64,000 nt of DNA from Phaeocystidibacter luteus (lineage in GTDB: Bacteria; Bacteroidota; Bacteroidia; Flavobacteriales; Schleiferiaceae). Positions within the stretch are counted from its first letter, which is position 1, and each line of letters opens with the position of its first letter. The DNA is taken from contig NZ_WBVO01000002.1 in NCBI RefSeq assembly GCF_008933115.1, positions 62,001 through 126,000 of the forward strand, in the 5' to 3' direction. The translations under genes were made by a program, and so were the position numbers. The notes beneath the pieces are model-generated. The model searched no databases and was not told the DNA's origin. It saw nothing but the letters and a program-made list of their open reading frames with translations. This document shows positions 1-64,000 of this stretch, piece after piece.

Positions 1-1398
1 CCACTTCATACGAGCTATATGACACGGGCGGAGTACGGTGTGAATGCCGACCTCTACAGCATATTAGCCTTTCTCATGGTGCTGCTTACCTATGGCTTTG
101 AGACAGGGTTCTTCAGATTCACAGAGAAGTACAAGGATAAATCCGATCTCGTTTTTGCTACTGCGACCCGCAGTATCCTCGTTTCAACCGCATTCTTCTT
201 AGGTGCCGTTTTTCTTTTCGGTGATTCTATCCTCAAGGCAATGCGCTATGAGGATCATCCCGAGTTTCTCTTCCTGCTCCTGGGGATCATATCTGCAGAT
301 GTCATCGCCGCAGTTCCTTTGGCAAAGCTTCGAAGCGACCGCAGAGCAAGGCGATTTGTGCGAAATCGATTAACTGTTATCGCCATTAACATCCTCATGA
401 ACTTGTTCTTCTTCATGCTCTTGCCAGAATTGGCGAAAGGCACCGGAAGTACGGCCGAGTGGGCGAAGGGTATGATGGATGTGGATAATCTGGTCGTTTA
501 TGTGCTCGCCGCCAACATTATCGCCAACGCCGCTATGCTATTGGATTTAGCACCTATCATTTGGAAGGTTCGCAAGGGGTTTGATTGGCAGATTTGGCGC
601 GAGATGTTCAAGTTTTCATTCCCACTCATGCTGGCCGGCCTTGCAGGAGTTGCGAATGAGATGATCGACCGACAGTTCATCAAGTATCTTCTACCTAAGG
701 ATGTTGCGGAAACCCAACTCGGTATTTACTCGGCAATCTATAAGCTCTCTATTGCACTTGTGCTTTTCAATCAAGCATTCCGTTACGCAGCGGAACCACT
801 CTTCTTCTCTGAAGGAGCAAAGGGAACGGATCGAAAGCTTTTCGCACAAATTCTGCGAGCCTTCACCATTGTTATGTGCTTTGGCCTGGTAACTGTCCTC
901 GCTTTTGCCGACCCACTTAAAGAGCTCTTTATTCGCGATGATTCGTTCTGGGTAGGGATGGATGTTCTCCCAATCCTGCTACTCGCCAACGTGATTCTGG
1001 GTCTTCACACAAATATCTCCATCTGGTACAAGCTGGCCGACCGCACCTCCTTCGGTATGGTCATCACGGGGATTGGTCTCGTATTCACCATCGGATTAAA
1101 CGTGTATTTGATACCGAAGATTGGAATCATGGGTGCGGCCTGGGCAACACTTGCTAGTTACTCGGCTATGGCGGCTTCTTCGTACTTGTTCGGACAGAAG
1201 TATTACCCTATTCCATATCCGATTGGAACCATCCTGCTTTACCTTTTTATTTCATCGGTATTGGGCTATCTTGCCTTCGAATACGCCAGACCAGACTTTC
1301 TCGTTCAATTGGGCTGCATTTTAGCCTTTGTGGCAACCGTAGCATTTAACGAACGCAAGCTGATACAACTGGTAAGCGAACGCATTAGAAAAAGATGA
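1..1398 (+). CDS. Wzx-like polysaccharide flippase (5' partial)
   Basis: Integral membrane protein of the MATE/Wzx (polysaccharide biosynthesis) superfamily, expected to flip lipid-linked glycans across the inner membrane. The frame is open to the first base of the window: PLHTSY is encoded before the first ATG at 19, so the N-terminus lies outside. About 465 codons are visible, with many hydrophobic segments and a C-terminal block of paired helices typical of the family. The last codon overlaps the start of dut (ATGA at 1395-1398), so the two are co-transcribed. Position ahead of a sugar nucleotidyltransferase supports a role in surface glycan export; the substrate cannot be inferred. Confidence 0.85.
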
Positions 1399-1832
1399 TG
1401 AAGGTAAAGTTGATTAATAAGTCACACCACGCCACACCTCAATATGCCACCCCGCTTTCTGCTGGGCTCGACCTTCGAGCTAATCTCGAATCTCCGATTG
1501 ACCTCAACCCAGGTAGCCATACGTTGGTAAAAACTGGTCTGTTCATGGAGCTTCCGGCAGGATACGAGGCTCAGGTTCGTCCGCGCAGTGGATTAGCCTT
1601 CAAACATGGAATTACCGTATTAAACAGCCCGGGGACAATCGATGCAGATTACCGCGGCGAGATAGGCGTGCTCCTCATCAATCATGGAAGCAATCCCTTT
1701 AGAATTGAAGATGGAGAGCGCATCGCTCAGCTTGTTATCGCAAAGCATGAGCAAGTTACTTGGGAAGAAGTTCCCGCATTAGAAGAATCCGACCGCGGAA
1801 GTGGTGGATTTGGATCAACCGGAAAATCATAA
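1395..1832 (+). CDS. dut: dUTP diphosphatase
   Basis: Trimeric dUTPase that hydrolyses dUTP to dUMP and PPi, keeping uracil out of DNA and feeding thymidylate synthesis. All five family motifs are visible in 145 residues: [12 protein letters not shown] near residue 20, PRSGLA near 62, [14 protein letters not shown] near 80, GERIAQLVI near 106, and the C-terminal arm [10 protein letters not shown]. Length is normal for the family. The start ATG overlaps the flippase stop. The same gene order (flippase, dut, nucleotidyltransferase, TPR, DUF4292, EnvC) is familiar from other Bacteroidota. Confidence 0.97.
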
Positions 1833-1849
1833 GCTTAACCCGTTTACTC

Positions 1850-2857
1850 ATGAAGATTATTGTACCAATGGCCGGTAGAGGTAGCCGCCTCAGACCTCAT
1901 ACGCTCACAGTACCAAAACCACTCATTCCCATCGCTGGTAAACCAATCGTTCAACGATTAGTGGAGGATATCGTGAAAGTTGCCGGACAGAAAGTTGAAG
2001 AAATTGCCTTTGTTATTGGCGATTTCGGCAAGGAAACGGAAGATCATCTCATCAGCGTTGCCGAATCTCTCGGTGCCAAAGGGTCAATCTACCATCAAGA
2101 TGAACCATTGGGAACCGCACACGCCATTCTGTGCGCAAAGCCATCTATCACTGGTCCGTGTGTTGTAGCCTTTGCCGACACACTATTCCGTGCTGACTTT
2201 ACGCTCGACACTTCTAACGACGGAGTGATCTGGGTGAAACGCGTAGAAGATCCGAGTGCTTTTGGTGTAGTGAATATGGATGATGAAGGCACAATCACAG
2301 AATTTGTAGAAAAGCCTACTGAATTTGTGTCTGATCTTGCCATCATCGGGATCTACTTCTTCAAAGATGGAGATAACCTCCGCGATGAGCTTCAGTATTT
2401 GATTGATAACAACATTACCGATAAAGGCGAGTATCAGATTACAGATGCGCTCGACAATATGAAGAACAAAGGGCTCAAGTTCAAGCCCGGCAAGGTGGAT
2501 GAATGGATGGATTGCGGTAACAAAGACGTTACAGTAGACACCAACAACCGCATTCTCACTTTCTTGAAAGATGAGGAGAACCTAGTTTCCGATGATGTGG
2601 TTCTTGAGAACTCCAAAATCATTGAGCCATGCTACATTGGTAAAGGTGTGGTTTTGCGCAATTCTACTGTTGGTCCGCACGTTAGCGTGGGGAACGGAAC
2701 CGTTATTGAGAATTCGAACATTAACACGACCATCATTCAAGAAGACAGCGTGGTGTCGAACATGAACTTGGAGAATTCCATGATTGGTAACAAGGCTGTT
2801 CTCGACGGTAATTTCAAATCAATCTCACTCGGCGATTACTGCCGTTTGGAATCTTAA
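1850..2857 (+). CDS. Sugar-1-phosphate nucleotidyltransferase
   Basis: Nucleotidyltransferase of the glucose-1-phosphate thymidylyltransferase / mannose-1-phosphate guanylyltransferase type, making NDP-sugars for surface polysaccharide. The start at 1850 puts the nucleotide-binding signature (MAGRGSRLRP, then VPKPLIPIAGKPI) at the N-terminus; the longer open frame from 1760 would overlap dut and add unrelated residues. The catalytic domain spans about residues 1-235 (YQITDAL, MDCGN visible), followed by a left-handed beta-helix tail with hexapeptide-like IENS/LENS repeats (about 255-335), which usually mediates oligomerisation. The sugar and nucleotide specificity cannot be read from sequence alone. 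Confidence 0.92.
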   Translation: MKIIVPMAGRGSRLRPHTLTVPKPLIPIAGKPIVQRLVEDIVKVAGQKVEEIAFVIGDFGKETEDHLISVAESLGAKGSIYHQDEPLGTAHAILCAKPSITGPCVVAFADTLFRADFTLDTSNDGVIWVKRVEDPSAFGVVNMDDEGTITEFVEKPTEFVSDLAIIGIYFFKDGDNLRDELQYLIDNNITDKGEYQITDALDNMKNKGLKFKPGKVDEWMDCGNKDVTVDTNNRILTFLKDEENLVSDDVVLENSKIIEPCYIGKGVVLRNSTVGPHVSVGNGTVIENSNINTTIIQEDSVVSNMNLENSMIGNKAVLDGNFKSISLGDYCRLES

Positions 2858-2861
2858 TTAT

Positions 2862-4586
2862 TTGAAGCTAAGCTCAGTATTCATATTGATTTTCGCGCTC
2901 AGCGGCGTTATCGCACCTGCTCAGGAAGATACGCTCGAGGTGCGCATCCCAGATGCCGAGCTTTCTGCCGAAACGCAGTACCGATTTGCGCAGGCCTTCT
3001 TCGAAGCTCAGAGACTCAAGTCTATCGGAAATGAAGAGGAGGCTTTTAGCGCATTTATGAAGTGTGCCGAAATCAACCCGAACCATCCCACTGTGAACTT
3101 CGAGCTTGGCAACTATTACCTCAATGAAGGGAATACAGCCAAGGCAAAGGAGTATTTGAATAAAGCCTTGGCAGTCGACGACAGTAATGTTTGGGTGGCA
3201 CGTTCGCTTTGGGAAGTTTCAAAACGAGAGTTTGATAAATCAGCAGAAGCAGAAGCCCTTCGAAGGTTGATGCGACTAGACGAAGCCAATCCCGAATACA
3301 TCTGGGAAATGGCGATGGTGCATTTAGAAATGGGAGAGCCCGATTCGGCCATCGCAAAGATGGATCGCCTCGAAGTTCTGTTGGGACCAAACACGGCGCT
3401 TACCGATCAAAAGATTCGCATTTATTTGGACGAAGGAGATTATGCATCAGCCGAAACCTTGCTCAAGGAGGCGATTCAAAAGTTTCCGAATCAGTCTGAA
3501 TACAGGGGTCGACTTGCCGAGTTTTACAAGCAACTGGGACGCAAGGATGAGGCCATCCAAGTTTTTCAAGAGATTCTCGAAATCAACCCGAATGACCCTA
3601 GAGCTCACATGCAAGTGGCCGAGATGTTGTTCACTCAAAACAAAGTGGATAGCGCTCAGTACCACCTGCGTAAGGCCATTGGTAGTAAAGACTTGGGGAT
3701 AGATCCAAAAGTGGGCGTCATGGGAGTGTTCATGCAGCTCGCAGATTCGCGCCCAAGTGTACTCCCATTTGCATTCGAAATGCTCGACACCATTATTTCT
3801 GTTCACCCGCACGACCCCAAGGCCTATGTGCTAAAAGCAGACTTCTCCATTAGGGCGAATAGGCCGATGGAGAGTAGGAATCTGTGGCGGAAAGCGACCC
3901 GGCTTCCGGGAGGAGATAAGTGGGTTGTGTGGCAAGAGATATTGAAAACCGATGCCCAATTAGCGTGGTGGGACTCTTTGCAAGTGGATGCTGAAAACGT
4001 TTTAGAGCTATATCCAAATCAACCAGGAGGATATTTCTTCCTGGCAATTTCACACTTAGAACGTCAGCAATACGATGAGGCCATTGCCGCTTTAGAAGAC
4101 GGCGAGCTATACGCCATGGGCAGTCCAGAATTGCATCAGCAGTTCATTATGGAGTTGGCAAGGGCACATCACTTGGCTGGAAATTATGATGAAAGCGACG
4201 ACTACTTTAAGCAGCTCGTCGACCGAAATCAGTACGATGCCTTGGCCCGTAACAATTGGGCATACTATTTGGCATTGAGAGAAGAGAAGCTGGTCTTTGC
4301 CATGAATTTGATAGATCAAGCCATAGAACTTCGTCCGCATGAAGCCAACTTCTGGGACACTAAGGCTTGGATTTACTATCGCATGAAGAATGACGAACGC
4401 GCCTTCGAAGCCATTGAGAAAGCAATCGAATATGGCGGGAGCTCTTCGCCAGACATCATGGAGCATAGAGGTGATATTTTATCCGCTTTAGGAAGAATGG
4501 ATGAGGCCCGATCAGCTTGGAATAGAGCCATCCAGTTGGGTGGTAATGCCGATCGAATTAGACAAAAGTTAGATGCGCTACAGTAA
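2862..4586 (+). CDS. Periplasmic tetratricopeptide repeat protein
   Basis: A 574-residue protein with a signal peptide (hydrophobic LKLSSVFILIFALSG, cleavage near PAQ) followed by TPR-like helical pairs across most of its length, e.g. NPNHPTVNFELGNYYLNEG and NPNDPRAHMQVAEMLFTQ. It probably acts as a periplasmic scaffold. I chose the TTG at 2862, which lies 4 bp after the nucleotidyltransferase stop and places the signal peptide at the N-terminus; the ATG at 2784 would overlap that gene by 74 bp and add 26 residues ahead of the signal. The gene ends inside the next one (14-bp overlap). Its partner is unknown, but the neighbours suggest envelope biogenesis. Confidence 0.85.
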   Translation: MKLSSVFILIFALSGVIAPAQEDTLEVRIPDAELSAETQYRFAQAFFEAQRLKSIGNEEEAFSAFMKCAEINPNHPTVNFELGNYYLNEGNTAKAKEYLNKALAVDDSNVWVARSLWEVSKREFDKSAEAEALRRLMRLDEANPEYIWEMAMVHLEMGEPDSAIAKMDRLEVLLGPNTALTDQKIRIYLDEGDYASAETLLKEAIQKFPNQSEYRGRLAEFYKQLGRKDEAIQVFQEILEINPNDPRAHMQVAEMLFTQNKVDSAQYHLRKAIGSKDLGIDPKVGVMGVFMQLADSRPSVLPFAFEMLDTIISVHPHDPKAYVLKADFSIRANRPMESRNLWRKATRLPGGDKWVVWQEILKTDAQLAWWDSLQVDAENVLELYPNQPGGYFFLAISHLERQQYDEAIAALEDGELYAMGSPELHQQFIMELARAHHLAGNYDESDDYFKQLVDRNQYDALARNNWAYYLALREEKLVFAMNLIDQAIELRPHEANFWDTKAWIYYRMKNDERAFEAIEKAIEYGGSSSPDIMEHRGDILSALGRMDEARSAWNRAIQLGGNADRIRQKLDALQ

Positions 4587-5361
4587 GCACATATCCGTAA
4601 TTGCACTCCTGTTTTTGGTTGCCGCTTGTGGACCAAAAGAGTTGCTCTTCGACGTATCCACAGATTCGGTTGAAGAGAAAGACTTCTTTTCAGCCATGCG
4701 AACAAGCCTCGATTCTGCCAACGTGGTGGAGTTTGTAGGTTCGGCCAATTACGATTCTCCAGACCAAGAGGTTTCCTTCGGATACACCATTCGCATAGCA
4801 AGGGATAGCGTGATTTGGATGGACATTACAGATCCGTATGTTGGGTTGAAGCTAGCGCGAGCTGTGATTTATCCTGATAGCGCAGTGATGTACAATCGAT
4901 TTGAAAAGTCATGGATGGCTGGAGGAGCAGAGGTTGTGAAAGAGGCCTTTGGGGTTAGTTTGAATTTCTACCACCTTCAAGCTGTTCTTTTGGGTGAACC
5001 GATGTTTATTCCAGAGAAGAGTGATGATATATCCTTATCGGTAGAGCCGGGGATAGTATTGGTAGACGCGATTGGTGATCCGGCAGACTCACTGTTTCAG
5101 TATACATCACCCGTGTATCAGTATAAATATGGCTATGTGCGCGGTCTACCTCTTACGAGACAGTCTATTAATGACAGTCTAAGAAGTGTCGATATCAATT
5201 ATACCTATTTAGAAACGGATACCGGTATTCCGTATGACGTGATGTTAATGCTGAACTGGGATGGCAAAATATCAATCCAATTCAACCACAGAGATGTGTT
5301 GAGAGATGTAGATTTGTACATTCCTTTTAGCGTACCAGATGGATATGAGCGCATTCGCTAA
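4573..5361 (+). CDS. DUF4292 lipoprotein
   Basis: A 262-residue lipoprotein. The signal peptide ends in a lipobox (LFLVAAC, Cys near residue 19), so it should be lipid-anchored in the periplasm or outer membrane. The rest resembles the DUF4292 family of Bacteroidota, a LolA/LolB-like beta fold: SVIWMDITDPYVGLKLARAV and the ending LYIPFSVPDGYERIR look typical. Overlaps the TPR gene upstream and the EnvC-like gene downstream, so it is translationally coupled to both. The function is not established; a part in lipoprotein or envelope assembly is an inference from fold and context. Confidence 0.85.
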   Translation: MRYSKHISVIALLFLVAACGPKELLFDVSTDSVEEKDFFSAMRTSLDSANVVEFVGSANYDSPDQEVSFGYTIRIARDSVIWMDITDPYVGLKLARAVIYPDSAVMYNRFEKSWMAGGAEVVKEAFGVSLNFYHLQAVLLGEPMFIPEKSDDISLSVEPGIVLVDAIGDPADSLFQYTSPVYQYKYGYVRGLPLTRQSINDSLRSVDINYTYLETDTGIPYDVMLMLNWDGKISIQFNHRDVLRDVDLYIPFSVPDGYERIR

Positions 5362-6700
5362 GTACATTTCACTCGTCTTTATGGCATTGCTTCTGAGCTT
5401 GTCGGCCGTTGGTCAGCAAACGAAGAAGGAAGAGCTTCGCAGCCGAAAGATTCAGCTGCAAGATGAGATCGAATTGGCGAATAAGATTCTCGAAGAAGCA
5501 CGTCAGAATCGCCAGGCGACGGTGACTTCACTACAAACCATCAATCAAAAACTCAGAATTCGAGAAGAGCTCCTCCGTACCATTGACCGTGAAATTGAGC
5601 TTATTGAAGAAGAGATAGAAGAACAAGAGGATCACATTCAATCCTTGAGAAATGAGATTGACACACTCAAGGCTGAGTATGCTGAGATGATCCGTCAGGC
5701 CTACAAGTCGAAATCGGAAACAGGTCGACTGATGTTCGTTCTTTCAAGCCAGAACTTTGCACAAGCGGTACGCCGGGTTCAGTATCTCCGACAGTACAGT
5801 TCATATCGTCGACAACAGGTAGCGGCTATTGAGGAGAGACAAGCGGAGTTAGAGCATGAAATAGATATGCTCAGCCGACAGAAGGAAGAAAAGGAGGGAC
5901 TTCGCGTACAAAAGGAATCAGAGCGCAATTCCATTCTGGCCGAAAGGCAGGAGCAACAGCGCGCCATTGTTGAGCTTCAGGAAACGGAAGGGTCGCTCGA
6001 ATCTCAAATCTCCTCTAAGCAGGCAGAGGCCAACCGTTTGGAAGAAGAGATTCAGAAAATTATCGCCGAAGAAATTCGAAAGGAAAGAGCACGAGCACAG
6101 CGAAAGGCATTGGAAGATAGGGCGCTCTCGGCTGGCTTGGTAAAGGGGACAGACTTCAACGATAGAACCAGCAACTCAAGATTGGAGACCCTCATTGCCG
6201 AAGCACGGGCAAGGGCAACGACGCCAACACCAGAGCCAGAGCCGGCAACGTCTTCTTTTGCTATGACACCTGACGTGGCGAGGTTAGCTCGAAACTTTGA
6301 GGCGAATAAGGGTAACTTACCTTGGCCGGTAGAAAGAGGAATTATCGTTGGTCGATTCGGACGTCAGCCGCACCCAGCGAATCCTACCATTAAAATCAAC
6401 AACCCACACATTGAGATTGGAACGCAGGCGGGTTCTGAAGCCCGTGCAGCTTTTGACGGAGTGGTCATCCGCGTGATTAGAATTCCAGGCTCGCCGTTCA
6501 CGGTCATTGTACAACATGGTAATTACTACACCCACTACGGCAACCTAAGTGAGGTGTATGTGAAGGAAGGGGAGCAGATTACTGCACGTCAAAATCTAGG
6601 TAGGATTTATACAGATCCAGTTGACAGTCAAACTGTTTTGCAGTTCGGTCTTTGGCAGAATGATCAGCTTGAGGATCCATTACCTTGGCTGTCTCGTTAA
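5339..6700 (+). CDS. EnvC-like murein hydrolase activator, degenerate M23 domain
   Basis: A 453-residue secreted protein: signal peptide (residues 1-26), a long charged coiled coil (about 28-255), a proline/threonine linker (about 285-310) and a C-terminal LytM/M23 domain (about 325-450). The M23 zinc site appears lost: the usual GxDI is HIEI, the HLS histidine is Asn in HYGNLSEV, and the closing HxH-type strand reads LQFGLW. That is the pattern of EnvC/NlpD-type activators, which stimulate amidases rather than cut peptidoglycan. Start 5339 overlaps the DUF4292 gene by 23 bp; ATG 5345 is an alternative. Last gene of the envelope operon. Confidence 0.88.
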   Translation: MDMSAFAKYISLVFMALLLSLSAVGQQTKKEELRSRKIQLQDEIELANKILEEARQNRQATVTSLQTINQKLRIREELLRTIDREIELIEEEIEEQEDHIQSLRNEIDTLKAEYAEMIRQAYKSKSETGRLMFVLSSQNFAQAVRRVQYLRQYSSYRRQQVAAIEERQAELEHEIDMLSRQKEEKEGLRVQKESERNSILAERQEQQRAIVELQETEGSLESQISSKQAEANRLEEEIQKIIAEEIRKERARAQRKALEDRALSAGLVKGTDFNDRTSNSRLETLIAEARARATTPTPEPEPATSSFAMTPDVARLARNFEANKGNLPWPVERGIIVGRFGRQPHPANPTIKINNPHIEIGTQAGSEARAAFDGVVIRVIRIPGSPFTVIVQHGNYYTHYGNLSEVYVKEGEQITARQNLGRIYTDPVDSQTVLQFGLWQNDQLEDPLPWLSR

Positions 6701-6727
6701 AAAACTAACTGACTTTTATTGACACAA

Positions 6728-6767
6728 CATTCTGTGGTTTGGGATATATTTAGGCCAAACCAGAATG
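6728..6767. promoter_or_regulatory. Long dyad just upstream of the T9SS gene
   Basis: Left arm CATTCT-GT-GGTTTGG (6728-6742) pairs with right arm CCAAACC-AGAATG (6755-6767): 13 pairs with a 2-nt bulge. The 12-nt centre is A/T-rich (GATATATTTAGG) and resembles a -7 element (TATATTTA). It ends 4 nt before the ATG at 6772. It could be an operator around a promoter, an mRNA hairpin over the start, or a weak terminator of the preceding operon; no T-run follows it. Confidence 0.5.
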
Positions 6768-6771
6768 AAAC

Positions 6772-8082
6772 ATGAGACATCTTGTGAAGACAATTGCCCT
6801 TTTAGGGGTGATGTTGCTTACCCATCGCGGAGCTGCCCAGCTCGTTAGTAGTCAAAGTATTTCCTATTCACCTCAGCCTGTACTCGAATGTAATTCGACC
6901 GGTGCATTAGTGGGTGTTCAAAAGAATTGTACCAACATCGCTTTAAATGGAACAGGGGCTTCAATAGGAGCGGATACGACCACCATTGTGTTAGATTATA
7001 CTTTGGGGCCGATTTGTTTAGGAGCCATAGCGAATGTGACTGAATCAGTTTCAGTAGGTCAGATTCCCTCAACATGCACTACAATTGAAGTCATTTGTAA
7101 CCTGAATGGCACGCTAGACGATATCTCTTATTATCCAATTACGGTTGGTGCTTGCTGCCAAGTCACGGCCGATTTCAATATCATCCCTTCTAATACGATT
7201 TGTATTGGAGATACGGTTCAGTTTGAAAATGCCTCTGCTTCTGCAACGGGCTTCCGATGGTATGAAGGGAGTACATTGGTTTCAACATCGGTTGACCACA
7301 TGGGACTCTTCTCTCAGCCAGGACAATTTCAAATTAGTCTAGTTGCCTATGATACGGCATGTTCAGATTCCATAACGAAAACCATTACCATGGTAGATCC
7401 GTCGGTTGATTTGGGTGCGGATACCGCCGTTTGCTTGTCTGCCGGATACATGCTTAGCGCGGGAGCCAATCGCGATAGTGTAATGTGGTCTACCGGAGAA
7501 ACAACAAATACGATTGTTGTGAATCAACCTGGGACATACCAAGTAACTACGTATACCAACAAGTGTATGGGTGTGGACTCAATCGTTATTTCGGGGTTGA
7601 CAGAGCCCGAGGTTCAATTGGGTGCTGATACGGCCATTTGTGTTGGAGATACGCTTTACCTCGATGTGACACAATCGGGTTCTGCCACCTACTTGTGGAA
7701 CGATGGTTCAACCTCCGCTACTTACGCGGTAGGAGGTCCAGGTCAATATTACGTTATGGTCACTAGCGGCGATGGTTGTATGGCAGCCGACACTATTGAA
7801 GTAACTCTCGACTCTTGCTTTGCGAGTTTGATCGAGAACGAAATTTCACTTTCGATTTATCCCAACCCAACGTCGGGAAGTATTCAAATCAAATCGGAAT
7901 CATTTGATTCAGGAACGACGCTTGAGGTGCTGTCAGTTTCGGGACAGCGCGTGACATTACGCGAGCTGGAAACCGGTGTGGAAGTCCAAACGGTTGACTT
8001 GAGCGAGCTCAATTCTGGAGTTTACATGATTCGAATTTCGAATGAGCTCGGGGCTACGACTCGAAGGATCATTATAGAATAA
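6772..8082 (+). CDS. Secreted T9SS type A sorting-domain protein with PKD/Ig-like domains
   Basis: A 436-residue extracellular protein. Signal peptide (residues 1-23), an N-terminal Cys-containing domain (about 24-130), a PKD-like domain (about 133-210, DSITKTITMVDP), two related Ig-like modules that each begin with LGADTAxC (about 213-345), and a T9SS type A C-terminal sorting domain (SIYPNPTSGSIQIKS to GVYMIRISNELGATTRRIIIE). T9SS cargo crosses the outer membrane and is attached or released with removal of the tail. The ligand or activity is unknown; such Ig/PKD architectures are often adhesive. It stands alone with its own upstream dyad and a downstream terminator. Confidence 0.88.
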   Translation: MRHLVKTIALLGVMLLTHRGAAQLVSSQSISYSPQPVLECNSTGALVGVQKNCTNIALNGTGASIGADTTTIVLDYTLGPICLGAIANVTESVSVGQIPSTCTTIEVICNLNGTLDDISYYPITVGACCQVTADFNIIPSNTICIGDTVQFENASASATGFRWYEGSTLVSTSVDHMGLFSQPGQFQISLVAYDTACSDSITKTITMVDPSVDLGADTAVCLSAGYMLSAGANRDSVMWSTGETTNTIVVNQPGTYQVTTYTNKCMGVDSIVISGLTEPEVQLGADTAICVGDTLYLDVTQSGSATYLWNDGSTSATYAVGGPGQYYVMVTSGDGCMAADTIEVTLDSCFASLIENEISLSIYPNPTSGSIQIKSESFDSGTTLEVLSVSGQRVTLRELETGVEVQTVDLSELNSGVYMIRISNELGATTRRIIIE

Positions 8083-8090
8083 GGGGGAAA

Positions 8091-8130
8091 TACAAAGGCC
8101 GCCCATCTCTCGATAGGCGGCCTCCTCCTC
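8091..8130. terminator. Hairpin between convergent genes
   Basis: GGCCGCC (8097-8103) pairs with GGCGGCC (8116-8122) around a 12-nt loop. On the minus strand the stem is followed by TTTGTATTT, so it best terminates the 8150 gene, but it can also end the 6772 transcript. Confidence 0.75.
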
Positions 8131-8149
8131 AACTCAACACTTGGACGTC

Positions 8150-9325
8150 TTAGAAGACAAATCCTAGTGTTAAACTTGCAGCCTGATAGTCAGGTGTATT
8201 GTAACGCTCTTGGAAGAGTTGGTTCAGGTCGTACTTCGCGGTAACGCGGAAGGCTCCCCAACCAATCTGTCCCATAAGTCCATATCTCCATTGGTTAGAT
8301 AGGAAGTGATCGTCGATATCTTCCTCAATCTTATCTCCGTTGAAATCGCGGTAAACGGTTTCGCGTTCAGAAGAAAGACGCACACCGCCGTATCCACCTA
8401 CGCCAACGTTGAATCCCTTCCCGATACCCTTGCCACTGAAGTCAAGTGAGAACATTACTGGGATGTCCATGTAAACGATATCGAATTCGGTTTCATTGAT
8501 GGTTACGTCAGTTCGTGGTTCGAATACCACTGCTGGCTCACCGCCGTTGTCGTACTTGATTAGAGACTCTTTAGTCTCGAAGTTGTGCCATGAGAAGTTC
8601 AATCCGTACTGGAAGAATACAGGGCTTGTTGATCCGAGGCGAACTTTATGTCCAAACTCTAGGTCGTACGTCCATGAGTCGAAGAAGTCAACTTCAGCAT
8701 CGCCACCCGCGAGTTCCATATTAGAATTATACAAGGTGTTCCAACCGAAGTGGAATCCGAAAATGCCTTCGCTCTTCTTGTAGCCCTTGTCTTCGTCTAC
8801 AATGATATCTTCTTTCACGCGATCTTGAATACGCACACCGTTTTCGTCGATGATGATGGTTTGGTTACCGTTACGGATTTCGGTTCGCTCGCGGTTTTCT
8901 TCCATTTCTTCGGCTCCTCTTTCCCATTGTTCGGCCCAGCTTTCCCACTGCTCCTCTTGGGCTTCGGCGCGATCCTCGTAGGCTTCGCCCCACTCTTCCA
9001 TCATTTCGCCGAGTACTTCTACTTTCTCTTCGAATTCTTCTTCCGCGATTTCAGCTTCTTCTTCAGCTTGCTCTTCGGTGATTTCACCGGCTTCTTTACG
9101 CGCTTCGATGTCGGCCATCTTTGCAGAAAATTCTGCGCTCGCTTCAGCCATTCCTTGCGAGAATTTTGACATCATACCGTTGATGTCTACATCACCAAGT
9201 TGGGTGAGGTCTTCGGAGAGGATGATGATTTCTGAACCGTTAACGTTCACACGCACGGTGTCTTGTGCGAGTCCAGAAATGCTGAATCCTACCAGGGCAA
9301 ATAGTGTTAGAATCAGATTTTTCAT
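8150..9325 (-). CDS. Outer-membrane beta-barrel protein with acidic helical N-terminal region
   Basis: A 391-residue protein with a signal peptide (residues 1-20), a very Glu/Ala-rich predicted helical or coiled-coil segment (about 55-150, runs such as EEQAEEEAEIAEEEFEEKVE), and a C-terminal half resembling a small outer-membrane beta-barrel (alternating aromatic strands, ending QAASLTLGFVF with a terminal Phe). The gene is the last of three in an operon with an ECF sigma factor and an anti-sigma-like protein, 24 bp after the latter. It may be the structural output or the sensor partner of that sigma system; which one cannot be told here. Confidence 0.8.
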   Translation of the reverse strand: MKNLILTLFALVGFSISGLAQDTVRVNVNGSEIIILSEDLTQLGDVDINGMMSKFSQGMAEASAEFSAKMADIEARKEAGEITEEQAEEEAEIAEEEFEEKVEVLGEMMEEWGEAYEDRAEAQEEQWESWAEQWERGAEEMEENRERTEIRNGNQTIIIDENGVRIQDRVKEDIIVDEDKGYKKSEGIFGFHFGWNTLYNSNMELAGGDAEVDFFDSWTYDLEFGHKVRLGSTSPVFFQYGLNFSWHNFETKESLIKYDNGGEPAVVFEPRTDVTINETEFDIVYMDIPVMFSLDFSGKGIGKGFNVGVGGYGGVRLSSERETVYRDFNGDKIEEDIDDHFLSNQWRYGLMGQIGWGAFRVTAKYDLNQLFQERYNTPDYQAASLTLGFVF

Positions 9326-9349
9326 GAGTTCTTGTTTTTGTTGATTTAG

Positions 9350-10141
9350 TTATTGTTCTGTTGTTGAATTGTCGGTGTCTGGTGTGAATTTTTGGATGAT
9401 CGGGCTGAGGTTGATGCTCACTTCCGGCCATCTGATGTTTTCTTTGCTTGGAGCTTCAAGGGATTTCCCTTGGATTAGATTGTCGAACTGCTGTTCTGCG
9501 TAATCGCCGAGTGCAACCTTCTCCGTTTCCGTATCTGCTTGTGCTAAATCTTCCTGCGCGGGCTCTGCCTTCTTGAGGTATCTATACGGATCAATTTTCA
9601 CTTCGACCCCAATTTTTGGCGAGGCATCTTGTGCTTGGCGATCCAAGTTTTCAACCACGTCGCCGCTACTTGTTTCCGTATTCATTGCAAGGGTGCGGTT
9701 CTCTTCTTGAGATTCATTTTGACGACCTTGAGCAATGCGTTCCGTTGGACGAGAGGTCTCTCTGCGTGGGGAGCTTGATGGCTGGACCTTGTCCGCATCA
9801 TCAGCAATACTGTTCACTCCTGGAGTTTCCTCTTGCAAATCCTCAAATTGAGGTGTGTCGATTACCGCATCGGGAGTAGTATTAGGGTTGTCCTCCGGCT
9901 TTTCGATAGTGATGCCATTGTCTGGCAAGCCTCCATCATTCTGGTAGTTATCGTACAACCAGCTTGAAACGGCGAATACAAGAGTGATTGATGCTGCAAC
10001 GCCGATAAACCAACCACGTCGACCCGCTTTGTGATCGTCGAGACGCGGCTCCATCTTAGACCACAGGTCGGCGCTAGGCTCAACCTTCGCGTTGGCGAGG
10101 TGGGTCTTAAAGTGTTCGTCTATTGGATTCTTTTCGCTCAT
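9350..10141 (-). CDS. Anti-sigma-factor-like membrane protein
   Basis: A 263-residue single-pass protein. The N-terminal 42 residues are cytoplasmic and carry a pattern common in Bacteroidota anti-sigma regulators (DEHFKTHL, then P..DLWSKMEPRL), followed by one transmembrane helix (about 43-62) and a long, low-complexity periplasmic part rich in Gln, Asp and Glu. There is no zinc-type HxxxCxxC motif. The start overlaps the sigma gene stop by 4 bp (10138-10141), implying translational coupling. Holding the sigma factor at the membrane is inferred from context and topology, not from a recognised domain. Confidence 0.7.
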   Translation of the reverse strand: MSEKNPIDEHFKTHLANAKVEPSADLWSKMEPRLDDHKAGRRGWFIGVAASITLVFAVSSWLYDNYQNDGGLPDNGITIEKPEDNPNTTPDAVIDTPQFEDLQEETPGVNSIADDADKVQPSSSPRRETSRPTERIAQGRQNESQEENRTLAMNTETSSGDVVENLDRQAQDASPKIGVEVKIDPYRYLKKAEPAQEDLAQADTETEKVALGDYAEQQFDNLIQGKSLEAPSKENIRWPEVSINLSPIIQKFTPDTDNSTTEQ

Positions 10142-10695
10142 GGCTTGTACAGATATTTTGCTTCCGTAACGCGCTCTTGTAATTGTTTTCTAGCTCGGCT
10201 CAATTGTGATCTGCTCGTTTTTTCGTCAATCTCGAGCATCTCTGCAATTTCTTTATGTCCGTAACCCTCGATGGCGAACAGGTTAAATACTGTTCTGTAC
10301 CCGACGGGTAGTTCTTCTATGAGTTGAAGAAGTGCGGCTGTGGTTTCTTTCGATTCCATCGGAGCGTGATTTGGCTCCGGCCAATCTTCTTCTTCGCTTT
10401 CTACGAAGAGGTTTTTGCGGTATCTGAGGTGATTTAAACTTTCGTTCACCATGATGCGTCGCATCCACCCTTCGAAAGACCCATCTCCGCTGAAGTCATC
10501 AATCTTATTGAAGATTTTGATGAAACCGTTCATAAGAACTTCTTCGGCCTCTTCAACACTCTTCACATACCGCACACACACCGCTAGCATCGTACTTGCG
10601 AAGCGATCATAGAGCTCGTGTTGTGCTTTTCTGTCGTAATCACGACAGCGCTCTATCAGTTGGTCGGTTGTTGAGTTGAGTCGGAAGAGTTTCAC
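10138..10695 (-). CDS. ECF-family RNA polymerase sigma factor
   Basis: A 185-residue sigma-70 family factor. Region 2 spans about residues 22-92 (YDRFASTMLAVCVRYV, then FEGWMRRIMVNESLNHLR), and region 4 about 115-175 (ELPVGYRTVFNLFAIEGYGHKEIAEML, then SRSQLSRARKQLQERV). There is no region 1 or 3, as expected for ECF sigma factors. It heads an operon with an anti-sigma-like protein and an outer-membrane protein. Upstream (10716-10745 on the minus strand) lies a candidate autoregulated promoter. It probably redirects RNA polymerase in response to an envelope signal. Confidence 0.93.
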   Translation of the reverse strand: MKLFRLNSTTDQLIERCRDYDRKAQHELYDRFASTMLAVCVRYVKSVEEAEEVLMNGFIKIFNKIDDFSGDGSFEGWMRRIMVNESLNHLRYRKNLFVESEEEDWPEPNHAPMESKETTAALLQLIEELPVGYRTVFNLFAIEGYGHKEIAEMLEIDEKTSRSQLSRARKQLQERVTEAKYLYKP

Positions 10696-10715
10696 TTTCG
10701 TTGGGTCTTCAATTA

Positions 10716-10745
10716 TATAGACACCCTATTTTTTGGAAACGTTGC
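10716..10745 (-). promoter_or_regulatory. Candidate ECF-type promoter of the sigma operon
   Basis: On the minus strand GCAACGTTTCC (10745-10735) is followed after 12 nt by GTCTATA (10722-10716), 20 bp before the sigma start codon. An AAC-containing -35 block and a GTCTA-like -10 block are typical of ECF promoters. No TAnnTTTG element is present here, unlike most other genes of the window. Assignment is by pattern only. Confidence 0.4.
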
Positions 10746-10799
10746 ACGGGGGGTGAATTTTTTTTGAAAAAGATTGAAATGAGGTGTGCAGAAGGTAAA

Positions 10800-10966
10800 G
10801 TTAGGGAAGGTGGGGTAAAGTGTTTTGAGAATAGAGGGTAGCTTCGAAATGCTTGATACATTGGTCATACTGAGTTGCGGAGGAATGGCAGGGGGCCTCC
10901 AACCTCCTCCCCGAGGATAAGTTACGAACTCCGCAATTCAACCTCCGATTCTCACCCACCTTTAAC
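10800..10966. ncRNA. Candidate structured RNA (nested co-linear helices)
   Basis: Five helices nest in order: GTTA 10800-10803 with TAAC 10963-10966; AAGGTGGG 10807-10814 with CCCACCTT 10955-10962; GAGAAT 10827-10832 with ATTCTC 10948-10953; GAGG 10834-10837 with CCTC 10942-10945; GTTGCGGAG 10874-10882 with CTCCGCAAT 10929-10937 (one wobble). A G-rich/C-rich terminal region lies inside. The result is a ~167-nt rod with one large asymmetric internal loop, broadly like 6S-type RNAs, but I do not recognise the sequence, the coding strand is undetermined and I see no clear promoter or terminator. Confidence 0.35.
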
Positions 10967-10978
10967 TCAAAATCGCCC

Positions 10979-11011
10979 CGGATAAATTTTTATCCGTTAG
11001 TAAACGTTTAC
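10979..11011. promoter_or_regulatory. Two adjacent perfect palindromes (possible operators)
   Basis: CGGATAAATTTTTATCCG (10979-10996, 18 bp) and GTAAACGTTTAC (11000-11011, 12 bp) are each perfectly self-complementary and 3 bp apart. The second has the central CG and flanking A/T of LacI/PurR-type operators. No regulator of that type is encoded in the window. Confidence 0.4.
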
Positions 11012-11041
11012 CGTCCGGTTAGCCGATTTGTGAATCGTAAC

Positions 11042-11096
11042 TTAATGATGGGGAAGCGGGAGCTGCCCCCGGGGGCCTGACGCCCACCCCCATTAA
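11042..11096. repeat. GC-rich inverted repeat
   Basis: TTAATG-AT-GGGG (11042-11053) pairs with CCCC-CATTAA (11087-11096) with a 2-nt bulge, enclosing a G/C-rich segment with the palindrome CCCCCGGGGG (11066-11075). No T-run follows on either strand, so it is not an obvious terminator. Confidence 0.5.
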
Positions 11097-11104
11097 AGCC
11101 CCCC

Positions 11105-11134
11105 CTCCTTCAACACCGCCTCCTTCAACACCGC
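11105..11134 (+). repeat. Tandem 15-bp duplication
   Basis: CTCCTTCAACACCGC occurs twice head to tail (11105-11119, 11120-11134) and a third partial copy (CTCC) follows. It lies in a C/T-rich tract about 110 bp before rnr. Confidence 0.8.
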
Positions 11135-11235
11135 CTCCCAATTTCTCGTAAATCTTTCATTCCTTTCTTTTACTCCTCATCCTTGCTCCTCTCACTTTCT
11201 AACACTCTCATAATCCATCATTCGCGAATCCCCCG

Positions 11236-11243
11236 TACCTTTG
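11236..11243 (+). promoter_or_regulatory. -7 element of rnr
   Basis: TACCTTTG matches the Bacteroidota TAnnTTTG element. It sits only 4 bp before the rnr ATG at 11248, so the transcript would have essentially no leader. Confidence 0.6.
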
Positions 11244-11247
11244 AAGT

Positions 11248-13425
11248 ATGAGTAAAAAGAAAAAGAATAGACGAGCAAGGGGCTCGTCTGGTCGGGCGGC
11301 CGGCCTTGGCGATATCCGCCAGAAAACATTGACCCTCTTCGAGAGAAATGCCAATCAAAGCTTCAACTACAAGCAAATCGCCTCACGCCTCGGACTAGTT
11401 CCTTCACAAGTGCGCGAGAATCTCGAGGCTCTTCTAAAGGAGATGGCCAATCGCGGTGATCTCATCGAAATCGGAAGAGGGAAATACAAACTCAAGTTTC
11501 ATGCGAACCACGTTGAGGGTGTTGTAGATATGACCTCCTCGGGTAACGCTTACATAGTAAATGATAAAACCGAAGAGGATGTCTTGGTAAAAGCCGGCAA
11601 CCTCAATCATGCATTGCACGGAGACACCGTTCGTGTATTGCTCTACGCCCGCACTAGAAATAAACGCCTCGAAGGTGAGGTAACGGAAGTTCTAGAACGG
11701 AAACGGACCGAGTTCGTAGGTACAGTTGAGATGAGTAAGGCGTACGCTTTTGTTGTTCCCGACAGTATCAAAATGCAGGTAGACCTCTACATTCCAAAGG
11801 AGAAGTTGAACGGCGCAAAGCACGGTCAGAAGGTAATAGCGAAATTGAGCGACTGGCCAGAGCGCGCAAGTTCTCCGTTTGGCGAAATCACTAAGATTCT
11901 AGGTGAGCCCGGTGACCACAACGTGGAGATTCACGCCATCCTAGCAGAATACGGATTGCCATACGAGTTCCCGCCTGAAGTGGAGGCTGAAGCCGAGCGC
12001 ATCCCCATGGAGATTCCGGAGTCGGAAATTGCGAAGCGACGTGACATGCGTAAGGTGACGACCTTTACCATCGATCCGGTTGATGCAAAAGATTTTGATG
12101 ATGCCCTTTCACTCGAGAAACTAGAGAACGGCCGATGGTCTGTGGGTATTCACATCGCCGATGTGAGCCATTTTGTGAAGCCGGGGTCTGCGCTTGATGA
12201 AGAAGCAATTGAACGAGCAACTAGTGTTTACCTGGTAGACCGTGTCGTGCCAATGCTTCCAGAAAAGCTGTCCAACGGCGTTTGTTCCCTTCGTCCAAAT
12301 GAAGACAAACTCACCTTTAGTGCCGTTTTTGAAATGGATGAGCACGGAAAGGTGTACAAAAAGTGGTTCGGAAGAACAACCATTCACTCCGATCATCGAT
12401 TTGCCTATGAAGATGCACAAGCCATTATAGAAGGTGGTGACGGTCCCCTTAAGGATGAGATTCTCCTTCTTGATTCCATTGCAAAACAGCTGCGAAGAGA
12501 TCGCATGAAGGCCGGTGCAATTAGCTTCGATAAGAGAGAGGTTAAATTTCATCTCGACGAACAGAGTAGTCCAACTGGCGTCTACTTTAAAGAGTCGAAG
12601 GATGCCAATAAGCTCATTGAAGAGTTCATGCTTCTCGCCAATCGCGAGGTGGCGACCTTTGTTGGTAAGGGCAAAGATGGTGGCGACAGTGGGCGCACCA
12701 TGGTGTATCGTGTGCACGACGATCCGGATCCAACAAAACTTCTCGAATTATCCAACTTCGTGAAGCAGTTTGGTTATAGCATTAGTACACGCGGACGTAA
12801 AGCGATATCAAACTCGCTAAATAAGATGCTTTCTGAAGTGAAGGGCTCTGGCGAGGCAAATATGATTGAAACGCTTACCGTTCGTTCTATGGCCAAGGCG
12901 ATTTATACCACACAAAATGTTGGTCACTACGGACTTGCCTTCGATTTCTACACACACTTTACTTCCCCCATCAGAAGATATCCCGATGTAATTGTCCATA
13001 GAATTCTTCAGGATTATCTGGATAAAAAGAGTTCCGCAAATGCGGATGCAATCGAGGAGCTTTGTGAGCATTCGACCGAACGCGAGAAGATGGCAGCCTC
13101 TGCCGAACGCGAGTCTATAAAGTACATGCAAGCTAAGTACCTCGAGAAGTTTGTAGGTGAGGAGTTTGCTGGTGTGATTACCGGTGTTACCGATTGGGGT
13201 GTGTTCGTAGAGTTGAATGAAAACTACTGCGAAGGCATGATTCGAATTCGTGATTTTAGGGATGACTACTATATCTACGACGAAAAAAATCACCAAATTA
13301 TAGGTGAATCTTCGGGAAGAATATACCAACTTGGTGACCCAATGAGAATCCGCGTTAAGCACGTAGATCTTGAGAAGAAGCAAATAGATTTCACCCCACT
13401 TCGCTCAGGAAGTAGCGAAGCCTAA
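11248..13425 (+). CDS. rnr: Ribonuclease R (RNase II/VacB family)
   Basis: A 725-residue processive 3'-5' exoribonuclease that degrades structured RNA. Basic N-terminus (SKKKKNRRARG), helix-turn-helix-like domain (about 22-85), cold-shock/OB domains (about 90-250), RNB catalytic domain with the metal-binding signature DPVDAKDFDDAL at 276-287, and a C-terminal S1 domain (about 630-715, GVITGVTDWGVFVEL). SPIRRYPDVIVHR in the RNB domain is intact. Length and domain order match bacterial RNase R. The start follows directly on a TACCTTTG promoter element. A LysE-type exporter gene follows 8 bp downstream and is probably co-transcribed. Confidence 0.96.
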   Translation: MSKKKKNRRARGSSGRAAGLGDIRQKTLTLFERNANQSFNYKQIASRLGLVPSQVRENLEALLKEMANRGDLIEIGRGKYKLKFHANHVEGVVDMTSSGNAYIVNDKTEEDVLVKAGNLNHALHGDTVRVLLYARTRNKRLEGEVTEVLERKRTEFVGTVEMSKAYAFVVPDSIKMQVDLYIPKEKLNGAKHGQKVIAKLSDWPERASSPFGEITKILGEPGDHNVEIHAILAEYGLPYEFPPEVEAEAERIPMEIPESEIAKRRDMRKVTTFTIDPVDAKDFDDALSLEKLENGRWSVGIHIADVSHFVKPGSALDEEAIERATSVYLVDRVVPMLPEKLSNGVCSLRPNEDKLTFSAVFEMDEHGKVYKKWFGRTTIHSDHRFAYEDAQAIIEGGDGPLKDEILLLDSIAKQLRRDRMKAGAISFDKREVKFHLDEQSSPTGVYFKESKDANKLIEEFMLLANREVATFVGKGKDGGDSGRTMVYRVHDDPDPTKLLELSNFVKQFGYSISTRGRKAISNSLNKMLSEVKGSGEANMIETLTVRSMAKAIYTTQNVGHYGLAFDFYTHFTSPIRRYPDVIVHRILQDYLDKKSSANADAIEELCEHSTEREKMAASAERESIKYMQAKYLEKFVGEEFAGVITGVTDWGVFVELNENYCEGMIRIRDFRDDYYIYDEKNHQIIGESSGRIYQLGDPMRIRVKHVDLEKKQIDFTPLRSGSSEA

Positions 13426-13433
13426 CCATCCGC

Positions 13434-14105
13434 ATGGTAGAAGTAATAATTGCAGCGGCAATTCTGGGAGTTACCCTCTCTTTCATGGTAGGACCTGTCT
13501 TTCTCCTACTCTTGGAAATAGCCATGAATAAAGGAGCGAAGCGTGCCTTGGCATTTGATGCTGGAGTAATCTTCGCCGATGTTCTGTTTATCATCGCTAT
13601 TCTTTACAGCAGCTCCTTCTTGAAGAATATCACCAACATGGCTTGGGTTTACGGTATTGGAGGCGTGGTGATTATTGCGTACGGATTCTACAATGTTCGT
13701 GTAGCCAAAAAGAAGAAACACCACCTTGAGGAAGAAGACGAACTTCCCGAAGGCAAGACGATGAGCTTGGGGCTCTACGCGGTGAAGGGTTTCTTTATGA
13801 ACTTTCTGAACGTAGGTGTTCTAGCCTACTGGCTCGCTACAGTTGTGGTGATGCGCGCCTCGGTAGATAATGACGAGCGATTGATGAAGATTTACTTTAT
13901 CGTGACTGTAGCTACCTACGCACTCGTGGATGTGGCAAAGATTTTCTCAGCTCGTAAGCTTCAACAACGCCTAACAGATGCTGTTCTCATTAAAATCGAA
14001 CGCATAGTAGGCTTTATTTTAATTGCCTTTGGGGCTTTAATGATTACCCGAGGCATTCTTCAACACCTCGGGTATTCACTAGAAGAGTTTTTGGGAATCG
14101 CTTAG
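13434..14105 (+). CDS. LysE-family transporter
   Basis: A 223-residue inner-membrane protein of the LysE/RhtB amino-acid exporter superfamily. About six hydrophobic helices are visible; the N-terminal helix shows the family pattern GVTLSFMVGPVFLLLLE and the second block AFDAGVIFADVLFIIAIL. A charged cytoplasmic loop (AKKKKHHLEEEDELPEG, about residues 90-107) separates helices 3 and 4. The substrate is unknown. It starts 8 bp after rnr and its TAG stop overlaps the TAA stop of the convergent aminopeptidase gene (TTAG, 14102-14105). An inverted repeat (TACCCGAGG/CCTCGGGTA, 14045-14074) lies in its last codons. Confidence 0.88.
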   Translation: MVEVIIAAAILGVTLSFMVGPVFLLLLEIAMNKGAKRALAFDAGVIFADVLFIIAILYSSSFLKNITNMAWVYGIGGVVIIAYGFYNVRVAKKKKHHLEEEDELPEGKTMSLGLYAVKGFFMNFLNVGVLAYWLATVVVMRASVDNDERLMKIYFIVTVATYALVDVAKIFSARKLQQRLTDAVLIKIERIVGFILIAFGALMITRGILQHLGYSLEEFLGIA

Positions 14106-15964
14106 TCGTTCACCGATTCGCCGCGTTGTTCTTCGTCAGACTCGTTCGATTCACTCTCTGGAGTCCACATTTCATTTTCAATATTGATATCGGCCACCCT
14201 GCGCGTAGGATTGATCGCAATTGCCTTAATATCATTGATGTTGAAGTTTACCTGCAAGTCATACGTAGGATGCGTCCACGGCCATGCCTGCTCAGGTAGG
14301 TACTTGTCGTCATCTTTGTGATTCTGCATCATAACCAATGGAATGGTGTAGAATACCACATTTCCGTCGTTGAAGAGAATCGCAACATCAACCGGCATTG
14401 GCATTTCTCCAATTCGTTCAAGCTGAATGTGGGTAGAACCTTGCCCCATAGCCTCCACCTTGGCAATACCATAGTCGATTGACTTTGTTTGGTCAACCCA
14501 GTAGTACAAATACCAATCTAGCACCATTCCACTTTCGCGTTCCATCACACGAATGAAGTCTTCCGGTTTCGGATGCTTAAACTTCCAAGTGTCGAAGTAA
14601 GTCATCATTCCTCTCCAGAAGGCGTCTTCGCCTACAACTGGACGAAGTTGGTTGAGGAAGATCGAGCCTAGGTAGTACGAAGAAATGCTATAGGCAAAGT
14701 TGTGGTTGAAATGATCCGCAGGTGTGCTCATTGGCTCACGGCGGTCAGATGCTTGGTAGCGTGCATAGACGTTGTAAGTACCCGCATGTGGGTCGTCCTC
14801 CCTGTCGAGCAATGACTTCATGCACTCATCTTCTGCGAATGTCGTAAAGCCTTCGTCCATCCAAGGATAACGCTGCTCATCTGTTCCAAGCATTCCGTAG
14901 TACCAGTTGTGTGTTGCTTCGTGAACGAAGAGCCCTAGGAATCCTTCAAACTCATCTCCACCACCTACAACAAAAGTGCACATGGGGTACTCCATGCCAC
15001 CGTCGCCCGCCTGGATAACCGAGAACTGTGGATATTGATATTCTCCAAAGTGCTCCTTCATAAACGCGAAGTATTTAGGCGCCATCTCTTGGAGTTTTTT
15101 CCAGTTCTCCACATTCGCCGTTTCTTCCTTGTAAAAGAAGTGGATAGGCATACCAGAGTTGGATTGCACTACCTCATGCACAAAGTCCGGGTCTGCAGCC
15201 CAGGCAAAGTCATGAACGTTTTCAGCCGCAAACTTGTAGGTGATTTTGTTGGTGCGTTTTTCGGGAACATCGGCGTAACCGTGACCAACATCATTGGGGT
15301 TAGTAAGCACGCCAGTTCCGCCAACCACGTAGCTTTTGTCGATGGTTATATTCACCACAAAGTTTCCGAACTCTCCGTAGAATTCTCTTCCTACATATGG
15401 GTCTGGGTGCCATCCGTTTTCGTCATACATAGCCATTTTAGGATACCATTGACTCATGCTATATGCCACGTCTTCTCCATTATCTCTACCAGATCGACGA
15501 ATTTGTACTGGAACCTGACTGTTGAATTTCATGCGAAATACAGAAGCATCACCAGGAGCAATGGGACGAGCCAATTTCACCTTCATAATCGTTTGGGTGA
15601 CGCTGAATTCAACCGCCATGCCGTCCTGTTCAAGCAAGTACACTTCGTGGTAGCCCACTTCGTTTCCATTGAGCTTAGAAATACGGTCTTTAACACGTCC
15701 ATCCGGATCTGAAATGTTGCGCGAGCGAACATCCATCATACTCTCTGGCTGGAAAGCGTTGAAGTACAAATGGTAAAACGCTTCAGTAAGCGTATCTGGA
15801 CTGTTGTTTGTGAATGTGAGCCACTGCTCTCCGGCAAAGGTGTGGTCTTCAACATTCATGTCAATATCCATGCGATACTCCACATGGTTTTGCCAGTAAT
15901 TAGCTTGGGCAAAAGCTCCAAGACTAAGACTGATTGCAGCTAGAATTGCTGAGAATCTATTCAT
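14102..15964 (-). CDS. M1-family zinc metallopeptidase (aminopeptidase N-like)
   Basis: A 620-residue secreted gluzincin. Signal peptide (residues 1-20, ending FAQA), N-terminal beta domain, catalytic domain with HEATHNW (the HExxH zinc site) and, about 20 residues later, the third zinc ligand in WMDEGFTTFAEDE. The GAMEN-like exopeptidase loop reads GGMEYP. It probably acts in the periplasm on peptides. I start at the ATG at 15964, which gives a clean signal peptide; the longer frame to 16048 would overlap the MBL gene. It lies 10 bp after that gene on the same strand, so the two probably form an operon. Confidence 0.93.
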   Translation of the reverse strand: MNRFSAILAAISLSLGAFAQANYWQNHVEYRMDIDMNVEDHTFAGEQWLTFTNNSPDTLTEAFYHLYFNAFQPESMMDVRSRNISDPDGRVKDRISKLNGNEVGYHEVYLLEQDGMAVEFSVTQTIMKVKLARPIAPGDASVFRMKFNSQVPVQIRRSGRDNGEDVAYSMSQWYPKMAMYDENGWHPDPYVGREFYGEFGNFVVNITIDKSYVVGGTGVLTNPNDVGHGYADVPEKRTNKITYKFAAENVHDFAWAADPDFVHEVVQSNSGMPIHFFYKEETANVENWKKLQEMAPKYFAFMKEHFGEYQYPQFSVIQAGDGGMEYPMCTFVVGGGDEFEGFLGLFVHEATHNWYYGMLGTDEQRYPWMDEGFTTFAEDECMKSLLDREDDPHAGTYNVYARYQASDRREPMSTPADHFNHNFAYSISSYYLGSIFLNQLRPVVGEDAFWRGMMTYFDTWKFKHPKPEDFIRVMERESGMVLDWYLYYWVDQTKSIDYGIAKVEAMGQGSTHIQLERIGEMPMPVDVAILFNDGNVVFYTIPLVMMQNHKDDDKYLPEQAWPWTHPTYDLQVNFNINDIKAIAINPTRRVADINIENEMWTPESESNESDEEQRGESVND

Positions 15965-15974
15965 TGATGTGAAA

Positions 15975-16826
15975 TTATAGTTCGTTGAAAGAGAAAGTCT
16001 TGTCAAGTCGCACACCCTTCTCAGTGTGCTTAACCGTGCAACACTCATTAATCGAGTCGTGTTCCAAGAAGAGAACGAACTCCTCGTCTGCAGCTAAGTT
16101 CAAAAACTTTGCCTTTTCGTCTAAAGTGAGTAGCGGACGAGTATCGTAGCCCATCACATACGGCAGTGGTATGTGTCCGACGGATGGAAGAAGGTCTGCC
16201 ATGAAAACGATCTTCTTCCCTTTGTATTGAATGATTGGAATCATTTGGGCATCGGTATGTCCGTTCACCACAAATACATCAAACCCAAGCGGTGTGGCTG
16301 AAGTGAAATCGTTTCCTACATCGATAAAATTGAGCTGACCAGATTCCTGAAGCGGAAGGATGTTCTCTGACAGGAAAGATGCCTTTTCGCGGGCATTCGG
16401 TTCGGTTGCCCATTTCCAATGTTTGTCGTTCGACCAAAACTTTGCATTTGGAAATGCAGGGATGAAACCGGTTCGGTCCTTATTCCATTCTATTGAGCCT
16501 CCCACATGGTCGAAGTGAAGGTGGGTGAGAAACACGTCAGTAATATCGTTTCTGTGAAACCCAAGTTTGGCAAGGTTGCCATCCAGGCTATCGTCACCGT
16601 GTAAGTAGTAAAATGAAAAGAACTTATCGTCTTGCTTGTTTCCAATTCCCGTGTCAATCAGGATGAGTCGATCCCCATCTTCGATGAGCATGCTTCGCAT
16701 AGCCCAATTACACATGTTGTTAGAGTCGGCCGGATTTGTTCTTTGCCAGAGCGACTTAGGAACTACGCCAAACATGGCGCCGCCGTCAAGCTTAAAGTAA
16801 CCCGTGTTAAGCGGATAGATTTTCAT
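15975..16826 (-). CDS. MBL-fold metallo-hydrolase
   Basis: A 283-residue metallo-beta-lactamase-fold hydrolase with the signature THLHFDHVGG, an upstream strand ILIDTGIG, and later metal ligands in VNGHTDAQM and LEHDS. It resembles the lactonase-like branch of the fold, but quorum-quenching activity cannot be claimed from this. No signal peptide, so cytoplasmic. I prefer the ATG at 16826 over 16856 because a TATCTTCG promoter element (16851-16844, minus strand) lies just upstream and would fall inside the longer frame. Followed by the M1 peptidase gene after 10 bp. Confidence 0.9.
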   Translation of the reverse strand: MKIYPLNTGYFKLDGGAMFGVVPKSLWQRTNPADSNNMCNWAMRSMLIEDGDRLILIDTGIGNKQDDKFFSFYYLHGDDSLDGNLAKLGFHRNDITDVFLTHLHFDHVGGSIEWNKDRTGFIPAFPNAKFWSNDKHWKWATEPNAREKASFLSENILPLQESGQLNFIDVGNDFTSATPLGFDVFVVNGHTDAQMIPIIQYKGKKIVFMADLLPSVGHIPLPYVMGYDTRPLLTLDEKAKFLNLAADEEFVLFLEHDSINECCTVKHTEKGVRLDKTFSFNEL

Positions 16827-16843
16827 CAAAATTGCGTTTGGAG

Positions 16844-16851
16844 CGAAGATA
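16844..16851 (-). promoter_or_regulatory. -7 element of the MBL/M1 operon
   Basis: TATCTTCG on the minus strand, 17 bp before the ATG at 16826. It is divergent from the response regulator promoter at 16902. Confidence 0.55.
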
Positions 16852-16881
16852 ATCAATAAGATGTAGGGGAATTACTCACAA

Positions 16882-16909
16882 TTTGTTGGTAATCTTTCAC
16901 GTACCTTTG
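16882..16909 (+). promoter_or_regulatory. Promoter of the response regulator gene
   Basis: TTTG (16882-16885) is separated by 20 bp from the TTTG of TACCTTTG (16902-16909), close to the described Bacteroidota -33/-7 spacing. The ATG at 16956 is 46 bp downstream. Confidence 0.6.
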
Positions 16910-16955
16910 TCGAACCACCACGATCTAGCTTTTCTCTCATACAGACCCGACACTG

Positions 16956-17579
16956 ATGGCTGAATTAAAGGCAGTTGTTGTAGACGATCACGAGGTAATG
17001 CTTCTAGGCCTCATTCAATTCTTAAAGGAAGCAGGATTTGACGAGGTGATAACCACGGCAGAGCCAAAAGAAGCGTTTCAGTTGGTTCGCACCCATCAAC
17101 CCGATTTGTGTTTGATAGATGTTGAGATGCCCGAAAAAGACGGTTTTCAGGTGGTAGAGGCAATCAAACAAACCAAAACTCCAACTAAGATTATCATCTA
17201 CAGTATGCACAATGCGCCCGAAGTGGTAAGCCGCATGCTCCATATTGGTGTAGATGGATTCATCGCCAAATCTTCTGGTTTTGAAGAGGTAATGAAAGGA
17301 ATCCGAAAGGTGATGATAGGCGGCGAGTATGTTGATGTAGCCACAAAAGAAAGGTTGAAAGAAGTGAACGAACTCAAGTCTGGTGTCCACTTGCTAACCG
17401 ATCGTGAATTCAATATTCTAAAGAGACTCGTTGCCGGAAATAGTTATTCTGAAGTAGCCGACGAGTTCGGAATCGGACAAAAGACCGTGGGCACCTACCG
17501 CTCGAGAATCATGAACAAGCTCGGGGTTTCTTCTAAAAGAGAGCTCATCGACTTCGCTCGCACTATGGGGCTGCTTTAG
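16956..17579 (+). CDS. NarL/FixJ-type response regulator
   Basis: A 207-residue two-component regulator. Receiver domain about 1-122 with acidic pair DD (residues 10-11), phospho-acceptor Asp in LCLIDVEMPEKDG (about 54), Ser/Thr site in IIYSMH and Lys in FIAKSS. LuxR-type helix-turn-helix at about 140-205 (LTDREFNILKRLVAGNSYSEVADEF, then TVGTYRSRIMNKLGV). It should bind DNA on phosphorylation. It is convergent with a large sensor kinase gene, its most likely partner. A terminator hairpin at 17693-17720 serves it and lies partly inside the kinase gene. Confidence 0.93.
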   Translation: MAELKAVVVDDHEVMLLGLIQFLKEAGFDEVITTAEPKEAFQLVRTHQPDLCLIDVEMPEKDGFQVVEAIKQTKTPTKIIIYSMHNAPEVVSRMLHIGVDGFIAKSSGFEEVMKGIRKVMIGGEYVDVATKERLKEVNELKSGVHLLTDREFNILKRLVAGNSYSEVADEFGIGQKTVGTYRSRIMNKLGVSSKRELIDFARTMGLL

Positions 17580-17692
17580 GCCTTGTGCGGGAAAACTGAC
17601 TCGTTCAGAATCGATTAAAGAACTTTATTGCTAGCAGCACAAGCGACGCGAGATACTTTTGCGCTGAATTTGTGTGTATAATTTATGGCTCA

Positions 17693-17732
17693 GCCTCCGA
17701 ACCTCTCAATTATCGGAGGCTTTGCTGTTTTT
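17693..17732 (+). terminator. Rho-independent terminator overlapping the kinase 3' end
   Basis: GCCTCCGA (17693-17700) pairs with TCGGAGGC (17713-17720), followed by TTTGCTGTTTTT. The right arm and T-run encode the last residues (KASDN) and stop of the opposing kinase gene. Confidence 0.85.
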
Positions 17733-20615
17733 ACGGGCCTGGTAGTCGGTGCTCGACATAGGATATGCAATCTGTGCAATCACACCGTCGTCGTCATTTC
17801 TGTTCTCTACCGAAACATGTGCGTCGTACTTCGTCAATAATTTGGTCACAATACCAAGCGCCACGCCCATTCCAACTTCGCCACTAGCACCCTTCTGCTT
17901 CTCCGGTATTCCGTCTGTCATGTCGTTGGGTAGACCGATGCCATTATCCAATATTTCTATGACCAAAAAGGCTTTCGTTATGTAGGTTCTCAAAGAAACG
18001 GTCTGGCCGTTATGCGAGAATTTGATGGCGTTACCCAGGCAAATACTAACGGCTCGAACAAGCTCATCTGAGTGCTTCACTTTAAGAATGACATTGGAGG
18101 ACACGTCCAGCTTTATACGCTTTAACAAGGCGTATTCACGAACTTCATTCATCGCGGAATCAATCACGCTTTCTATGTCCATATAAATATGGTCATCATT
18201 GTAAAGCGCATTCGAAAGTCGATCAGATAGGCTTTGCTTGAAGTTCAGAATCATGCCTTCCGCGTTTTCGATAAGCTCTCCCTTTTTAGATTCCTCAGCC
18301 CTCTTGGCAAAAGAAAGTGTGTTTAAGAGCATCTGCATTCCACCCTTAAAATCGTGGTGAATGAGCTGTATAATGGATTTGAAATGTAAATCTTCTCGGT
18401 TGTGTTTGATGGGTTTCCATCCAGAGTTCAAGCTCAAGCGTTGCAATTTTCGACTTTTTGCAAGTCGTTGTTGCTGGCGAACAAGAAGCAGGATGATGAT
18501 GGAAAGCCCGACGATGATCCCGTAAATGGTAAACGGCGAAAGCAGGGACGACTTTCGGAAGTATTCAATGTACTCCATCGAATTGTTGGATGGCGAGTAG
18601 GCTAAAATCACCCGAGAAGGATTTCGTTGAATCAGCTCTAAGCTCGAGAGCTCTTCCCATTCCTTGCGGTTAGAATTCCAAGCAAAGAAGTTGTTGAAGC
18701 CCGCAATGTCGATCTTATTGAATTCGGAAATCGCCAGCACAGAATCGGAAGGATTCTCGCCCCCAAGCATTTGAGTGTTTACTCGGAATTTTGAGGGGAA
18801 CGTGAGTTGTAAAACTCCTAGCGTGGTGGAAATAATCCGCGTGTTAGGGCCGGTCTTTAGGGAAGGCTGAAACAGACCTCCATTCACTTCAACCTTCGAA
18901 TCCGCAAACACGGGATAGAGGTAGAGTGGCTTTTCTTCTAGAATGGACGATACAGCAAAGGCCGAATCTTGAAGAAAGATGCCTTCGTTTGACAAGGCGA
19001 AGAAGCACCCATTTTGAAACCCAACTTCACTGAAGTACTCATTACTCTTGGCATCGTTGTAAACCACTCTTTTCAGTGTGTCATTTTCCAAATAGAACAA
19101 TCCATCTCCATAACTGGCAATGAGGTAGCCATCGCCCATTTTCGAAACGGATCGGGTTTGAGGAACGGGGTAAGAAAACGTGACGTTGAATTCTGTATCC
19201 GTGAAGACCAACGTATCGGGTTTCGATACCCAGTACCCGGTCGGTTCGTTGGATTCTTGAAGCCTCTGAAAACGATAGACAATTCCAGGTGAGTCATTAA
19301 CAAAGACAGTGTCTATCGCAACAGTACCATTGCTCTTGGCATGAATCCTTAGGATGTCTGCTTTGTCTCTGCCAACAATCATCGTGCTGTCAGATTCAAC
19401 GATGATATTGGTCGTTCTTGCGTGAATTAGCCTCTTTGGAATCCCCTCCTCAAAGGGAAGCTCAGGAAAGAAGAACTCGAATGTTTCGCGATCGACCTCT
19501 GTGCAATTCTCTTGATCGATATAGGCAGAGAAGATGAGATCCATATTGTTGAATCGGAATGTGCTCGAGCCGACGTATCGACTGTAGAACATTCCATTTT
19601 GCGAGACTTGTAATCCTGGTCGACCCGCCCAGTTGACAATGTAGAGCTGACCTTCAAGTTCAAGGAGGCCGTCCACAATGGGGTCAACGGTAGGGGGTGT
19701 CCAGAGTTCGCTAGCACCGTTCGGCTCCAGTAGACTAAGTCCGCGAGAAGAAGAAATGGCGAAGACCTTGTTACGCAACCTGAGGATTCTTGAAACGTCT
19801 AAGAATTTGAATGCGGCGACATCTGACTCTTGAAGGGTGTCGTGAAGAACTTGAATATCGTCGAATGTGCGGAGCGCAATCACATCGTCGAATCTGGAAA
19901 GCTGAGCCTCTGGTGAGGCGGTTTCGGTCTGGCAGACGAGGAGCTTGCCTTCTTCAGAGAAATAAAGAAACGAAATTCGGTCATCGTCCAGAATGTAGAC
20001 GTGCTTACCCACGTGTTCTATCTCAATTTCATCAGTATTGACCTTGAAATCAATTTGATAGTATGTGTCCGTTGAATAATTGTAGACAAAACAATTCTCG
20101 GCATTGTCGAGTGGAACGCACAGAAAGAGGTTGGTATCGATTTGATGGATATGAGAGACGGCACCCTGTAGCTCGTTGGTGTCGTTCTGGTAAGTCATGA
20201 AGGTTTTTTCGGACTCAAGATCATTCCAAACTTGCCAATGCCTGCCGTGATCGATAATCTTCCACTTGGTGATGATGTCGCCATTTCGATTTCGAAGATC
20301 CTTTACGTATCCTCCAACGAAATACCATTTGTTGTGCAGTTTTGTGAGTCCGCGAACGATGATTTGTCCATATCCGCTGTTGATCTCGGTCCAGCGCTGT
20401 CCGTCCGTGCTCGTTAGCACCTGGCTAGGCAGAAGCAAGAAGAAGGTATCGTTGTGCTCTTGGATATCTACAATCAGATTTGAGCCGATGTTTTGTCCAT
20501 CAATCCAATGCCAATTGTACTCGAAGAGCCAATCGGTAGCCTTGTTCTCTTGCGCGGTTAAGCGAGGAGACAGGAATGTGGAAATGCAGATGAGAAGAAG
20601 GACGTACAGTTTCAT
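17706..20615 (-). CDS. Membrane sensor histidine kinase with very large periplasmic region
   Basis: A 969-residue protein. Signal peptide or first helix (1-20), a ~670-residue periplasmic part rich in short beta-strands (propeller-like by appearance, no repeat signature I can name), one transmembrane helix (about 690-713), then a kinase core: dimerisation/H-box IIQLIHHDFKGGMQML (candidate His 753 or 754), N box CLGNAIKFSHN (about 860), G1 DNGIGLP (about 890) and G2 GMGVALGIV (about 915). The H-box is unlike the usual HELR or HDLR forms. I start at ATG 20615, which gives the signal sequence and sits 10 bp after a TACTTTTG element. Probable partner of the convergent response regulator. Confidence 0.85.
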   Translation of the reverse strand: MKLYVLLLICISTFLSPRLTAQENKATDWLFEYNWHWIDGQNIGSNLIVDIQEHNDTFFLLLPSQVLTSTDGQRWTEINSGYGQIIVRGLTKLHNKWYFVGGYVKDLRNRNGDIITKWKIIDHGRHWQVWNDLESEKTFMTYQNDTNELQGAVSHIHQIDTNLFLCVPLDNAENCFVYNYSTDTYYQIDFKVNTDEIEIEHVGKHVYILDDDRISFLYFSEEGKLLVCQTETASPEAQLSRFDDVIALRTFDDIQVLHDTLQESDVAAFKFLDVSRILRLRNKVFAISSSRGLSLLEPNGASELWTPPTVDPIVDGLLELEGQLYIVNWAGRPGLQVSQNGMFYSRYVGSSTFRFNNMDLIFSAYIDQENCTEVDRETFEFFFPELPFEEGIPKRLIHARTTNIIVESDSTMIVGRDKADILRIHAKSNGTVAIDTVFVNDSPGIVYRFQRLQESNEPTGYWVSKPDTLVFTDTEFNVTFSYPVPQTRSVSKMGDGYLIASYGDGLFYLENDTLKRVVYNDAKSNEYFSEVGFQNGCFFALSNEGIFLQDSAFAVSSILEEKPLYLYPVFADSKVEVNGGLFQPSLKTGPNTRIISTTLGVLQLTFPSKFRVNTQMLGGENPSDSVLAISEFNKIDIAGFNNFFAWNSNRKEWEELSSLELIQRNPSRVILAYSPSNNSMEYIEYFRKSSLLSPFTIYGIIVGLSIIILLLVRQQQRLAKSRKLQRLSLNSGWKPIKHNREDLHFKSIIQLIHHDFKGGMQMLLNTLSFAKRAEESKKGELIENAEGMILNFKQSLSDRLSNALYNDDHIYMDIESVIDSAMNEVREYALLKRIKLDVSSNVILKVKHSDELVRAVSICLGNAIKFSHNGQTVSLRTYITKAFLVIEILDNGIGLPNDMTDGIPEKQKGASGEVGMGVALGIVTKLLTKYDAHVSVENRNDDDGVIAQIAYPMSSTDYQARKNSKASDN

Positions 20616-20625
20616 AATCTCTCGG

Positions 20626-20633
20626 CAAAAGTA
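20626..20633 (-). promoter_or_regulatory. -7 element of the sensor kinase gene
   Basis: TACTTTTG on the minus strand, 10 bp before the ATG at 20615. It supports that start over the longer open frame to 20693. Confidence 0.55.
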
Positions 20634-20671
20634 GCACAATGCAACCAAGGAGCTGAATGTGGATAGGCATG

Positions 20672-20709
20672 AAAAAAGTAGAGGCCGTTCCAAGCGGAAC
20701 GACCTCTAC
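20672..20709 (-). terminator. Strong hairpin terminator (minus strand)
   Basis: Read on the minus strand, GTAGAGG-T-CGTTCC (20709 down) pairs with GGAACG-G-CCTCTAC around a 4-nt loop, followed by six T (20677-20672). It lies downstream of a second terminator at 20821-20858 on the same strand, with 112 bp between and no ORF. Confidence 0.75.
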
Positions 20710-20820
20710 AAACCTAACCTATAAAAACTACCCTCACTTAGATAAGCGATACCAGCGCAGAGAGTCCGCACGGTATTTTCAAACTTTTTTTGAAACATGC
20801 ATGAATGCTGGGGTGGAGCG

Positions 20821-20858
20821 CAAAAAAAATCCCGCCAGAGCAGTTGCTCGGACGGGAA
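20821..20858 (-). terminator. Terminator of the 20881 gene
   Basis: On the minus strand an 11-bp imperfect stem (CCCGTCCGAGC with GCTCTGGCGGG) with a 4-nt loop is followed by eight T. It starts 22 bp after the stop of the 20881 gene. Confidence 0.8.
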
Positions 20859-20880
20859 TTGATATGTGTTGAGACGTGTC

Positions 20881-21360
20881 TTAGATAAACAAGTGAACGT
20901 CTTTACCTTCTTGTTTTTCGATAACCATTTCTTGAAGGCGCTTGCGAAGCTTTTCGCGTTTGCCTCGGCTCAGGAAGCTGATGGAGAAGCGGTGTGTTCT
21001 AATTCCAGTTTGCTGTAGAATGTTTAGAACGAGATAGCTTCTCAGGTTTTTCTTTTCGATGGTAAATCGAACGAGGTTACCGCGGTTCACGAGAACTTTT
21101 TCGTCGAGCCATCTTCCAAGCGCTAGTCCATTGCTGATTTCCAACACTTCGCCTGATTCGTTAAATCGGAAGATTGGTTTTCCGAAGAGTGTATAAACGA
21201 GAGCTACGAGGATGATATTCACGGCGAACAGATATCCCCAGAACAATTCGTTCACCGTACCACTAATTCTAGCTAGGATGAAATCCATGATAGAAATAAG
21301 GAGGAGTGCACTGAGCACAATCCAGAAGTGGCGACGAATATTAGTGTTGTTGATCTTCAT
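20881..21360 (-). CDS. Small membrane protein with PH-like cytoplasmic domain
   Basis: A 159-residue protein of unknown function. Two transmembrane helices (about 11-30 and 40-60) are followed by a ~95-residue soluble domain of alternating strands and a final helix. The motif FRFNESGEVLEISNGLALGRW resembles the block (TRTxV...GLRLGKW) in the membrane proteins encoded at 43284-43823 and 43854-44504, so it may be a distant relative. Ends in a basic helix (RGKREKLRKRLQEMV). Single gene with its own terminator; divergent from tadA. No function is assigned. Confidence 0.75.
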   Translation of the reverse strand: MKINNTNIRRHFWIVLSALLLISIMDFILARISGTVNELFWGYLFAVNIILVALVYTLFGKPIFRFNESGEVLEISNGLALGRWLDEKVLVNRGNLVRFTIEKKNLRSYLVLNILQQTGIRTHRFSISFLSRGKREKLRKRLQEMVIEKQEGKDVHLFI

Positions 21361-21510
21361 TGAAGCGCTTTATTTATCGATTTTGGTGTGAATTCTCCTA
21401 CAAGGTACGGCAAACATGTACATCAAACACGATGCCGACATTGTCATTTTGTTAATAACTAACGTAGAAAGTTGCCGAAAGGTTTGCGTGAGGGAACGTT
21501 TTTTTGGCAA

Positions 21511-21594
21511 GGCTAAAGGCTAAAGGCTAAAGGCTAAAGGCTAAAGGCTAAAGGCTAAAGGCTAAAGGCTAAAGGCTAAAGGCTAAAGGCTGAA
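21511..21594 (+). repeat. Heptamer array: 11 perfect GGCTAAA copies plus one variant
   Basis: GGCTAAA is repeated 11 times without error (21511-21587), then GGCTGAA (21588-21594) and a degenerate copy. It ends about 10 bp before the tadA -7 element, so it occupies the region where the -33 element should lie. The repeat number may vary by slipped-strand mispairing. Confidence 0.97.
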
Positions 21595-21604
21595 GGCTGT
21601 TACC

Positions 21605-21612
21605 TATCTTCG
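21605..21612 (+). promoter_or_regulatory. -7 element of tadA
   Basis: TATCTTCG, 4 bp before the ATG at 21617, suggesting a leaderless transcript. The heptamer array lies immediately upstream. Confidence 0.5.
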
Positions 21613-21616
21613 CGAT

Positions 21617-22060
21617 ATGGAAATCGACCTCTACTCAGACGAACGGTTTATGCGTGAGGCGCTAAAGGAAGCGGTGAAGGCATTTGACATGGATGAAGTT
21701 CCCGTTGGGGCAGTGGTGGTGAGCAACAATAGGATCATTGCAAGGGCTCACAACCTCACGGAAAGGCTTCAGGATGTAACGGCTCATGCCGAAATGCAGG
21801 CCATCACAGCGGCGGCTAACCACCTTGGTGCAAAGTACCTTACCGATTGCACGTTGTTCGTTACACTTGAACCATGCTCCATGTGCGCGGGAGCACTTTT
21901 TTGGTCGCAGGTTGGAAGAGTCGTCTACGGCGCGAGTGATCCCAAACGTGGATTCCTCCAACAAGGCGGTAAGCTCCACCCAAAAACGGAAATCAAAACC
22001 GGTGTAGAGGCAGAGTCGTGCTCAGATTTATTGGTGGAGTTTTTTAGGAGGAAGAGGTGA
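21617..22060 (+). CDS. tadA: tRNA-specific adenosine deaminase (nucleoside deaminase family)
   Basis: A 147-residue cytidine/deoxycytidylate deaminase-fold enzyme that would convert A34 to inosine in tRNA-Arg(ACG). The zinc site is complete: HAEMQAI (His and catalytic Glu, about residue 58) and PCSMCAGAL (two Cys, about 88-91). The N-terminal helix FMREALKEAVKAFDMDEVPVGAVVV is typical. Length fits TadA. A related guanine or cytosine deaminase is possible but less likely. The gene has a heptamer array in its promoter region and a terminator 23 bp after its stop. Confidence 0.92.
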   Translation: MEIDLYSDERFMREALKEAVKAFDMDEVPVGAVVVSNNRIIARAHNLTERLQDVTAHAEMQAITAAANHLGAKYLTDCTLFVTLEPCSMCAGALFWSQVGRVVYGASDPKRGFLQQGGKLHPKTEIKTGVEAESCSDLLVEFFRRKR

Positions 22061-22082
22061 ATACCTTCCTCAAGAAATACCA

Positions 22083-22115
22083 ACGCCCAGCATCTCTGCC
22101 GGGCGTTTTTCTTTC
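22083..22115 (+). terminator. Terminator of tadA
   Basis: AACGCCCAGC (22083-22091 region) pairs with GCCGGGCGTT (22098-22107), followed by TTTTCTTTCC. Confidence 0.85.
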
Positions 22116-22133
22116 CTAAGCGTGGTGGTCGCA

Positions 22134-22553
22134 CTACTGCGGTGGAAATACAGAGTGTACCATTACAGCTGTATCATTTGGCTGTCCGAGACCCACGATT
22201 GAGACAGACGCAGAGGACGTCGCCGAAATTACCGTGTTGCTGTTGCTATTATCAAAGTTCACAAACAAACGTTGAAGCCCATTCACAACATCACTGCCAG
22301 ATTCCTGACTTGATGCAGAGTTTGGCCAAAGTGCATTGTAGATGAACTGTGTTTTGCCTGCTGGAATCGTATACGATTTGGATTCACCCTTGGAGCTTAC
22401 CACAGTAATTGATCCCTGAAGGACTGGGTAACCACTTGCATTAGGGTTATCCAAAGTCTGGATAGGCTCTTGGGCGCCCGTTTCCATGTTAACAATGTAT
22501 GTGTTGCCACTAATTGTAGAGGCGAGGATGTACAGTGCTTTTAAAGTTGCCAT
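22134..22553 (-). CDS. Hypothetical protein
   Basis: A 139-residue protein I do not recognise. It is short-chain, Ser/Asn/Thr-rich and seems all-beta (GNTYIVNMETG, GSITVVSSKGESKSYTIPAGKTQF, ASVSIVGLGQPNDTAVMVHSV). The N-terminus (MATLKALYILASTISG) is mildly hydrophobic but lacks a basic start and a clear cleavage site, so it is probably not secreted by Sec. No Cys. The stop lies 19 bp from the tadA terminator, and the gene is convergent with tadA and divergent from aspS. The minus-strand sequence before the start contains CAATTTG, a partial promoter match. Confidence 0.65.
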   Translation of the reverse strand: MATLKALYILASTISGNTYIVNMETGAQEPIQTLDNPNASGYPVLQGSITVVSSKGESKSYTIPAGKTQFIYNALWPNSASSQESGSDVVNGLQRLFVNFDNSNSNTVISATSSASVSIVGLGQPNDTAVMVHSVFPPQ

Positions 22554-22887
22554 AGCAAATTGATTTTGAATCTTTTCAGATTAGGTTGTTGGTTGGCATC
22601 TCATCGATAAATTTTAAAAGAGATGCATGAGTAGTTTCATAGGTGGGTGGTCACCCCCAAACTGACCGCGACGTAAGTTTTTGGTTTTTAGGTCTCTCGA
22701 ATGATGGATAGTTCAATTTACCGCCGCTCAACCTCTTCCACAATACGTAGAAACACGTAATTATGTGGGGGAAAACCGCCGCATATTTCACACACGCACC
22801 CCTCCTGAACGGAACCCGCGCAATCGTCCTTCTGCAAACTCCCCACACACCAGCTTTTTCATACCTTCGCAGCGCAAAATCACAACT
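22554..22887. other. 334-bp divergent spacer before aspS
   Basis: No convincing gene. It holds a 12-bp palindrome GGGTGGTCACCC (near 22643-22654), a C-rich stretch near 22797-22805 and the aspS -7 element TACCTTCG. The open frames crossing it show no family resemblance. Confidence 0.6.
22862..22869 (+). promoter_or_regulatory. -7 element of aspS
   Basis: TACCTTCG, 18 bp before the ATG at 22888. It supports 22888 over the longer frame starting at 22765. Confidence 0.5.
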
Positions 22888-24642
22888 ATGTATCGGACGC
22901 ATAACTGTGGCGAATTACGCGCCGCGAATATTGGTGAAGAAGTTACCTTGGCCGGATGGGCTCAACGCCGCCGCGATCTTGGCGGAATGTCATTTATCGA
23001 CCTCCGAGATCGCTACGGAATTACCCAACTCGCCTTTAACGACGGTATCGATGCCTCTCTCCTCGAGAAGGCCCGCAAAGTGAACCGCGAGTTCGTGATT
23101 CAAGCAAGTGGGAAAGTGGTGGAACGCGAAAGCAAAAACGCCAACAACCCTACCGGTGAAGTAGAAGTTATCGTGACAGAACTCAAGGTTCTAAACGCCG
23201 CGAAAACGCCTCCTTTCACTATCGAAAATGAAACCGATGGCGGCGAAGAACTTCGCATGAAGTACCGCTATCTCGATATCCGCCGTAACCCGGTTCGCGA
23301 TAACCTCATGCTACGCCACCGCGTAAGCATGGAAGTGCGCAAGTATCTTTCCGATGCCGGGTTCATCGATGTGGAAACTCCGTACCTCATCAAATCAACC
23401 CCCGAAGGTGCCCGCGATTTTGTTGTGCCTAGCCGTATGAATCCAAACGAATTCTACGCTCTGCCGCAATCGCCACAGACCTTTAAGCAACTTCTCATGG
23501 TTGCTGGAATGGATCGCTACTATCAAATCGTTCGTTGCTTCCGCGATGAAGACCTACGTGCCGATCGACAGCCCGAGTTTACGCAGATCGACTGCGAAAT
23601 GGCTTTCGTAGAGCAGGAGGACATCATCAATATGTTCGAAGGCCTCGTAAAGTATATCCTCAAAGAGGTGCGCGGTGTTGAAATCAACGAAGTTCCGCGC
23701 ATGAGCTGGCACGAAGCCATGGAGCGCTACGGAAACGATAAGCCAGATATCCGCTTCGGCATGGAACTCCTCAACATGAACGAACTCGTAAAGGATTCAG
23801 GATTCAAGGTGTTCGATGATGCCGAATTGGTTGTGGGGATTAAGGTTGATGGCGCTGCCGGTTGGACGCGCAAGCAACTTGACGCTCTCACCAAGTGGGT
23901 TCAACGTCCGCAAATTGGAATGGGCGGAGTAATCTGGGCTAAATATGCCGAAGACGGTGCTCGCTCTTCTTCAGTAAATAAGTTCTTCGATGAAGAAGCT
24001 CAAGCTAAGTGGGCCGAGGCCTTCGGTGCTGTGCCTGGCGACCTGATGCTAGTTCTTGCTGGCGACGAGACAAAGACCAGAAAGGCGATGAGCGAGCTTC
24101 GTCTACACATGGGCGAGCAACTCGGGCTCAGAAATCCAGATGTATACGCTCCACTTTGGGTTACCGATTTCCCACTTCTTGAATGGGATGAGGATACACA
24201 GCGCTACCACGCTATGCACCACCCGTTCACTTCTCCGAAGCCAGAGGATATCGACAAGATGGAAACGGCTCCAGGAGAAGTTCGCGCCAACGCCTACGAT
24301 ATGGTGTTGAACGGAAACGAGATTGGTGGTGGATCGATTCGTATCCACGATCGCGACCTCCAAAAGCGCATGTTCACGCTTCTTGGATTTTCTGATGAAG
24401 AAGCTCAAGCGCAATTTGGCTTCCTTATGAATGCCTTCGAATACGGTGCTCCTCCTCACGGCGGAATCGCTTTCGGATTCGATAGATTGGTTGCCCTTAT
24501 TGGTGGAGACGAAACTATCCGTGATTACATCGCGTTCCCAAAAAACAATGCAGGACGCGACGTGATGATTGATGCTCCAGCGACGATTTCGGCTGAACAG
24601 CTCGAGGAATTGTATCTTGGTTTGAAACCACTCGACGAATAA
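22888..24642 (+). CDS. aspS: Aspartate--tRNA ligase
   Basis: A 584-residue class II aminoacyl-tRNA synthetase charging tRNA-Asp. N-terminal OB-fold anticodon domain (about 1-105, [20 protein letters not shown]), catalytic core with motif 2 ([23 protein letters not shown], about 208-232) and motif 3 ([16 protein letters not shown], about 530-545), and the bacterial GAD insertion between (about 290-420). [11 protein letters not shown] is the usual Asp-binding block. I use the ATG at 22888 because it fits the family N-terminus ([11 protein letters not shown]) and the promoter; the 22765 frame adds 41 unrelated residues. A CLC gene starts at the next base after its stop. Confidence 0.97.
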
Positions 24643-26421
24643 ATGACCACTCGTCCCGACAACTGGCTGGGAAGGTTTCTGGTCTGGCGGATAAAACACA
24701 TCCCTCAGCGCCAGTTCATCATCATGCTCAGTATTGTCGTGGGTTTGATCACCGGTTTCGTTGCGGTCATCCTCAAGAACTCAACGCACTTTCTTCAAGA
24801 ATTGGTGTCAGGCGAGCGCTTGAGAGACTACCATCAAGTCTACTATTTCCTATTCCCAATCATCGGTATTCTTATTACCGTATTGATTAAGCGTGCCTTT
24901 TCTGGCCCGGTAGGTGAGGGGATTCCAAGTACGCTTTATGCCATTTCGCGTCGGAATGGAATTCTGAAACCATACCGAATGTACGCCTCCCTGATTACCT
25001 CGGCTTTCACCGTTGGTCTGGGTGGTTCAGTCGGTTTGGAGGGCCCCACCGTGAGTACAGGTTCAGCTATCGGCTCCAACCTGGGGCGCTTAATGCACCT
25101 CACCTATAAGCAAAGAATTCTGCTGATTTCCTGTGCCACAGCAGGAGCCATCGCATCCATCTTTAATGCGCCCATTGCGGCCATCATTTTTACCATTGAG
25201 ATCTTCAGTCTTGATCTGACCCTTGCTTCACTTGTGCCGTTGCTCTTAGCATCGGTTTCTGGAGCGGTAACGAGTATTTTCCTTCAGGGTGATAGTAAAA
25301 TTGAAGTCTTCTCTGCCGACGTTGTCGCCGCTTTCGATGTCGCACATATCCCCGCTTATGTTGGTGTGGCGGTCGTGTGTTCGATGATTTCAATCTACTT
25401 CAAGCGCGCCTTTTTCTTGACGGAGAGGATGTTCAACAAGCTGAAGAGTTCTTACCTGAAAGTACTTGTTGGAGGTACGGTCTTAGGATTGCTGATTTTC
25501 TTGATTCCACCTCTATATGGTGAAGGTTACGGAACCATTAACCACTTGCTCGAAGGAAATCTGGAGAACGTATTATCGCGAAGCTTCCTCTGGAGCGGAG
25601 ATGAGAGTTTTCCCGTACTGCTCGGACTTCTGGCCGGGCTGTTTCTATTTAAAGTAATAGCAGCCTCCTTAACTATGAACGCAGGTGGTGTCGGTGGCAT
25701 TTTCGCACCAACACTCTTTATGGGAGCGGCAGTCGGCTTGTTCTTCGCCAAAGTGGTGAACTACACCGGTCTCGCGAAGCTTCCTGAAAGCAACTTTGTG
25801 TTGGTTGCCATGGCTGGCCTAATGGCTGGAGTCCTACACTCACCGCTCACTGCCATCTTTATGATTGCGGAAATCACTGGAGGGTACGACTTATTTCTGC
25901 CGTTGATGCTGGTCTCCGCAACCGCATACCTTGTAACTAGGGGTATCGATCCACACAGCATCTATACCGAGCAGCTTGCTCGCCGCGGGGACTTGATTAC
26001 CCACAATAAGGACCGAACTATTTTGACCTTAATGAAAACGGAACAAGTAATTGAAACCGATTTCATTGAGACAAACCCAGACATGAAACTTCGCGACCTA
26101 GTGAAGGTGTTCACCAAATCGCGAAGAAACCTATTCCCAGTCCTCGAAGACGGCGTTTTAGTAGGGGTGATGACGCTTGACGATTTCAAGGCCATGCTCT
26201 TCGACAAAACCCTATACGACAAGGTGTTTGTCCGCGACTTAATGACCAATCCCCCGGCCATAGTCGATAAGGAAGAAACCATGGAAGCCGTCATGCACAA
26301 GTTCCAGACCACTGGAGCATGGAACTTGCCTGTAGTTCATCAAGGTAAATACCGCGGTTTCATTTCAAAATCGAAACTGTTCTCGGCGTATAGGAGGAAG
26401 TTGTTGGAGGTGTCGGATTAA
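24643..26421 (+). CDS. CLC-family chloride channel/transporter with C-terminal CBS pair
   Basis: A 592-residue CLC protein. The membrane domain (about 25-430) carries GEGIP (91-95), GLEGPTV (131-137, external gating Glu133 kept), IFTIEIF (182-188) and GGIFAPTLFMGAAVG (about 350). Two CBS domains follow (about 455-590), likely binding nucleotides. Two positions differ from the E. coli antiporter: the filter Ser of GSGIP is Glu92, and the internal proton Glu (second Glu of IIEEM) is Ile187. So anion choice and proton coupling may differ. The ATG directly abuts the aspS stop, implying co-transcription. Confidence 0.92.
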   Translation: MTTRPDNWLGRFLVWRIKHIPQRQFIIMLSIVVGLITGFVAVILKNSTHFLQELVSGERLRDYHQVYYFLFPIIGILITVLIKRAFSGPVGEGIPSTLYAISRRNGILKPYRMYASLITSAFTVGLGGSVGLEGPTVSTGSAIGSNLGRLMHLTYKQRILLISCATAGAIASIFNAPIAAIIFTIEIFSLDLTLASLVPLLLASVSGAVTSIFLQGDSKIEVFSADVVAAFDVAHIPAYVGVAVVCSMISIYFKRAFFLTERMFNKLKSSYLKVLVGGTVLGLLIFLIPPLYGEGYGTINHLLEGNLENVLSRSFLWSGDESFPVLLGLLAGLFLFKVIAASLTMNAGGVGGIFAPTLFMGAAVGLFFAKVVNYTGLAKLPESNFVLVAMAGLMAGVLHSPLTAIFMIAEITGGYDLFLPLMLVSATAYLVTRGIDPHSIYTEQLARRGDLITHNKDRTILTLMKTEQVIETDFIETNPDMKLRDLVKVFTKSRRNLFPVLEDGVLVGVMTLDDFKAMLFDKTLYDKVFVRDLMTNPPAIVDKEETMEAVMHKFQTTGAWNLPVVHQGKYRGFISKSKLFSAYRRKLLEVSD

Positions 26422-27063
26422 TCTCCCGGTGGTCGATTAAGGCTTCCCTTCGGTAAGCAAGTCAGCCTCCGGCTGAAAGGGCTTCGCCAAGGGCGTTCCG
26501 CCAAGGTGGCGTTGACCTGGACGGCTAAGCGTTTAGTCGCTGTGAAATGTCCTCTCTATTCAATCTTTCTTGTGAAGTACCCAAGTCTGTTTATGGCCGA
26601 AAGTACTATCCTAAACGCGTGTCGCTAATCTTGACTTTAAGCTGGACAGCGTAATGTTTAGATGTTCAGAACAGTTCTCTTTGTATATGAGTCTCACAGT
26701 CAATCAATAGCTGAACGAACGGATAAAGGGACAATTGTTCAGCAGGAACCAAAGAGCAAAGTGATACCGAAGTTGCTGGGGGGCTTAACCGACCTCATGG
26801 GAGGTTCTTTCCTCGCTGAAAGCCGAGGACTTAGTTTGTCGTCCTCGACAAGCTCTTGAACGAATGAAGTGAGTTCCTTAGCCATAACTCCTTCTTTATC
26901 AAATGTAAAGACCCGCATGAACAAAAAGCTTTTGTAAGTAGATGGCTCCTGCCACGTCCATACTTTCCGTATATTGCCCATCCTTGTGAAATTTCGAACA
27001 ACTGACATCCTTTTGTGTTTGAGTTTCGTATAGGAGAGAGAAACCCGCTTTAAACTGCTACGA
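26422..27063. other. 642-bp spacer with small stems, no firm gene
   Basis: The first ~120 bp carry several short stems (CAGCC/GGCTG, CGCCA/TGGCG, GCTT/AAGC) but no T-run. Beyond that two antiparallel open frames overlap (plus 26662-26859 and minus 26739-27008); neither matches a family I know. No promoter element of the TAnnTTTG type stands out before the 27064 gene. Confidence 0.6.
26739..27008 (-). CDS. Possible small hypothetical protein or gene remnant
   Basis: An 89-codon open frame from ATG 27008 (MSVVRNFTRMG). It includes WTWQEPSTYKSFLFMRVFTF and KELTSFVQELVEDDKLS, which read like real protein by composition, with mixed third positions. I do not recognise it. The frame extends upstream to 27119 but that part would overlap the signal peptide of the 27064 gene. 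It may be a decayed gene or a chance frame. Confidence 0.2.
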   Translation of the reverse strand: MSVVRNFTRMGNIRKVWTWQEPSTYKSFLFMRVFTFDKEGVMAKELTSFVQELVEDDKLSPRLSARKEPPMRSVKPPSNFGITLLFGSC

Positions 27064-30000
27064 ATGAAGAATTTGCGCTTTGCACTATTTGGTGTGTTGA
27101 GCGTAGCTTTTGGGACCACCTTCGCACAAGTTGGTCCACCGCGCTACGTGGAAGAAATGGCCGATCCCTCGGTGAATTTCTATGATGTCCAACAGAGCTT
27201 TGAAGAACATTGGGATGGTAAGGAAGTAGAACGCAGCCAAGGCTGGAAACAGTTCAAGCGCTGGGAGGCGTTTATGGAGCCTCGCGTCTATCCGACCGGA
27301 GAACGCCCAAATCCTACCATATTATATGATGAGGCGATGAAAGCCGGAGGAGCATCCGTGAACCTCGGCAATTGGTCTCACATTGGTCCGTACGATGGAA
27401 ACGCACTCAACGGTATTGGCCGTGTAAACTGCGTGACCTTCCATCCGGAAAATAACGACATTATGTTCATCGGCGCACCTGCCGGTGGTATTTGGAAGAC
27501 TACGGATGGTGGACTTACTTGGTCAACCAACACGGATCTACTTCCAAACTTGGGTGTTTCAGATATTGCTATCGACCCGCATAACCCGGATACCATGTAC
27601 ATTGCTACGGGTGACCGTGACGCGGCAGACACCTACAGTATCGGTTTGATGAAATCTACCGACGGTGGCGCATCTTGGCAAACTACCGGTTTGAGCTATT
27701 CATTGAACCAAAGCCGTCGCATCGGTGGTATCTATATCAACCCAAAGAATACGCAAGAAATCGTTGTAGCCACACGCGTGGGTATCCAGCGTTCAGTGGA
27801 TGGTGGTGCCACATTCAGCCAAGTACAAGGTGGTAGTTGGCAGATGTTGACCTTCGTTCCTACGGCTACAGACACACTCTTTGCCGGCTCCAACAGCGGT
27901 GGTAATATCGTTCGTTCGGTTGATGCCGGTGCTACGTGGAGCGCTTTGAGCAGCGGTCTTCCAACGGGTGGTGTTACCCGCGTTGAGGTAGCCACAACGG
28001 CTGACGACCCGAATTACGTATACGCACTATTTTCAGCTTCAAATAACGGTCTTGGCGGCATTTACCGCTCTACCGATGGAGGTAATACTTGGACTCAACA
28101 GTTTAGTGGAGCCACGCAAAACTTGCTTCACTGGAGCTCAAACCCAGGTGGTAATGTGAGCGGAGGATCTACTGGCGGGCAAGGTTGGTATGACTTGGCC
28201 ATTGCCGTTTCTCCCGTTAACAAGAACGCTGTTTATGTTGGTGGTGTGAACGTTTGGCGATCGCTAAACGGCGGTACTAGCTGGTCACTCAGCGCACACT
28301 GGTTCGGTGGCGGTGGTGCAGCGTTTGCTCACGCCGATCAGCACTGGTTTGAGTTTGAGCCAGGAACGAACAACCTTTACGTTGGAAACGACGGCGGGGT
28401 GTATCGCACATCAAACGGTACGAATTATACCGAGTTGAGTGATGGTCTACACATCACCCAGTACTACAAGATTGATGTTTCTCAAGCCGACGAAAACCTC
28501 ACTATTGGTGGTGCTCAGGATAACGGTACACACTTGAACGACGTTCCTAGCTGGGATCGTGTAAAGGGTGGCGATGGTATGGACAATGCCATAGCCAACA
28601 ACAACCCGAATGTCATGTATGCTGCTTCGCAGTACGGTAACTTCGACAAGTCGACCAACCGCGGGCAAAGCTTTAATGCTTCCTTCAACCTACCACCAAA
28701 TGGTCAAGGTCAGTGGGTGACACCATTCGTAATCGATCCGAGTAACGACAACATTCTGTACGCTGGCTACGACCAACTGTGGAAGTCTACCAACGCTGGT
28801 CTTTCATTCTCTCAGACGAGTGGATCAATTGCGGGGAATACTTCAGGTATCGACGTGATTGCCGTTTCAAAGAGTAATGGTCAGGTTATTTATGTTGCCA
28901 TTAATGATGATGTGTATCGTTCTAGCAACGGTGGTTCAACTTGGACCAACATCTCAAACAACATTTCAAATTCTCGTTCCGTAACCGATATCGCTATCTC
29001 AGATGTTGATCCTAATCACATCTGGATTACAAAGTCGGGGTACGATTCAAACCACAAGGTTTACGAATCACTTGACGGTGGTTCTACTTGGTCGAATATT
29101 TCATCTGGACTTCCAAACTTACCGGCTAACACCATTATCTATCAAGATGGATCGAATGGTGCTATTTACGTGGGTATGGACATTGGTGTTTATTACCGCG
29201 ACCTTTCATCAAATGGATGGGTTGCATTCATGAACGGCATTCCAAATACCATTGTGAACGACCTAGAGATACACTACGCCACAGGTGTGATTCGCGCTGG
29301 TACTTATGGACGTGGTGTTTGGGAAAGCCCGTTGGCAAACACCTTCCTTGGTAAGCCTCAGGCTGATTTCCGTTCGGCTCCAGGTGCAGTATGTACAACA
29401 GCTGACACCGTTGAGTTGGTAGATATGAGTACATACGCGCCTACCATTTGGGACTGGCAAATCTATCCAAGCACGTTTACGTTCGTTGGAGGCACCAATG
29501 CCCAAAGCCAGCATCCAAAAGTGCTCTTTACAGCGAATGGTCAGTATACAGTGCAGCTAATTGCTTCTAACCGATTTGGCTCCGATACACTAATCAAAGT
29601 AGCTGAAATTGGTGTCGGAGGTTATGCACTTCCTTTCGCTGAAGATTTTGCAATCGGTCTGCCTGAAGATTGGGAGGTTGTAAATGCCGACAACAGCAAC
29701 ACTTGGTCGCACACTAGCGCAAGTAACGGTGGATCAGGTAGCATGTACATGGATTTCTATTCCTACAACGGCAGCGGTGAAGAAGATGAACTCATCCTTC
29801 CTCCGCTAGACTTCACAGGAAAGCAGAACGTCCAGTTGACTTATGACATGGCGTATCGTCAGTACTCTGCAGGCAGCTCGGATAGTCTTAAGATCTATGT
29901 GAGCACCGATTGTGGTTCAACATGGACTTTGGTAGATGCAAGAGGTGAAAATGGAACACAAAACTTCGCTACGGGAACTCCGTTGACAAGTGCTTTCACA

Positions 30001-31599
30001 CCTTCAAATGCTTCAGATTGGAGAAACGACATGCTCAGCCTTTCTGCATACGATGGTATGGATGAGGTTCGCATCAAGTTTGTTTCTGTGAACGCTTACG
30101 GAAATAACTTGTACCTCGACAATATCAACATCAATGGCGCTGCAGGAGCTGCTCCGGTTGCTGACTTCTTTGCAAATTCAACCGCCTGCGAAGGCAGCAT
30201 GGTAACGTTCTACAACTTGGCTGGCTCGAACGGTCAAAACTACAGTTGGACGTTCCAAGGCGGAACGCCTTCAACGAGTACGGCAGCCAATCCTACGGTT
30301 ACTTATAATACGGCAGGTACGTACAATGTGTCGCTCGTTGTAAGCAACGGAATTGGGTCTGACTCGATTTACAAGAGCTCGTTCATCGCTATTCAAACCA
30401 CGGTTACTCCATCTGTAACAATCACTGCAAATAGTACGGCGGTTTGTGCAGGTGAAGACGTTGAATTTTACGCTTCAACCATGAATGGCGGTTCTAACGG
30501 ATTAGTAGAGTGGTTCGTGAACGGACAGCAACGTCCGCAAGTGGGAGATACCATTACTTTGGCGAGCCTTTCTAACAACGATACGGTTGTGGCTGTATTG
30601 AGTTCTTCTGAAGCTTGTGTTTCTACAAATGCAGCTAGTTCAAACTCAATTTTGATGACTATCAACCCGCTTCCAACAGTGAACGCAGGTAGCTACACAA
30701 CGCAGTGTGTGGATGGAAGCGCGTTTGCACTTACCGGCTCTCCTTCTGGTGGAACGTACTCGGGTAGAGGTGTTTCAGGAACGAACTTCGATCCAGCTGA
30801 TGCGGGTCCTGGTACACATACTATCACATACGAGTACACGGATGCCAATGGCTGTACAAACACGGCTACCACGACTATTTTGGTCGAATCTAAGCCGAAT
30901 GTATTCCTATCTGCCAAAACGTATTGCGAAAGCGACCCGGCTGAAGGCGCTGGTGGAGGCTTCCCAACTGGAGGTACTTACTCTGTGAATGGCAGTCCGG
31001 CTTCAAATATCGATCCTTCGGCATTAGGCGTGGGCAAGCACTACCTGGAGTATTCGTACTCTAATGGAGTTTGTACTACGGTTAAAGGAGATACGATTGT
31101 TGTATTGGCCGCTCCAACGAATCCTACTATCACGGTAGAGTGGGGTAAGCTTACATGCAACCAAGTTGGATATCAATATCAATGGTTGGATGCGAGCGGA
31201 ACGCCAATCCCGGGTGAGACGGATAGAATCTTCTATCCACAAACACCGGGTGACTATGCTGTTCGTGTCAGAGCTGGTTCATCGTGTGATGAGACTTCAG
31301 GTTTCGTAAACATTCAGAACATCAGTGTAGAAGAGCACGTTGCAGGTCAGATTAACCTCCGCGCATATCCGAACCCAACAAGCGATGATTTCGCCCTCTA
31401 CTTTACCTTGGAAGACACACGTGAAGTGTCGGTGGAATTGGTCGATGTTGCGGGTAAGGTGATCGACGTTCAGAACTTAGGCACTGTGAATGGCGATGTG
31501 GTTGTACCGTTCAACCTCAAATCTTTCGCTAAGGGAGTTTACTTCGTGAAACTCACAGTAGGAGATGTAACGATTACCAACAGAGTGGTTCGTCAGTAA
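27064..31599 (+). CDS. Giant secreted BNR-repeat protein with PKD, cleaved-adhesin and T9SS sorting domains
   Basis: A 1511-residue extracellular protein. Signal peptide (1-21, ending FAQ), a sortilin/VPS10-like set of BNR repeats (about 95-760) in which SxDGGxTW recurs (STDGGASW, STDGGNTW, SLDGGSTW), a PKD-like domain (about 775-860), a cleaved-adhesin / choice-of-anchor J-type jelly roll (about 860-1025, LPFAEDF to NLYLDNININ), another PKD (about 1030-1115), Ig-like modules, and a T9SS type A tail (AYPNPTSDDFALYF to GVYFVKLTVGDVTITNRVVRQ). It is probably a surface-bound beta-propeller for binding or degrading glycans or peptides; no catalytic residues are assigned. Single gene with its own terminator. 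Confidence 0.92.
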   Translation: MKNLRFALFGVLSVAFGTTFAQVGPPRYVEEMADPSVNFYDVQQSFEEHWDGKEVERSQGWKQFKRWEAFMEPRVYPTGERPNPTILYDEAMKAGGASVNLGNWSHIGPYDGNALNGIGRVNCVTFHPENNDIMFIGAPAGGIWKTTDGGLTWSTNTDLLPNLGVSDIAIDPHNPDTMYIATGDRDAADTYSIGLMKSTDGGASWQTTGLSYSLNQSRRIGGIYINPKNTQEIVVATRVGIQRSVDGGATFSQVQGGSWQMLTFVPTATDTLFAGSNSGGNIVRSVDAGATWSALSSGLPTGGVTRVEVATTADDPNYVYALFSASNNGLGGIYRSTDGGNTWTQQFSGATQNLLHWSSNPGGNVSGGSTGGQGWYDLAIAVSPVNKNAVYVGGVNVWRSLNGGTSWSLSAHWFGGGGAAFAHADQHWFEFEPGTNNLYVGNDGGVYRTSNGTNYTELSDGLHITQYYKIDVSQADENLTIGGAQDNGTHLNDVPSWDRVKGGDGMDNAIANNNPNVMYAASQYGNFDKSTNRGQSFNASFNLPPNGQGQWVTPFVIDPSNDNILYAGYDQLWKSTNAGLSFSQTSGSIAGNTSGIDVIAVSKSNGQVIYVAINDDVYRSSNGGSTWTNISNNISNSRSVTDIAISDVDPNHIWITKSGYDSNHKVYESLDGGSTWSNISSGLPNLPANTIIYQDGSNGAIYVGMDIGVYYRDLSSNGWVAFMNGIPNTIVNDLEIHYATGVIRAGTYGRGVWESPLANTFLGKPQADFRSAPGAVCTTADTVELVDMSTYAPTIWDWQIYPSTFTFVGGTNAQSQHPKVLFTANGQYTVQLIASNRFGSDTLIKVAEIGVGGYALPFAEDFAIGLPEDWEVVNADNSNTWSHTSASNGGSGSMYMDFYSYNGSGEEDELILPPLDFTGKQNVQLTYDMAYRQYSAGSSDSLKIYVSTDCGSTWTLVDARGENGTQNFATGTPLTSAFTPSNASDWRNDMLSLSAYDGMDEVRIKFVSVNAYGNNLYLDNININGAAGAAPVADFFANSTACEGSMVTFYNLAGSNGQNYSWTFQGGTPSTSTAANPTVTYNTAGTYNVSLVVSNGIGSDSIYKSSFIAIQTTVTPSVTITANSTAVCAGEDVEFYASTMNGGSNGLVEWFVNGQQRPQVGDTITLASLSNNDTVVAVLSSSEACVSTNAASSNSILMTINPLPTVNAGSYTTQCVDGSAFALTGSPSGGTYSGRGVSGTNFDPADAGPGTHTITYEYTDANGCTNTATTTILVESKPNVFLSAKTYCESDPAEGAGGGFPTGGTYSVNGSPASNIDPSALGVGKHYLEYSYSNGVCTTVKGDTIVVLAAPTNPTITVEWGKLTCNQVGYQYQWLDASGTPIPGETDRIFYPQTPGDYAVRVRAGSSCDETSGFVNIQNISVEEHVAGQINLRAYPNPTSDDFALYFTLEDTREVSVELVDVAGKVIDVQNLGTVNGDVVVPFNLKSFAKGVYFVKLTVGDVTITNRVVRQ

Positions 31600-31621
31600 G
31601 ACGTCATTCTTTCCAAATGTG

Positions 31622-31657
31622 AAACCCCAGGTCGAGAGGCCTGGGGTTTTTGTTTTT
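31622..31657 (+). terminator. Terminator of the BNR protein gene
   Basis: AAACCCCAGG (31622-31631) pairs perfectly with CCTGGGGTTT (31640-31649), followed by TTGTTTTTG. Confidence 0.92.
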
Positions 31658-31671
31658 GTTAAGAAGGATGA

Positions 31672-32370
31672 TCAAACCATCTCCTTCAGATAAGGATCTT
31701 TTTCGGTCACGTCGAACTTGTTGATCTTGGGTTGAAGTATCCAAACTCCAATGAAAAAGAACCAGTTTAAGAAGAACTCACCAACGACTTCTCCTGCGGA
31801 TACTCTTCTGCCTACTTCAATCGAACGAATAGCTCTAGCAGTTTCCAAATACGTCCACAATTGTCCAATGGAGAGCACTAAAGAAATAGGTGCGAGCAAA
31901 ATCCATGTTCCCAGAAACTTGAAGACGAAACTTGGGGGTAGCTCTTCGCCTTGTATGCTGTTCGATTCCACTTCTGTAACAAATTCGGATAATTCTCTAA
32001 AGAATCCTGGCATCCAAAGGAACACCAATATTGCGAGGAGGAATGGAGCCCAGAGAGCAACTCGGAACAGTCCTTTAGGATACTTGTACGCCTCTTTCAG
32101 TGTTTTGCTGGCATAGTCGACAACTTTCTGTCGCCAATAGATTAAAACCGCGCTAAAGAGTATTGGAATGATGAAGTAGGGCATGACATCTGCGTAGACG
32201 CCAAAGATTTGTTGAAACTTCTGTTCGTCTGGGGTTCCAGGTTCGATTTGCTGTACGGCGGCGAATATCTTGCCGAGCATGAAGACCACCACTCCGGTGG
32301 ATACGATGAATGGTCCGCCGTAAATGATACTGAAGAGTTGCCAGTGTTTGAGCTTGAGAATTCCGGGCAT
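31672..32370 (-). CDS. Hypothetical multi-pass membrane protein
   Basis: A 232-residue protein with about five hydrophobic segments (around 13-35, 68-85, 105-125, 150-175, 200-218). One acidic/Pro-rich loop (EVESNSIQGEELPPS) separates helices 3 and 4. The loop before the last helix, YLETARAIRSIEVGRRVSAGEVVGEFFLNW, suggests a membrane-integral DUF4328-like or related small family, but I cannot name it. Convergent with the BNR gene across the terminator at 31622. Upstream lies a repeat-rich spacer. Confidence 0.7.
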   Translation of the reverse strand: MPGILKLKHWQLFSIIYGGPFIVSTGVVVFMLGKIFAAVQQIEPGTPDEQKFQQIFGVYADVMPYFIIPILFSAVLIYWRQKVVDYASKTLKEAYKYPKGLFRVALWAPFLLAILVFLWMPGFFRELSEFVTEVESNSIQGEELPPSFVFKFLGTWILLAPISLVLSIGQLWTYLETARAIRSIEVGRRVSAGEVVGEFFLNWFFFIGVWILQPKINKFDVTEKDPYLKEMV

Positions 32371-32478
32371 GCTAGATTATGTTGGTTTTTGGGGAATATA
32401 CTGATTTCTCGTAGAGAACAGGAGGGATTAGCGTGGTGGAGAGAGGGCGCTGTGGATGTGCGTGGTGGATCAGCGGGC

Positions 32479-32677
32479 GTGGGGGATCATCGAATGTGTT
32501 CCACCCGCCGGCTGGCGGGCAAGCTGCAAAACCGCAAAATGCAAAACCGCCATAAATCAAAATGGTAGTTGCGTATAAAAACCGCAAAAAACAACTACCC
32601 CTAAATGAAATTGATTGCCGCTCAGAATCCCCATCTATAGGCACGGTGCTTTAGCGCGTGCCGGGCCTCGGATGAAC
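32479..32677 (+). repeat. Intergenic element, copy A
   Basis: Starts at GTGGGGGATCATCGAATG and ends after GCCTCGGATGAAC. It contains a CCCGCC/GGCGGG stem (near 32503-32518), an inverted repeat GGTAGTTG/CAACTACC and, at its end, a REP-like hairpin (32640-32662). Copy B follows directly and differs at roughly eight positions over 187 bp. Confidence 0.9.
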
Positions 32678-33116
32678 GTGGGGGATCATCGAATGTGTTC
32701 CACCCGCCGGCTGGCGGGCAAGCTGCAAAACCGCAAAATGCAAAACCGCCATAAATCAAAATGGTAGTTGCGTATAGAAACCGCAAAAATCAACTACCCT
32801 AAATGAAATTGATTGCCGTTCAGAATTCCAAGCTATAGGCACGGTGCTTTAGCGCGTGCCGGGCATTATCATCCTGACGCCATTCCCCGGAGGGGATAAT
32901 TTTAATAGCCTCGTGGCTTTAGCCCGAGGTGGGTCACGGTGCTTTAGCGCGTGCCGAGCCTCGGATGAACGTGGGGGGTCATCGAATGTGTTCCTCGCAA
33001 AACCGCAATGTTAGAATCATCGGAGTGCGTAAAAACCGCAAAAAACAACTACCCCTAAATGAAATTGATTGCCGCTCAGAATCCCCATCTATAGGCACGG
33101 TGCTTTAGCTCATGCC
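32640..33116. repeat. Five REP-like hairpins with constant TTTA loop
   Basis: Copies at 32640-32662, 32838-32860, 32909-32929, 32934-32955 and 33094-33116. The main form is GGCAC, a bulged G, GTGC, loop TTTA, GCGC, GTGCC. The copy at 32909 has a different stem (CCTCG/CGAGG) but the same one-base 5' bulge and GGC-TTTA-GCC tip, so stem bases co-vary around a fixed core. This is the style of REP elements mobilised by RAYT proteins; no RAYT gene is in the window. Confidence 0.75.
32678..32864 (+). repeat. Intergenic element, copy B
   Basis: Near-identical to copy A over 187 bp, head-to-tail with it. It carries the same internal stems and the REP-like hairpin at 32838-32860. Confidence 0.9.
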
Positions 33117-33120
33117 GGGC
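32971..33120 (+). repeat. Intergenic element, copy C (internally deleted)
   Basis: Shares the ends of copies A and B, but the CCCGCC stem and the left arm of the GGTAGTTG inverted repeat are missing or changed. It ends in a decayed REP-like hairpin (33094-33116). Confidence 0.85.
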
Positions 33121-33160
33121 TAGGAATAGGATTGGGTTTTGACCCTCACGCGTTATGTCT

Positions 33161-33330
33161 CATGCCTCTGGCCTCACGCCTCACGCCTTTTGCCTGAGGG
33201 CTGAAATCTCATGCCTCCGGCCTCCGGCCTTACGCCTTTTGCCTGAAGGCTGAAATCTCATGCCTCCGGCCTCCGGCATTACGCCTTTTGCCTGAAGGCT
33301 GAAATCTCACGCCTAAAGCCTCTCGCTTAC
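33161..33330 (-). repeat. 49-bp tandem repeat (3 copies) with heptamer sub-structure
   Basis: Three 49-bp units: 33161-33209, 33210-33258, 33259-33307, plus a partial unit to about 33330. Read on the minus (purQ sense) strand each unit is seven heptamers, five of the form GGCNNNA (e.g. GGCAAAA, GGCGTAA), then GATTTCA and GCCTTCA or GCCCTCA. The purQ stop codon lies in a GGCGTAA heptamer at the array edge. Confidence 0.9.
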
Positions 33331-34019
33331 GCCTTCACCATATCCAGAATGCTCTCAAACATAGCCTTGCCGTCTAGGTTGCCAAGGTTTTCGTCTGCCG
33401 CTCTTTCTGGGTGTGGCATCATGCCGAAGACATTTCTGTTCTCGTTTGTGATGCCCGCAATGTTCTCTACAGAACCATTCGGATTCGCCTCGGCGTTGAT
33501 ATTGCCATCGGCGTCACAGTAGCGGAATAGAATTTGGTCGTTTGCGTTTAGCTTCGCGATAGTGTCTTCGTCGGCGTAGTAATTTCCTTCGCCGTGGGCA
33601 ATCGGAATTTGGTATGCCTTATTTGAATCAAGTCCGCGTGTTACCAAGCTGTTCGTAGACTCTGGCTTGAGGTATACGTTCTTGCAAATGAACTTGTGAC
33701 TGTCGTTGTGAAGCAAGGCACCTGGAAGAAGGTGCGATTCAGTGAGCACTTGGAATCCGTTACAGATGCCGAGTACGTAGCCACCCTTGTTGGCGTGCTC
33801 AATCACCGCATCCATAATTGGAGAGAAGCGTGCAATCGCGCCTGAACGGAGGTAGTCTCCATAAGAGAATCCACCAGGAAGCACTACAAAGTCCACACCC
33901 TGAAGGTCCGTGTCTTTATGCCACAATTCAACAGTTTCACATCCCATGATGTTACGCAACACGTAAATCATGTCTTGATCACAGTTCGATCCCGGGAAGG
34001 TTACTACACCAAATTTCAT
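33327..34019 (-). CDS. purQ: Phosphoribosylformylglycinamidine synthase subunit PurQ
   Basis: A 230-residue class I glutamine amidotransferase that supplies ammonia to FGAM synthase in purine synthesis. Visible: FPGSNCDQD (N-terminal PurQ signature), LPGGFSYGDYLRSG (oxyanion region), GICNGFQVLTE (nucleophile Cys, about residue 86) and MMPHPERA (His/Glu of the triad). As a separate small PurQ it implies separate PurL and PurS, not in the window. ATG 34019 fits the family and lies 17 bp after a TACCTTTG element; the longer frame to 34070 would include that element. Confidence 0.96.
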   Translation of the reverse strand: MKFGVVTFPGSNCDQDMIYVLRNIMGCETVELWHKDTDLQGVDFVVLPGGFSYGDYLRSGAIARFSPIMDAVIEHANKGGYVLGICNGFQVLTESHLLPGALLHNDSHKFICKNVYLKPESTNSLVTRGLDSNKAYQIPIAHGEGNYYADEDTIAKLNANDQILFRYCDADGNINAEANPNGSVENIAGITNENRNVFGMMPHPERAADENLGNLDGKAMFESILDMVKA

Positions 34020-34036
34020 GCGCTCTGAATTTGTTG

Positions 34037-34044
34037 CAAAGGTA
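34037..34044 (-). promoter_or_regulatory. -7 element of purQ
   Basis: TACCTTTG on the minus strand, 17 bp before the ATG at 34019. Confidence 0.6.
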
Positions 34045-34178
34045 GTAAAACTCACGTCGAGATTTCGCACATTTAATGTTCCCGTTTTCAGATATGTACG
34101 CTACGCCCGTCAGACGATTCGCGCAACTTTTATTCGGAAGTATGCGGACATTGCAATACATAATCTATCTCCTGAACA

Positions 34179-35009
34179 ATGGAACGTAACAATAAGACCT
34201 GGTTAGAGCGAAGTGCCTGGATGTTAGCGACTACCGCTCTAGTAATTGTTGCCTGTGAAAAGGATTTCACCCTTGACAACGGGCCCGTTCAACACGATGA
34301 ACAAGCGACTAGCGCCGCCGCTGTTGCTTCCGTACCGTATGACGATGCTTCGACTATTACAGACCTAGCGTATCAAGGCGCGTACGACGGTAAAACATAC
34401 GACGCTCTTTCTTGCGCAACGATTACCATCGACACACTCACCTCCATGATGCACCGCGTGACGGTTGACTTTGGAACAGGTTGTACCGATGCCGCAGGCA
34501 ATACACGCATGGGAGTAATTCGAACAACCTATACTGTACCGCGCACTCAAGGTGGCGCCACGACAGATATCGAGTTCATCAACTACTACTACAATCAGAT
34601 TAAAATTGAAGGTCTTTACCATCAGACCTACTTGGGCCTCAATACGGCCAATCAACCGGAGTGGGCAGTGGACATTGATGGTTCTGCTGTTTACTCTCCG
34701 GGTGATACCCTCTTTTATATGAGTTCGCGCACCCGTACCTGGACTAACGGATTTATTCCTTTCGACCCATCAAATATTCGATTTAGCATCACCGGCACAG
34801 CAAGCGGAGAAAGAACCGGAAATCCTTCTTGGCTCGCTTCTACTGTTGAACCGCTGATTTGGAAATACAACTGCCCTTATATCGTTGACGGCACCTACGA
34901 ATTGAGCGTGGTAGGTTTACCGAATTACCAAGTTGATTTTGGTAATGGCGATTGTGATAATAAAGCCGAGGTATCAGACGGAAATAACACCGTTATAATC
35001 AACCTCTGA
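34179..35009 (+). CDS. Hypothetical lipoprotein
   Basis: A 276-residue putative lipoprotein. The N-terminus has a basic start, a hydrophobic run and a lipobox-like ALVIVAC (Cys near residue 25). The rest is Thr/Tyr/Asp-rich and seems all-beta (MHRVTVDFGTGCTDAAGNTRMG, YNCPYIVDGTYEL, VDFGNGDCDNKAEV). The recurring pattern of Cys with aspartates may bind metal, but this is speculation. I do not recognise a family beyond a general Bacteroidota surface lipoprotein. Its TGA stop directly abuts the stop of the convergent ureohydrolase gene. Confidence 0.75.
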   Translation: MERNNKTWLERSAWMLATTALVIVACEKDFTLDNGPVQHDEQATSAAAVASVPYDDASTITDLAYQGAYDGKTYDALSCATITIDTLTSMMHRVTVDFGTGCTDAAGNTRMGVIRTTYTVPRTQGGATTDIEFINYYYNQIKIEGLYHQTYLGLNTANQPEWAVDIDGSAVYSPGDTLFYMSSRTRTWTNGFIPFDPSNIRFSITGTASGERTGNPSWLASTVEPLIWKYNCPYIVDGTYELSVVGLPNYQVDFGNGDCDNKAEVSDGNNTVIINL

Positions 35010-36056
35010 TCAGCCAACGACCCCGGCGTTTTTACCAAATAAGTTCGCCATACGATACAGCAGTCTAGCCCCTACGTTCGCATCCCATTCATCATGCGGA
35101 CCAGGGGCTACCTCATTTAAGTCCATTCCTATAATGGTCTTGCCCGATTCCGAAAGTCGCTCAAACAAGTACATCACTTCTTCTGATTCAAAGCCGCCGG
35201 CTACGGGTGTGCCGGTATGTGGACAAAGCTTCGGGTCCAAACCATCAATATCAAAGCTCACGTAGACCTTTTGCGGTAGCTGAGAGATTATATCATCTAC
35301 TTGCTGTTTCCATGTGGCTCCAGCATATTGTTGATGCTTGAGGTCTCTATCGAAATAGGTTTTTACGCGACCTTCAGAAGCTTCGATCACTTCAACTTCC
35401 TCTTCGCAGTAGTCGCGAATCCCAACTTGAACCAACTTCTTCACATTATCAATCTTCAATGCATTGAACATGATAGAAGCATGTGAGTAGGTAAAGCCTT
35501 CGTAGGCATTTCTCAAGTCTGCGTGTGCGTCAATTTGAAGTATTCCGAACTCGTGCTCTTTGGCGAGGGCTTCCAGGTATCCCAATGGGGTGCTGTGGTC
35601 GCCACCAAGGAGAATAACGCGCTTACCTTCGTTCATCAATTCGGTGGTTCTCTCCTGCACCCAATTGACCATCTTCTTGCACGACTTGTTGATCTTGGCC
35701 AAAAGTTCGTCAGTCGTTTCATCTTCATGTCCAACCTCTACTGCCGACAAATACGCCACGGCTTTGTCGCGGTACTTCCGGTTTTTCTCGATCACCTTTG
35801 GGTCGAGCTTAGCCATGTAGATGCCCATTTTCCAAGCATCCTTCACAAATGGATCATACAAATCCACCTGCTTGGAGGCTTCGAGAATGGCTTCAGGACC
35901 CAAGGCCGTTCCGGCATCATAGCTCACGGTAACCTCCCATGGTACGGGAAGAATCACAATTTCAGCGTCTTTCTGAGAGAATGGAAGCCCAAAAATTCGG
36001 TTCCCAGAAGCGGGACCATTGGGGTCGAACGAATCAATCTTTTCCTGCTTGGTCAT
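35010..36056 (-). CDS. Ureohydrolase (arginase/agmatinase/formimidoylglutamase family)
   Basis: A 348-residue binuclear-manganese hydrolase. Metal-binding motifs are intact: GGDHSTPLG (about 148), DAHADLR (about 171) and SFDIDGLDP (about 262), with SHAS after the second. It would cleave a guanidino or formimino group; agmatinase-like is a fair guess, since Bacteroidota annotate this branch as agmatinase family, but the substrate is not set by sequence alone. Start ATG 36056; the open frame to 36125 would overlap the lamin-tail gene. It follows that gene by 47 bp on the same strand. No leader element is seen. Confidence 0.88.
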   Translation of the reverse strand: MTKQEKIDSFDPNGPASGNRIFGLPFSQKDAEIVILPVPWEVTVSYDAGTALGPEAILEASKQVDLYDPFVKDAWKMGIYMAKLDPKVIEKNRKYRDKAVAYLSAVEVGHEDETTDELLAKINKSCKKMVNWVQERTTELMNEGKRVILLGGDHSTPLGYLEALAKEHEFGILQIDAHADLRNAYEGFTYSHASIMFNALKIDNVKKLVQVGIRDYCEEEVEVIEASEGRVKTYFDRDLKHQQYAGATWKQQVDDIISQLPQKVYVSFDIDGLDPKLCPHTGTPVAGGFESEEVMYLFERLSESGKTIIGMDLNEVAPGPHDEWDANVGARLLYRMANLFGKNAGVVG

Positions 36057-36103
36057 ACAAGAGTTCGGTTTACACAAAAATGGGAAAAGATTTGAAGCTT
36101 CTG

Positions 36104-38521
36104 CTATTTCTGAATCAAAAGACACCCTTGGTGATATACTTCCCTGTATCCGTCCTTGTCCTCCACAATCAACTCAATCAAGTATTGGCCTGTTGGGAGT
36201 GTCTCCCCATTAAGCACACCGAACCAAACGATGGTTTCAAATCCAATGACAACCATACTATTGTGCAATTTACCAAGCTCAATTCCCGCTTTGTTTCGAA
36301 GGGTTATAGTCAGCCTAGAGCCGCTCCACTCCTCAGGAATGTGAATTTTTAGCGGGTGGATTTCGTCGTTCGTGTAGAAGGCGAGGTTATCGAATTTTAA
36401 TCCCGATTCTGCAGATGTGTTTTGCTCATGCCATCCTGGCGTTCCGAAATTATACCGGGCAGCAGAGATGCTCCATTTTCCATTCGATTTGCGTGTCAGA
36501 GTTTTCCCTTCCCGCTCTTCCAAATCCCCATAATCGTCGTTGCTCCATGCTACAGCGTCTATCAGCTTTCCATCTTTCGTGGTTATGCAAACCCCTCCGC
36601 TCGAACTCGGGCTGAATGGCATTTCCGAACTGAGTACGCTCCTTGTGTTTGCCTTTGGATACTCCGCGAACATCGATTTGCTGTGGTATTCCGCCATAAC
36701 TATTACCTCGTTTGGAAGCACAATTTGATTCTTGGGTTCAAGTAGATACAGTTGCTCTATTCCTGTCTTTGCGTCCCACTTTCCGAAACGAAGGTCTCCT
36801 AGTCTAAACGCGGTCTGACCCCTATTTTCAATCTCAATGAAATCGGGCCGATCTGTCATTGTGTTGGGACAAATTTCCGTGACCCACACCTGTGGGACAG
36901 CGCTGTCAAGTGCTTCAATAGTGATGAAACTAGTGTCGAGTTCGCGACCTAGACAGTCCTCTGCACTCAACTCCCACCGCCCATCTTCAGGCCAAGTGAA
37001 GCGCCATGTTCTGCGGTTGAAATCGATTGGAGCCCCAATAAGCGTGTCTATGTTGGAATGAAGTGAAACGGTTTCAACTCTTAAATCGAAGATGATGTGC
37101 AGTGAATCTGCGTGAAACTGTATGGACTGTATTTCGTTCAGAATTTCCTTGCGACTTCCCTCCGGTAGGTTAGCCCGACCAGGTGTCCCGCCCGAGGATG
37201 ATCTTGAACTGCTCCATTTTAGCGGTTCGCTACAGCTGCTGTTTGCGACGTCTTTTTCTAGCGACCAACCGCCGCCTGCTTTCCAGTTTGTGGAGTGCCA
37301 ACTATTCTCGTATTGAACGAAATCGATTGTTTCGGCCCAGTCATCCTTTACCTTAATAATTCCGCTTGTGCGGTTTAGAAAGCTTGCTCGATTCGTGTTT
37401 ATAGCTCCTTCTAGTGGACCATCAGATATCACCAAGTAGCCATTGGGTAGCAAGTTTGTATCGGGCAATTCAATTTGATTTTGATTGATGAATATTGACC
37501 AACCCTGTAAGTTGAGCGGGCCCGATGTGCGGTTTTGCAATTCAATGTACTCCCTTTCAATTTCTACTGGAGGGTCGACATCCGACATAATCTCGGTTAC
37601 CTGTAGAGACCCGCGAGGATGTCGCTCGAGCTCAAAATCATGTGCGCCAATCGGGTTGCCTTCCAAGTCTTTAATTGTGTTTAGGTTGATATGGTATGTA
37701 CCGTCATCCGCGGCTAGATCTCGATAGAGCGTAACCTCCCTGTTGCTTGTGAAAAGCAGTTGCCAGTTCACACCAAACTGATCTACAACCAGACCAGAAT
37801 CCGCATAGCAGCTTTCAGAAAGCTTCAGCCTTACTGATTTGCGATCTATCCATTCGTAGGCAATCAGGGCGGGAGGGATAGTGTCTACAAACGGTTCGCC
37901 TACAACTGAGATATCATCAAAGTAGAACTTGTCTGCTCTAGTCTTGGTGTAATGGCATTCGATTCCGAATTGTGCCGAGGCAAAGACGGAGGAGTCGGGT
38001 ATCTGGATGATGGTCTGCCATCCTAGGCTATCTAGGTTAACTTCTACTACCCACGCAGAGTCTTTATGACGCTCTACACTCCATCCCAAATTGATGCTTG
38101 TATTACCTAAAAGTCCTGGGATAGAGGCGGACAAGACAGTTTCAATTCCAGGTTTAACGTGCAGTAGTTCTATTCGATCTTGTGCATTGCCACCGACGCG
38201 AAGTCGGTATGCTTCTCCTGTTGGGCTTTCACAAAGAATGATGTCGGCATAATTTGAAGTTGATGGATTGAAATCGAGCGCTAACCACCCTGACCAATGC
38301 CCGTGTTGTGAAATGTCGCTAATGGTGTAGATGGATGAGGTGCCACCTGCAGAATCGGAAAGACGCAGAACTCCGTTGGAGGTGTGGCTGAATGCGGCTG
38401 TGTCGCCTGTCCACTGCGGGTTTTGATGAAGGGATGAATCGGAAAATGAATCATACCACGAACTTTGCGCCTGAGCTGCGTAACTTGCAGTCAGGCCCAC
38501 TAATAAATAGAGGGCTTTCAT
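36104..38521 (-). CDS. Secreted protein with two lamin-tail domains
   Basis: An 805-residue secreted protein. Signal peptide (1-18, AAQAQS), a LamG/concanavalin-like beta domain (about 20-210), an Ig-like domain (about 220-300), a first lamin-tail domain (about 308-410, LQVTEIMSDVDPP, EYIELQNRTSGPLNLQGW), a second (about 545-665, VWVTEICPNT, DFIEIENRG), and a C-terminal FlgD/gliding-associated Ig-like end (about 715-805, LPTGQYLIELIVEDKDGY). No type A T9SS signature (YPNP...) is visible at the C-terminus, but the last domain may serve a related purpose. Probably an extracellular or surface protein; partners are unknown. Confidence 0.82.
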   Translation of the reverse strand: MKALYLLVGLTASYAAQAQSSWYDSFSDSSLHQNPQWTGDTAAFSHTSNGVLRLSDSAGGTSSIYTISDISQHGHWSGWLALDFNPSTSNYADIILCESPTGEAYRLRVGGNAQDRIELLHVKPGIETVLSASIPGLLGNTSINLGWSVERHKDSAWVVEVNLDSLGWQTIIQIPDSSVFASAQFGIECHYTKTRADKFYFDDISVVGEPFVDTIPPALIAYEWIDRKSVRLKLSESCYADSGLVVDQFGVNWQLLFTSNREVTLYRDLAADDGTYHINLNTIKDLEGNPIGAHDFELERHPRGSLQVTEIMSDVDPPVEIEREYIELQNRTSGPLNLQGWSIFINQNQIELPDTNLLPNGYLVISDGPLEGAINTNRASFLNRTSGIIKVKDDWAETIDFVQYENSWHSTNWKAGGGWSLEKDVANSSCSEPLKWSSSRSSSGGTPGRANLPEGSRKEILNEIQSIQFHADSLHIIFDLRVETVSLHSNIDTLIGAPIDFNRRTWRFTWPEDGRWELSAEDCLGRELDTSFITIEALDSAVPQVWVTEICPNTMTDRPDFIEIENRGQTAFRLGDLRFGKWDAKTGIEQLYLLEPKNQIVLPNEVIVMAEYHSKSMFAEYPKANTRSVLSSEMPFSPSSSGGVCITTKDGKLIDAVAWSNDDYGDLEEREGKTLTRKSNGKWSISAARYNFGTPGWHEQNTSAESGLKFDNLAFYTNDEIHPLKIHIPEEWSGSRLTITLRNKAGIELGKLHNSMVVIGFETIVWFGVLNGETLPTGQYLIELIVEDKDGYREVYHQGCLLIQK

Positions 38522-38543
38522 GTGAAAAAAAGGTTGGTTTGGT

Positions 38544-38551
38544 TAAATTTG
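38544..38551 (+). promoter_or_regulatory. -7 element of asd
   Basis: TAAATTTG, 30 bp before the ATG at 38582. It argues against a GTG start at 38522, which would lie upstream of it. Confidence 0.5.
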
Positions 38552-38581
38552 CCACCTGAAATTACAAAATCTCACAAAGAA

Positions 38582-39559
38582 ATGCGCGTTGCTGTAGTTG
38601 GTGCCACCGGAATGGTTGGCGAGGTGATGTTGAAAGTGTTGGAAGCGAGAAACTTCCCAGTTACAGAATTAATTCCAGCCGCTTCGGTGAGGTCAGTTGG
38701 AAAGACTGTAAAATTCAAAGGCGAGGATGTGAAAGTAGTTTCCCTTCCGGATGCCGTAGCCGCAAAAGCCGATATCGCACTTTTCTCAGCTGGGGGTGAC
38801 GTTTCCAAAGCCTGGGCGCCAAAATTTGCAGAGGCAGGCACACGCGTAATCGACAATAGTTCTGCCTGGCGTATGGAGCCAGGAATTCCATTGGTTGTTC
38901 CAGAGATTAACGGGAGCTCTATCAAGGCTGATGACATGATTATCGCCAACCCGAACTGCTCCACCATTCAACTCGTAATGGTGCTCAAGCCCTTGCACGA
39001 GCGCTATGGCATTCGCCGTGTAATTGTGAGTACCTATCAGAGTATCACCGGCACAGGGGTTAAGGCGGTTGAGCAGTTGAACAATGAACGCAACGGGGTG
39101 GAGGGCGAAATGGCCTATCCATATCCAATCGATAAGAATTGTCTTCCTCATTGTGACGTGTTTACCGACAATGGCTATACCAAGGAGGAGATGAAGATGA
39201 CCCGCGAAACGGTTAAAATTCTCGAAGATGATTCTGTAATGGTTTCGGCAACGGCCGTGCGTGTTCCGGTGCAAGGAGGTCACAGCGAGTCTGTGAATAT
39301 CGAATTCAATCAAAAGCCTTCCATTCCTGAAATTCGTCAGATAATGCAAGCCACTCCGGGAGTGACGCTTCAAGACAATCCAGATGTAAACGTCTATCCA
39401 ATGCCGCGCTTCGCGGAGGGGAAAGACGATGTATTTGTGGGCAGAATACGTTCCGATTACTCCAATGAGAATGCTATCAACTGCTGGATTGTTTCGGATA
39501 ACCTTCGCAAGGGTGCCGCTACGAATGCAGTTCAAATTGCAGAGCTCTTCGTAAAGTAG
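38582..39559 (+). CDS. asd: Aspartate-semialdehyde dehydrogenase
   Basis: A 325-residue NADPH-dependent enzyme converting aspartyl phosphate to the semialdehyde, at the branch to Lys/DAP, Thr and Met. Rossmann motif VVGATGMVGEVML at the N-terminus, nucleophile Cys in NPNCSTIQLV (about residue 128), STYQSITGTGVKAVEQL, and VPVQGGHSESVNIEF near 235. Length is normal for Asd. Start ATG 38582 fits the family; the upstream GTG frame adds 20 residues unlike it. Divergent from the lamin-tail gene, with a TAAATTTG element at 38544. Confidence 0.96.
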   Translation: MRVAVVGATGMVGEVMLKVLEARNFPVTELIPAASVRSVGKTVKFKGEDVKVVSLPDAVAAKADIALFSAGGDVSKAWAPKFAEAGTRVIDNSSAWRMEPGIPLVVPEINGSSIKADDMIIANPNCSTIQLVMVLKPLHERYGIRRVIVSTYQSITGTGVKAVEQLNNERNGVEGEMAYPYPIDKNCLPHCDVFTDNGYTKEEMKMTRETVKILEDDSVMVSATAVRVPVQGGHSESVNIEFNQKPSIPEIRQIMQATPGVTLQDNPDVNVYPMPRFAEGKDDVFVGRIRSDYSNENAINCWIVSDNLRKGAATNAVQIAELFVK

Positions 39560-39646
39560 AAAGCGGGCGAAATCATAAAAGAAAGTTAGGGCTGTAAGAA
39601 ACCTTATGGCGGCTCGTCTCGTTAATTGAATCAAGAAGAATGAGCT

Positions 39647-40237
39647 ATGGGACGACTATCTATTGTACTTTCAACTTTAGCAATGGTATTAATGGCTTGC
39701 AAGAGTGAGCCAACTCAACCAATTGCATCAACAATGAATTCAGAAATGAGCGAGGAAACAGCAGTTGCGATTTACGCCTCAGGATGCTTCTGGGGGACTG
39801 AATATTACATGAAACGCCAAGAAGGCGTTATCTCGACCACCGTGGGTTACACGGGTGGACATGTGGACAATCCTACGTATCAAGAGGTTTGTTCAAAAAC
39901 TACCGGTCATTACGAAGCCGTAAAGGTGGAGTACGACCCATCTATCGTATCCTACGAAGAATTGACCCGCCTCTTCTTCGAAACACACGATCCTACACAA
40001 GCAAACGGTCAGGGTCCAGATATCGGTCCGCAATACCGCAGCGCCATTTTCGTGGCAAATGATTCAGAACGCGAAATCGCCGAAGATCTCATTGGCATTC
40101 TCGAGGCTAAAGGTCTAGACATTGCCACCGAGGTCAAGGACGCAGCCACTTTTTGGGACGCCGAAGGATACCATCAAGATTATTACGACAATAAGGGAGG
40201 AACGCCGTATTGTCACGGGTATCGGAAGTTGTTTTAA
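39647..40237 (+). CDS. msrA: Peptide-methionine (S)-S-oxide reductase, lipoprotein form
   Basis: A 196-residue MsrA that reduces Met-S-sulfoxide in proteins. Catalytic GCFWGTEYYM (about 45-54), GYTGGHVDNPTY, GHYEAVKVEYDP and YRSAIF are present; a C-terminal Cys (PYCHGYRKLF) can resolve the sulfenic acid. The first 18 residues form a lipoprotein signal (LAMVLMAC), so this MsrA should act in the periplasm, tethered to a membrane, rather than in the cytosol. Single gene; a heptamer-type repeat spacer lies downstream. Confidence 0.94.
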   Translation: MGRLSIVLSTLAMVLMACKSEPTQPIASTMNSEMSEETAVAIYASGCFWGTEYYMKRQEGVISTTVGYTGGHVDNPTYQEVCSKTTGHYEAVKVEYDPSIVSYEELTRLFFETHDPTQANGQGPDIGPQYRSAIFVANDSEREIAEDLIGILEAKGLDIATEVKDAATFWDAEGYHQDYYDNKGGTPYCHGYRKLF

Positions 40238-40238
40238 G

Positions 40239-40340
40239 ATTAAAGGCGAAAGGCTAGAGGCAATAGTATTCAGGCTAGAAGGGAAAGCGCCATTGGCATA
40301 AAATTCCTTCAGAGCCTCAAGCCTCAAACCTCAAGCCTTT
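40239..40340. repeat. Facing heptamer-type arrays after msrA
   Basis: The plus strand starts with GGCGAAA GGCTAGA GGC (about 40245-40262). About 60 bp on, the minus strand reads GGCTTGA GGTTTGA GGCTTGA (about 40336-40316). Both fit the GGCNNNA scheme of the arrays at 21511 and 33161, and the two arms partly complement each other. Confidence 0.6.
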
Positions 40341-40387
40341 TACCCACTACCTGAACTTCACCCTATTTTCATACTAAAACCGCCCAC

Positions 40388-41374
40388 ATGGAATACCGCA
40401 ACCTAGGAAAATCCGGACTTCGAGTTTCAGAATTTAGCTTTGGATCTTGGATCACTTTTGGAAATCAAATCGGCGATAATACGTCGGAGGAATTGTTGAA
40501 AATGGCGTACGACGCCGGCGTCAACTTCTTCGATAACGCTGAGGTTTATGCCAATGGCCAAAGTGAAATCGTCATGGGCGAAATCCTCAAGAAGATGGGT
40601 TGGGACCGCGATAGCTACATCGTGTCGTCAAAAGTATATTTCGGGAAAGGGGGTCATTTACCTACTCAAAAAGGGCTGAATCGCAAGCACGTAGTTGAGG
40701 CTTGCGATGCTGCGCTGCAACGACTTCAAGTCGATTACCTCGACCTTTATTTCTGTCACCGTCCGGATAAGAGTGTACCCATGGCCGAGACAGTTTGGAC
40801 CATGCACAACTTGATTCAGCAAGGAAAAATCTTGTACTGGGGCATAAGCGAATGGTCGGCCCAAGAAATCATGGAAGCGCACATGGTAGCGGAGCGTTAC
40901 AACCTTATTGGTCCAACCATGGAACAACCGCAGTACAACATGCTGCATCGCGATAAGGTAGAGGTGGAGTTCAAACAGATTTATAAGACTGTCGGACTCG
41001 GAACCACGATTTGGAGTCCGCTTGCTTCAGGTGTTCTCACTGGAAAGTACAGCAAAGGCATTCCGAGTGATTCAAGATTAAATAGGGAGGAACTCAGCTG
41101 GTTGAAGGACCAACGTGTGGTTGACGAGACGCTTTCGAAGGTAGATAAGATGGTTGCTTTTGCGAATGACGAACTCGGCATTAGTGGTCACCATCTGGCA
41201 CTTCTCTGGTGTTGGAAGAACCCGAATGTCAGCACCGTTATTTTGGGCGCGAGCAAGACCTCTCAGCTGGAGGATAACTTGAAAGTTCTCGAGCTCAAGG
41301 ATAAGATCACGGACGATGTTATGGCGAAGGTAGAAGAGATTCTCGACAATGCACCAGAGCACCCGATGTGGTGA
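40388..41374 (+). CDS. Aldo/keto reductase (Kv-beta-like branch)
   Basis: A 328-residue TIM-barrel NADPH oxidoreductase. The catalytic tetrad region is present: FFDNAEVYANGQSE (Asp and Tyr, about 48-54), SSKVYFGKGG (Lys, about 79) and LYFCHRPD (His, about 120). The phosphate/NADP-binding end TVILGASKTSQLEDNLKVLE is near 285. The pattern GKSGLRVSEFSFGSWITFGNQI matches voltage-gated potassium channel beta-subunit-like AKRs, which are soluble in bacteria. The substrate is unknown. It precedes 3-hydroxyanthranilate dioxygenase by 52 bp; a shared operon is possible but unproven. Confidence 0.9.
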   Translation: MEYRNLGKSGLRVSEFSFGSWITFGNQIGDNTSEELLKMAYDAGVNFFDNAEVYANGQSEIVMGEILKKMGWDRDSYIVSSKVYFGKGGHLPTQKGLNRKHVVEACDAALQRLQVDYLDLYFCHRPDKSVPMAETVWTMHNLIQQGKILYWGISEWSAQEIMEAHMVAERYNLIGPTMEQPQYNMLHRDKVEVEFKQIYKTVGLGTTIWSPLASGVLTGKYSKGIPSDSRLNREELSWLKDQRVVDETLSKVDKMVAFANDELGISGHHLALLWCWKNPNVSTVILGASKTSQLEDNLKVLELKDKITDDVMAKVEEILDNAPEHPMW

Positions 41375-41426
41375 TTAGAATGTATTTCTTGCCTAAATTG
41401 CACGTTGAACACATAACCTCTTCATC

Positions 41427-41957
41427 ATGGCAATTCGCGGTCCCTTCAATTTCAATAAATGGCTAGATGAGAATAGAGATAAGCTCAAGCCACCTGTGGG
41501 GAACAAGAACCTCTATCCGGAAGGAGAGGATTACATTGTGATGGTAGTTGCTGGTCCAAACGCCCGCAAAGACTACCACTACAACGAAACCGAGGAGTGG
41601 TTCTTCCAGCTCGAAGGCGAAATTACCGTTCGAATTCAAGAGGATGGCGAGCCGCGTGACATCCACCTCGGTCCAGGTGACATGTTCTTGTGTCCGGCCA
41701 ACGTGCCTCATAGCCCCATGCGTAAAGAGGGAAGCATCGGCCTCGTGGTAGAGCGCGTTAGGAAAGGAACAGATTATAAGGATGGCCTACTTTGGTTCTG
41801 CGACAACTGCAACAACAAGCTGCACGAAACCTATTTCCCGCTTCTAGATATTGAATCCGATTTCCTTCCTCGATTCAAGGAATTCTACGCCTCAGAAGAG
41901 AAGCGCACGTGTGATAACTGCGGACATGTAATGGAAACGGATCCGAGATTCGTTTAG
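41427..41957 (+). CDS. 3-hydroxyanthranilate 3,4-dioxygenase
   Basis: A 176-residue cupin iron(II) enzyme opening the ring of 3-hydroxyanthranilate to 2-amino-3-carboxymuconate semialdehyde (ACMS). Iron ligands lie in DYHYNETEEWFFQ (His and Glu, about 50 and 56) and PANVPHSPMR (His, about 94). The C-terminal rubredoxin-like site has two Cys pairs (FCDNC and TCDNC), as in bacterial 3-HAO enzymes. The product is the substrate of the decarboxylase encoded at 44510, 2.5 kb downstream. Its TAG stop overlaps the stop of the convergent gene (TTAG, 41954-41957), and a GGAGGC-type hairpin (41956-41973) spans the junction. Confidence 0.95.
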   Translation: MAIRGPFNFNKWLDENRDKLKPPVGNKNLYPEGEDYIVMVVAGPNARKDYHYNETEEWFFQLEGEITVRIQEDGEPRDIHLGPGDMFLCPANVPHSPMRKEGSIGLVVERVRKGTDYKDGLLWFCDNCNNKLHETYFPLLDIESDFLPRFKEFYASEEKRTCDNCGHVMETDPRFV

Positions 41958-42373
41958 GAGGCCTTCGCCTCCTCGAGCCACTGAATGACGGCCGGGTCAG
42001 TCGATTGAATGACGCCATCATCGAATGTGTTGTACTTCACTTCGATGATCTGCTTTGGCTGGCCGAAGAAGCGTTCCAATTTCGTCGTGTCGCGAATCTT
42101 GAAACTTCGAACTTTTGTTTTTTCGATTTTGACGTGAAGCATCGCTCCACTTCGAACTGTCATTTCGTTGTCTGTAAGCGTAATCTTTTCCATACGTGTT
42201 CCCGTGTATAGAAAGAAAGCGCTGCCACCGCATATCACCAACGTGGGAATAAAATCGGCCCAGTTGAACTCTGACATCCCAATGAGGGTGAATGTTTGAG
42301 AGAGTAGTAATGTTATGGCTAAAATGAAAACTGTTTTTACTCTGAACTTAGTTCGAATAACTTTCTCTTTCAT
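41954..42373 (-). CDS. Small membrane protein with PH-like domain
   Basis: A 139-residue protein: two transmembrane helices (about 13-30 and 40-58) and a ~75-residue strand-rich domain (MEKITLTDNEMTVRSGAMLHVKIEKTKVRSFKIRD). The helix and strand order is similar to the proteins at 20881 and 43284-44504, though the GLRLGKW motif is not present. Function unknown. Its start overlaps the stop of the TPR gene by 4 bp (42370-42373), so they are co-translated. The last codons form half of a hairpin at the junction with 3-HAO. Confidence 0.72.
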   Translation of the reverse strand: MKEKVIRTKFRVKTVFILAITLLLSQTFTLIGMSEFNWADFIPTLVICGGSAFFLYTGTRMEKITLTDNEMTVRSGAMLHVKIEKTKVRSFKIRDTTKLERFFGQPKQIIEVKYNTFDDGVIQSTDPAVIQWLEEAKAS

Positions 42374-43287
42374 TCCTGTTCTCCTATAAACTGAATTTGT
42401 GCTTTTGCATATTCGATTGTAGTAGAATCGTCGCTTGTAAGCAGCTTTTCGTAATAGCTTTTAGACTCTGAAAGCTGGCTCATTTGAAGGTAAAGGTATC
42501 CAAGGTTCCCAAGGGTTACTTCATCGGTTTCGTCGATGTCGTACGCCTCAAGAAGTGCCTTCTCTGCTTTTTCCAAATCGCCTTCGAGGAACCATAGTAC
42601 GCCGAGGTCGTTGGCAAAAGAGGTGTTCTCTGGGTAGCTTTCCTTGGCCTTTAGAATGATGCCTTCTGCCACGGATGGTTCAACGGCATCTGTAGTTGCT
42701 AAAGTGCCCAAATAGTCCTGGAAGCTCTCCGTGAAAAATTGCTCTTGATCCCCTTCTAGTAATTGACCGTCGCTCCACAACCACTCTCCGTTGTAGTCTG
42801 AGTCCAGTTCCAAAATCTTTTCCAGATAGGCTACATGCTCTTGGTACATCCCAGCTTCGTAGAGCACATATGCCTTGCCAAAATGCATGTCTAGGCGTTT
42901 TGGAAACAATTCGATTCCACGATTGATGTATCCTAAACCTTTGGTAATCAACGCTTCATCAAAAACGATTTTGCTGTACATATATCCCGCTGAATTCCCT
43001 GCCGAATCCGTGATGGCGTAGGCCTCACGCCCATCTGAAGGTGGGGTGAGTGAGAACTGCGAGACTTCTTCTTGGCTTGCGTGGAAGTAGAAGTTAAAGG
43101 CGGAAACGAGCATTTCGGGGTCGTTCGGACTGGCCGATTCCCAAGCTCTAAGAATAGGTAGTGCTAGGTGAACGGACGAGTCGGAATAAAACGCCGCATC
43201 AAAGCGCTCTTTGTATGTCTGGGCGGCTAATGTTGCCGAAATTAACAGGGTTGAAATCAGGATACTAAGTCTCATCTTCATATTCAT
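42370..43287 (-). CDS. Secreted TPR-like protein
   Basis: A 305-residue protein with a signal peptide (1-21, SATLAAQ) and several TPR-like helical pairs in its C-terminal half (SFANDLGVLWFLEGDLEKAEKALLEAYDID, TLGNLGYLYLQMSQLSESKSYYEKLL). Periplasmic scaffold or partner of the neighbouring membrane proteins is an inference. It overlaps both neighbours by 4 bp, so the three genes 43823 to 41954 are translationally coupled. No enzymatic motif is seen. Confidence 0.8.
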   Translation of the reverse strand: MNMKMRLSILISTLLISATLAAQTYKERFDAAFYSDSSVHLALPILRAWESASPNDPEMLVSAFNFYFHASQEEVSQFSLTPPSDGREAYAITDSAGNSAGYMYSKIVFDEALITKGLGYINRGIELFPKRLDMHFGKAYVLYEAGMYQEHVAYLEKILELDSDYNGEWLWSDGQLLEGDQEQFFTESFQDYLGTLATTDAVEPSVAEGIILKAKESYPENTSFANDLGVLWFLEGDLEKAEKALLEAYDIDETDEVTLGNLGYLYLQMSQLSESKSYYEKLLTSDDSTTIEYAKAQIQFIGEQE

Positions 43288-43823
43288 CTACGTTCTCTCA
43301 ACACTCGCTTGGGAGTGTAGGTAGTCTCCTCGAAACGGAAGTGCCTCTGGAGGTCTTTCATAATCTTCTCAGCGACCTCCTTTTCGGGTGTCCACATGAG
43401 GTAATATTTCTGCTTCTTGTCTGCCGAAAACAGGAACAACTCATAAACCATGCTGGAATTGCCATCGCTCATTCCTCGCTGGTTGGAGAACTGATACTTC
43501 TTCGTAATCAAACAAATATCTGTGAGAGGTTCAATTTTACGCCACTTCCCTAGTCTAAGCCCAAATACGTGATTGTGGGTTCGCATCTTTTTTTCTCGGA
43601 TGTCGAACTGAACCTTTGTTCTGGTGGTCTTAATCAACAATCCAAGAAGCCCGGTTGCACCGGCAACAATCTGAAGTTGCGTAGCGTCAAAGGTGAGGTT
43701 CTCGAGCAAGTAGGGCAGCGCCAAAAGGCCTAGGGCAACTAGCAATACGATATTGGCCGTAAAGCTAAACCTGCCTGCGGTCGCGTCGCGAACAAATTCA
43801 ATATAGTCTCCGTGATCTTCCAT
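43284..43823 (-). CDS. Small membrane protein, GLRLGKW family
   Basis: A 179-residue protein with two transmembrane helices (about 22-40 and 47-64) and a C-terminal strand-rich domain. The block TRTKVQFDIREKKMRT to FGLRLGKW (about 67-95) is clearly related to that of the next upstream gene (TRTQILPEAGRIRS to LGLRLGKW), so they are paralogues. The end is basic (KRVLRERR). Possible PH-like fold; function unknown. A TATATTCG element (43840-43833, minus strand) lies 9 bp before its start, so it may begin its own transcript. Confidence 0.75.
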   Translation of the reverse strand: MEDHGDYIEFVRDATAGRFSFTANIVLLVALGLLALPYLLENLTFDATQLQIVAGATGLLGLLIKTTRTKVQFDIREKKMRTHNHVFGLRLGKWRKIEPLTDICLITKKYQFSNQRGMSDGNSSMVYELFLFSADKKQKYYLMWTPEKEVAEKIMKDLQRHFRFEETTYTPKRVLRERR

Positions 43824-43832
43824 TCTGAAGCC

Positions 43833-43840
43833 CGAATATA
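43833..43840 (-). promoter_or_regulatory. -7 element before the 43823 gene
   Basis: TATATTCG on the minus strand, 9 bp before the ATG. Confidence 0.45.
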
Positions 43841-43853
43841 CGCCGACAAAATT

Positions 43854-44504
43854 CTATCGCCGACGTCTTGAACTCCTTCTGGTTTGAGGATTGTAAACCG
43901 CGGGTGTAAGCTTCAATAGCTCAGCGGCTTGATTCTGAACGGCTTTCGCGTCATCTGCATTGGTGAAACGGGCTAAATGCCATTTCTTCAAATGACTTTT
44001 ATTCATGAGGAACACGTCGTAGTAGACATCCGTGTCAGATTGAACGTTACCTCCATAGTCGGCCATTCTCGTGCTCATGTTTCGTTTCATGATGGTGACA
44101 TCCTGATAAGGACCCACATCTTGCCATTTTCCAAGTCGCAATCCCAAGAAGTAATTTACTGAGCGAATACGGCCGGCCTCTGGGAGGATTTGGGTTCTCG
44201 TTTCCAAAAGCATTACAAAAAGGCCAATCAGCAAGAAGATGATTCCGATTGGAACCGCGGCGATGAGCACGGTGAACTCCATGCCGGGGGTGAACGTGAA
44301 AATCGCACCGGCGATTAAAATGAAGAGCCATGCGCCGAAGCGCATTCCGGACGAAAAGGATTTGCCATGGCTGAATTCTGAAACCTTCGATGGATCGGCG
44401 TCTAAGAGCATAACTGAGAGTTTGAGTACGCAATTTAAGAACCAGATGGCGCAACTCACAATCATATACCGTTGCGCTTTTGTTATCTTCGCGACAAACC
44501 CCAT
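43854..44504 (-). CDS. Small membrane protein, GLRLGKW family paralogue
   Basis: A 216-residue protein, paralogous to that at 43284. Three hydrophobic segments (about 14-34, 57-72, 78-99), then TRTQILPEAGRIRS to GLRLGKW and a strand-rich part (VYYDVFLMNKSHLKKWHLARF), ending in an Arg/Ser-rich tail (RRSSRRRR). Function unknown. ATG 44504 would overlap the promoter of the divergent decarboxylase gene, so ATG 44468 (MIVSCAIW) is a plausible alternative. It is 30 bp upstream of its paralogue on the same strand. Confidence 0.72.
   Translation of the reverse strand: MGFVAKITKAQRYMIVSCAIWFLNCVLKLSVMLLDADPSKVSEFSHGKSFSSGMRFGAWLFILIAGAIFTFTPGMEFTVLIAAVPIGIIFLLIGLFVMLLETRTQILPEAGRIRSVNYFLGLRLGKWQDVGPYQDVTIMKRNMSTRMADYGGNVQSDTDVYYDVFLMNKSHLKKWHLARFTNADDAKAVQNQAAELLKLTPAVYNPQTRRSSRRRR
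44484..44491 (+). promoter_or_regulatory. -7 element of the ACMSD gene
   Basis: TATCTTCG, 18 bp before the GTG at 44510. It makes a TTG start at 44480 unlikely. Confidence 0.5.
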
Positions 44505-44509
44505 TTGCA

Positions 44510-45541
44510 GTGTCGAAATCCGCTTTTCCAGATATATTCACGATTGATATCCACACCCATATCCTCCCGGAGAATATTCCAAATTTCCGTGAGAAGTTTG
44601 GGTACGGCGGCTTTATTCACTTAGATCATCACAAGCCTTGCTGTGCGCGTATGATGATGGATGATAAGTTCTTTCGCGAAGTGCAAGACAACTGCTGGGA
44701 TCCCAAAACCCGTGCAACAGAGTGTAACCATCAACAAGTGGATGTACAAGTGCTTTCCACGGTGCCTGTGATGTTCAGTTACTGGGCAAAACCAGAGCAC
44801 ACACTCGAAGTTGCCAAGTTTCTCAATGATCACATCGCCGATATCCGTCATACGTATCCCGACAGATTCGTAGGATTGGGCACGGTCCCAATGCAAGATC
44901 CAGAGCTCGCCATTCAAGAATTGAAGCGGTGCAAGGAAATTGGATTAAGAGGAATCGAAATCGGGACACACGTAAACGATTGGAACCTCGATGCACCTGA
45001 GATATTCGCCGTTCTTGAAGCTTGCCAAGATTTGGATATGGCGGTGTTTGTGCATCCATGGGACATGATGGGTAAGGAGAATATGCCTAAGTACTGGTTG
45101 CCCTGGCTTGTTGGTATGCCAGCCGAAAGCTCGCTTGCACTTTGCAGTTTGATTTTCTCTGGTACGTTCGAGAAGCTACCTAATCTTCGCGTGGCAATCG
45201 CTCACGGCGGGGGCAGCTTCCCAGCCACCTTGGGAAGAATCCAACACGGTTTCGATGTGCGTCCAGATTTATGCGCCATCGACAACCCTATTCCGCCAAC
45301 ATCGTACATGGGTAAGTTCTGGCTTGATTCTCTCGTACACGATCAAAAGATGCTCGATTATGTGGTGGATCTGGTTGGGGAAAACCGTGTAGCACTAGGT
45401 ACAGACTATCCCTTCCCTTTAGGCGAACTCGAACCAGGTCAGCTCATCCACTCAATGGACTGGTCAGAATCAAAAAAAGAGAACCTACTCAGTGGGTCTG
45501 CCCTTGAGTGGCTCAACATGTCTAAATCCGATTTTAAGTGA
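44510..45541 (+). CDS. 2-amino-3-carboxymuconate-6-semialdehyde decarboxylase (ACMSD), amidohydrolase family
   Basis: A ~343-residue TIM-barrel metal-dependent decarboxylase acting on ACMS, the product of 3-HAO, and so steering tryptophan carbon away from NAD synthesis. Metal ligands: DIHTHILPE (HxH, about 15-17), FVHPWDMMG (His), AHGGGSFP (His) and GTDYPFPLG (Asp). These match the ACMSD branch. I prefer GTG 44510 as start since the TTG at 44480 lies upstream of a promoter-like TATCTTCG; the true start needs checking. The next gene overlaps by 4 bp (GTGA). Confidence 0.88.
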   Translation: MSKSAFPDIFTIDIHTHILPENIPNFREKFGYGGFIHLDHHKPCCARMMMDDKFFREVQDNCWDPKTRATECNHQQVDVQVLSTVPVMFSYWAKPEHTLEVAKFLNDHIADIRHTYPDRFVGLGTVPMQDPELAIQELKRCKEIGLRGIEIGTHVNDWNLDAPEIFAVLEACQDLDMAVFVHPWDMMGKENMPKYWLPWLVGMPAESSLALCSLIFSGTFEKLPNLRVAIAHGGGSFPATLGRIQHGFDVRPDLCAIDNPIPPTSYMGKFWLDSLVHDQKMLDYVVDLVGENRVALGTDYPFPLGELEPGQLIHSMDWSESKKENLLSGSALEWLNMSKSDFK

Positions 45542-45921
45542 GACCCGTGCCTTTCTCCGTACTCCGAGCAGTGGCTTGGATAGTGTTTGTTGAAATGGCC
45601 GCCATGGTCGTTTTTGGCTGGTACGAGTTTATGTCAGATCGGCTTGAACCGCTATTGCCTATTGCCTTTACGGGTGCTGCTGTAGCTTGCTGGCCCATGC
45701 TGCCTAGTGCGGGCTGGGGCGTTTTTAAGGGGGGAAATATTTGTAGAAATACGCCTACCTATATTGTTGCCGTGCTTGTTCATTTAACCTTTGCCGGAGG
45801 GTATTGGACGTATGCGCTAGATGATGCTAAATTCGATGAGATTTTCGCACTTGGCCTGACGGTTACGAGTTTGATTCTCGTTCGAGCTTATTCCGATTAC
45901 AAGAAGCAGTTTATGTCATGA
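45538..45921 (+). CDS. Hypothetical small membrane protein
   Basis: A 127-residue protein with four hydrophobic segments (about 7-25, 38-52, 71-88, 100-117). GTG start overlaps the ACMSD stop, and its end overlaps the next gene by 4 bp, so it is coupled to both. It is Trp- and Ala-rich, with no recognised motif. A link to the kynurenine enzymes is positional only. Confidence 0.7.
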   Translation: MRPVPFSVLRAVAWIVFVEMAAMVVFGWYEFMSDRLEPLLPIAFTGAAVACWPMLPSAGWGVFKGGNICRNTPTYIVAVLVHLTFAGGYWTYALDDAKFDEIFALGLTVTSLILVRAYSDYKKQFMS

Positions 45922-46232
45922 AAAACCTGAACTACGCTATATGGGCTGTGCTGCTGGCGGAGGTGATAGCCTTCGGAGATATGCAGGTAACCTTGCATGT
46001 CATCCTAGCTTTGTTCCTGTTTTTGATGATGATTTTCAGATTTTTTGCGGGTCGTTCGAACAAGTGGGGCGAGAGTGTTGAGCGCTTCAATCGGGCCAAT
46101 CCGCTCAATCCGAAGTTGTACACAGCCATCCTCGTTGTGTTTTCACTCATAGCAATTTACGTCCCTTACCAAAGTGGTGTTATACCTGTTCCATTGTACT
46201 TCCTTATCGGAATGCTTTGGTTCACTAAGTAA
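45918..46232 (+). CDS. Hypothetical small membrane protein
   Basis: A 104-residue protein with three transmembrane helices (about 7-20, 24-43, 70-100). A loop (RSNKWGESVERFNRANPLNPK) lies between the second and third. Start overlaps the preceding stop (ATGA). Unknown function; the two small proteins probably work together as they are translationally coupled. Confidence 0.7.
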   Translation: MKNLNYAIWAVLLAEVIAFGDMQVTLHVILALFLFLMMIFRFFAGRSNKWGESVERFNRANPLNPKLYTAILVVFSLIAIYVPYQSGVIPVPLYFLIGMLWFTK

Positions 46233-46286
46233 GGTAAGTCACATTCGCACGTCAACGGCGATAGTCGTAAGACGATAGATAGTTTG

Positions 46287-46294
46287 TATCTTTG
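46287..46294 (+). promoter_or_regulatory. -7 element of purF
   Basis: TATCTTTG. About 27 bp downstream is an AGGAGG (46321-46326), rare here, but 19 bp before the ATG at 46346, too far for a normal ribosome site. Confidence 0.55.
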
Positions 46295-46345
46295 CAGCTC
46301 CTTTCGGCAGCTACGTTGATAGGAGGAAAAAAGGTCGTTTTTCAA

Positions 46346-48244
46346 ATGAGTGACTTCATCCACCACGAGTGCGGTATAGCCATGGTAAGGCTCCGCAAAC
46401 CCCTCAATTATTACGTCGAGAAATACGGCACAGCCCTCTACGGTTTAAACAAAATGTATCTCCTTATGGAGAAACAGCACAACCGCGGACAAGACGGAGC
46501 CGGCCTCGCGAGCATCAAATTGGATGTTCCTCCAGGCAGACGTTACATTTCTCGCCAGCGTAGCATCGACCCGAAACCGATTCAAGACATTTTCCAATAC
46601 GTTCAGAAGCGCATTGCCGACGGTGTAGCGGATAATCCAGAGTTGTTGAAAGATGCCGATTGGCTGAAGGAGAATTTGCCGTTCATCGGCGAAGTATACC
46701 TCGGTCACCTTCGCTATGGAACGTACGGAAAGAACAGCATCGAAGCTTGTCACCCTTTCCTTCGCCAGAACAACTGGATGACGCGTAACCTCATCGTTGC
46801 GGGAAACTTCAACATGACAAATGTTGATGAACTCTTCAACCAACTCGTTGAGCTTGGTCAGCATCCAAAGGAGAAAGCCGATACGGTAACGGTGATGGAG
46901 AAGATTGGTCACTTCCTAGATGAGGCCAACGAAGAGCTCTACCATCAATTTAGAGAAGACGGCTTGAGCAAAGTGGAGATCTCTCACAAGATTGCCGAAA
47001 GCCTCGACATCGGCGAGATTCTTCGTGCCGCCGCAAAGAAATGGGACGGAGGTTATGCCATGGCCGGTATGTTTGGACACGGCGATAGCTTCGTACTTCG
47101 CGACCCTAGTGGTATTCGTCCGGCTTACTATTACAAAGACGACGAACTCGTTGTCGTAGCCAGCGAACGCCCAGTTATCCAAACTGGATTTAATGTACCG
47201 ATCGATTCTATCAAGGAAGTTCCTCCGGGCAACGCCTTGATCATGAAGAAGAACGGCGATGTATTCCTCGAGGAAATCAAGCAGCCGCTTGAGCGCAAGG
47301 CGTGTTCATTTGAACGTATCTACTTCTCTCGAGGCAACGACGCCTCAATTTATGAAGAGCGCCTCGAACTTGGTCGCCGACTTACCCCGGTGATTATGGA
47401 GGCGGTAGACCACGACATTGACAACACGGTCTTTGGCTTCATTCCTAACACCGCAGAGGTTAGCTTCTACGGGATAGTAAAGGGCGTGGAAGAACACCTA
47501 AACGAATGGAAGAAGCAGGAGATCACCGCAATGGGCGGAAATATCGATCCTGCCCGTTTAGATAAGGTCATCAACACCCGTATGCGTGTAGACAAGGTGG
47601 CTTGGAAGGATGTGAAACTCCGAACTTTTATCACACAAGATGACAGTCGCGATGACCTTGTTTCGCACGTTTATGACGTGACGTATGGGGTGGTCAAGAA
47701 AAGCGACAACCTCGTTGTGATGGATGATTCCATTGTTCGAGGAACTACATTGAAGCAGAGCATCCTCAAGATTCTTGATAGACTTGAGCCCAAGAAAATC
47801 ATTGTCGTGAGTTCGGCTCCGCAGATTCGATTCCCTGATTGTTATGGAATCGACATGGCGAAGATGGGCGACTTTATCGCATTCCGTGCGGCTATTGAGC
47901 TTTTGAAAGAAAGCAACCAACACAAGCTCATCCAGGAGACGTACGAGAAATGTCTGGCTCAAGTGAACATGCCAGATGAGGAGGTTCGCAACTTTGTGAA
48001 GGACATTTACGCGCCATTTACGCCAGAGCAGATCAGCCAGAAATGCGCAGAACTGTTGAAGCCGGTTGACGTGAATGCCGAGGTGGAGATTATCTTCCAG
48101 ACGATAGAGGACCTACACGCGTCATGTCCAGGTAACTTGGGCGATTGGTATTTCACGGGCGACTATCCAACGCCAGGAGGAAATCGAGTTGTAAATAAGG
48201 CCTTCATCAATTTCGTGGAAGGAAGAAACGAGCGCGCCTACTAA
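46346..48244 (+). CDS. purF: Amidophosphoribosyltransferase (long Bacteroidota form)
   Basis: A 632-residue enzyme for the first step of purine synthesis (PRPP + Gln to phosphoribosylamine). N-terminal glutaminase domain with candidate nucleophile Cys9 (HHECGIAMVR) after an 8-residue leader that would be removed; GHLRYGTYG and NRGQDGAGL follow. The C-terminal phosphoribosyltransferase domain holds the PRPP loop NLVVMDDSIVRGTTLKQ (about 465). It is about 130 residues longer than E. coli PurF, with inserts such as the helical block near 95-115, normal for this phylum. A TATCTTTG element lies 52 bp before the ATG. Single gene. Confidence 0.93.
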   Translation: MSDFIHHECGIAMVRLRKPLNYYVEKYGTALYGLNKMYLLMEKQHNRGQDGAGLASIKLDVPPGRRYISRQRSIDPKPIQDIFQYVQKRIADGVADNPELLKDADWLKENLPFIGEVYLGHLRYGTYGKNSIEACHPFLRQNNWMTRNLIVAGNFNMTNVDELFNQLVELGQHPKEKADTVTVMEKIGHFLDEANEELYHQFREDGLSKVEISHKIAESLDIGEILRAAAKKWDGGYAMAGMFGHGDSFVLRDPSGIRPAYYYKDDELVVVASERPVIQTGFNVPIDSIKEVPPGNALIMKKNGDVFLEEIKQPLERKACSFERIYFSRGNDASIYEERLELGRRLTPVIMEAVDHDIDNTVFGFIPNTAEVSFYGIVKGVEEHLNEWKKQEITAMGGNIDPARLDKVINTRMRVDKVAWKDVKLRTFITQDDSRDDLVSHVYDVTYGVVKKSDNLVVMDDSIVRGTTLKQSILKILDRLEPKKIIVVSSAPQIRFPDCYGIDMAKMGDFIAFRAAIELLKESNQHKLIQETYEKCLAQVNMPDEEVRNFVKDIYAPFTPEQISQKCAELLKPVDVNAEVEIIFQTIEDLHASCPGNLGDWYFTGDYPTPGGNRVVNKAFINFVEGRNERAY

Positions 48245-48259
48245 GTGAGGCGGAATTGC

Positions 48260-48267
48260 TAAATTCG
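48260..48267 (+). promoter_or_regulatory. -7 element of the 48297 gene
   Basis: TAAATTCG, 29 bp before the TTG start at 48297. Confidence 0.4.
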
Positions 48268-48296
48268 ACTTCTCTCTAACGCGAAAAGACAACTCC

Positions 48297-49724
48297 TTGC
48301 ACATCTCAAGAACGGTACATTGGGCGCTAGCTGGATGCTTGTTCGCCATCATCATAGTGCGGTCAATCACGCTGTCATTCAGTATTGATGAAGCGATGAC
48401 CTACAATTTTGTGATTGATGAATGGGATCGCATCATCGCTAACAACCACAAGCTAAACACCTTTTTAATGAAGGTTTTTGGTGGAGTGTTTGGTCACGAT
48501 GAGTGGGCATTGCGCTTACCAAATTCCCTTTCTTTTGTCTTGTATGCTTGGGCCACTTGGCGGTTAGTCAAGAGAGTGCCATCCACTTGGATAGCGGTCT
48601 TGGCGAGTGTCGTTCTATTAGTGCAGCCAAACTTGATTGAGTTCTTCAGCATTGCAAGAGGGTATGCTTTGGGCACAGTTTTCTTCATAGCTGCCGTGGT
48701 AATGACGATTGAGGCTTCTGACGCTAAAGAGTCAGCTAGCTTTTCACAGCGACGACTTTTGTACGCATCGATATGTATTGGCCTTGGACTTGGTGCGTAC
48801 TTGGCGGCGATCAACGTATTCATCATGATTTCAGCCTGCATTCTTGGACTTCAAATTTGGAAGTGGAGCAGGTTTGGGTGGAGATCGTTGTTGACAACGG
48901 GATTTATTCTAGTACTTGGTTTCGCTTGGGGTGTAAATGAGCTCATTGAACTGGGGCAGTCAGAGCAGCTTTTCTACGGAAATGAGAGCTATGCCCAATT
49001 TTGGGAACGCTTTCAGTTGTATTACTTGTGGCCAGTGTATGGGCCCTATTTCCTTCGAGCCTCCACAATGCTCAATCTCTTGGCGCTCGGATTACTTTGG
49101 CCTGTTTTCTTATGGTTGTTTAATAGGAAGTTCAAAGCTGAGTTTGTCATTCCATTGGTTATCCTAGTAGGTTCCAGTATCGGTTGGGTTGTGGAATTTG
49201 AATTCTTTGATTCTCTCTTACCCATGCATCGTACAAGTCTCGTGTACTATCCCTTGTTGGGGGTGTTGACCGTGGGTTTCATAATTGCCGTTGGGAGGCT
49301 GGAACGACCAATCCTCAAGTATACAACCATGGTCGTCTACAGCGTCTTTGCCTTTGTAATTTTGGGTAATTTCAGCAAGGCCGTTGACTTTGAAGTTCTC
49401 AGAGAATGGGGCGCAAGCGCTGATGTGAAATCGGCCATGTACCAAGTAGACGAATATGCTGAGAAACTATCAACGGAAGCGGTTATAGAAAAGCACCACT
49501 CTCTGCGCTCGGAGGTAAACTATTACATACGAACGCGCGACATGAATGCGCAAGTGGATATGGAGGCCGGAATCCAACTCGACGCTGAGTTTTTACTTGT
49601 GCGGAAGAATGACTTTCACTATTCGTTCGATGACGAGCAGTTAACTTCCAAGTACGAACTTATCGGTGACTACGAGAGAAGCAATCTACGTTTGTATATC
49701 AGGAAAGATATCCTTGCGCTGTGA
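48297..49724 (+). CDS. GT-C-like polytopic membrane protein (paralogue 1)
   Basis: A 475-residue protein with about ten transmembrane helices and a soluble C-terminal part. The loop after helix 1 has SIDEAMTYNF (Asp31-Glu32), the acidic site of GT-C glycosyltransferases, then NNHKLNTFLM, GHDEWALRLPNS and FFSIARGYALG. These motifs recur in the gene at 50722, so the pair are paralogues. It would transfer a sugar from a lipid carrier at the periplasmic face, but acceptor and donor are unknown. Start is TTG 48297, as the next ATG would lose the first helix. Confidence 0.78.
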   Translation: MHISRTVHWALAGCLFAIIIVRSITLSFSIDEAMTYNFVIDEWDRIIANNHKLNTFLMKVFGGVFGHDEWALRLPNSLSFVLYAWATWRLVKRVPSTWIAVLASVVLLVQPNLIEFFSIARGYALGTVFFIAAVVMTIEASDAKESASFSQRRLLYASICIGLGLGAYLAAINVFIMISACILGLQIWKWSRFGWRSLLTTGFILVLGFAWGVNELIELGQSEQLFYGNESYAQFWERFQLYYLWPVYGPYFLRASTMLNLLALGLLWPVFLWLFNRKFKAEFVIPLVILVGSSIGWVVEFEFFDSLLPMHRTSLVYYPLLGVLTVGFIIAVGRLERPILKYTTMVVYSVFAFVILGNFSKAVDFEVLREWGASADVKSAMYQVDEYAEKLSTEAVIEKHHSLRSEVNYYIRTRDMNAQVDMEAGIQLDAEFLLVRKNDFHYSFDDEQLTSKYELIGDYERSNLRLYIRKDILAL

Positions 49725-49752
49725 GTAGAGACCGGTTTTGGGAGAAGAATTG

Positions 49753-49760
49753 TACCTTAG
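49753..49760 (+). promoter_or_regulatory. -7-like element before the 49782 gene
   Basis: TACCTTAG, a partial match to TAnnTTTG, 21 bp before the ATG at 49782. Confidence 0.35.
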
Positions 49761-49781
49761 CTAACTTCTAAACTCTCTCTC

Positions 49782-50690
49782 ATGAAATTTCTCCCAAACC
49801 TTCTTGTTGTATCCATTGTTCTCTGCCTTGGTGGACATGCTCATGCTCAGAATTACCAGGCCACGTATGCCTTGGGGAAGTCTTGGCAAACGTCATCACT
49901 GAAACTCCCATCCTCTCCTGTTTCCTCAATGAATGACTCTGTTTATTGCGATAGAGACACGGTGGTTTTTGGTGAAACATACATCGCTGTCGTTTCTGAA
50001 AATGGAAACGAACCCGAGCTGTTCTTTAGAGAGGATTTAACCACGGGTGAAGTGTTTTTTTACGAACCCGCAGATTCATCAGAATATCCAATGATGGATT
50101 TATCTGCACAGATTGGAGATACGCTTGTTTCTTTTATCCCATGGACAAAAGCTTCTTCTCTTTCCAATGGGGACGATAGCCTGATATACATCACGGATAG
50201 ATACAAAATTCAAGACATGCTGGGAGATTCTTTAGTCGTGTTGGAATATGAATCGTGCAACTCCACTAGCTTCTACGGCCCATTCTTTTATGTGGAAAAG
50301 TTTGGATCTTTTGAATCACCACTTTTCGTCAAGTATCCGTGTAATTTGAATCACATTGCTAATCGCACTAGTCACTGTGGCTATGACAACGGCGTTCAAT
50401 TCTTCATGAATTGGCAGAGTGATTCTTGTGGGATAAGTACTGTTTCAATAACCGAAGTCCATCCCGACGGATTCAAGATTTACCCAAATCCGACTTATTC
50501 TTTCGTCACAATAGAAGGAGACTTAACCGGTGAAATTACGTTACTCGCTCCGGACGGAAGAACCCTTAGAGCTTTGATGAAGTCTGATATGGCCGTTACG
50601 CTTGATGTTGCTGAATTACCAGCTGGCGTATACTTTATCCGATTGAAGAGCGACAACCATCAACGGACTCAAAAGCTCATCGTCGAGTAG
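49782..50690 (+). CDS. Secreted T9SS type A sorting-domain protein
   Basis: A 302-residue protein with a signal peptide (1-22, HAHAQ), a ~190-residue N-terminal region of unknown fold with several Cys (residues about 54, 160, 187, 199, 216), and a T9SS type A sorting domain (IYPNPTYSFVTIEGD to GVYFIRLKSDNHQRTQKLIVE). It should be exported across the outer membrane. It lies between two paralogous GT-C-like genes on the same strand, so one might glycosylate it, but there is no direct sequence proof. No catalytic motif is seen. Confidence 0.82.
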   Translation: MKFLPNLLVVSIVLCLGGHAHAQNYQATYALGKSWQTSSLKLPSSPVSSMNDSVYCDRDTVVFGETYIAVVSENGNEPELFFREDLTTGEVFFYEPADSSEYPMMDLSAQIGDTLVSFIPWTKASSLSNGDDSLIYITDRYKIQDMLGDSLVVLEYESCNSTSFYGPFFYVEKFGSFESPLFVKYPCNLNHIANRTSHCGYDNGVQFFMNWQSDSCGISTVSITEVHPDGFKIYPNPTYSFVTIEGDLTGEITLLAPDGRTLRALMKSDMAVTLDVAELPAGVYFIRLKSDNHQRTQKLIVE

Positions 50691-50703
50691 AAGTTGGAAA
50701 GGC

Positions 50704-50711
50704 TATATTCG
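50704..50711 (+). promoter_or_regulatory. -7 element of the 50722 gene
   Basis: TATATTCG, 10 bp before the ATG. Confidence 0.5.
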
Positions 50712-50721
50712 TGATTGGAGT

Positions 50722-52164
50722 ATGGCTATGAATCAATCAAGCATGAATCGACTCAAATGGACCTTTCGCTTCGTAGCGTTTGGACTCTTTGTATACGTTC
50801 TTTTGCGGGCAATATTGATTTCATTCACACCTGATGAGGCGACTTCCTACTACTTCGCCATCGGCAAATACAACCACGCGCTACACTCTAACAACCACAT
50901 CTTAAACACCCAATTGATGCGGGTGACCCATTGGCTTTTTGGGCACAGTGAATGGTCACTTCGCTTGCCCAACGGTTTGTCATTTTTGGTGTATTGCAAT
51001 GGGGTATGGCTCATCCTTAAACGTTCAAATCACCTTTGGGTTGGATTGGCTGGAATGGCATTTTTACTCCTGAATCCTTTTGCACTAGAATTCTTCTCAT
51101 TGGCGAGAGGCTACGGACTTAGCCTTGCGTTTTCAATGCTGGCTTTGGGTTTATTCATACAGAGTAGAACGAATGCTGAATATGCGGAAAAGAGTCATTT
51201 TTTGGTCGTGATTGCCGCCTTCCTTGCCGTACTCTCAAATTTCAACGCTATCAACTTCATCCTTTTACTGTTTGGATGGCTTATCGTAGATCAAGCTCGA
51301 AGTGGACATGGTTGGATTCGCAGGAATCTGAAATCGATTTTAGGAATTGGTGTTACACTCACCTTTGCAATCGGATCACTTCTCATACTCAAGGGCAACG
51401 ATGATTTAAGGTTTGGCGCACCATCTTACTACGCCTCTTTTATGCGCACGGCCCGGATGTTTCTGTATGTTGATGATCAACCGATTTGGTTTACAGAGCT
51501 GATGGGTGTCGCTGTGGGCGTACTCGTTTCCGGAATCTTACTGTGGGTCTTGTTGAATAAGCGCTTCACATCCAATTTAGCGGTTGCTCTTACACTAGTG
51601 ATCGGCATCCCGTTCGGTTGGTTCGTGGAACATCAGTTTTTAGGCGCGAACCTGCCGGAAGGTAGGATGTTGGTCAACCTTCTTCCCATCTTGGGTTTGG
51701 TGTTTTTCCTTATGCTTCAGGAAATCGCGCGGCTGGATTCAGTTGCGAACAAAGGGTATAAGGCTGTGCTTAGCATCGTTGCCTTGGGTTTCGTGATCAA
51801 CTTTGGATTGTCCATAAATCTTAACACGACACACAAGTGGCCCGACTCTTCAAAGACGAAAGAGGCTATTTACTTTGTAGGCGATTTGGTGGAAGACTGG
51901 GATGAACCTGCATCGATTGAGCGATTCAATATCTACAAGAACTCCACAAACTATTATATCAGCACCCGAAAGCTCAACATAGAATTGACGGATGACAAGG
52001 ATATTAAGGGTGAAGCGGACATTCTATTTGTCCATTTGTGGGAATGGGAGAGGGTGGAGCCACTCTTGCGAAATAAGTACGAATTGATTTGGTCTGAACC
52101 AAACTACCCCATGCGGGTTTACCAAAGCAAAGCTTCCATTGAGGAACATCGGAACGGTGAATAA
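50722..52164 (+). CDS. GT-C-like polytopic membrane protein (paralogue 2)
   Basis: A 480-residue paralogue of the 48297 protein. Shared motifs: FTPDEATSYYF (Asp38-Glu39), SNNHILNTQLM, GHSEWSLRLPNGLSF and FFSLARGYGLSL; the C-terminal soluble end (YKNSTNYYISTRKLNIEL) aligns with RSEVNYYIRTRDMNAQV. About ten helices. It is probably a lipid-linked-sugar-dependent glycosyltransferase (PMT/ArnT-like fold). It has its own promoter element, so the pair may be expressed separately. ATG 50743 is an alternative start. Confidence 0.78.
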   Translation: MAMNQSSMNRLKWTFRFVAFGLFVYVLLRAILISFTPDEATSYYFAIGKYNHALHSNNHILNTQLMRVTHWLFGHSEWSLRLPNGLSFLVYCNGVWLILKRSNHLWVGLAGMAFLLLNPFALEFFSLARGYGLSLAFSMLALGLFIQSRTNAEYAEKSHFLVVIAAFLAVLSNFNAINFILLLFGWLIVDQARSGHGWIRRNLKSILGIGVTLTFAIGSLLILKGNDDLRFGAPSYYASFMRTARMFLYVDDQPIWFTELMGVAVGVLVSGILLWVLLNKRFTSNLAVALTLVIGIPFGWFVEHQFLGANLPEGRMLVNLLPILGLVFFLMLQEIARLDSVANKGYKAVLSIVALGFVINFGLSINLNTTHKWPDSSKTKEAIYFVGDLVEDWDEPASIERFNIYKNSTNYYISTRKLNIELTDDKDIKGEADILFVHLWEWERVEPLLRNKYELIWSEPNYPMRVYQSKASIEEHRNGE

Positions 52165-52229
52165 CTTCCTTTCTTGAAAGCGCGGAAAACACGAGGAAAA
52201 TCGACATATTTGATAGAGAATAGAATTCG

Positions 52230-52778
52230 ATGAAGATATATACCAAAACAGGCGACGAAGGAAAGACGAGTTTACTCACTGGAAAGCGTGTGGACAAGTA
52301 CAATGAGCGTCTGCATGCCTATGGAACTACCGATGAGTTAAACTCTTGGGTAGGGCTTCTGAGAGATGAGGTGAAGGATGCTGCCGTTGTGGAGATATTG
52401 ATTCGAATTCAGGATAGGATTTTCACCTTGGGAAGCCATTTGGCCAACGAAAGTGGAAACGATCGCGTGAAACTTCCGCAAATTGACGAATCGGATATCG
52501 ATGCGTTGGAGAAGGCCATGGATTCAATGAATGAAACTCTACCGGAACTTCGTTCGTTTGTATTGCCGGGTGGACATCCAACCGTGAGCCATTGTCATAT
52601 TGCCCGTACGGTTTGCCGTCGAGCTGAAAGGCATGTAGCTTTTCTGCGTCAGGAAGGCGAGGTGGATGCGATCATCCTAAAATATTTGAACCGTTTATCG
52701 GATTATCTGTTTGTGTTGGCGCGCAAACTTTCGGCCGATTTGAATGCTGATGAAGTGCCTTGGAATCCAAGTGCATGA
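52230..52778 (+). CDS. Cob(I)yrinic acid a,c-diamide adenosyltransferase (PduO type)
   Basis: A 182-residue helical-bundle enzyme that adenosylates cob(I)alamin, making coenzyme B12. The ATP-binding N-terminus TKTGDEGKTSLLTGKRV and the later RTVCRRAERH and LNRLSDYLFVLAR are characteristic of the PduO family. It supplies AdoCbl for enzymes such as methylmalonyl-CoA mutase. Length is typical. It lies upstream of DUF2795 and secA, an arrangement seen elsewhere in Bacteroidota, but without functional logic. Confidence 0.95.
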   Translation: MKIYTKTGDEGKTSLLTGKRVDKYNERLHAYGTTDELNSWVGLLRDEVKDAAVVEILIRIQDRIFTLGSHLANESGNDRVKLPQIDESDIDALEKAMDSMNETLPELRSFVLPGGHPTVSHCHIARTVCRRAERHVAFLRQEGEVDAIILKYLNRLSDYLFVLARKLSADLNADEVPWNPSA

Positions 52779-52830
52779 GAATGTGAGAGTAAGGTTGAAA
52801 AAAAGCGCTTGACTGGTATTCGAAAAAAGT

Positions 52831-52838
52831 TACTTTTG
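52831..52838 (+). promoter_or_regulatory. -7 element of the DUF2795 gene
   Basis: TACTTTTG, 20 bp before the ATG at 52859. TTGA at 52810 is a possible -33 element. Confidence 0.55.
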
Positions 52839-52858
52839 CCAAAAATTAAAACGCCGCT

Positions 52859-53083
52859 ATGTATTGGACGTTAGAACTTGCTTCCTACTTAAGTGATGCT
52901 CCTTGGCCAGCTACCAAGGACGAATTGGTAGACTACGCCATCCGTACCGGGGCTCCGCTAGAGGTGGTTGAAAACCTTCAATCTATCGAAGACGAAGACG
53001 GTGAGGTGTATGAGTCTATCGAAGAAATCTGGCCAGATTACCCTTCGGAGGAAGACTTCCTGTGGAACGAAGAGGAGTATTGA
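52859..53083 (+). CDS. DUF2795-family acidic protein
   Basis: A 74-residue very acidic protein (MYWTLELASYLSDAPWPATKDELVDYAIRTGAP). The start, the PWPATKDELVDYA helix and the acidic C-terminus (SEEDFLWNEEEY) are typical of DUF2795 of Bacteroidota, usually next to secA. It has no known activity; a possible regulator or small cytosolic partner is an inference. It has its own promoter and a strong terminator at 53112, so it is separated from secA. Confidence 0.85.
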   Translation: MYWTLELASYLSDAPWPATKDELVDYAIRTGAPLEVVENLQSIEDEDGEVYESIEEIWPDYPSEEDFLWNEEEY

Positions 53084-53111
53084 TTCTCCCTACAGATAAG
53101 ATTTTGTCATT

Positions 53112-53143
53112 CCCTTTCGCCTGAATTGGCGGAAGGGTTTTTT
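53112..53143 (+). terminator. Terminator of the DUF2795 gene
   Basis: CCCTTTCGCC (53112-53121) pairs with GGCGGAAGGG (53128-53137) with one wobble, followed by TTTTTTG. Confidence 0.92.
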
Positions 53144-53247
53144 GTTTTCTGACACTTTGTCCTAAACTCTTCTGCGGAATGATTTTCGTTCCCTGAGCAT
53201 TATTCCGAAATTCCGCGTTTTAAATAGGTCTTAGCAGACATTTCGGC

Positions 53248-53255
53248 TAATTTTG
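53248..53255 (+). promoter_or_regulatory. -7 element of secA
   Basis: TAATTTTG, 38 bp before the ATG at 53294. Confidence 0.5.
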
Positions 53256-53293
53256 TCAGCCGCCCTAGTGGCACTGAGATTAAGCACGACACA

Positions 53294-56200
53294 ATGATCA
53301 ATCAGATACTCAAAACCATACTTGGAGATAAGTCGAAGCGCGACATGAAAACGCTTCAGCCTTTGGTCGACGCCATCAAAGCCGTAGAACCATCCATCCA
53401 AGCACTCTCTAACGACGATCTTCGTAATAAGACCGTTGAATTCCGCTCTCGAATCGACGAGAACGTTAAGTCTATCACCGAAAATATTGCTTCACTTAAG
53501 GAGCAAATTGAAAACGAGGAAGACTTCGAAAAGAAGGAAGTCCTGTACGACCAAATCGATGATCTCGAAAAACAGTCTGTAGAGGAAACCGAAAAGTTGC
53601 TCAATGAAATTCGTCCAGAGGCATTCGCTGTCGTGCGCGAAACCGCCCGTAGACTTTCCGCAGAGCCTATTCGTGTTACGGCAAACGATCACGATCGTGC
53701 ACTCGCTGCCAAACATGACTTCGTTAGTATTGAAGGCGACGAAGCCGTATACGCCAACAAGTGGATGGCCGCCGGAGGAGAAGTTGAGTGGAACATGGTT
53801 CACTACGACGTTCAGCTCATCGGTGGTACGGTTTTGCACCAAGGTAAAATCGCCGAGATGGCCACGGGTGAAGGTAAAACCCTCGTGGCAACCCTCCCGG
53901 TTTACCTCAATGCACTTCCAGGTAAAGGGGTGCACGTAGTAACTGTCAACGACTACCTCGCAAAACGTGACTCCGAGTGGATGGCGCCAATCTTCCAATT
54001 CCACGGTCTCACGATTGATTGTATCGACAAGCACCGCCCAAGTTCAGCCGAGCGCCGCGAAGCCTACAAATGTGACATCGTGTACGGTACGAACAATGAG
54101 TTCGGTTTCGATTACCTCCGCGACAATATGGTCAACACACCAGAGGAATTGGTTCAACGCGGACACAACTACGCCATCGTCGATGAGGTCGATTCAGTTC
54201 TCGTTGACGACGCCCGAACACCACTCATCATTTCAGGCCCTACTCCGAAAGGCGACGATCAGCAGTTCGATGAACTCAAGCCATACGTAGTCAAACTCTT
54301 TACTGCTCAGAAGCAGATTGTTCAGAACGAACTTACCAGAGCCAAGAAACTCATTGGCGAAGGAAATACGAAAGAAGGCGGTATTGCGCTATTGCGAGCG
54401 TACCGCGGCCTGCCTAAAAACCGAGCGCTCATCAAGTTCCTCAGCGAAGATGGTGTGAAGGTACTTCTTCAGAAAACGGAGAACACCTACTTGCAAGAAC
54501 AAGGGAAACGCATGCATGAGATTGACCAAGATCTCTACTTCACCATTGATGAGAAGCACAACCAAGTTGAGCTTACCGAACAAGGCATTGAACTTCTTTC
54601 TGGAGATAAAGATGCCGACTTCTTCGTGATGCCAGATATCGGTAGCATGATGGTTGATCTTGAAAAAGAGGACCTTCCTACCAACGAAAAGGCCGAGAAG
54701 AAAGATCAAATCATGCGCGACTTCCAAGTGAGAAGTGAGCGCGTGCACACGATGAACCAGCTCCTCAAAGCGTACACGCTCTTCGAAAAAGACAAGGAGT
54801 ATGTTTTGATGGACGGGAAGGTAAAAATCGTCGACGAGCAGACGGGTCGTATCATGGACGGTCGCCGTTACTCGAACGGTTTGCACCAAGCTATCGAAGC
54901 CAAGGAAAGCGTAAAGATCGAGGCCGCCACACAAACGTATGCGACCGTTACGCTACAGAACTACTTCCGTAAATACAACAAGTTGAGTGGTATGACCGGT
55001 ACCGCCGAAACGGAAGCAGGCGAATTCTGGGAAATCTACGAATTGGAGGTTGTAGTCATACCTACTAACCGTCCTATTCAAAGAGATGACCGTGAAGACT
55101 TGGTGTACAAGACAGCTCGCGAAAAGTACAACGCGGTTATCGACGAAGTTGTAAAGCTCCGCGAAGCCGGTCGACCAATCTTGGTCGGTACCACGAATGT
55201 GGAAATTTCTGAGCTACTGAGCCGCGCACTTAAGATGCGCAAAATTCCTCACCAGGTGTTGAATGCGAAGTTGCACGCCAAGGAAGCTGAGGTTGTAGCT
55301 GAAGCTGGACGTCCAGGTACGGTGACCATCGCTACCAACATGGCGGGTCGTGGTACGGATATTAAGCTTACTCCAGAATCAAAGGCTGCGGGTGGTCTTG
55401 CCATCATCGGTACGGAACGTCACGATTCTCGTCGTGTTGACCGCCAGCTACGCGGTCGTGCAGGTCGTCAAGGTGATCCGGGTTCATCTCAGTTCTTCGT
55501 ATCACTCGAAGATAATTTGATGCGCCTATTCGGTTCCGAAAGAATCGCCAAGATGATGGACCGCATGGGCCACAAAGAAGGGGAGCACATCCAGCACAAA
55601 ATGGTTTCAAACTCTATTGAACGCGCACAGAAGCGAGTAGAGGAGAACAACTTTGGTGTTCGTAAGCGCCTTCTCGAGTTTGATGACGTGATGAACTCTC
55701 AGCGTGAAGTGATTTACAAACGCAGACGTCACGCCCTTTACGGAGAGCGCCTTCAGGTAGACATTGCCAACATGGCTTGGGACACGGTTGAAGGATTAGT
55801 GAATGCATACAAGCCAGCGAAAGACTTGGAAGGCTTGAAGATGGATGTGCTTCGCATCTTCGGAATGGATATCCAGATGTCTGAAGAAGAGTTCAACAAA
55901 GGCGATGAAGCGACACATACACGCAGCTTGTATGAGCTAGCTCTGAAACACTACAAGGAAAAGAATACGCGTATTGCGGAATCAGCTTACCCAGTTGTGA
56001 AAAACGTATACGAGAACCAGGGTGAGCAGTTCAAGAACATTGTAGTTCCGTTTACAGATGGTATCAAGGCACTTCAGATTCCAACGAATCTTGAGAATGC
56101 CTATAACACCAAGGGTGAGGGAATGATTCGCGACTTTGAGAAGAGTGTTACTCTTGCCTTTATTCAAGACAACTGGAAGGTTCACCTTCGCAATATGGAT

Positions 56201-56659
56201 GACCTCCGTACGAACGTACAGTCGGCATCCTACGAGCAAAAAGATCCACTCTTGATCTACAAGTTTGAATCTTTCGAGCTCTTTAAGGATATGGTGGATA
56301 AGCAAAACCGTGAAATCTTGAGCTTCTTGTTCAAGGCACATTTGCCACATCCTGATCCTTCTCAAATGCGTCAAGCGCCTACTCAGCCTAAGCAACAAGA
56401 AAAGCTTCAAACAAGCGGACCTGGCAGCGGAGCGGAGAATCAAGTGGCCGGACGGGGCGGTGTTCCTCAAGGTGCAGGAGCGATGCCTCAGCAAGCTCGA
56501 CCACAGAAACCTCAGACCGTCGTTAAAGAAGGGAAGTCGTACAGTCGAAACGATAGAGTCACCATTCAGAACATGATGAGTGGTGAAAAGAAGGAAGTGA
56601 AATACAAGCAGGCTGAGCCACTTTTGAGTGGAAATCAGTGGGTGATTGTAGAAGATTAA
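53294..56659 (+). CDS. secA: Preprotein translocase ATPase SecA
   Basis: A 1121-residue SecA that drives unfolded preproteins through SecYEG. Walker [10 protein letters not shown] (189-197), DEAD-like VDEVDSV (about 296), helicase block [12 protein letters not shown] and [23 protein letters not shown]. There is a long extra N-terminal helical insert (about 50-105, coiled-coil-like) and a second in the preprotein-binding domain, both typical for Bacteroidota SecA. The C-terminus ([27 protein letters not shown]) has no Cys-rich zinc motif. Start ATG 53294 follows a TAATTTTG element. The terminator hairpin at 56724 lies within the 3' end of the convergent DUF72 gene. Confidence 0.97.
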
Positions 56660-56710
56660 GTTGTTGATTGACAGAAGTCTTCACGTACTTTCACGAGAAG
56701 ATTCCTACAA

Positions 56711-57595
56711 CTAGAAAAGCGATAAAGGCGAAGGTGTTCCAGTCACTCGAATGGAACTCTTCGCCTTTTTTATTTCTGCAGCAAATTGGATGGCAGACTC
56801 TGGTGTACGCAGACTGCTCGGCTGATGAATACACAAATACACATCTGTTATTCCGGTCGACTCCCATTGCGCAAACTTCTCTGCCCATTGTGCTATCCGT
56901 TCCACTTCTAGCGGATGAAAATCCCATCCCGCATATCGAAGCATGAGCTGCTTGCTCGCAGATGCCATGTGGAGCACATCAGGGCGTCCAGGAGCATCGG
57001 TAAGCACCCAATTCATGTTCTTGTTGTGTAGGGTTGCTGTGATGTCGTCAAACAGCGTTTGATCGTCAAACCATGACGGATGGCGTAGCTCAAGCGCTAG
57101 ATGAATATCGTCAGGCCAAGCCTCAAGGTAGTCGAATAAGTCCCGCGCTTTTTCAGCCTTATAATTTTCGGGCATTTGCAAGAAGCACGGCCCTAGATGC
57201 TCCCCTAACGGGCGGATACTTTCAGCGAAAAGGGCAGTGGGTTCTTCTGCGTTCTTCAGCCTCCGGTAATGGGAAATGCTTTGAGGCAGCTTGGGAAGGA
57301 ATTTAAATTCTGATGCGCTCTGTTTTGCCCATTCGGCAACTTGCTCGGGTGCAAAAGTTCTATAGTGAGTAGCGTTGAGTTCTGTGCAGCTAAACTGTTG
57401 TGTATAAGCGGAAAGATATCCCTTTTGTGGGGTGCCAGGTGGATACCATTGTCCAACCCATTCCTTCATTCCCCATTGTGTGCCCCCTAAATGAACAGTG
57501 AGCCCTGGAGAAGGCTCGAGTTCCATAACGATTGCATGGTCGTTGGGAAGTGGTGCAAGGTACTCACGTGATGGTTCGACTTTTCCGAATTTCAT
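56711..57595 (-). CDS. DUF72-family protein
   Basis: A 294-residue TIM-barrel-like protein of DUF72 (YecE-like). Visible: HLGGTQWGMKEWVGQWYP, QFSCTELNATHYR, FLPKLPQSISHYRRL, CFLQMPENY, LALELRHPSWF and the C-terminal YLCIHQPSS. The biochemical role of the family is unknown. The last 18 or so residues (KSSIRVTGTPSPLSLF) are encoded by the secA terminator hairpin and its surroundings, so the tail may be an accidental extension. It lies 6 bp after the gene at 57602 and they are probably co-transcribed. Confidence 0.88.
   Translation of the reverse strand: MKFGKVEPSREYLAPLPNDHAIVMELEPSPGLTVHLGGTQWGMKEWVGQWYPPGTPQKGYLSAYTQQFSCTELNATHYRTFAPEQVAEWAKQSASEFKFLPKLPQSISHYRRLKNAEEPTALFAESIRPLGEHLGPCFLQMPENYKAEKARDLFDYLEAWPDDIHLALELRHPSWFDDQTLFDDITATLHNKNMNWVLTDAPGRPDVLHMASASKQLMLRYAGWDFHPLEVERIAQWAEKFAQWESTGITDVYLCIHQPSSLRTPESAIQFAAEIKKAKSSIRVTGTPSPLSLF
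56724..56776 (+). terminator. secA terminator within the DUF72 gene
   Basis: AAAGGCGAAG-GT-GTTCCA (56724-56741) pairs with TGGAAC-T-CTTCGCCTTT (56752-56768), followed by TTTTATTTC. The whole hairpin is in the coding 3' end of the convergent DUF72 gene. Confidence 0.9.
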
Positions 57596-57601
57596 TCTCT
57601 C

Positions 57602-58249
57602 TTAATTCAATCCAAAGCTATTGAGAAATTCTACGAGTCTCATGTATGCTTCAAATTGAACTTGCGGAACCTTGTTCGCCTCGAGGTAATGTAAGTAGGC
57701 TTTGTGCACGTCGTTCCACCTCGGATTATTCATCATGCGGGCGAGTGTGATTCCCCTGAAACAACGATACGTTTGATTTGTGTTTACCCTAATGGGCAAG
57801 TTGGGATGACGGTTGAAAAGCGCTTCAAGTTTTTCGGAATCCGCCAGCATTTCGAGGTGATTGAAGCCTCGCTCTTGAAAGAAGTTTAGGATTCTTACCG
57901 ACATATCTGCCAATTCTTGTTGGGTTGTGATGAGCAAGGATTGTTCATCTTCTGCCAAGAATTGATTCAATTGAATGATGGCGGTATTGCTCTCGTGAAG
58001 GTAATTGACCGAGGTGGGTAGAAACATCAATGCGGTGCGTTCAACAGCGTGAAGCCTTGTACCGAATTGAATATTAAAAGAAATGCCTTCTCGAGAAGAG
58101 ATTGGTTGTATGGAGATGTTCTTGAAGCCACTTTCGAAGCTGGAGCGGAACTGTTGTGTTGGCGAGTGCCAGGTGTAACCAAACTGCTCGAAGCTCGGAA
58201 TGAGTCCGCGATAAAAGTGTGTAGCGTTGAAGGATGAAAAGCTACTCAT
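57602..58249 (-). CDS. Hypothetical protein
   Basis: A 215-residue soluble protein without signal or membrane segment. It has an N-terminal mixed part (SSFESGFKNISIQPISSREGISFNIQFGTRLHAVE) and a helical C-terminus (VHKAYLHYLEANKVPQVQFEAYMRLVEFLNSFG). I do not recognise it. It is encoded between FKBP (8-bp overlap, 58242-58249) and DUF72 (6-bp gap), so it is likely coexpressed with both. Confidence 0.7.
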   Translation of the reverse strand: MSSFSSFNATHFYRGLIPSFEQFGYTWHSPTQQFRSSFESGFKNISIQPISSREGISFNIQFGTRLHAVERTALMFLPTSVNYLHESNTAIIQLNQFLAEDEQSLLITTQQELADMSVRILNFFQERGFNHLEMLADSEKLEALFNRHPNLPIRVNTNQTYRCFRGITLARMMNNPRWNDVHKAYLHYLEANKVPQVQFEAYMRLVEFLNSFGLN

Positions 58250-58778
58250 CCTGTGGGTTCTGATTCATGCGAAGCCCGTCTGGCTCCACGTACCGCTTGC
58301 TATCTTTTTCTTCTTTGCGCGGAGGCCGCACATATAGAATAGTTCCGGAAAAATGCAGAACCTTTCCAGCAAGGGCATGGTTGAAGTCAACCAATAACGA
58401 GTCGGAAAGCACTTCTGTAACCGTTCCTAATTCTTCTTTTCCCGTGGTAGGGTTGAGGAATACCATGCGGTCTCCAATGTTCACGTTTTCTTCGTTAAAC
58501 CAAGGGTCACGACGATAGTATTTAGCCGAAACTTCGACAATTTTAGAAGAATCCATTTCTCCATATCCTTCTGAAGGAATGAGGGAGAAGGAGAACTGTT
58601 CGCCTTCTCGAAGTCCATCGAGGGCTTGTTCAAATGCGGGCAACATTGTGCCTGCGCCAAAGTAGAATTTCAGAGGGTAATTGGCATCCATCCTTTCAAG
58701 CAAATCACCTTTGGGCCCACCCTCTCTCATATCATACTTCAGCTCAACTATTGTGTGGGGAGCAATTCGTTTGACCAT
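58242..58778 (-). CDS. FKBP-type peptidyl-prolyl isomerase (SlyD-like)
   Basis: A 178-residue protein with the split FKBP plus insert-in-flap architecture: IVELKYDMREG, LKFYFGAGTMLPAFEQALDGLREGEQFSF (core FKBP), then YRRDPWFNEENVNIGDRMVF to VLSDSLLVDFNHALAGKVLHFSGTI. The latter matches the SlyD pattern VDGNHPLAGKTL. It lacks a signal peptide and the SlyD His-rich tail. Cytosolic chaperone or isomerase. It heads a three-gene minus-strand unit. Confidence 0.9.
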   Translation of the reverse strand: MVKRIAPHTIVELKYDMREGGPKGDLLERMDANYPLKFYFGAGTMLPAFEQALDGLREGEQFSFSLIPSEGYGEMDSSKIVEVSAKYYRRDPWFNEENVNIGDRMVFLNPTTGKEELGTVTEVLSDSLLVDFNHALAGKVLHFSGTILYVRPPRKEEKDSKRYVEPDGLRMNQNPQDE

Positions 58779-58810
58779 GTACTTATAACGCGTTGCCTCC
58801 CAGATGGTTC

Positions 58811-58846
58811 AAAAAGAAAAAGCCCCTCTCCAGCAGGAGAAGGGCT
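58811..58846 (-). terminator. Terminator of the DUF2723 gene
   Basis: On the minus strand AAGCCCTTCTCC pairs with GGAGAGGGGCTT around TGCT, followed by TTTCTTTTTG. Confidence 0.88.
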
Positions 58847-58869
58847 TCATGGGGTAGAGAAGGAACGGA

Positions 58870-61800
58870 TTATCTCAGTCCGTAGCGCTGTGCTACCTCT
58901 CTATATCGTTGCGCAATAGGTGACTGTCCTCCTTGCTGAGATTGCATGTGGTATTGCATAGACATACCGTTAAGCATTCTGTAAAGAGAGAGTGAGTTCC
59001 CCATTTCTGCACGTACTTCACTTTGTTTTCTAAACGACTGGAAGTACGCAATTTCTTGATCTAATTGGTCGGCGAATTCAACTACCATGGCGTCTGCCTT
59101 GTCCATTGCGCCTGCTTGGTAATATCCTTCGATGAGAGAAGTGATGAAGTAGTTATACTCGTACTTCTCCGTCGGCATGAGCTCCATCGCTCTATCGATT
59201 ACTTGCTCCGCCTTGTCGTCTTTACCTTCCGCAACCAAAGCTCTGGCACATCTTCCGAAGATGGTGCGAAGGTTGTAAGTCGGTCTGCGGCACGTCTCGT
59301 CATAATAAACGTCTGGATCGCTGATACCTTCAAACTCCATTGCCATGAGGTTATTGAAGAGGATGTCTGTGTCAACATACCCAAACTCGATAGATTGGTT
59401 GTCTTGACGAGGTGTGTTCACCGGTACGAAACGATAGGCTAGACCTTCGAGACGGAAGTAGTCTTGCAGATAGAAGAAAGACTTAGGGCTGCTACCTACG
59501 GTGATAGCGAAGTAAATTGGACGTGACCAATCGTTTTGATTGATGAGGTCGATCACCATAAGGTCACGCTTCAACATCGCACGACCCTTGAAGTCCCAGT
59601 CGATGTAGTCTACAATCTTAGCACTGTCCTCAACACCAACTACGCCTTGGTCAATTACCTGCTGCTTGTCGATATCGATTCGCAAGTTTGTCTGTGGATA
59701 GTAGTAGTACGAAGGTGAATTCTGAATTCCGTGTGGCTTGAATTGGAAGTTCGCGCCGTCTTGCTTCACAAATTTGATGAAGTCGTCTGTAGACCAGCGG
59801 GCGCCCGGATTACGACCGTAATCTTGACGGAATTTCTGAGGGTTGAGATACAAAACATCTCGCGTACCCATTCGGTATTGGTCCTTTTCAAACGAGAATG
59901 GAATGTTGTTGCCATCGACGTATGCAGATCGTTTGAGCTGATCGATGTACCAATCCGTATTTAGGAGGGAGAGGTTAACAACACGAACGTCGGTTCGGTA
60001 CTCTTCCACTTCTTGTAGATACCAGAGAGGGAAGGTGTCGTTATCACCGTTCGTGAATAATATGGCATTTGGCGCACATGAGTCGAGATATGCTTTTGCC
60101 GTATCGCGAGCCATGTAGCGTTGAGATCTATCGTGATCATCCCAGTTTTGAGCAACCATGTTCAATGGCACAATTGCGAGCGTTACTACGGTAACAATTC
60201 CGGCCAATCCTGGTACATTAAGTCTTTCGCGAATCAAATCGTAGATAGCCACTACGCCTAGTCCAATCCAGATGGCGAATACGTAGAAGGATCCGACGAA
60301 GGCATAATCACGCTCTCGAGGTTCAAACGGTTTGTGATTCGTGTAGACGACGATGGCGAGACCGGTAAAGAGGAAGAACATTCCGATGACCCAAGCGTCT
60401 TTGCCGTCCTTGAAGGCTTGATATCCCAGTCCTATCAATCCGAGTATAAACGGAATGGCGAAGTAGGCATTTCGCGCTGGGTTGTTTTTCATGTAGTCGG
60501 GAAGTAGGTCTTGATTCCCTAGTCGACCATTGTCTACAGCCGATATACCGGTCATGTAGTTTCCTTGTGTACGCTCATAATGGTGCTGAAGGTCGTTCTG
60601 TCGGCCTACAAAGTTCCACAAGAAGTAGCGCCAATACATGTGCCCAACTTGGTAGTTCATGAAGAACTTAAAGTTATCTGCAAAAGTTGGCTTCTGCTCT
60701 TTGCTAGTGAGGCTTGAAATCTTCAAATAACCTTGAACGTGATTGTCCTGATCGCTCCACATTCGTGGGAAGAACATCGTCCACTCTGGATCGTAGTTTG
60801 GAACAGCAAACTTCTTATCGTCTGTAATGACATATTTCTTTTGCTCTTCGTCGTAAGTGTAGGTTGGCGATCCGTCAACAAACGGTTCGCTGCGGTCCAA
60901 CTGAGAGTTGAACACCTTACCATACATCACTGGCCAGTCGCCGTACTGTTCACGATTGTAGTACGCGAGCATGCTCAATGCGTCTTCCGGATTGTTCTCG
61001 TCGATTGGAGTACCTGCATTCGAGCGAATACCGAGCATTACAAAGCTTGAATATCCAATCAAAATAAAGAGGACTGCGAAGATACCTTGGCTAACGAAAG
61101 GCAAGCTCTTTTTCTTGGCATATCGGATACCGAAGTAAGCGCCTGCGATAATTAGGATGATAGCGAAAACGGTACCTGAGTTCTTCATAAGTGAAAGTGA
61201 ATTCACGAATGTGATTTCGAGGAAACCGAACATTTTAAGGAGAAGTGGAATGATCACTTTGAATACAGCGCCGAGAATGATGACACTGAGGACGGTTCCC
61301 ACGATAGAATCCTTGATGGTAGCATCGGGCTTCACTTTGTAATACACCACCATTACGATTGGCGGAATAGCCAAGAATACGAGGATGTGTACACCTACTG
61401 ATAGGCCGATGAGATATGCGATGAGCACCAACCATCGGTTGGCGTATGGGTCGTTGTCGTATGCGCGCTCCCACTTGGTTACAGCCCAAAAGGCTACTGC
61501 AGTGAAGAAGCTTGACATGGCGTAAACCTCACCTTCAACAGCTGAATACCAGAATGAATCACTCCAAGTGAATGCGAGTGCACCTACGATACCAGCGCCA
61601 AATACGGCGAGCATTTTCTGATTGTCGAACTCTGATCCATTTCTAAGAATAAGCTTCTTTGCCACGTGAGTGATGGTCCAGAAAAGGAATAGAATAGAGA
61701 AAGAGCTAGAGAATGCGGACAAAAGGTTGACCATGTAGGCTTGTCCGGTGACGTCTCCCGCAAATTGTGAGAAGAAGTTACCTACGATTTGGAAGAGCGG

Positions 61801-61968
61801 TGCACCTGGAGGGTGACCTACTTGAAGTTTCACCGAGGTGGCGATGTATTCACCACAATCCCAGAAGCTTGCAGTTGGTGCAACTGTCGCCACATAAGTA
61901 GCGCTTGCGATGATCCAAATCACCCAGCCTAGGATGTTGTTTATTTTCGTGTAATTCGAAGTTTGCAT
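58870..61968 (-). CDS. DUF2723 polytopic membrane protein with TPR-like end
   Basis: A 1032-residue protein with about 12-14 transmembrane helices in its first ~620 residues, then a soluble domain and TPR-like C-terminal helices (EGKDDKAEQVIDRAMELMP). The loop after helix 1 has SFWDCGEYIATSVKLQVGHPPGAPLF, the conserved DUF2723 motif with acidic residues like GT-C enzymes. The human member TMEM260 is a protein O-mannosyltransferase, so a glycosyltransferase role at the outer face of the inner membrane is likely but unproven here. Start ATG 61968 (MQTSNYTK); ATG 61983 is also possible. A TAAATTCG element lies at 62001-61994. Confidence 0.85.
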   Translation of the reverse strand: MQTSNYTKINNILGWVIWIIASATYVATVAPTASFWDCGEYIATSVKLQVGHPPGAPLFQIVGNFFSQFAGDVTGQAYMVNLLSAFSSSFSILFLFWTITHVAKKLILRNGSEFDNQKMLAVFGAGIVGALAFTWSDSFWYSAVEGEVYAMSSFFTAVAFWAVTKWERAYDNDPYANRWLVLIAYLIGLSVGVHILVFLAIPPIVMVVYYKVKPDATIKDSIVGTVLSVIILGAVFKVIIPLLLKMFGFLEITFVNSLSLMKNSGTVFAIILIIAGAYFGIRYAKKKSLPFVSQGIFAVLFILIGYSSFVMLGIRSNAGTPIDENNPEDALSMLAYYNREQYGDWPVMYGKVFNSQLDRSEPFVDGSPTYTYDEEQKKYVITDDKKFAVPNYDPEWTMFFPRMWSDQDNHVQGYLKISSLTSKEQKPTFADNFKFFMNYQVGHMYWRYFLWNFVGRQNDLQHHYERTQGNYMTGISAVDNGRLGNQDLLPDYMKNNPARNAYFAIPFILGLIGLGYQAFKDGKDAWVIGMFFLFTGLAIVVYTNHKPFEPRERDYAFVGSFYVFAIWIGLGVVAIYDLIRERLNVPGLAGIVTVVTLAIVPLNMVAQNWDDHDRSQRYMARDTAKAYLDSCAPNAILFTNGDNDTFPLWYLQEVEEYRTDVRVVNLSLLNTDWYIDQLKRSAYVDGNNIPFSFEKDQYRMGTRDVLYLNPQKFRQDYGRNPGARWSTDDFIKFVKQDGANFQFKPHGIQNSPSYYYYPQTNLRIDIDKQQVIDQGVVGVEDSAKIVDYIDWDFKGRAMLKRDLMVIDLINQNDWSRPIYFAITVGSSPKSFFYLQDYFRLEGLAYRFVPVNTPRQDNQSIEFGYVDTDILFNNLMAMEFEGISDPDVYYDETCRRPTYNLRTIFGRCARALVAEGKDDKAEQVIDRAMELMPTEKYEYNYFITSLIEGYYQAGAMDKADAMVVEFADQLDQEIAYFQSFRKQSEVRAEMGNSLSLYRMLNGMSMQYHMQSQQGGQSPIAQRYREVAQRYGLR

Positions 61969-61993
61969 GTCCGCGTATTTCAATCAGATTGGG

Positions 61994-62001
61994 CGAATTT
62001 A
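61994..62001 (-). promoter_or_regulatory. -7 element of the DUF2723 gene
   Basis: TAAATTCG on the minus strand, 25 bp before the ATG at 61968. Confidence 0.5.
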
Positions 62002-62055
62002 AGAAAAGAAAGATACCGCCTTTGTTGTTGAAAGGTTAAAGAACCCCCGTCAACA

Positions 62056-64000
62056 TTATTTTAGGATTTTGGTCTTTTTGAGTTGAACGTTCAGAATCAA
62101 TCCAGAAACCAAAACGATTGCTCCATAAATCCCCGCCCATTGCCATTCCATAAAGATGATTTTCCCCATCATGAAGAGTAGAGAATAGGTCATGCTCACC
62201 GCTGCTATCCAACAAACGGCAAGGCGAGCAAGATGTCCAGCGTTCTGGAGGTCAGAAGATTGCGTTTCTGCAAAGCGACCCCAGTTTCCGGCGGGTTTAA
62301 TTCTGTTGTAGAACTTCTGCAAAGTTTCATCGGATTCGGCTGGGGTGAGAAAAGTGACCACAAGCCAGACGATGGTGGTAAATGAAACGGTCACGAAGAA
62401 GGAATCTGGGAATTCCAGTCCTAAACCAAATTTTGAAATGGCATAGCCAATGAAAGGTGCAATTGTGGCGCTGAGTTCACTCCATGCGTTAATTCTCCAC
62501 CAGAACCACCGCAGAATTAGTACAAGTCCGAGGCCCGCGCCACATTCCATGATGAAAGACCAAACACTGGAGATGCTTTCGATGAAGAAACTAATGGTAA
62601 GCCCAACAACGGCGAGGAGAACTACGGTTACTCTCGAAATATTGACAAGTGTTCGCCCGGATTGCTCATTGGTCGAATCGAGAATTTGATCCTCTTTTTT
62701 TCTGTTTTTGATGGGAAGATAGAAGTCGTTCACAAGGTAGGATGCACCCCAATTGAGCTGGGTAGAAATCGTACTCATGTAAGCGGCAAAGAAACCGACG
62801 AGGAGTACGCCCATCCAACCGGCGGGCACATGGTTTTTAAGTGCGAAAATGTATCCGAATCGCGAATCGCTTTCGTAGCGAATCGACTCGTCCAGGCTAG
62901 GGTTTGTGCTTCGGGCTACTTCGAGTTGTCCGGCGAGTTGAAGTACATCGGGACGAAGCTCCTCAGGGGCTTCGTTGGCATTGTCGATCCATTCAGCTAC
63001 CGGGCCATGTTCTGCCAGTGTGTTCCATTGCGCTGCGGAAGATTCATCTAGTTTATTGGGAACATTGAATAGCACAAGTGCTGAAAGGCCTACGAGAATC
63101 CAGGGCCAAGGGCGGATGCAATAATGTGCAATTTGGAAGAAGAGGGTGGAATAAACTGCGCTTTTCTCGTCCTTGGTACTCATCATTCGCTGTGCGATGT
63201 ACCCGCCACCACCTGGTTCGGCACCCGGATACCAGCTTGCCCACCACATCATTCCAAAGAAAGCGAAGAAGGCTGTTGCGGTGATGGAATACACTTGTCC
63301 TTCGCCTTCGCCAACGGAAGGGAAGAATGAAAATGCGGAATCGGGCAGTTGAGCTTTAAGGTTTTCTATGCCGCCAATTTGAGGACTATCAAGCACAAAG
63401 TAGGCGAGGGCAATGCTGCCTACCATGGCAATGACAAACTGAATATTATCTGTGATTACCACACCGAGAAGTCCAGAAAAGGCCGAGTAAAGCGTTACCG
63501 CCAGCATGGTAAGTCCAGTGTATAGGAATGCGGTTTGTTCATCCATTCCGAAGAACCCGGCGAGTATGGTAACCATGGCCAGATTGACCCATCCGATGAT
63601 GAGTACGTTCATGAATAAACCGAGGTAAATCGACTTGAAGGGGCGAAGGAATCGGGCGGCGGGACTAGAGTATCGCAGTTGTATCAGCTCAACTTCTGTA
63701 AGCACGCCTGAGCGTCTCCAAAGGTTAGCGAAGAAGAAGGTAGTGAGCATTCCTCCGGCCAAAAGGTTCCACCAGATCCAGTTTCCGCTGATGCCGTTAT
63801 CGTGAATGAGTTCGGTTACTGCGAGTGGAGTATCGGCTGCAAAAGTGGTCGCCACCATAGAAATTCCGGCCATCCACCATGGAAGGTTTCGTCCGCCTAG
63901 GAAGTACGAATTCAAGTCTTTACCGCTTTTCTTCGAGGCCCAGAGTCCAGCACCAATCATGAGCGCTGCAAGCAGACCAAAAAGAATCCAGTCGAGTTGT
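62056..64000 (-). CDS. Sodium:solute symporter (SSS family), 5' partial
   Basis: An SSS transporter of the LeuT fold. The frame is open through the window edge: codons upstream of ATG 63960 read QLDWILFGLLAAL into MIGAGLWASKK, so the N-terminus of helix 1 is outside the window. At least 647 residues and ~13 helices are visible. YFLGGRNLPWWMAGISMVATTFAADTPLAVTELI (residues about 32-65 of the visible part, with the sodium-site Ala-Thr-Thr region) and the WWASWYPGAEPGGGGYIAQRMMSTKDEKSA stretch are typical. The substrate is unknown; sugars or organic anions are usual. Confidence 0.9.
   Translation of the reverse strand, partial: QLDWILFGLLAALMIGAGLWASKKSGKDLNSYFLGGRNLPWWMAGISMVATTFAADTPLAVTELIHDNGISGNWIWWNLLAGGMLTTFFFANLWRRSGVLTEVELIQLRYSSPAARFLRPFKSIYLGLFMNVLIIGWVNLAMVTILAGFFGMDEQTAFLYTGLTMLAVTLYSAFSGLLGVVITDNIQFVIAMVGSIALAYFVLDSPQIGGIENLKAQLPDSAFSFFPSVGEGEGQVYSITATAFFAFFGMMWWASWYPGAEPGGGGYIAQRMMSTKDEKSAVYSTLFFQIAHYCIRPWPWILVGLSALVLFNVPNKLDESSAAQWNTLAEHGPVAEWIDNANEAPEELRPDVLQLAGQLEVARSTNPSLDESIRYESDSRFGYIFALKNHVPAGWMGVLLVGFFAAYMSTISTQLNWGASYLVNDFYLPIKNRKKEDQILDSTNEQSGRTLVNISRVTVVLLAVVGLTISFFIESISSVWSFIMECGAGLGLVLILRWFWWRINAWSELSATIAPFIGYAISKFGLGLEFPDSFFVTVSFTTIVWLVVTFLTPAESDETLQKFYNRIKPAGNWGRFAETQSSDLQNAGHLARLAVCWIAAVSMTYSLLFMMGKIIFMEWQWAGIYGAIVLVSGLILNVQLKKTKILK

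Follow-up and report, generated by a model that had tools for sequence, protein, structure and literature searches.

The 49-bp repeat array behind the purQ-like gene belongs probably, though by no means certainly, to a heptad satellite private to its species, of which 30 arrays were examined and which would have grown by slippage, spread between loci and settled at gene edges. The window is the whole stretch of 64,000 nucleotides that was analysed; its genome (G000, Phaeocystidibacter luteus, 3.21 Mb in 27 contigs) was compared with those of two congeners, G001 and G002. We rank the species-private satellite first, as the most likely explanation, an element at mRNA 3' ends second and a recognised heptad code third. 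The arrays are intergenic heptameric simple-sequence repeats, in that 7-bp tandem loci are many, exceed chance expectation and lie outside coding sequence.

The array and its surroundings are arranged as follows:

33158 to 33335, minus strand: heptad array behind purQ, a 49-bp higher-order array of AGGCNNN with 17 AGGC (Tandem Repeats Finder and unit listing)
33327 to 34037, minus strand: purQ-like gene (glutamine amidotransferase subunit; Pfam GATase_5, 2.7e-47), its stop codon inside the first heptad
32478 to 33120, no strand assigned: longer repeats separating the purQ heptads from the next gene (three copies of 91 nt, two of 123 nt, hairpin-like CACGGTGCTTTAGCGCGTGCCG)

The first-pass annotation had described the array as a seven-by-seven higher-order repeat of a degenerate heptamer, and this description holds. 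Tandem Repeats Finder gives a period of 49, 3.7 copies and 89% matches for 33158-33335, and on the purQ strand the steps from one AGGC to the next are 13, 7, 21, 7, 14, 7, 21, 7, 7, 7, 7, 21, 7, 7, 7 and 7. A single 7-bp register is kept throughout, apart from the first step of 13 beside the purQ stop codon, the usual odd heptads among AGGCNNN being AGATTTC and AGCCTTC. The further claim of five GGCNNNA heptamers per 49-bp unit is correct for two of the three full units, but not for the one nearest purQ, which has four and carries TGCCGGA as a substitute. The array had also been said to start at the stop codon of purQ. The TAA does lie in a heptad (the 3' end codons are GTG AAG GCG TAA). The next AGGC, however, is 13 and not 14 bases away, which shifts this heptad by one base relative to the others. 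In-register build-up is found elsewhere as well, in the 14-bp units AGGCTTG-AGACTTC (L037) and AGGCTTT-GGGCTTC (L040). Heptads have thus grown in register at 7, 14 and 49 bp, consistent with slippage and with unequal exchange that keeps the register; on the satellite reading they would arise and lengthen by replication slippage in this way. Among the longer repeats nearby, the 91-nt copies are 198 and 256 bp apart and the 123-nt copies 199 bp apart, and CACGGTGCTTTAGCGCGTGCCG is REP-like.

The purQ-like protein shares 62-89% identity with its counterparts in nine of ten relatives searched and 34% in the tenth, and its C-terminus is VKA in G000 and VK in G002. An M3 peptidase gene at another locus has a frame that also ends in the first heptad (L043:2987-2994; AAG GCG stop, as at 33327-33334 of the window). 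Since the G002 orthologues of both proteins stop one residue sooner, the final residue and the stop codon seem to come from the repeat. The purQ protein would thus have gained one residue from the array, and so would the M3 peptidase.

A search of the genome for in-register runs, which the first-pass annotation had proposed, revealed a large excess: AGGCNNN matched 84 times in four consecutive units (44 and 40 on the two strands) and 120 times in three, whereas the reversed pattern, used as control, gave 0 matches in both cases. The window itself holds four AGGC runs of at least three units, three of them of at least four, compared with 0 in 200 dinucleotide shuffles of the window, and AGGC/GCCT comes top of the 256 tetramers for 7-spaced runs there. 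When lag-7 arrays were sought by a core-blind scan, all five found in 464 kb of G000 had AGGC (four in the window, one in the other 400 kb), all five in 141 kb of G002 had AGTA/TACT, and four of five in 171 kb of G001 were of GRTG type. Period 7 was no commoner in the G000 scan (five arrays) than periods 6 (six), 8 (six), 12 (five) or 15 (eight), and shuffled copies yielded 0 to 1 arrays per period.

The 30 G000 arrays comprise all 19 with runs of at least four units plus 11 shorter ones from the matches listed, which cover about 100 of the 120 places with runs of three; the place C6:37724 is left out, and the long array L040 is counted as two. For G002 there are 47 rows, which include some overlapping readings of one place (L127, L129, L132) and leave out arrays at the ends of contigs C37 and C45 and at the starts of C55 and C57. 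Several G002 contig ends (L087:1-28, the ends of L128 and L150, the start of L159) lie inside or beside TACTGGG arrays; the assembly thus breaks at such places, and the arrays probably extend further than the contigs show. Repeats of other periods were also observed. G000 has eight-base arrays of ACCCTCYA and AGTCYANN, the former often 5' of start codons (e.g. L063:1825-1880, L034:3274-3321, L073:7043-7214), and at L082:10465-12153 of G001 nonamers GTTTNAGGN, GGATGAC heptads and hairpin-like CGCGNGAATCCTTTCGCG are clustered and repeated within 2 kb. Two distant genomes (G173 and G327) gave 322 and 290 matches to the reversed control (CGGA/TCCG heptads), more than the AGGC family of G000.

Besides the purQ array, the window contains these arrays and adjoining genes:

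21510 to 21600, plus strand: 13 AGGCTNN heptads, 11 of them AGGCTAA, 16 bp upstream of a deaminase gene start
21617 to 22060, plus strand: the deaminase gene downstream of that array (Pfam MafB19-deam, 8.8e-37; dCMP_cyt_deam_1, 5.2e-31)
40244 to 40278, plus strand: AGGC array of four units, 6 bp past the stop of an msrA-like gene
39647 to 40237, plus strand: peptide methionine sulfoxide reductase (msrA-like) gene directly 5' of that array (Pfam PMSR, 7.2e-61)
40310 to 40351, minus strand: short AGGCTTG-type array facing the one at 40244 (core-blind lag-7 scan; Tandem Repeats Finder row 40313-40338)

The deaminase gene is probably tadA, a name that we infer. The array in front of it does not adjoin a stop codon, and the divergent gene starts 149 bp away from this array.

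The position of the arrays relative to genes is strongly biased. Genes around the 30 G000 arrays were called by codon usage, and a laxer caller was run as a second pass. None of the arrays lies inside a called gene, and some overlap the last bases of one. Twelve of the 30 start at most 15 bp from an upstream same-strand stop codon with AGGC in the sense orientation, and none in antisense. When arrays were placed randomly within their own gaps and on random strands, 0.65 such cases were expected for the 29 arrays with both neighbours, and 12 or more occurred in 0 of 5000 simulations; among the 19 arrays with runs of at least four, which are all that the genome has, there were eight, compared with 0.40 expected. 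The laxer caller again gave 12 and 0, L031 entering the set and L038 dropping out. A similar count was obtained for G002, where TACT-strand arrays are found at stops in one sense in 12 of the 47 rows and in the opposite sense in one; nine of the 27 rows with both neighbours are at stops (1.39 expected; the observed number reached in 0 of 5000 simulations). The genes 5' of the stop-side arrays in G000 are unrelated. Pfam supports 11 of the 12 in the first caller's set, namely purQ- and msrA-like genes, folD, a glycosyltransferase, an LRR protein gene, dsbD, yidC, meaB, an M3 peptidase, a transaldolase/aldolase and hemF, and the remaining one, at L063, has no Pfam match. With arrays masked, the first 50 bp outward from stops have a G skew of about -0.02. 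This is near zero, so background composition is ruled out as the source of the stop-side polarity. Outward from starts the skew is +0.25 in the first 25 bp.

Contingency repeats for phase variation, which would switch the adjoining gene, are slippage-prone as these repeats are, and one array does lie 16 bp 5' of a start codon. However, the dozen arrays that follow stops, those behind the purQ-, folD- and yidC-like genes among them, make such a role very improbable.

The sense polarity at stops speaks for a predicted element of mRNA 3' ends, in which the sense strand would be transcribed between stop and terminator and G-U-rich hairpins would protect or shape the 3' end. In L146 and L041 the array does lie, as judged by eye, between the stop and a terminator-like hairpin. 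The RNA of the purQ array strand has a minimum free energy (MFE) of -82.9 kcal/mol (z -6.8), z is -2.0 or lower for 11 of the 19 G000 arrays of at least four units, and the TACTGRG arrays of G002 fold well. We nevertheless consider this explanation unlikely. The other eight of the 19 arrays fold in no unusual way, and the TACTGGA/TACTCAA arrays of G002 have an MFE near 0, although four of these poorly folding arrays are at or near stops (L088 15857, L130 1974, L132 2039, L150 2029). Moreover, several arrays lie close to gene starts, and the stop sites compared have no array in the sister species. An Rfam scan of 13 sources gave one match, a tRNA in L151, and assigned none of the arrays searched to a known RNA family. 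G-quadruplexes were rejected as a candidate, none being predicted in 19 G000 and 33 G002 arrays (ViennaRNA quadruplex option).

A second regularity concerns the side to which the G strand points. Of the two genes flanking a heptad array, the one 5' of it on the G strand is the nearer in 23 versus 5 cases in G000 (24 versus 3 and one tie by the first caller) and in 21 versus 5 in G002, both by the laxer caller. Separate counts gave 16 versus 1 for the G000 octamers (ACCCTCYA, n=17) and 7 versus 0 for the G001 nonamers. The G001 heptads, with 5 versus 6, show that this outward-G rule is not general, and as a universal rule it was rejected. Such counts, and facing arrays in L037, L038 and L148, are what repeat addition at break ends would predict, in which a broken chromosome would receive G-rich repeats at its 3' ends and then be rejoined, leaving the G strand outward from each gene. 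We give this little credence, since the G001 heptads and the window array at 21510 break the rule, neither G000 nor G001 has a PF00078 match, and the G skew near starts is partly background. With one PF00078 match in G002 and 0 in the other two genomes, a reverse transcriptase was dismissed as the repeat-adding enzyme.

The words of the arrays differ between the three congeners. Runs of four number 84, 0 and 0 for AGGC in G000, G001 and G002, 0, 0 and 77 for AGTA, and 0, 14 and 0 for GATG, and AGGC runs of four are absent from all 39 relatives searched, both congeners included. The AGGC core is thus private to the species among the congeners and near relatives searched. In a set of seven genomes, TCCG runs of four occur 13 times in G004, once in G010 and in none of the other five. 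Across the phylum, 33 of 395 genomes, G000 counted (31 of 371 good genomes), have AGGC runs of four, at places where NNN is mostly uniform among the matches listed. AGTA runs of four are likewise present in 10 genomes from other genera, so that a word need not belong to a single lineage.

Individual sites turn over as well. The array behind purQ was seen in none of 10 relatives (420 bp read behind the gene; one relative is a weak match). The gap orthologous to that of 21510 is short in G001 and has no array, and the gaps orthologous to L146 and, aligned on one side, L043 have none in G002. The stop orthologous to that before 40244 is followed in G002 by octamers of GGTGCGCA type and in G001 by a hairpin, and no AGGC array is seen there by eye. 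Hence the array is absent at all five orthologous sites compared out of 30 (purQ, 21510, 40244, L043, L146), where gaps and terminators were judged by eye and L038, which aligned poorly, was left out.

Within the unit, the columns are not equally conserved. In units with a core unit on both sides, the middle unit itself being unselected, the four core columns of G000 carry 1.41-1.65 bits and the other three 0.17-0.53 (126 units, 99 with exact core), and those of G002 1.69-2.00 and 0.76-1.00 (109 units, 102 with exact core), a contrast inflated by the selection of arrays by their core. The G000 values argue against slippage alone, which predicts equal decay of all seven columns. They would also suit a recognised code, in which a putative protein or RNA binds a fixed tetramer every seven bases and has changed its specificity between sister species, by analogy with the omega protein (ribbon-helix-helix), which binds DNA heptads (parS), and TRAP, which binds spaced RNA triplets. 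Three observations are consistent with this: conserved columns stand beside freer ones in both G000 and G002, the cores of the three congeners exclude one another, and in G005 an intact AGTA is accompanied by very variable NNN. It still seems improbable to us, because core conservation is inflated in arrays chosen by core, the neighbouring genes are unrelated and AGTA heptads occur in the 10 genomes of other genera. Slightly more doubtful again is the proposal that each species of the genus has a private code of a fixed tetramer every seven bases and a nearly free spacer, read at gene ends by a putative species-specific DNA- or RNA-binding factor, with code and reader replaced together.

The flanks bear on how heptads might have spread. 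In G000, where the 5' flanks are mostly gene-side, 22 of 30 3' flanks and 5 of 30 5' flanks resemble another locus; in G002 the numbers are 20 of 42 and 16 of 42. Simple repeats were left unmasked and may contribute part of this similarity. A single mobile element carrying all G000 heptads was rejected, as 25 of the 30 5' flanks resemble no other among the 30, while those 3' flanks that are shared look like several different repeats. A composite element carrying heptads is more plausible in G002, where, as judged by eye, the stop is usually followed by (TACTGRG)n, then a spacer of some 50-65 bp, then (TACTGGA)n and octamers, with a terminator-like hairpin at some loci.

We return to the species-private satellite as the preferred reading. 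In its favour are the excess over the reversed control, the exclusive cores of the three congeners, the placement at stops, the shared 3' flanks and the array-free sites in relatives. One core at many loci with shared 3' flanks requires copying between loci or selection, and heptads may have been copied along with neighbouring intergenic repeats. Insertion would be cheapest at a gene edge, above all between stop codon and terminator, and old sets would be lost and replaced, leaving different words in sister species; a regulatory function is unnecessary on this reading. However, slippage by itself explains neither the constant polarity at stops nor the conserved half-unit; both point to copying that depends on the strand or to some recognition of the core. 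Other observations also count against the satellite reading. The heptads are tied to no copying enzyme: a Y1 transposase (PF01797) was rejected as common cause, with three matches in G000, one in G002 and none in G001. In G002, 5' flanks are similar nearly as often as 3' flanks, and in the G000 core-blind scan period 7 does not exceed the other common periods.

REP/BIME-like elements are extragenic, dispersed palindromic repeats associated with RAYT Y1 transposases. The heptads resemble them in being extragenic and dispersed, with Y1 transposases present in G000 and G002, but they are direct and non-palindromic, and G001 has heptads without a PF01797 match. Cyanobacterial STRR heptanucleotides have their own words, whereas the host of the AGGC arrays is a member of the Bacteroidota, not a cyanobacterium.

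The closest published counterparts are heptads of GGGNATC or GGGGA(C/T)T in Xanthomonas and Nostoc (PMC4692102). They have period 7, are dispersed, mostly intergenic and degenerate, have the nearer gene on their 5' side, and neighbour, besides hypothetical genes, mainly genes of general metabolism; they carry three or four G per unit, with quadruplexes shown in vitro, and most sites are common to two xanthomonads (PMC4692102). The AGGC arrays agree with this description in lying near stops on the sense (G) strand (12 of 30 within 15 bp, 0 antisense). They differ in having two G per unit and no predicted quadruplex, and in that all five compared sites are free of the array in the sister species, where the core differs, although the congeners may be more distant from each other than the xanthomonads. 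PMC4679880 describes TAACTGA heptamers in Beggiatoaceae, some cyanobacteria and five Bacteroidetes as mostly intergenic direct repeats, patchy by species, with one fixed word, mostly just 5' of start codons in the main species; some Bacteroidetes have a close relative with a shorter, repeat-free gap (PMC4679880). The likeness to AGGC lies in intergenic heptamer direct repeats with a patchy distribution; the word differs, the AGGC unit combines four fixed letters with three that are nearly free, and 12 of 30 AGGC arrays directly follow stops. Mrazek 2007, as cited in PMC4679880 and PMC4692102, found heptanucleotides to be the top class of long simple repeats in most genomes studied and proposed polymerase slippage; a split unit or a change of core between sister species goes unmentioned in that citing text. 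Heptamer-derived satellites are among the most abundant bacterial families, according to PMC6749651. Neither AGGC heptads nor sister species with different heptad cores were found among the titles and abstract openings listed by searches of the open-licence literature.

Heptads are described as the top class of long simple repeats in many bacteria, which raises the questions of why they have seven bases, why they lie behind stops and how they spread. In a genus with different words at different sites, the birth, spread and replacement of heptads are traceable over short times, and a unit with one kept and one free half could separate slippage from recognition. If it were true that code and reader are replaced together, this would amount to a bacterial recognition system that evolves fast.
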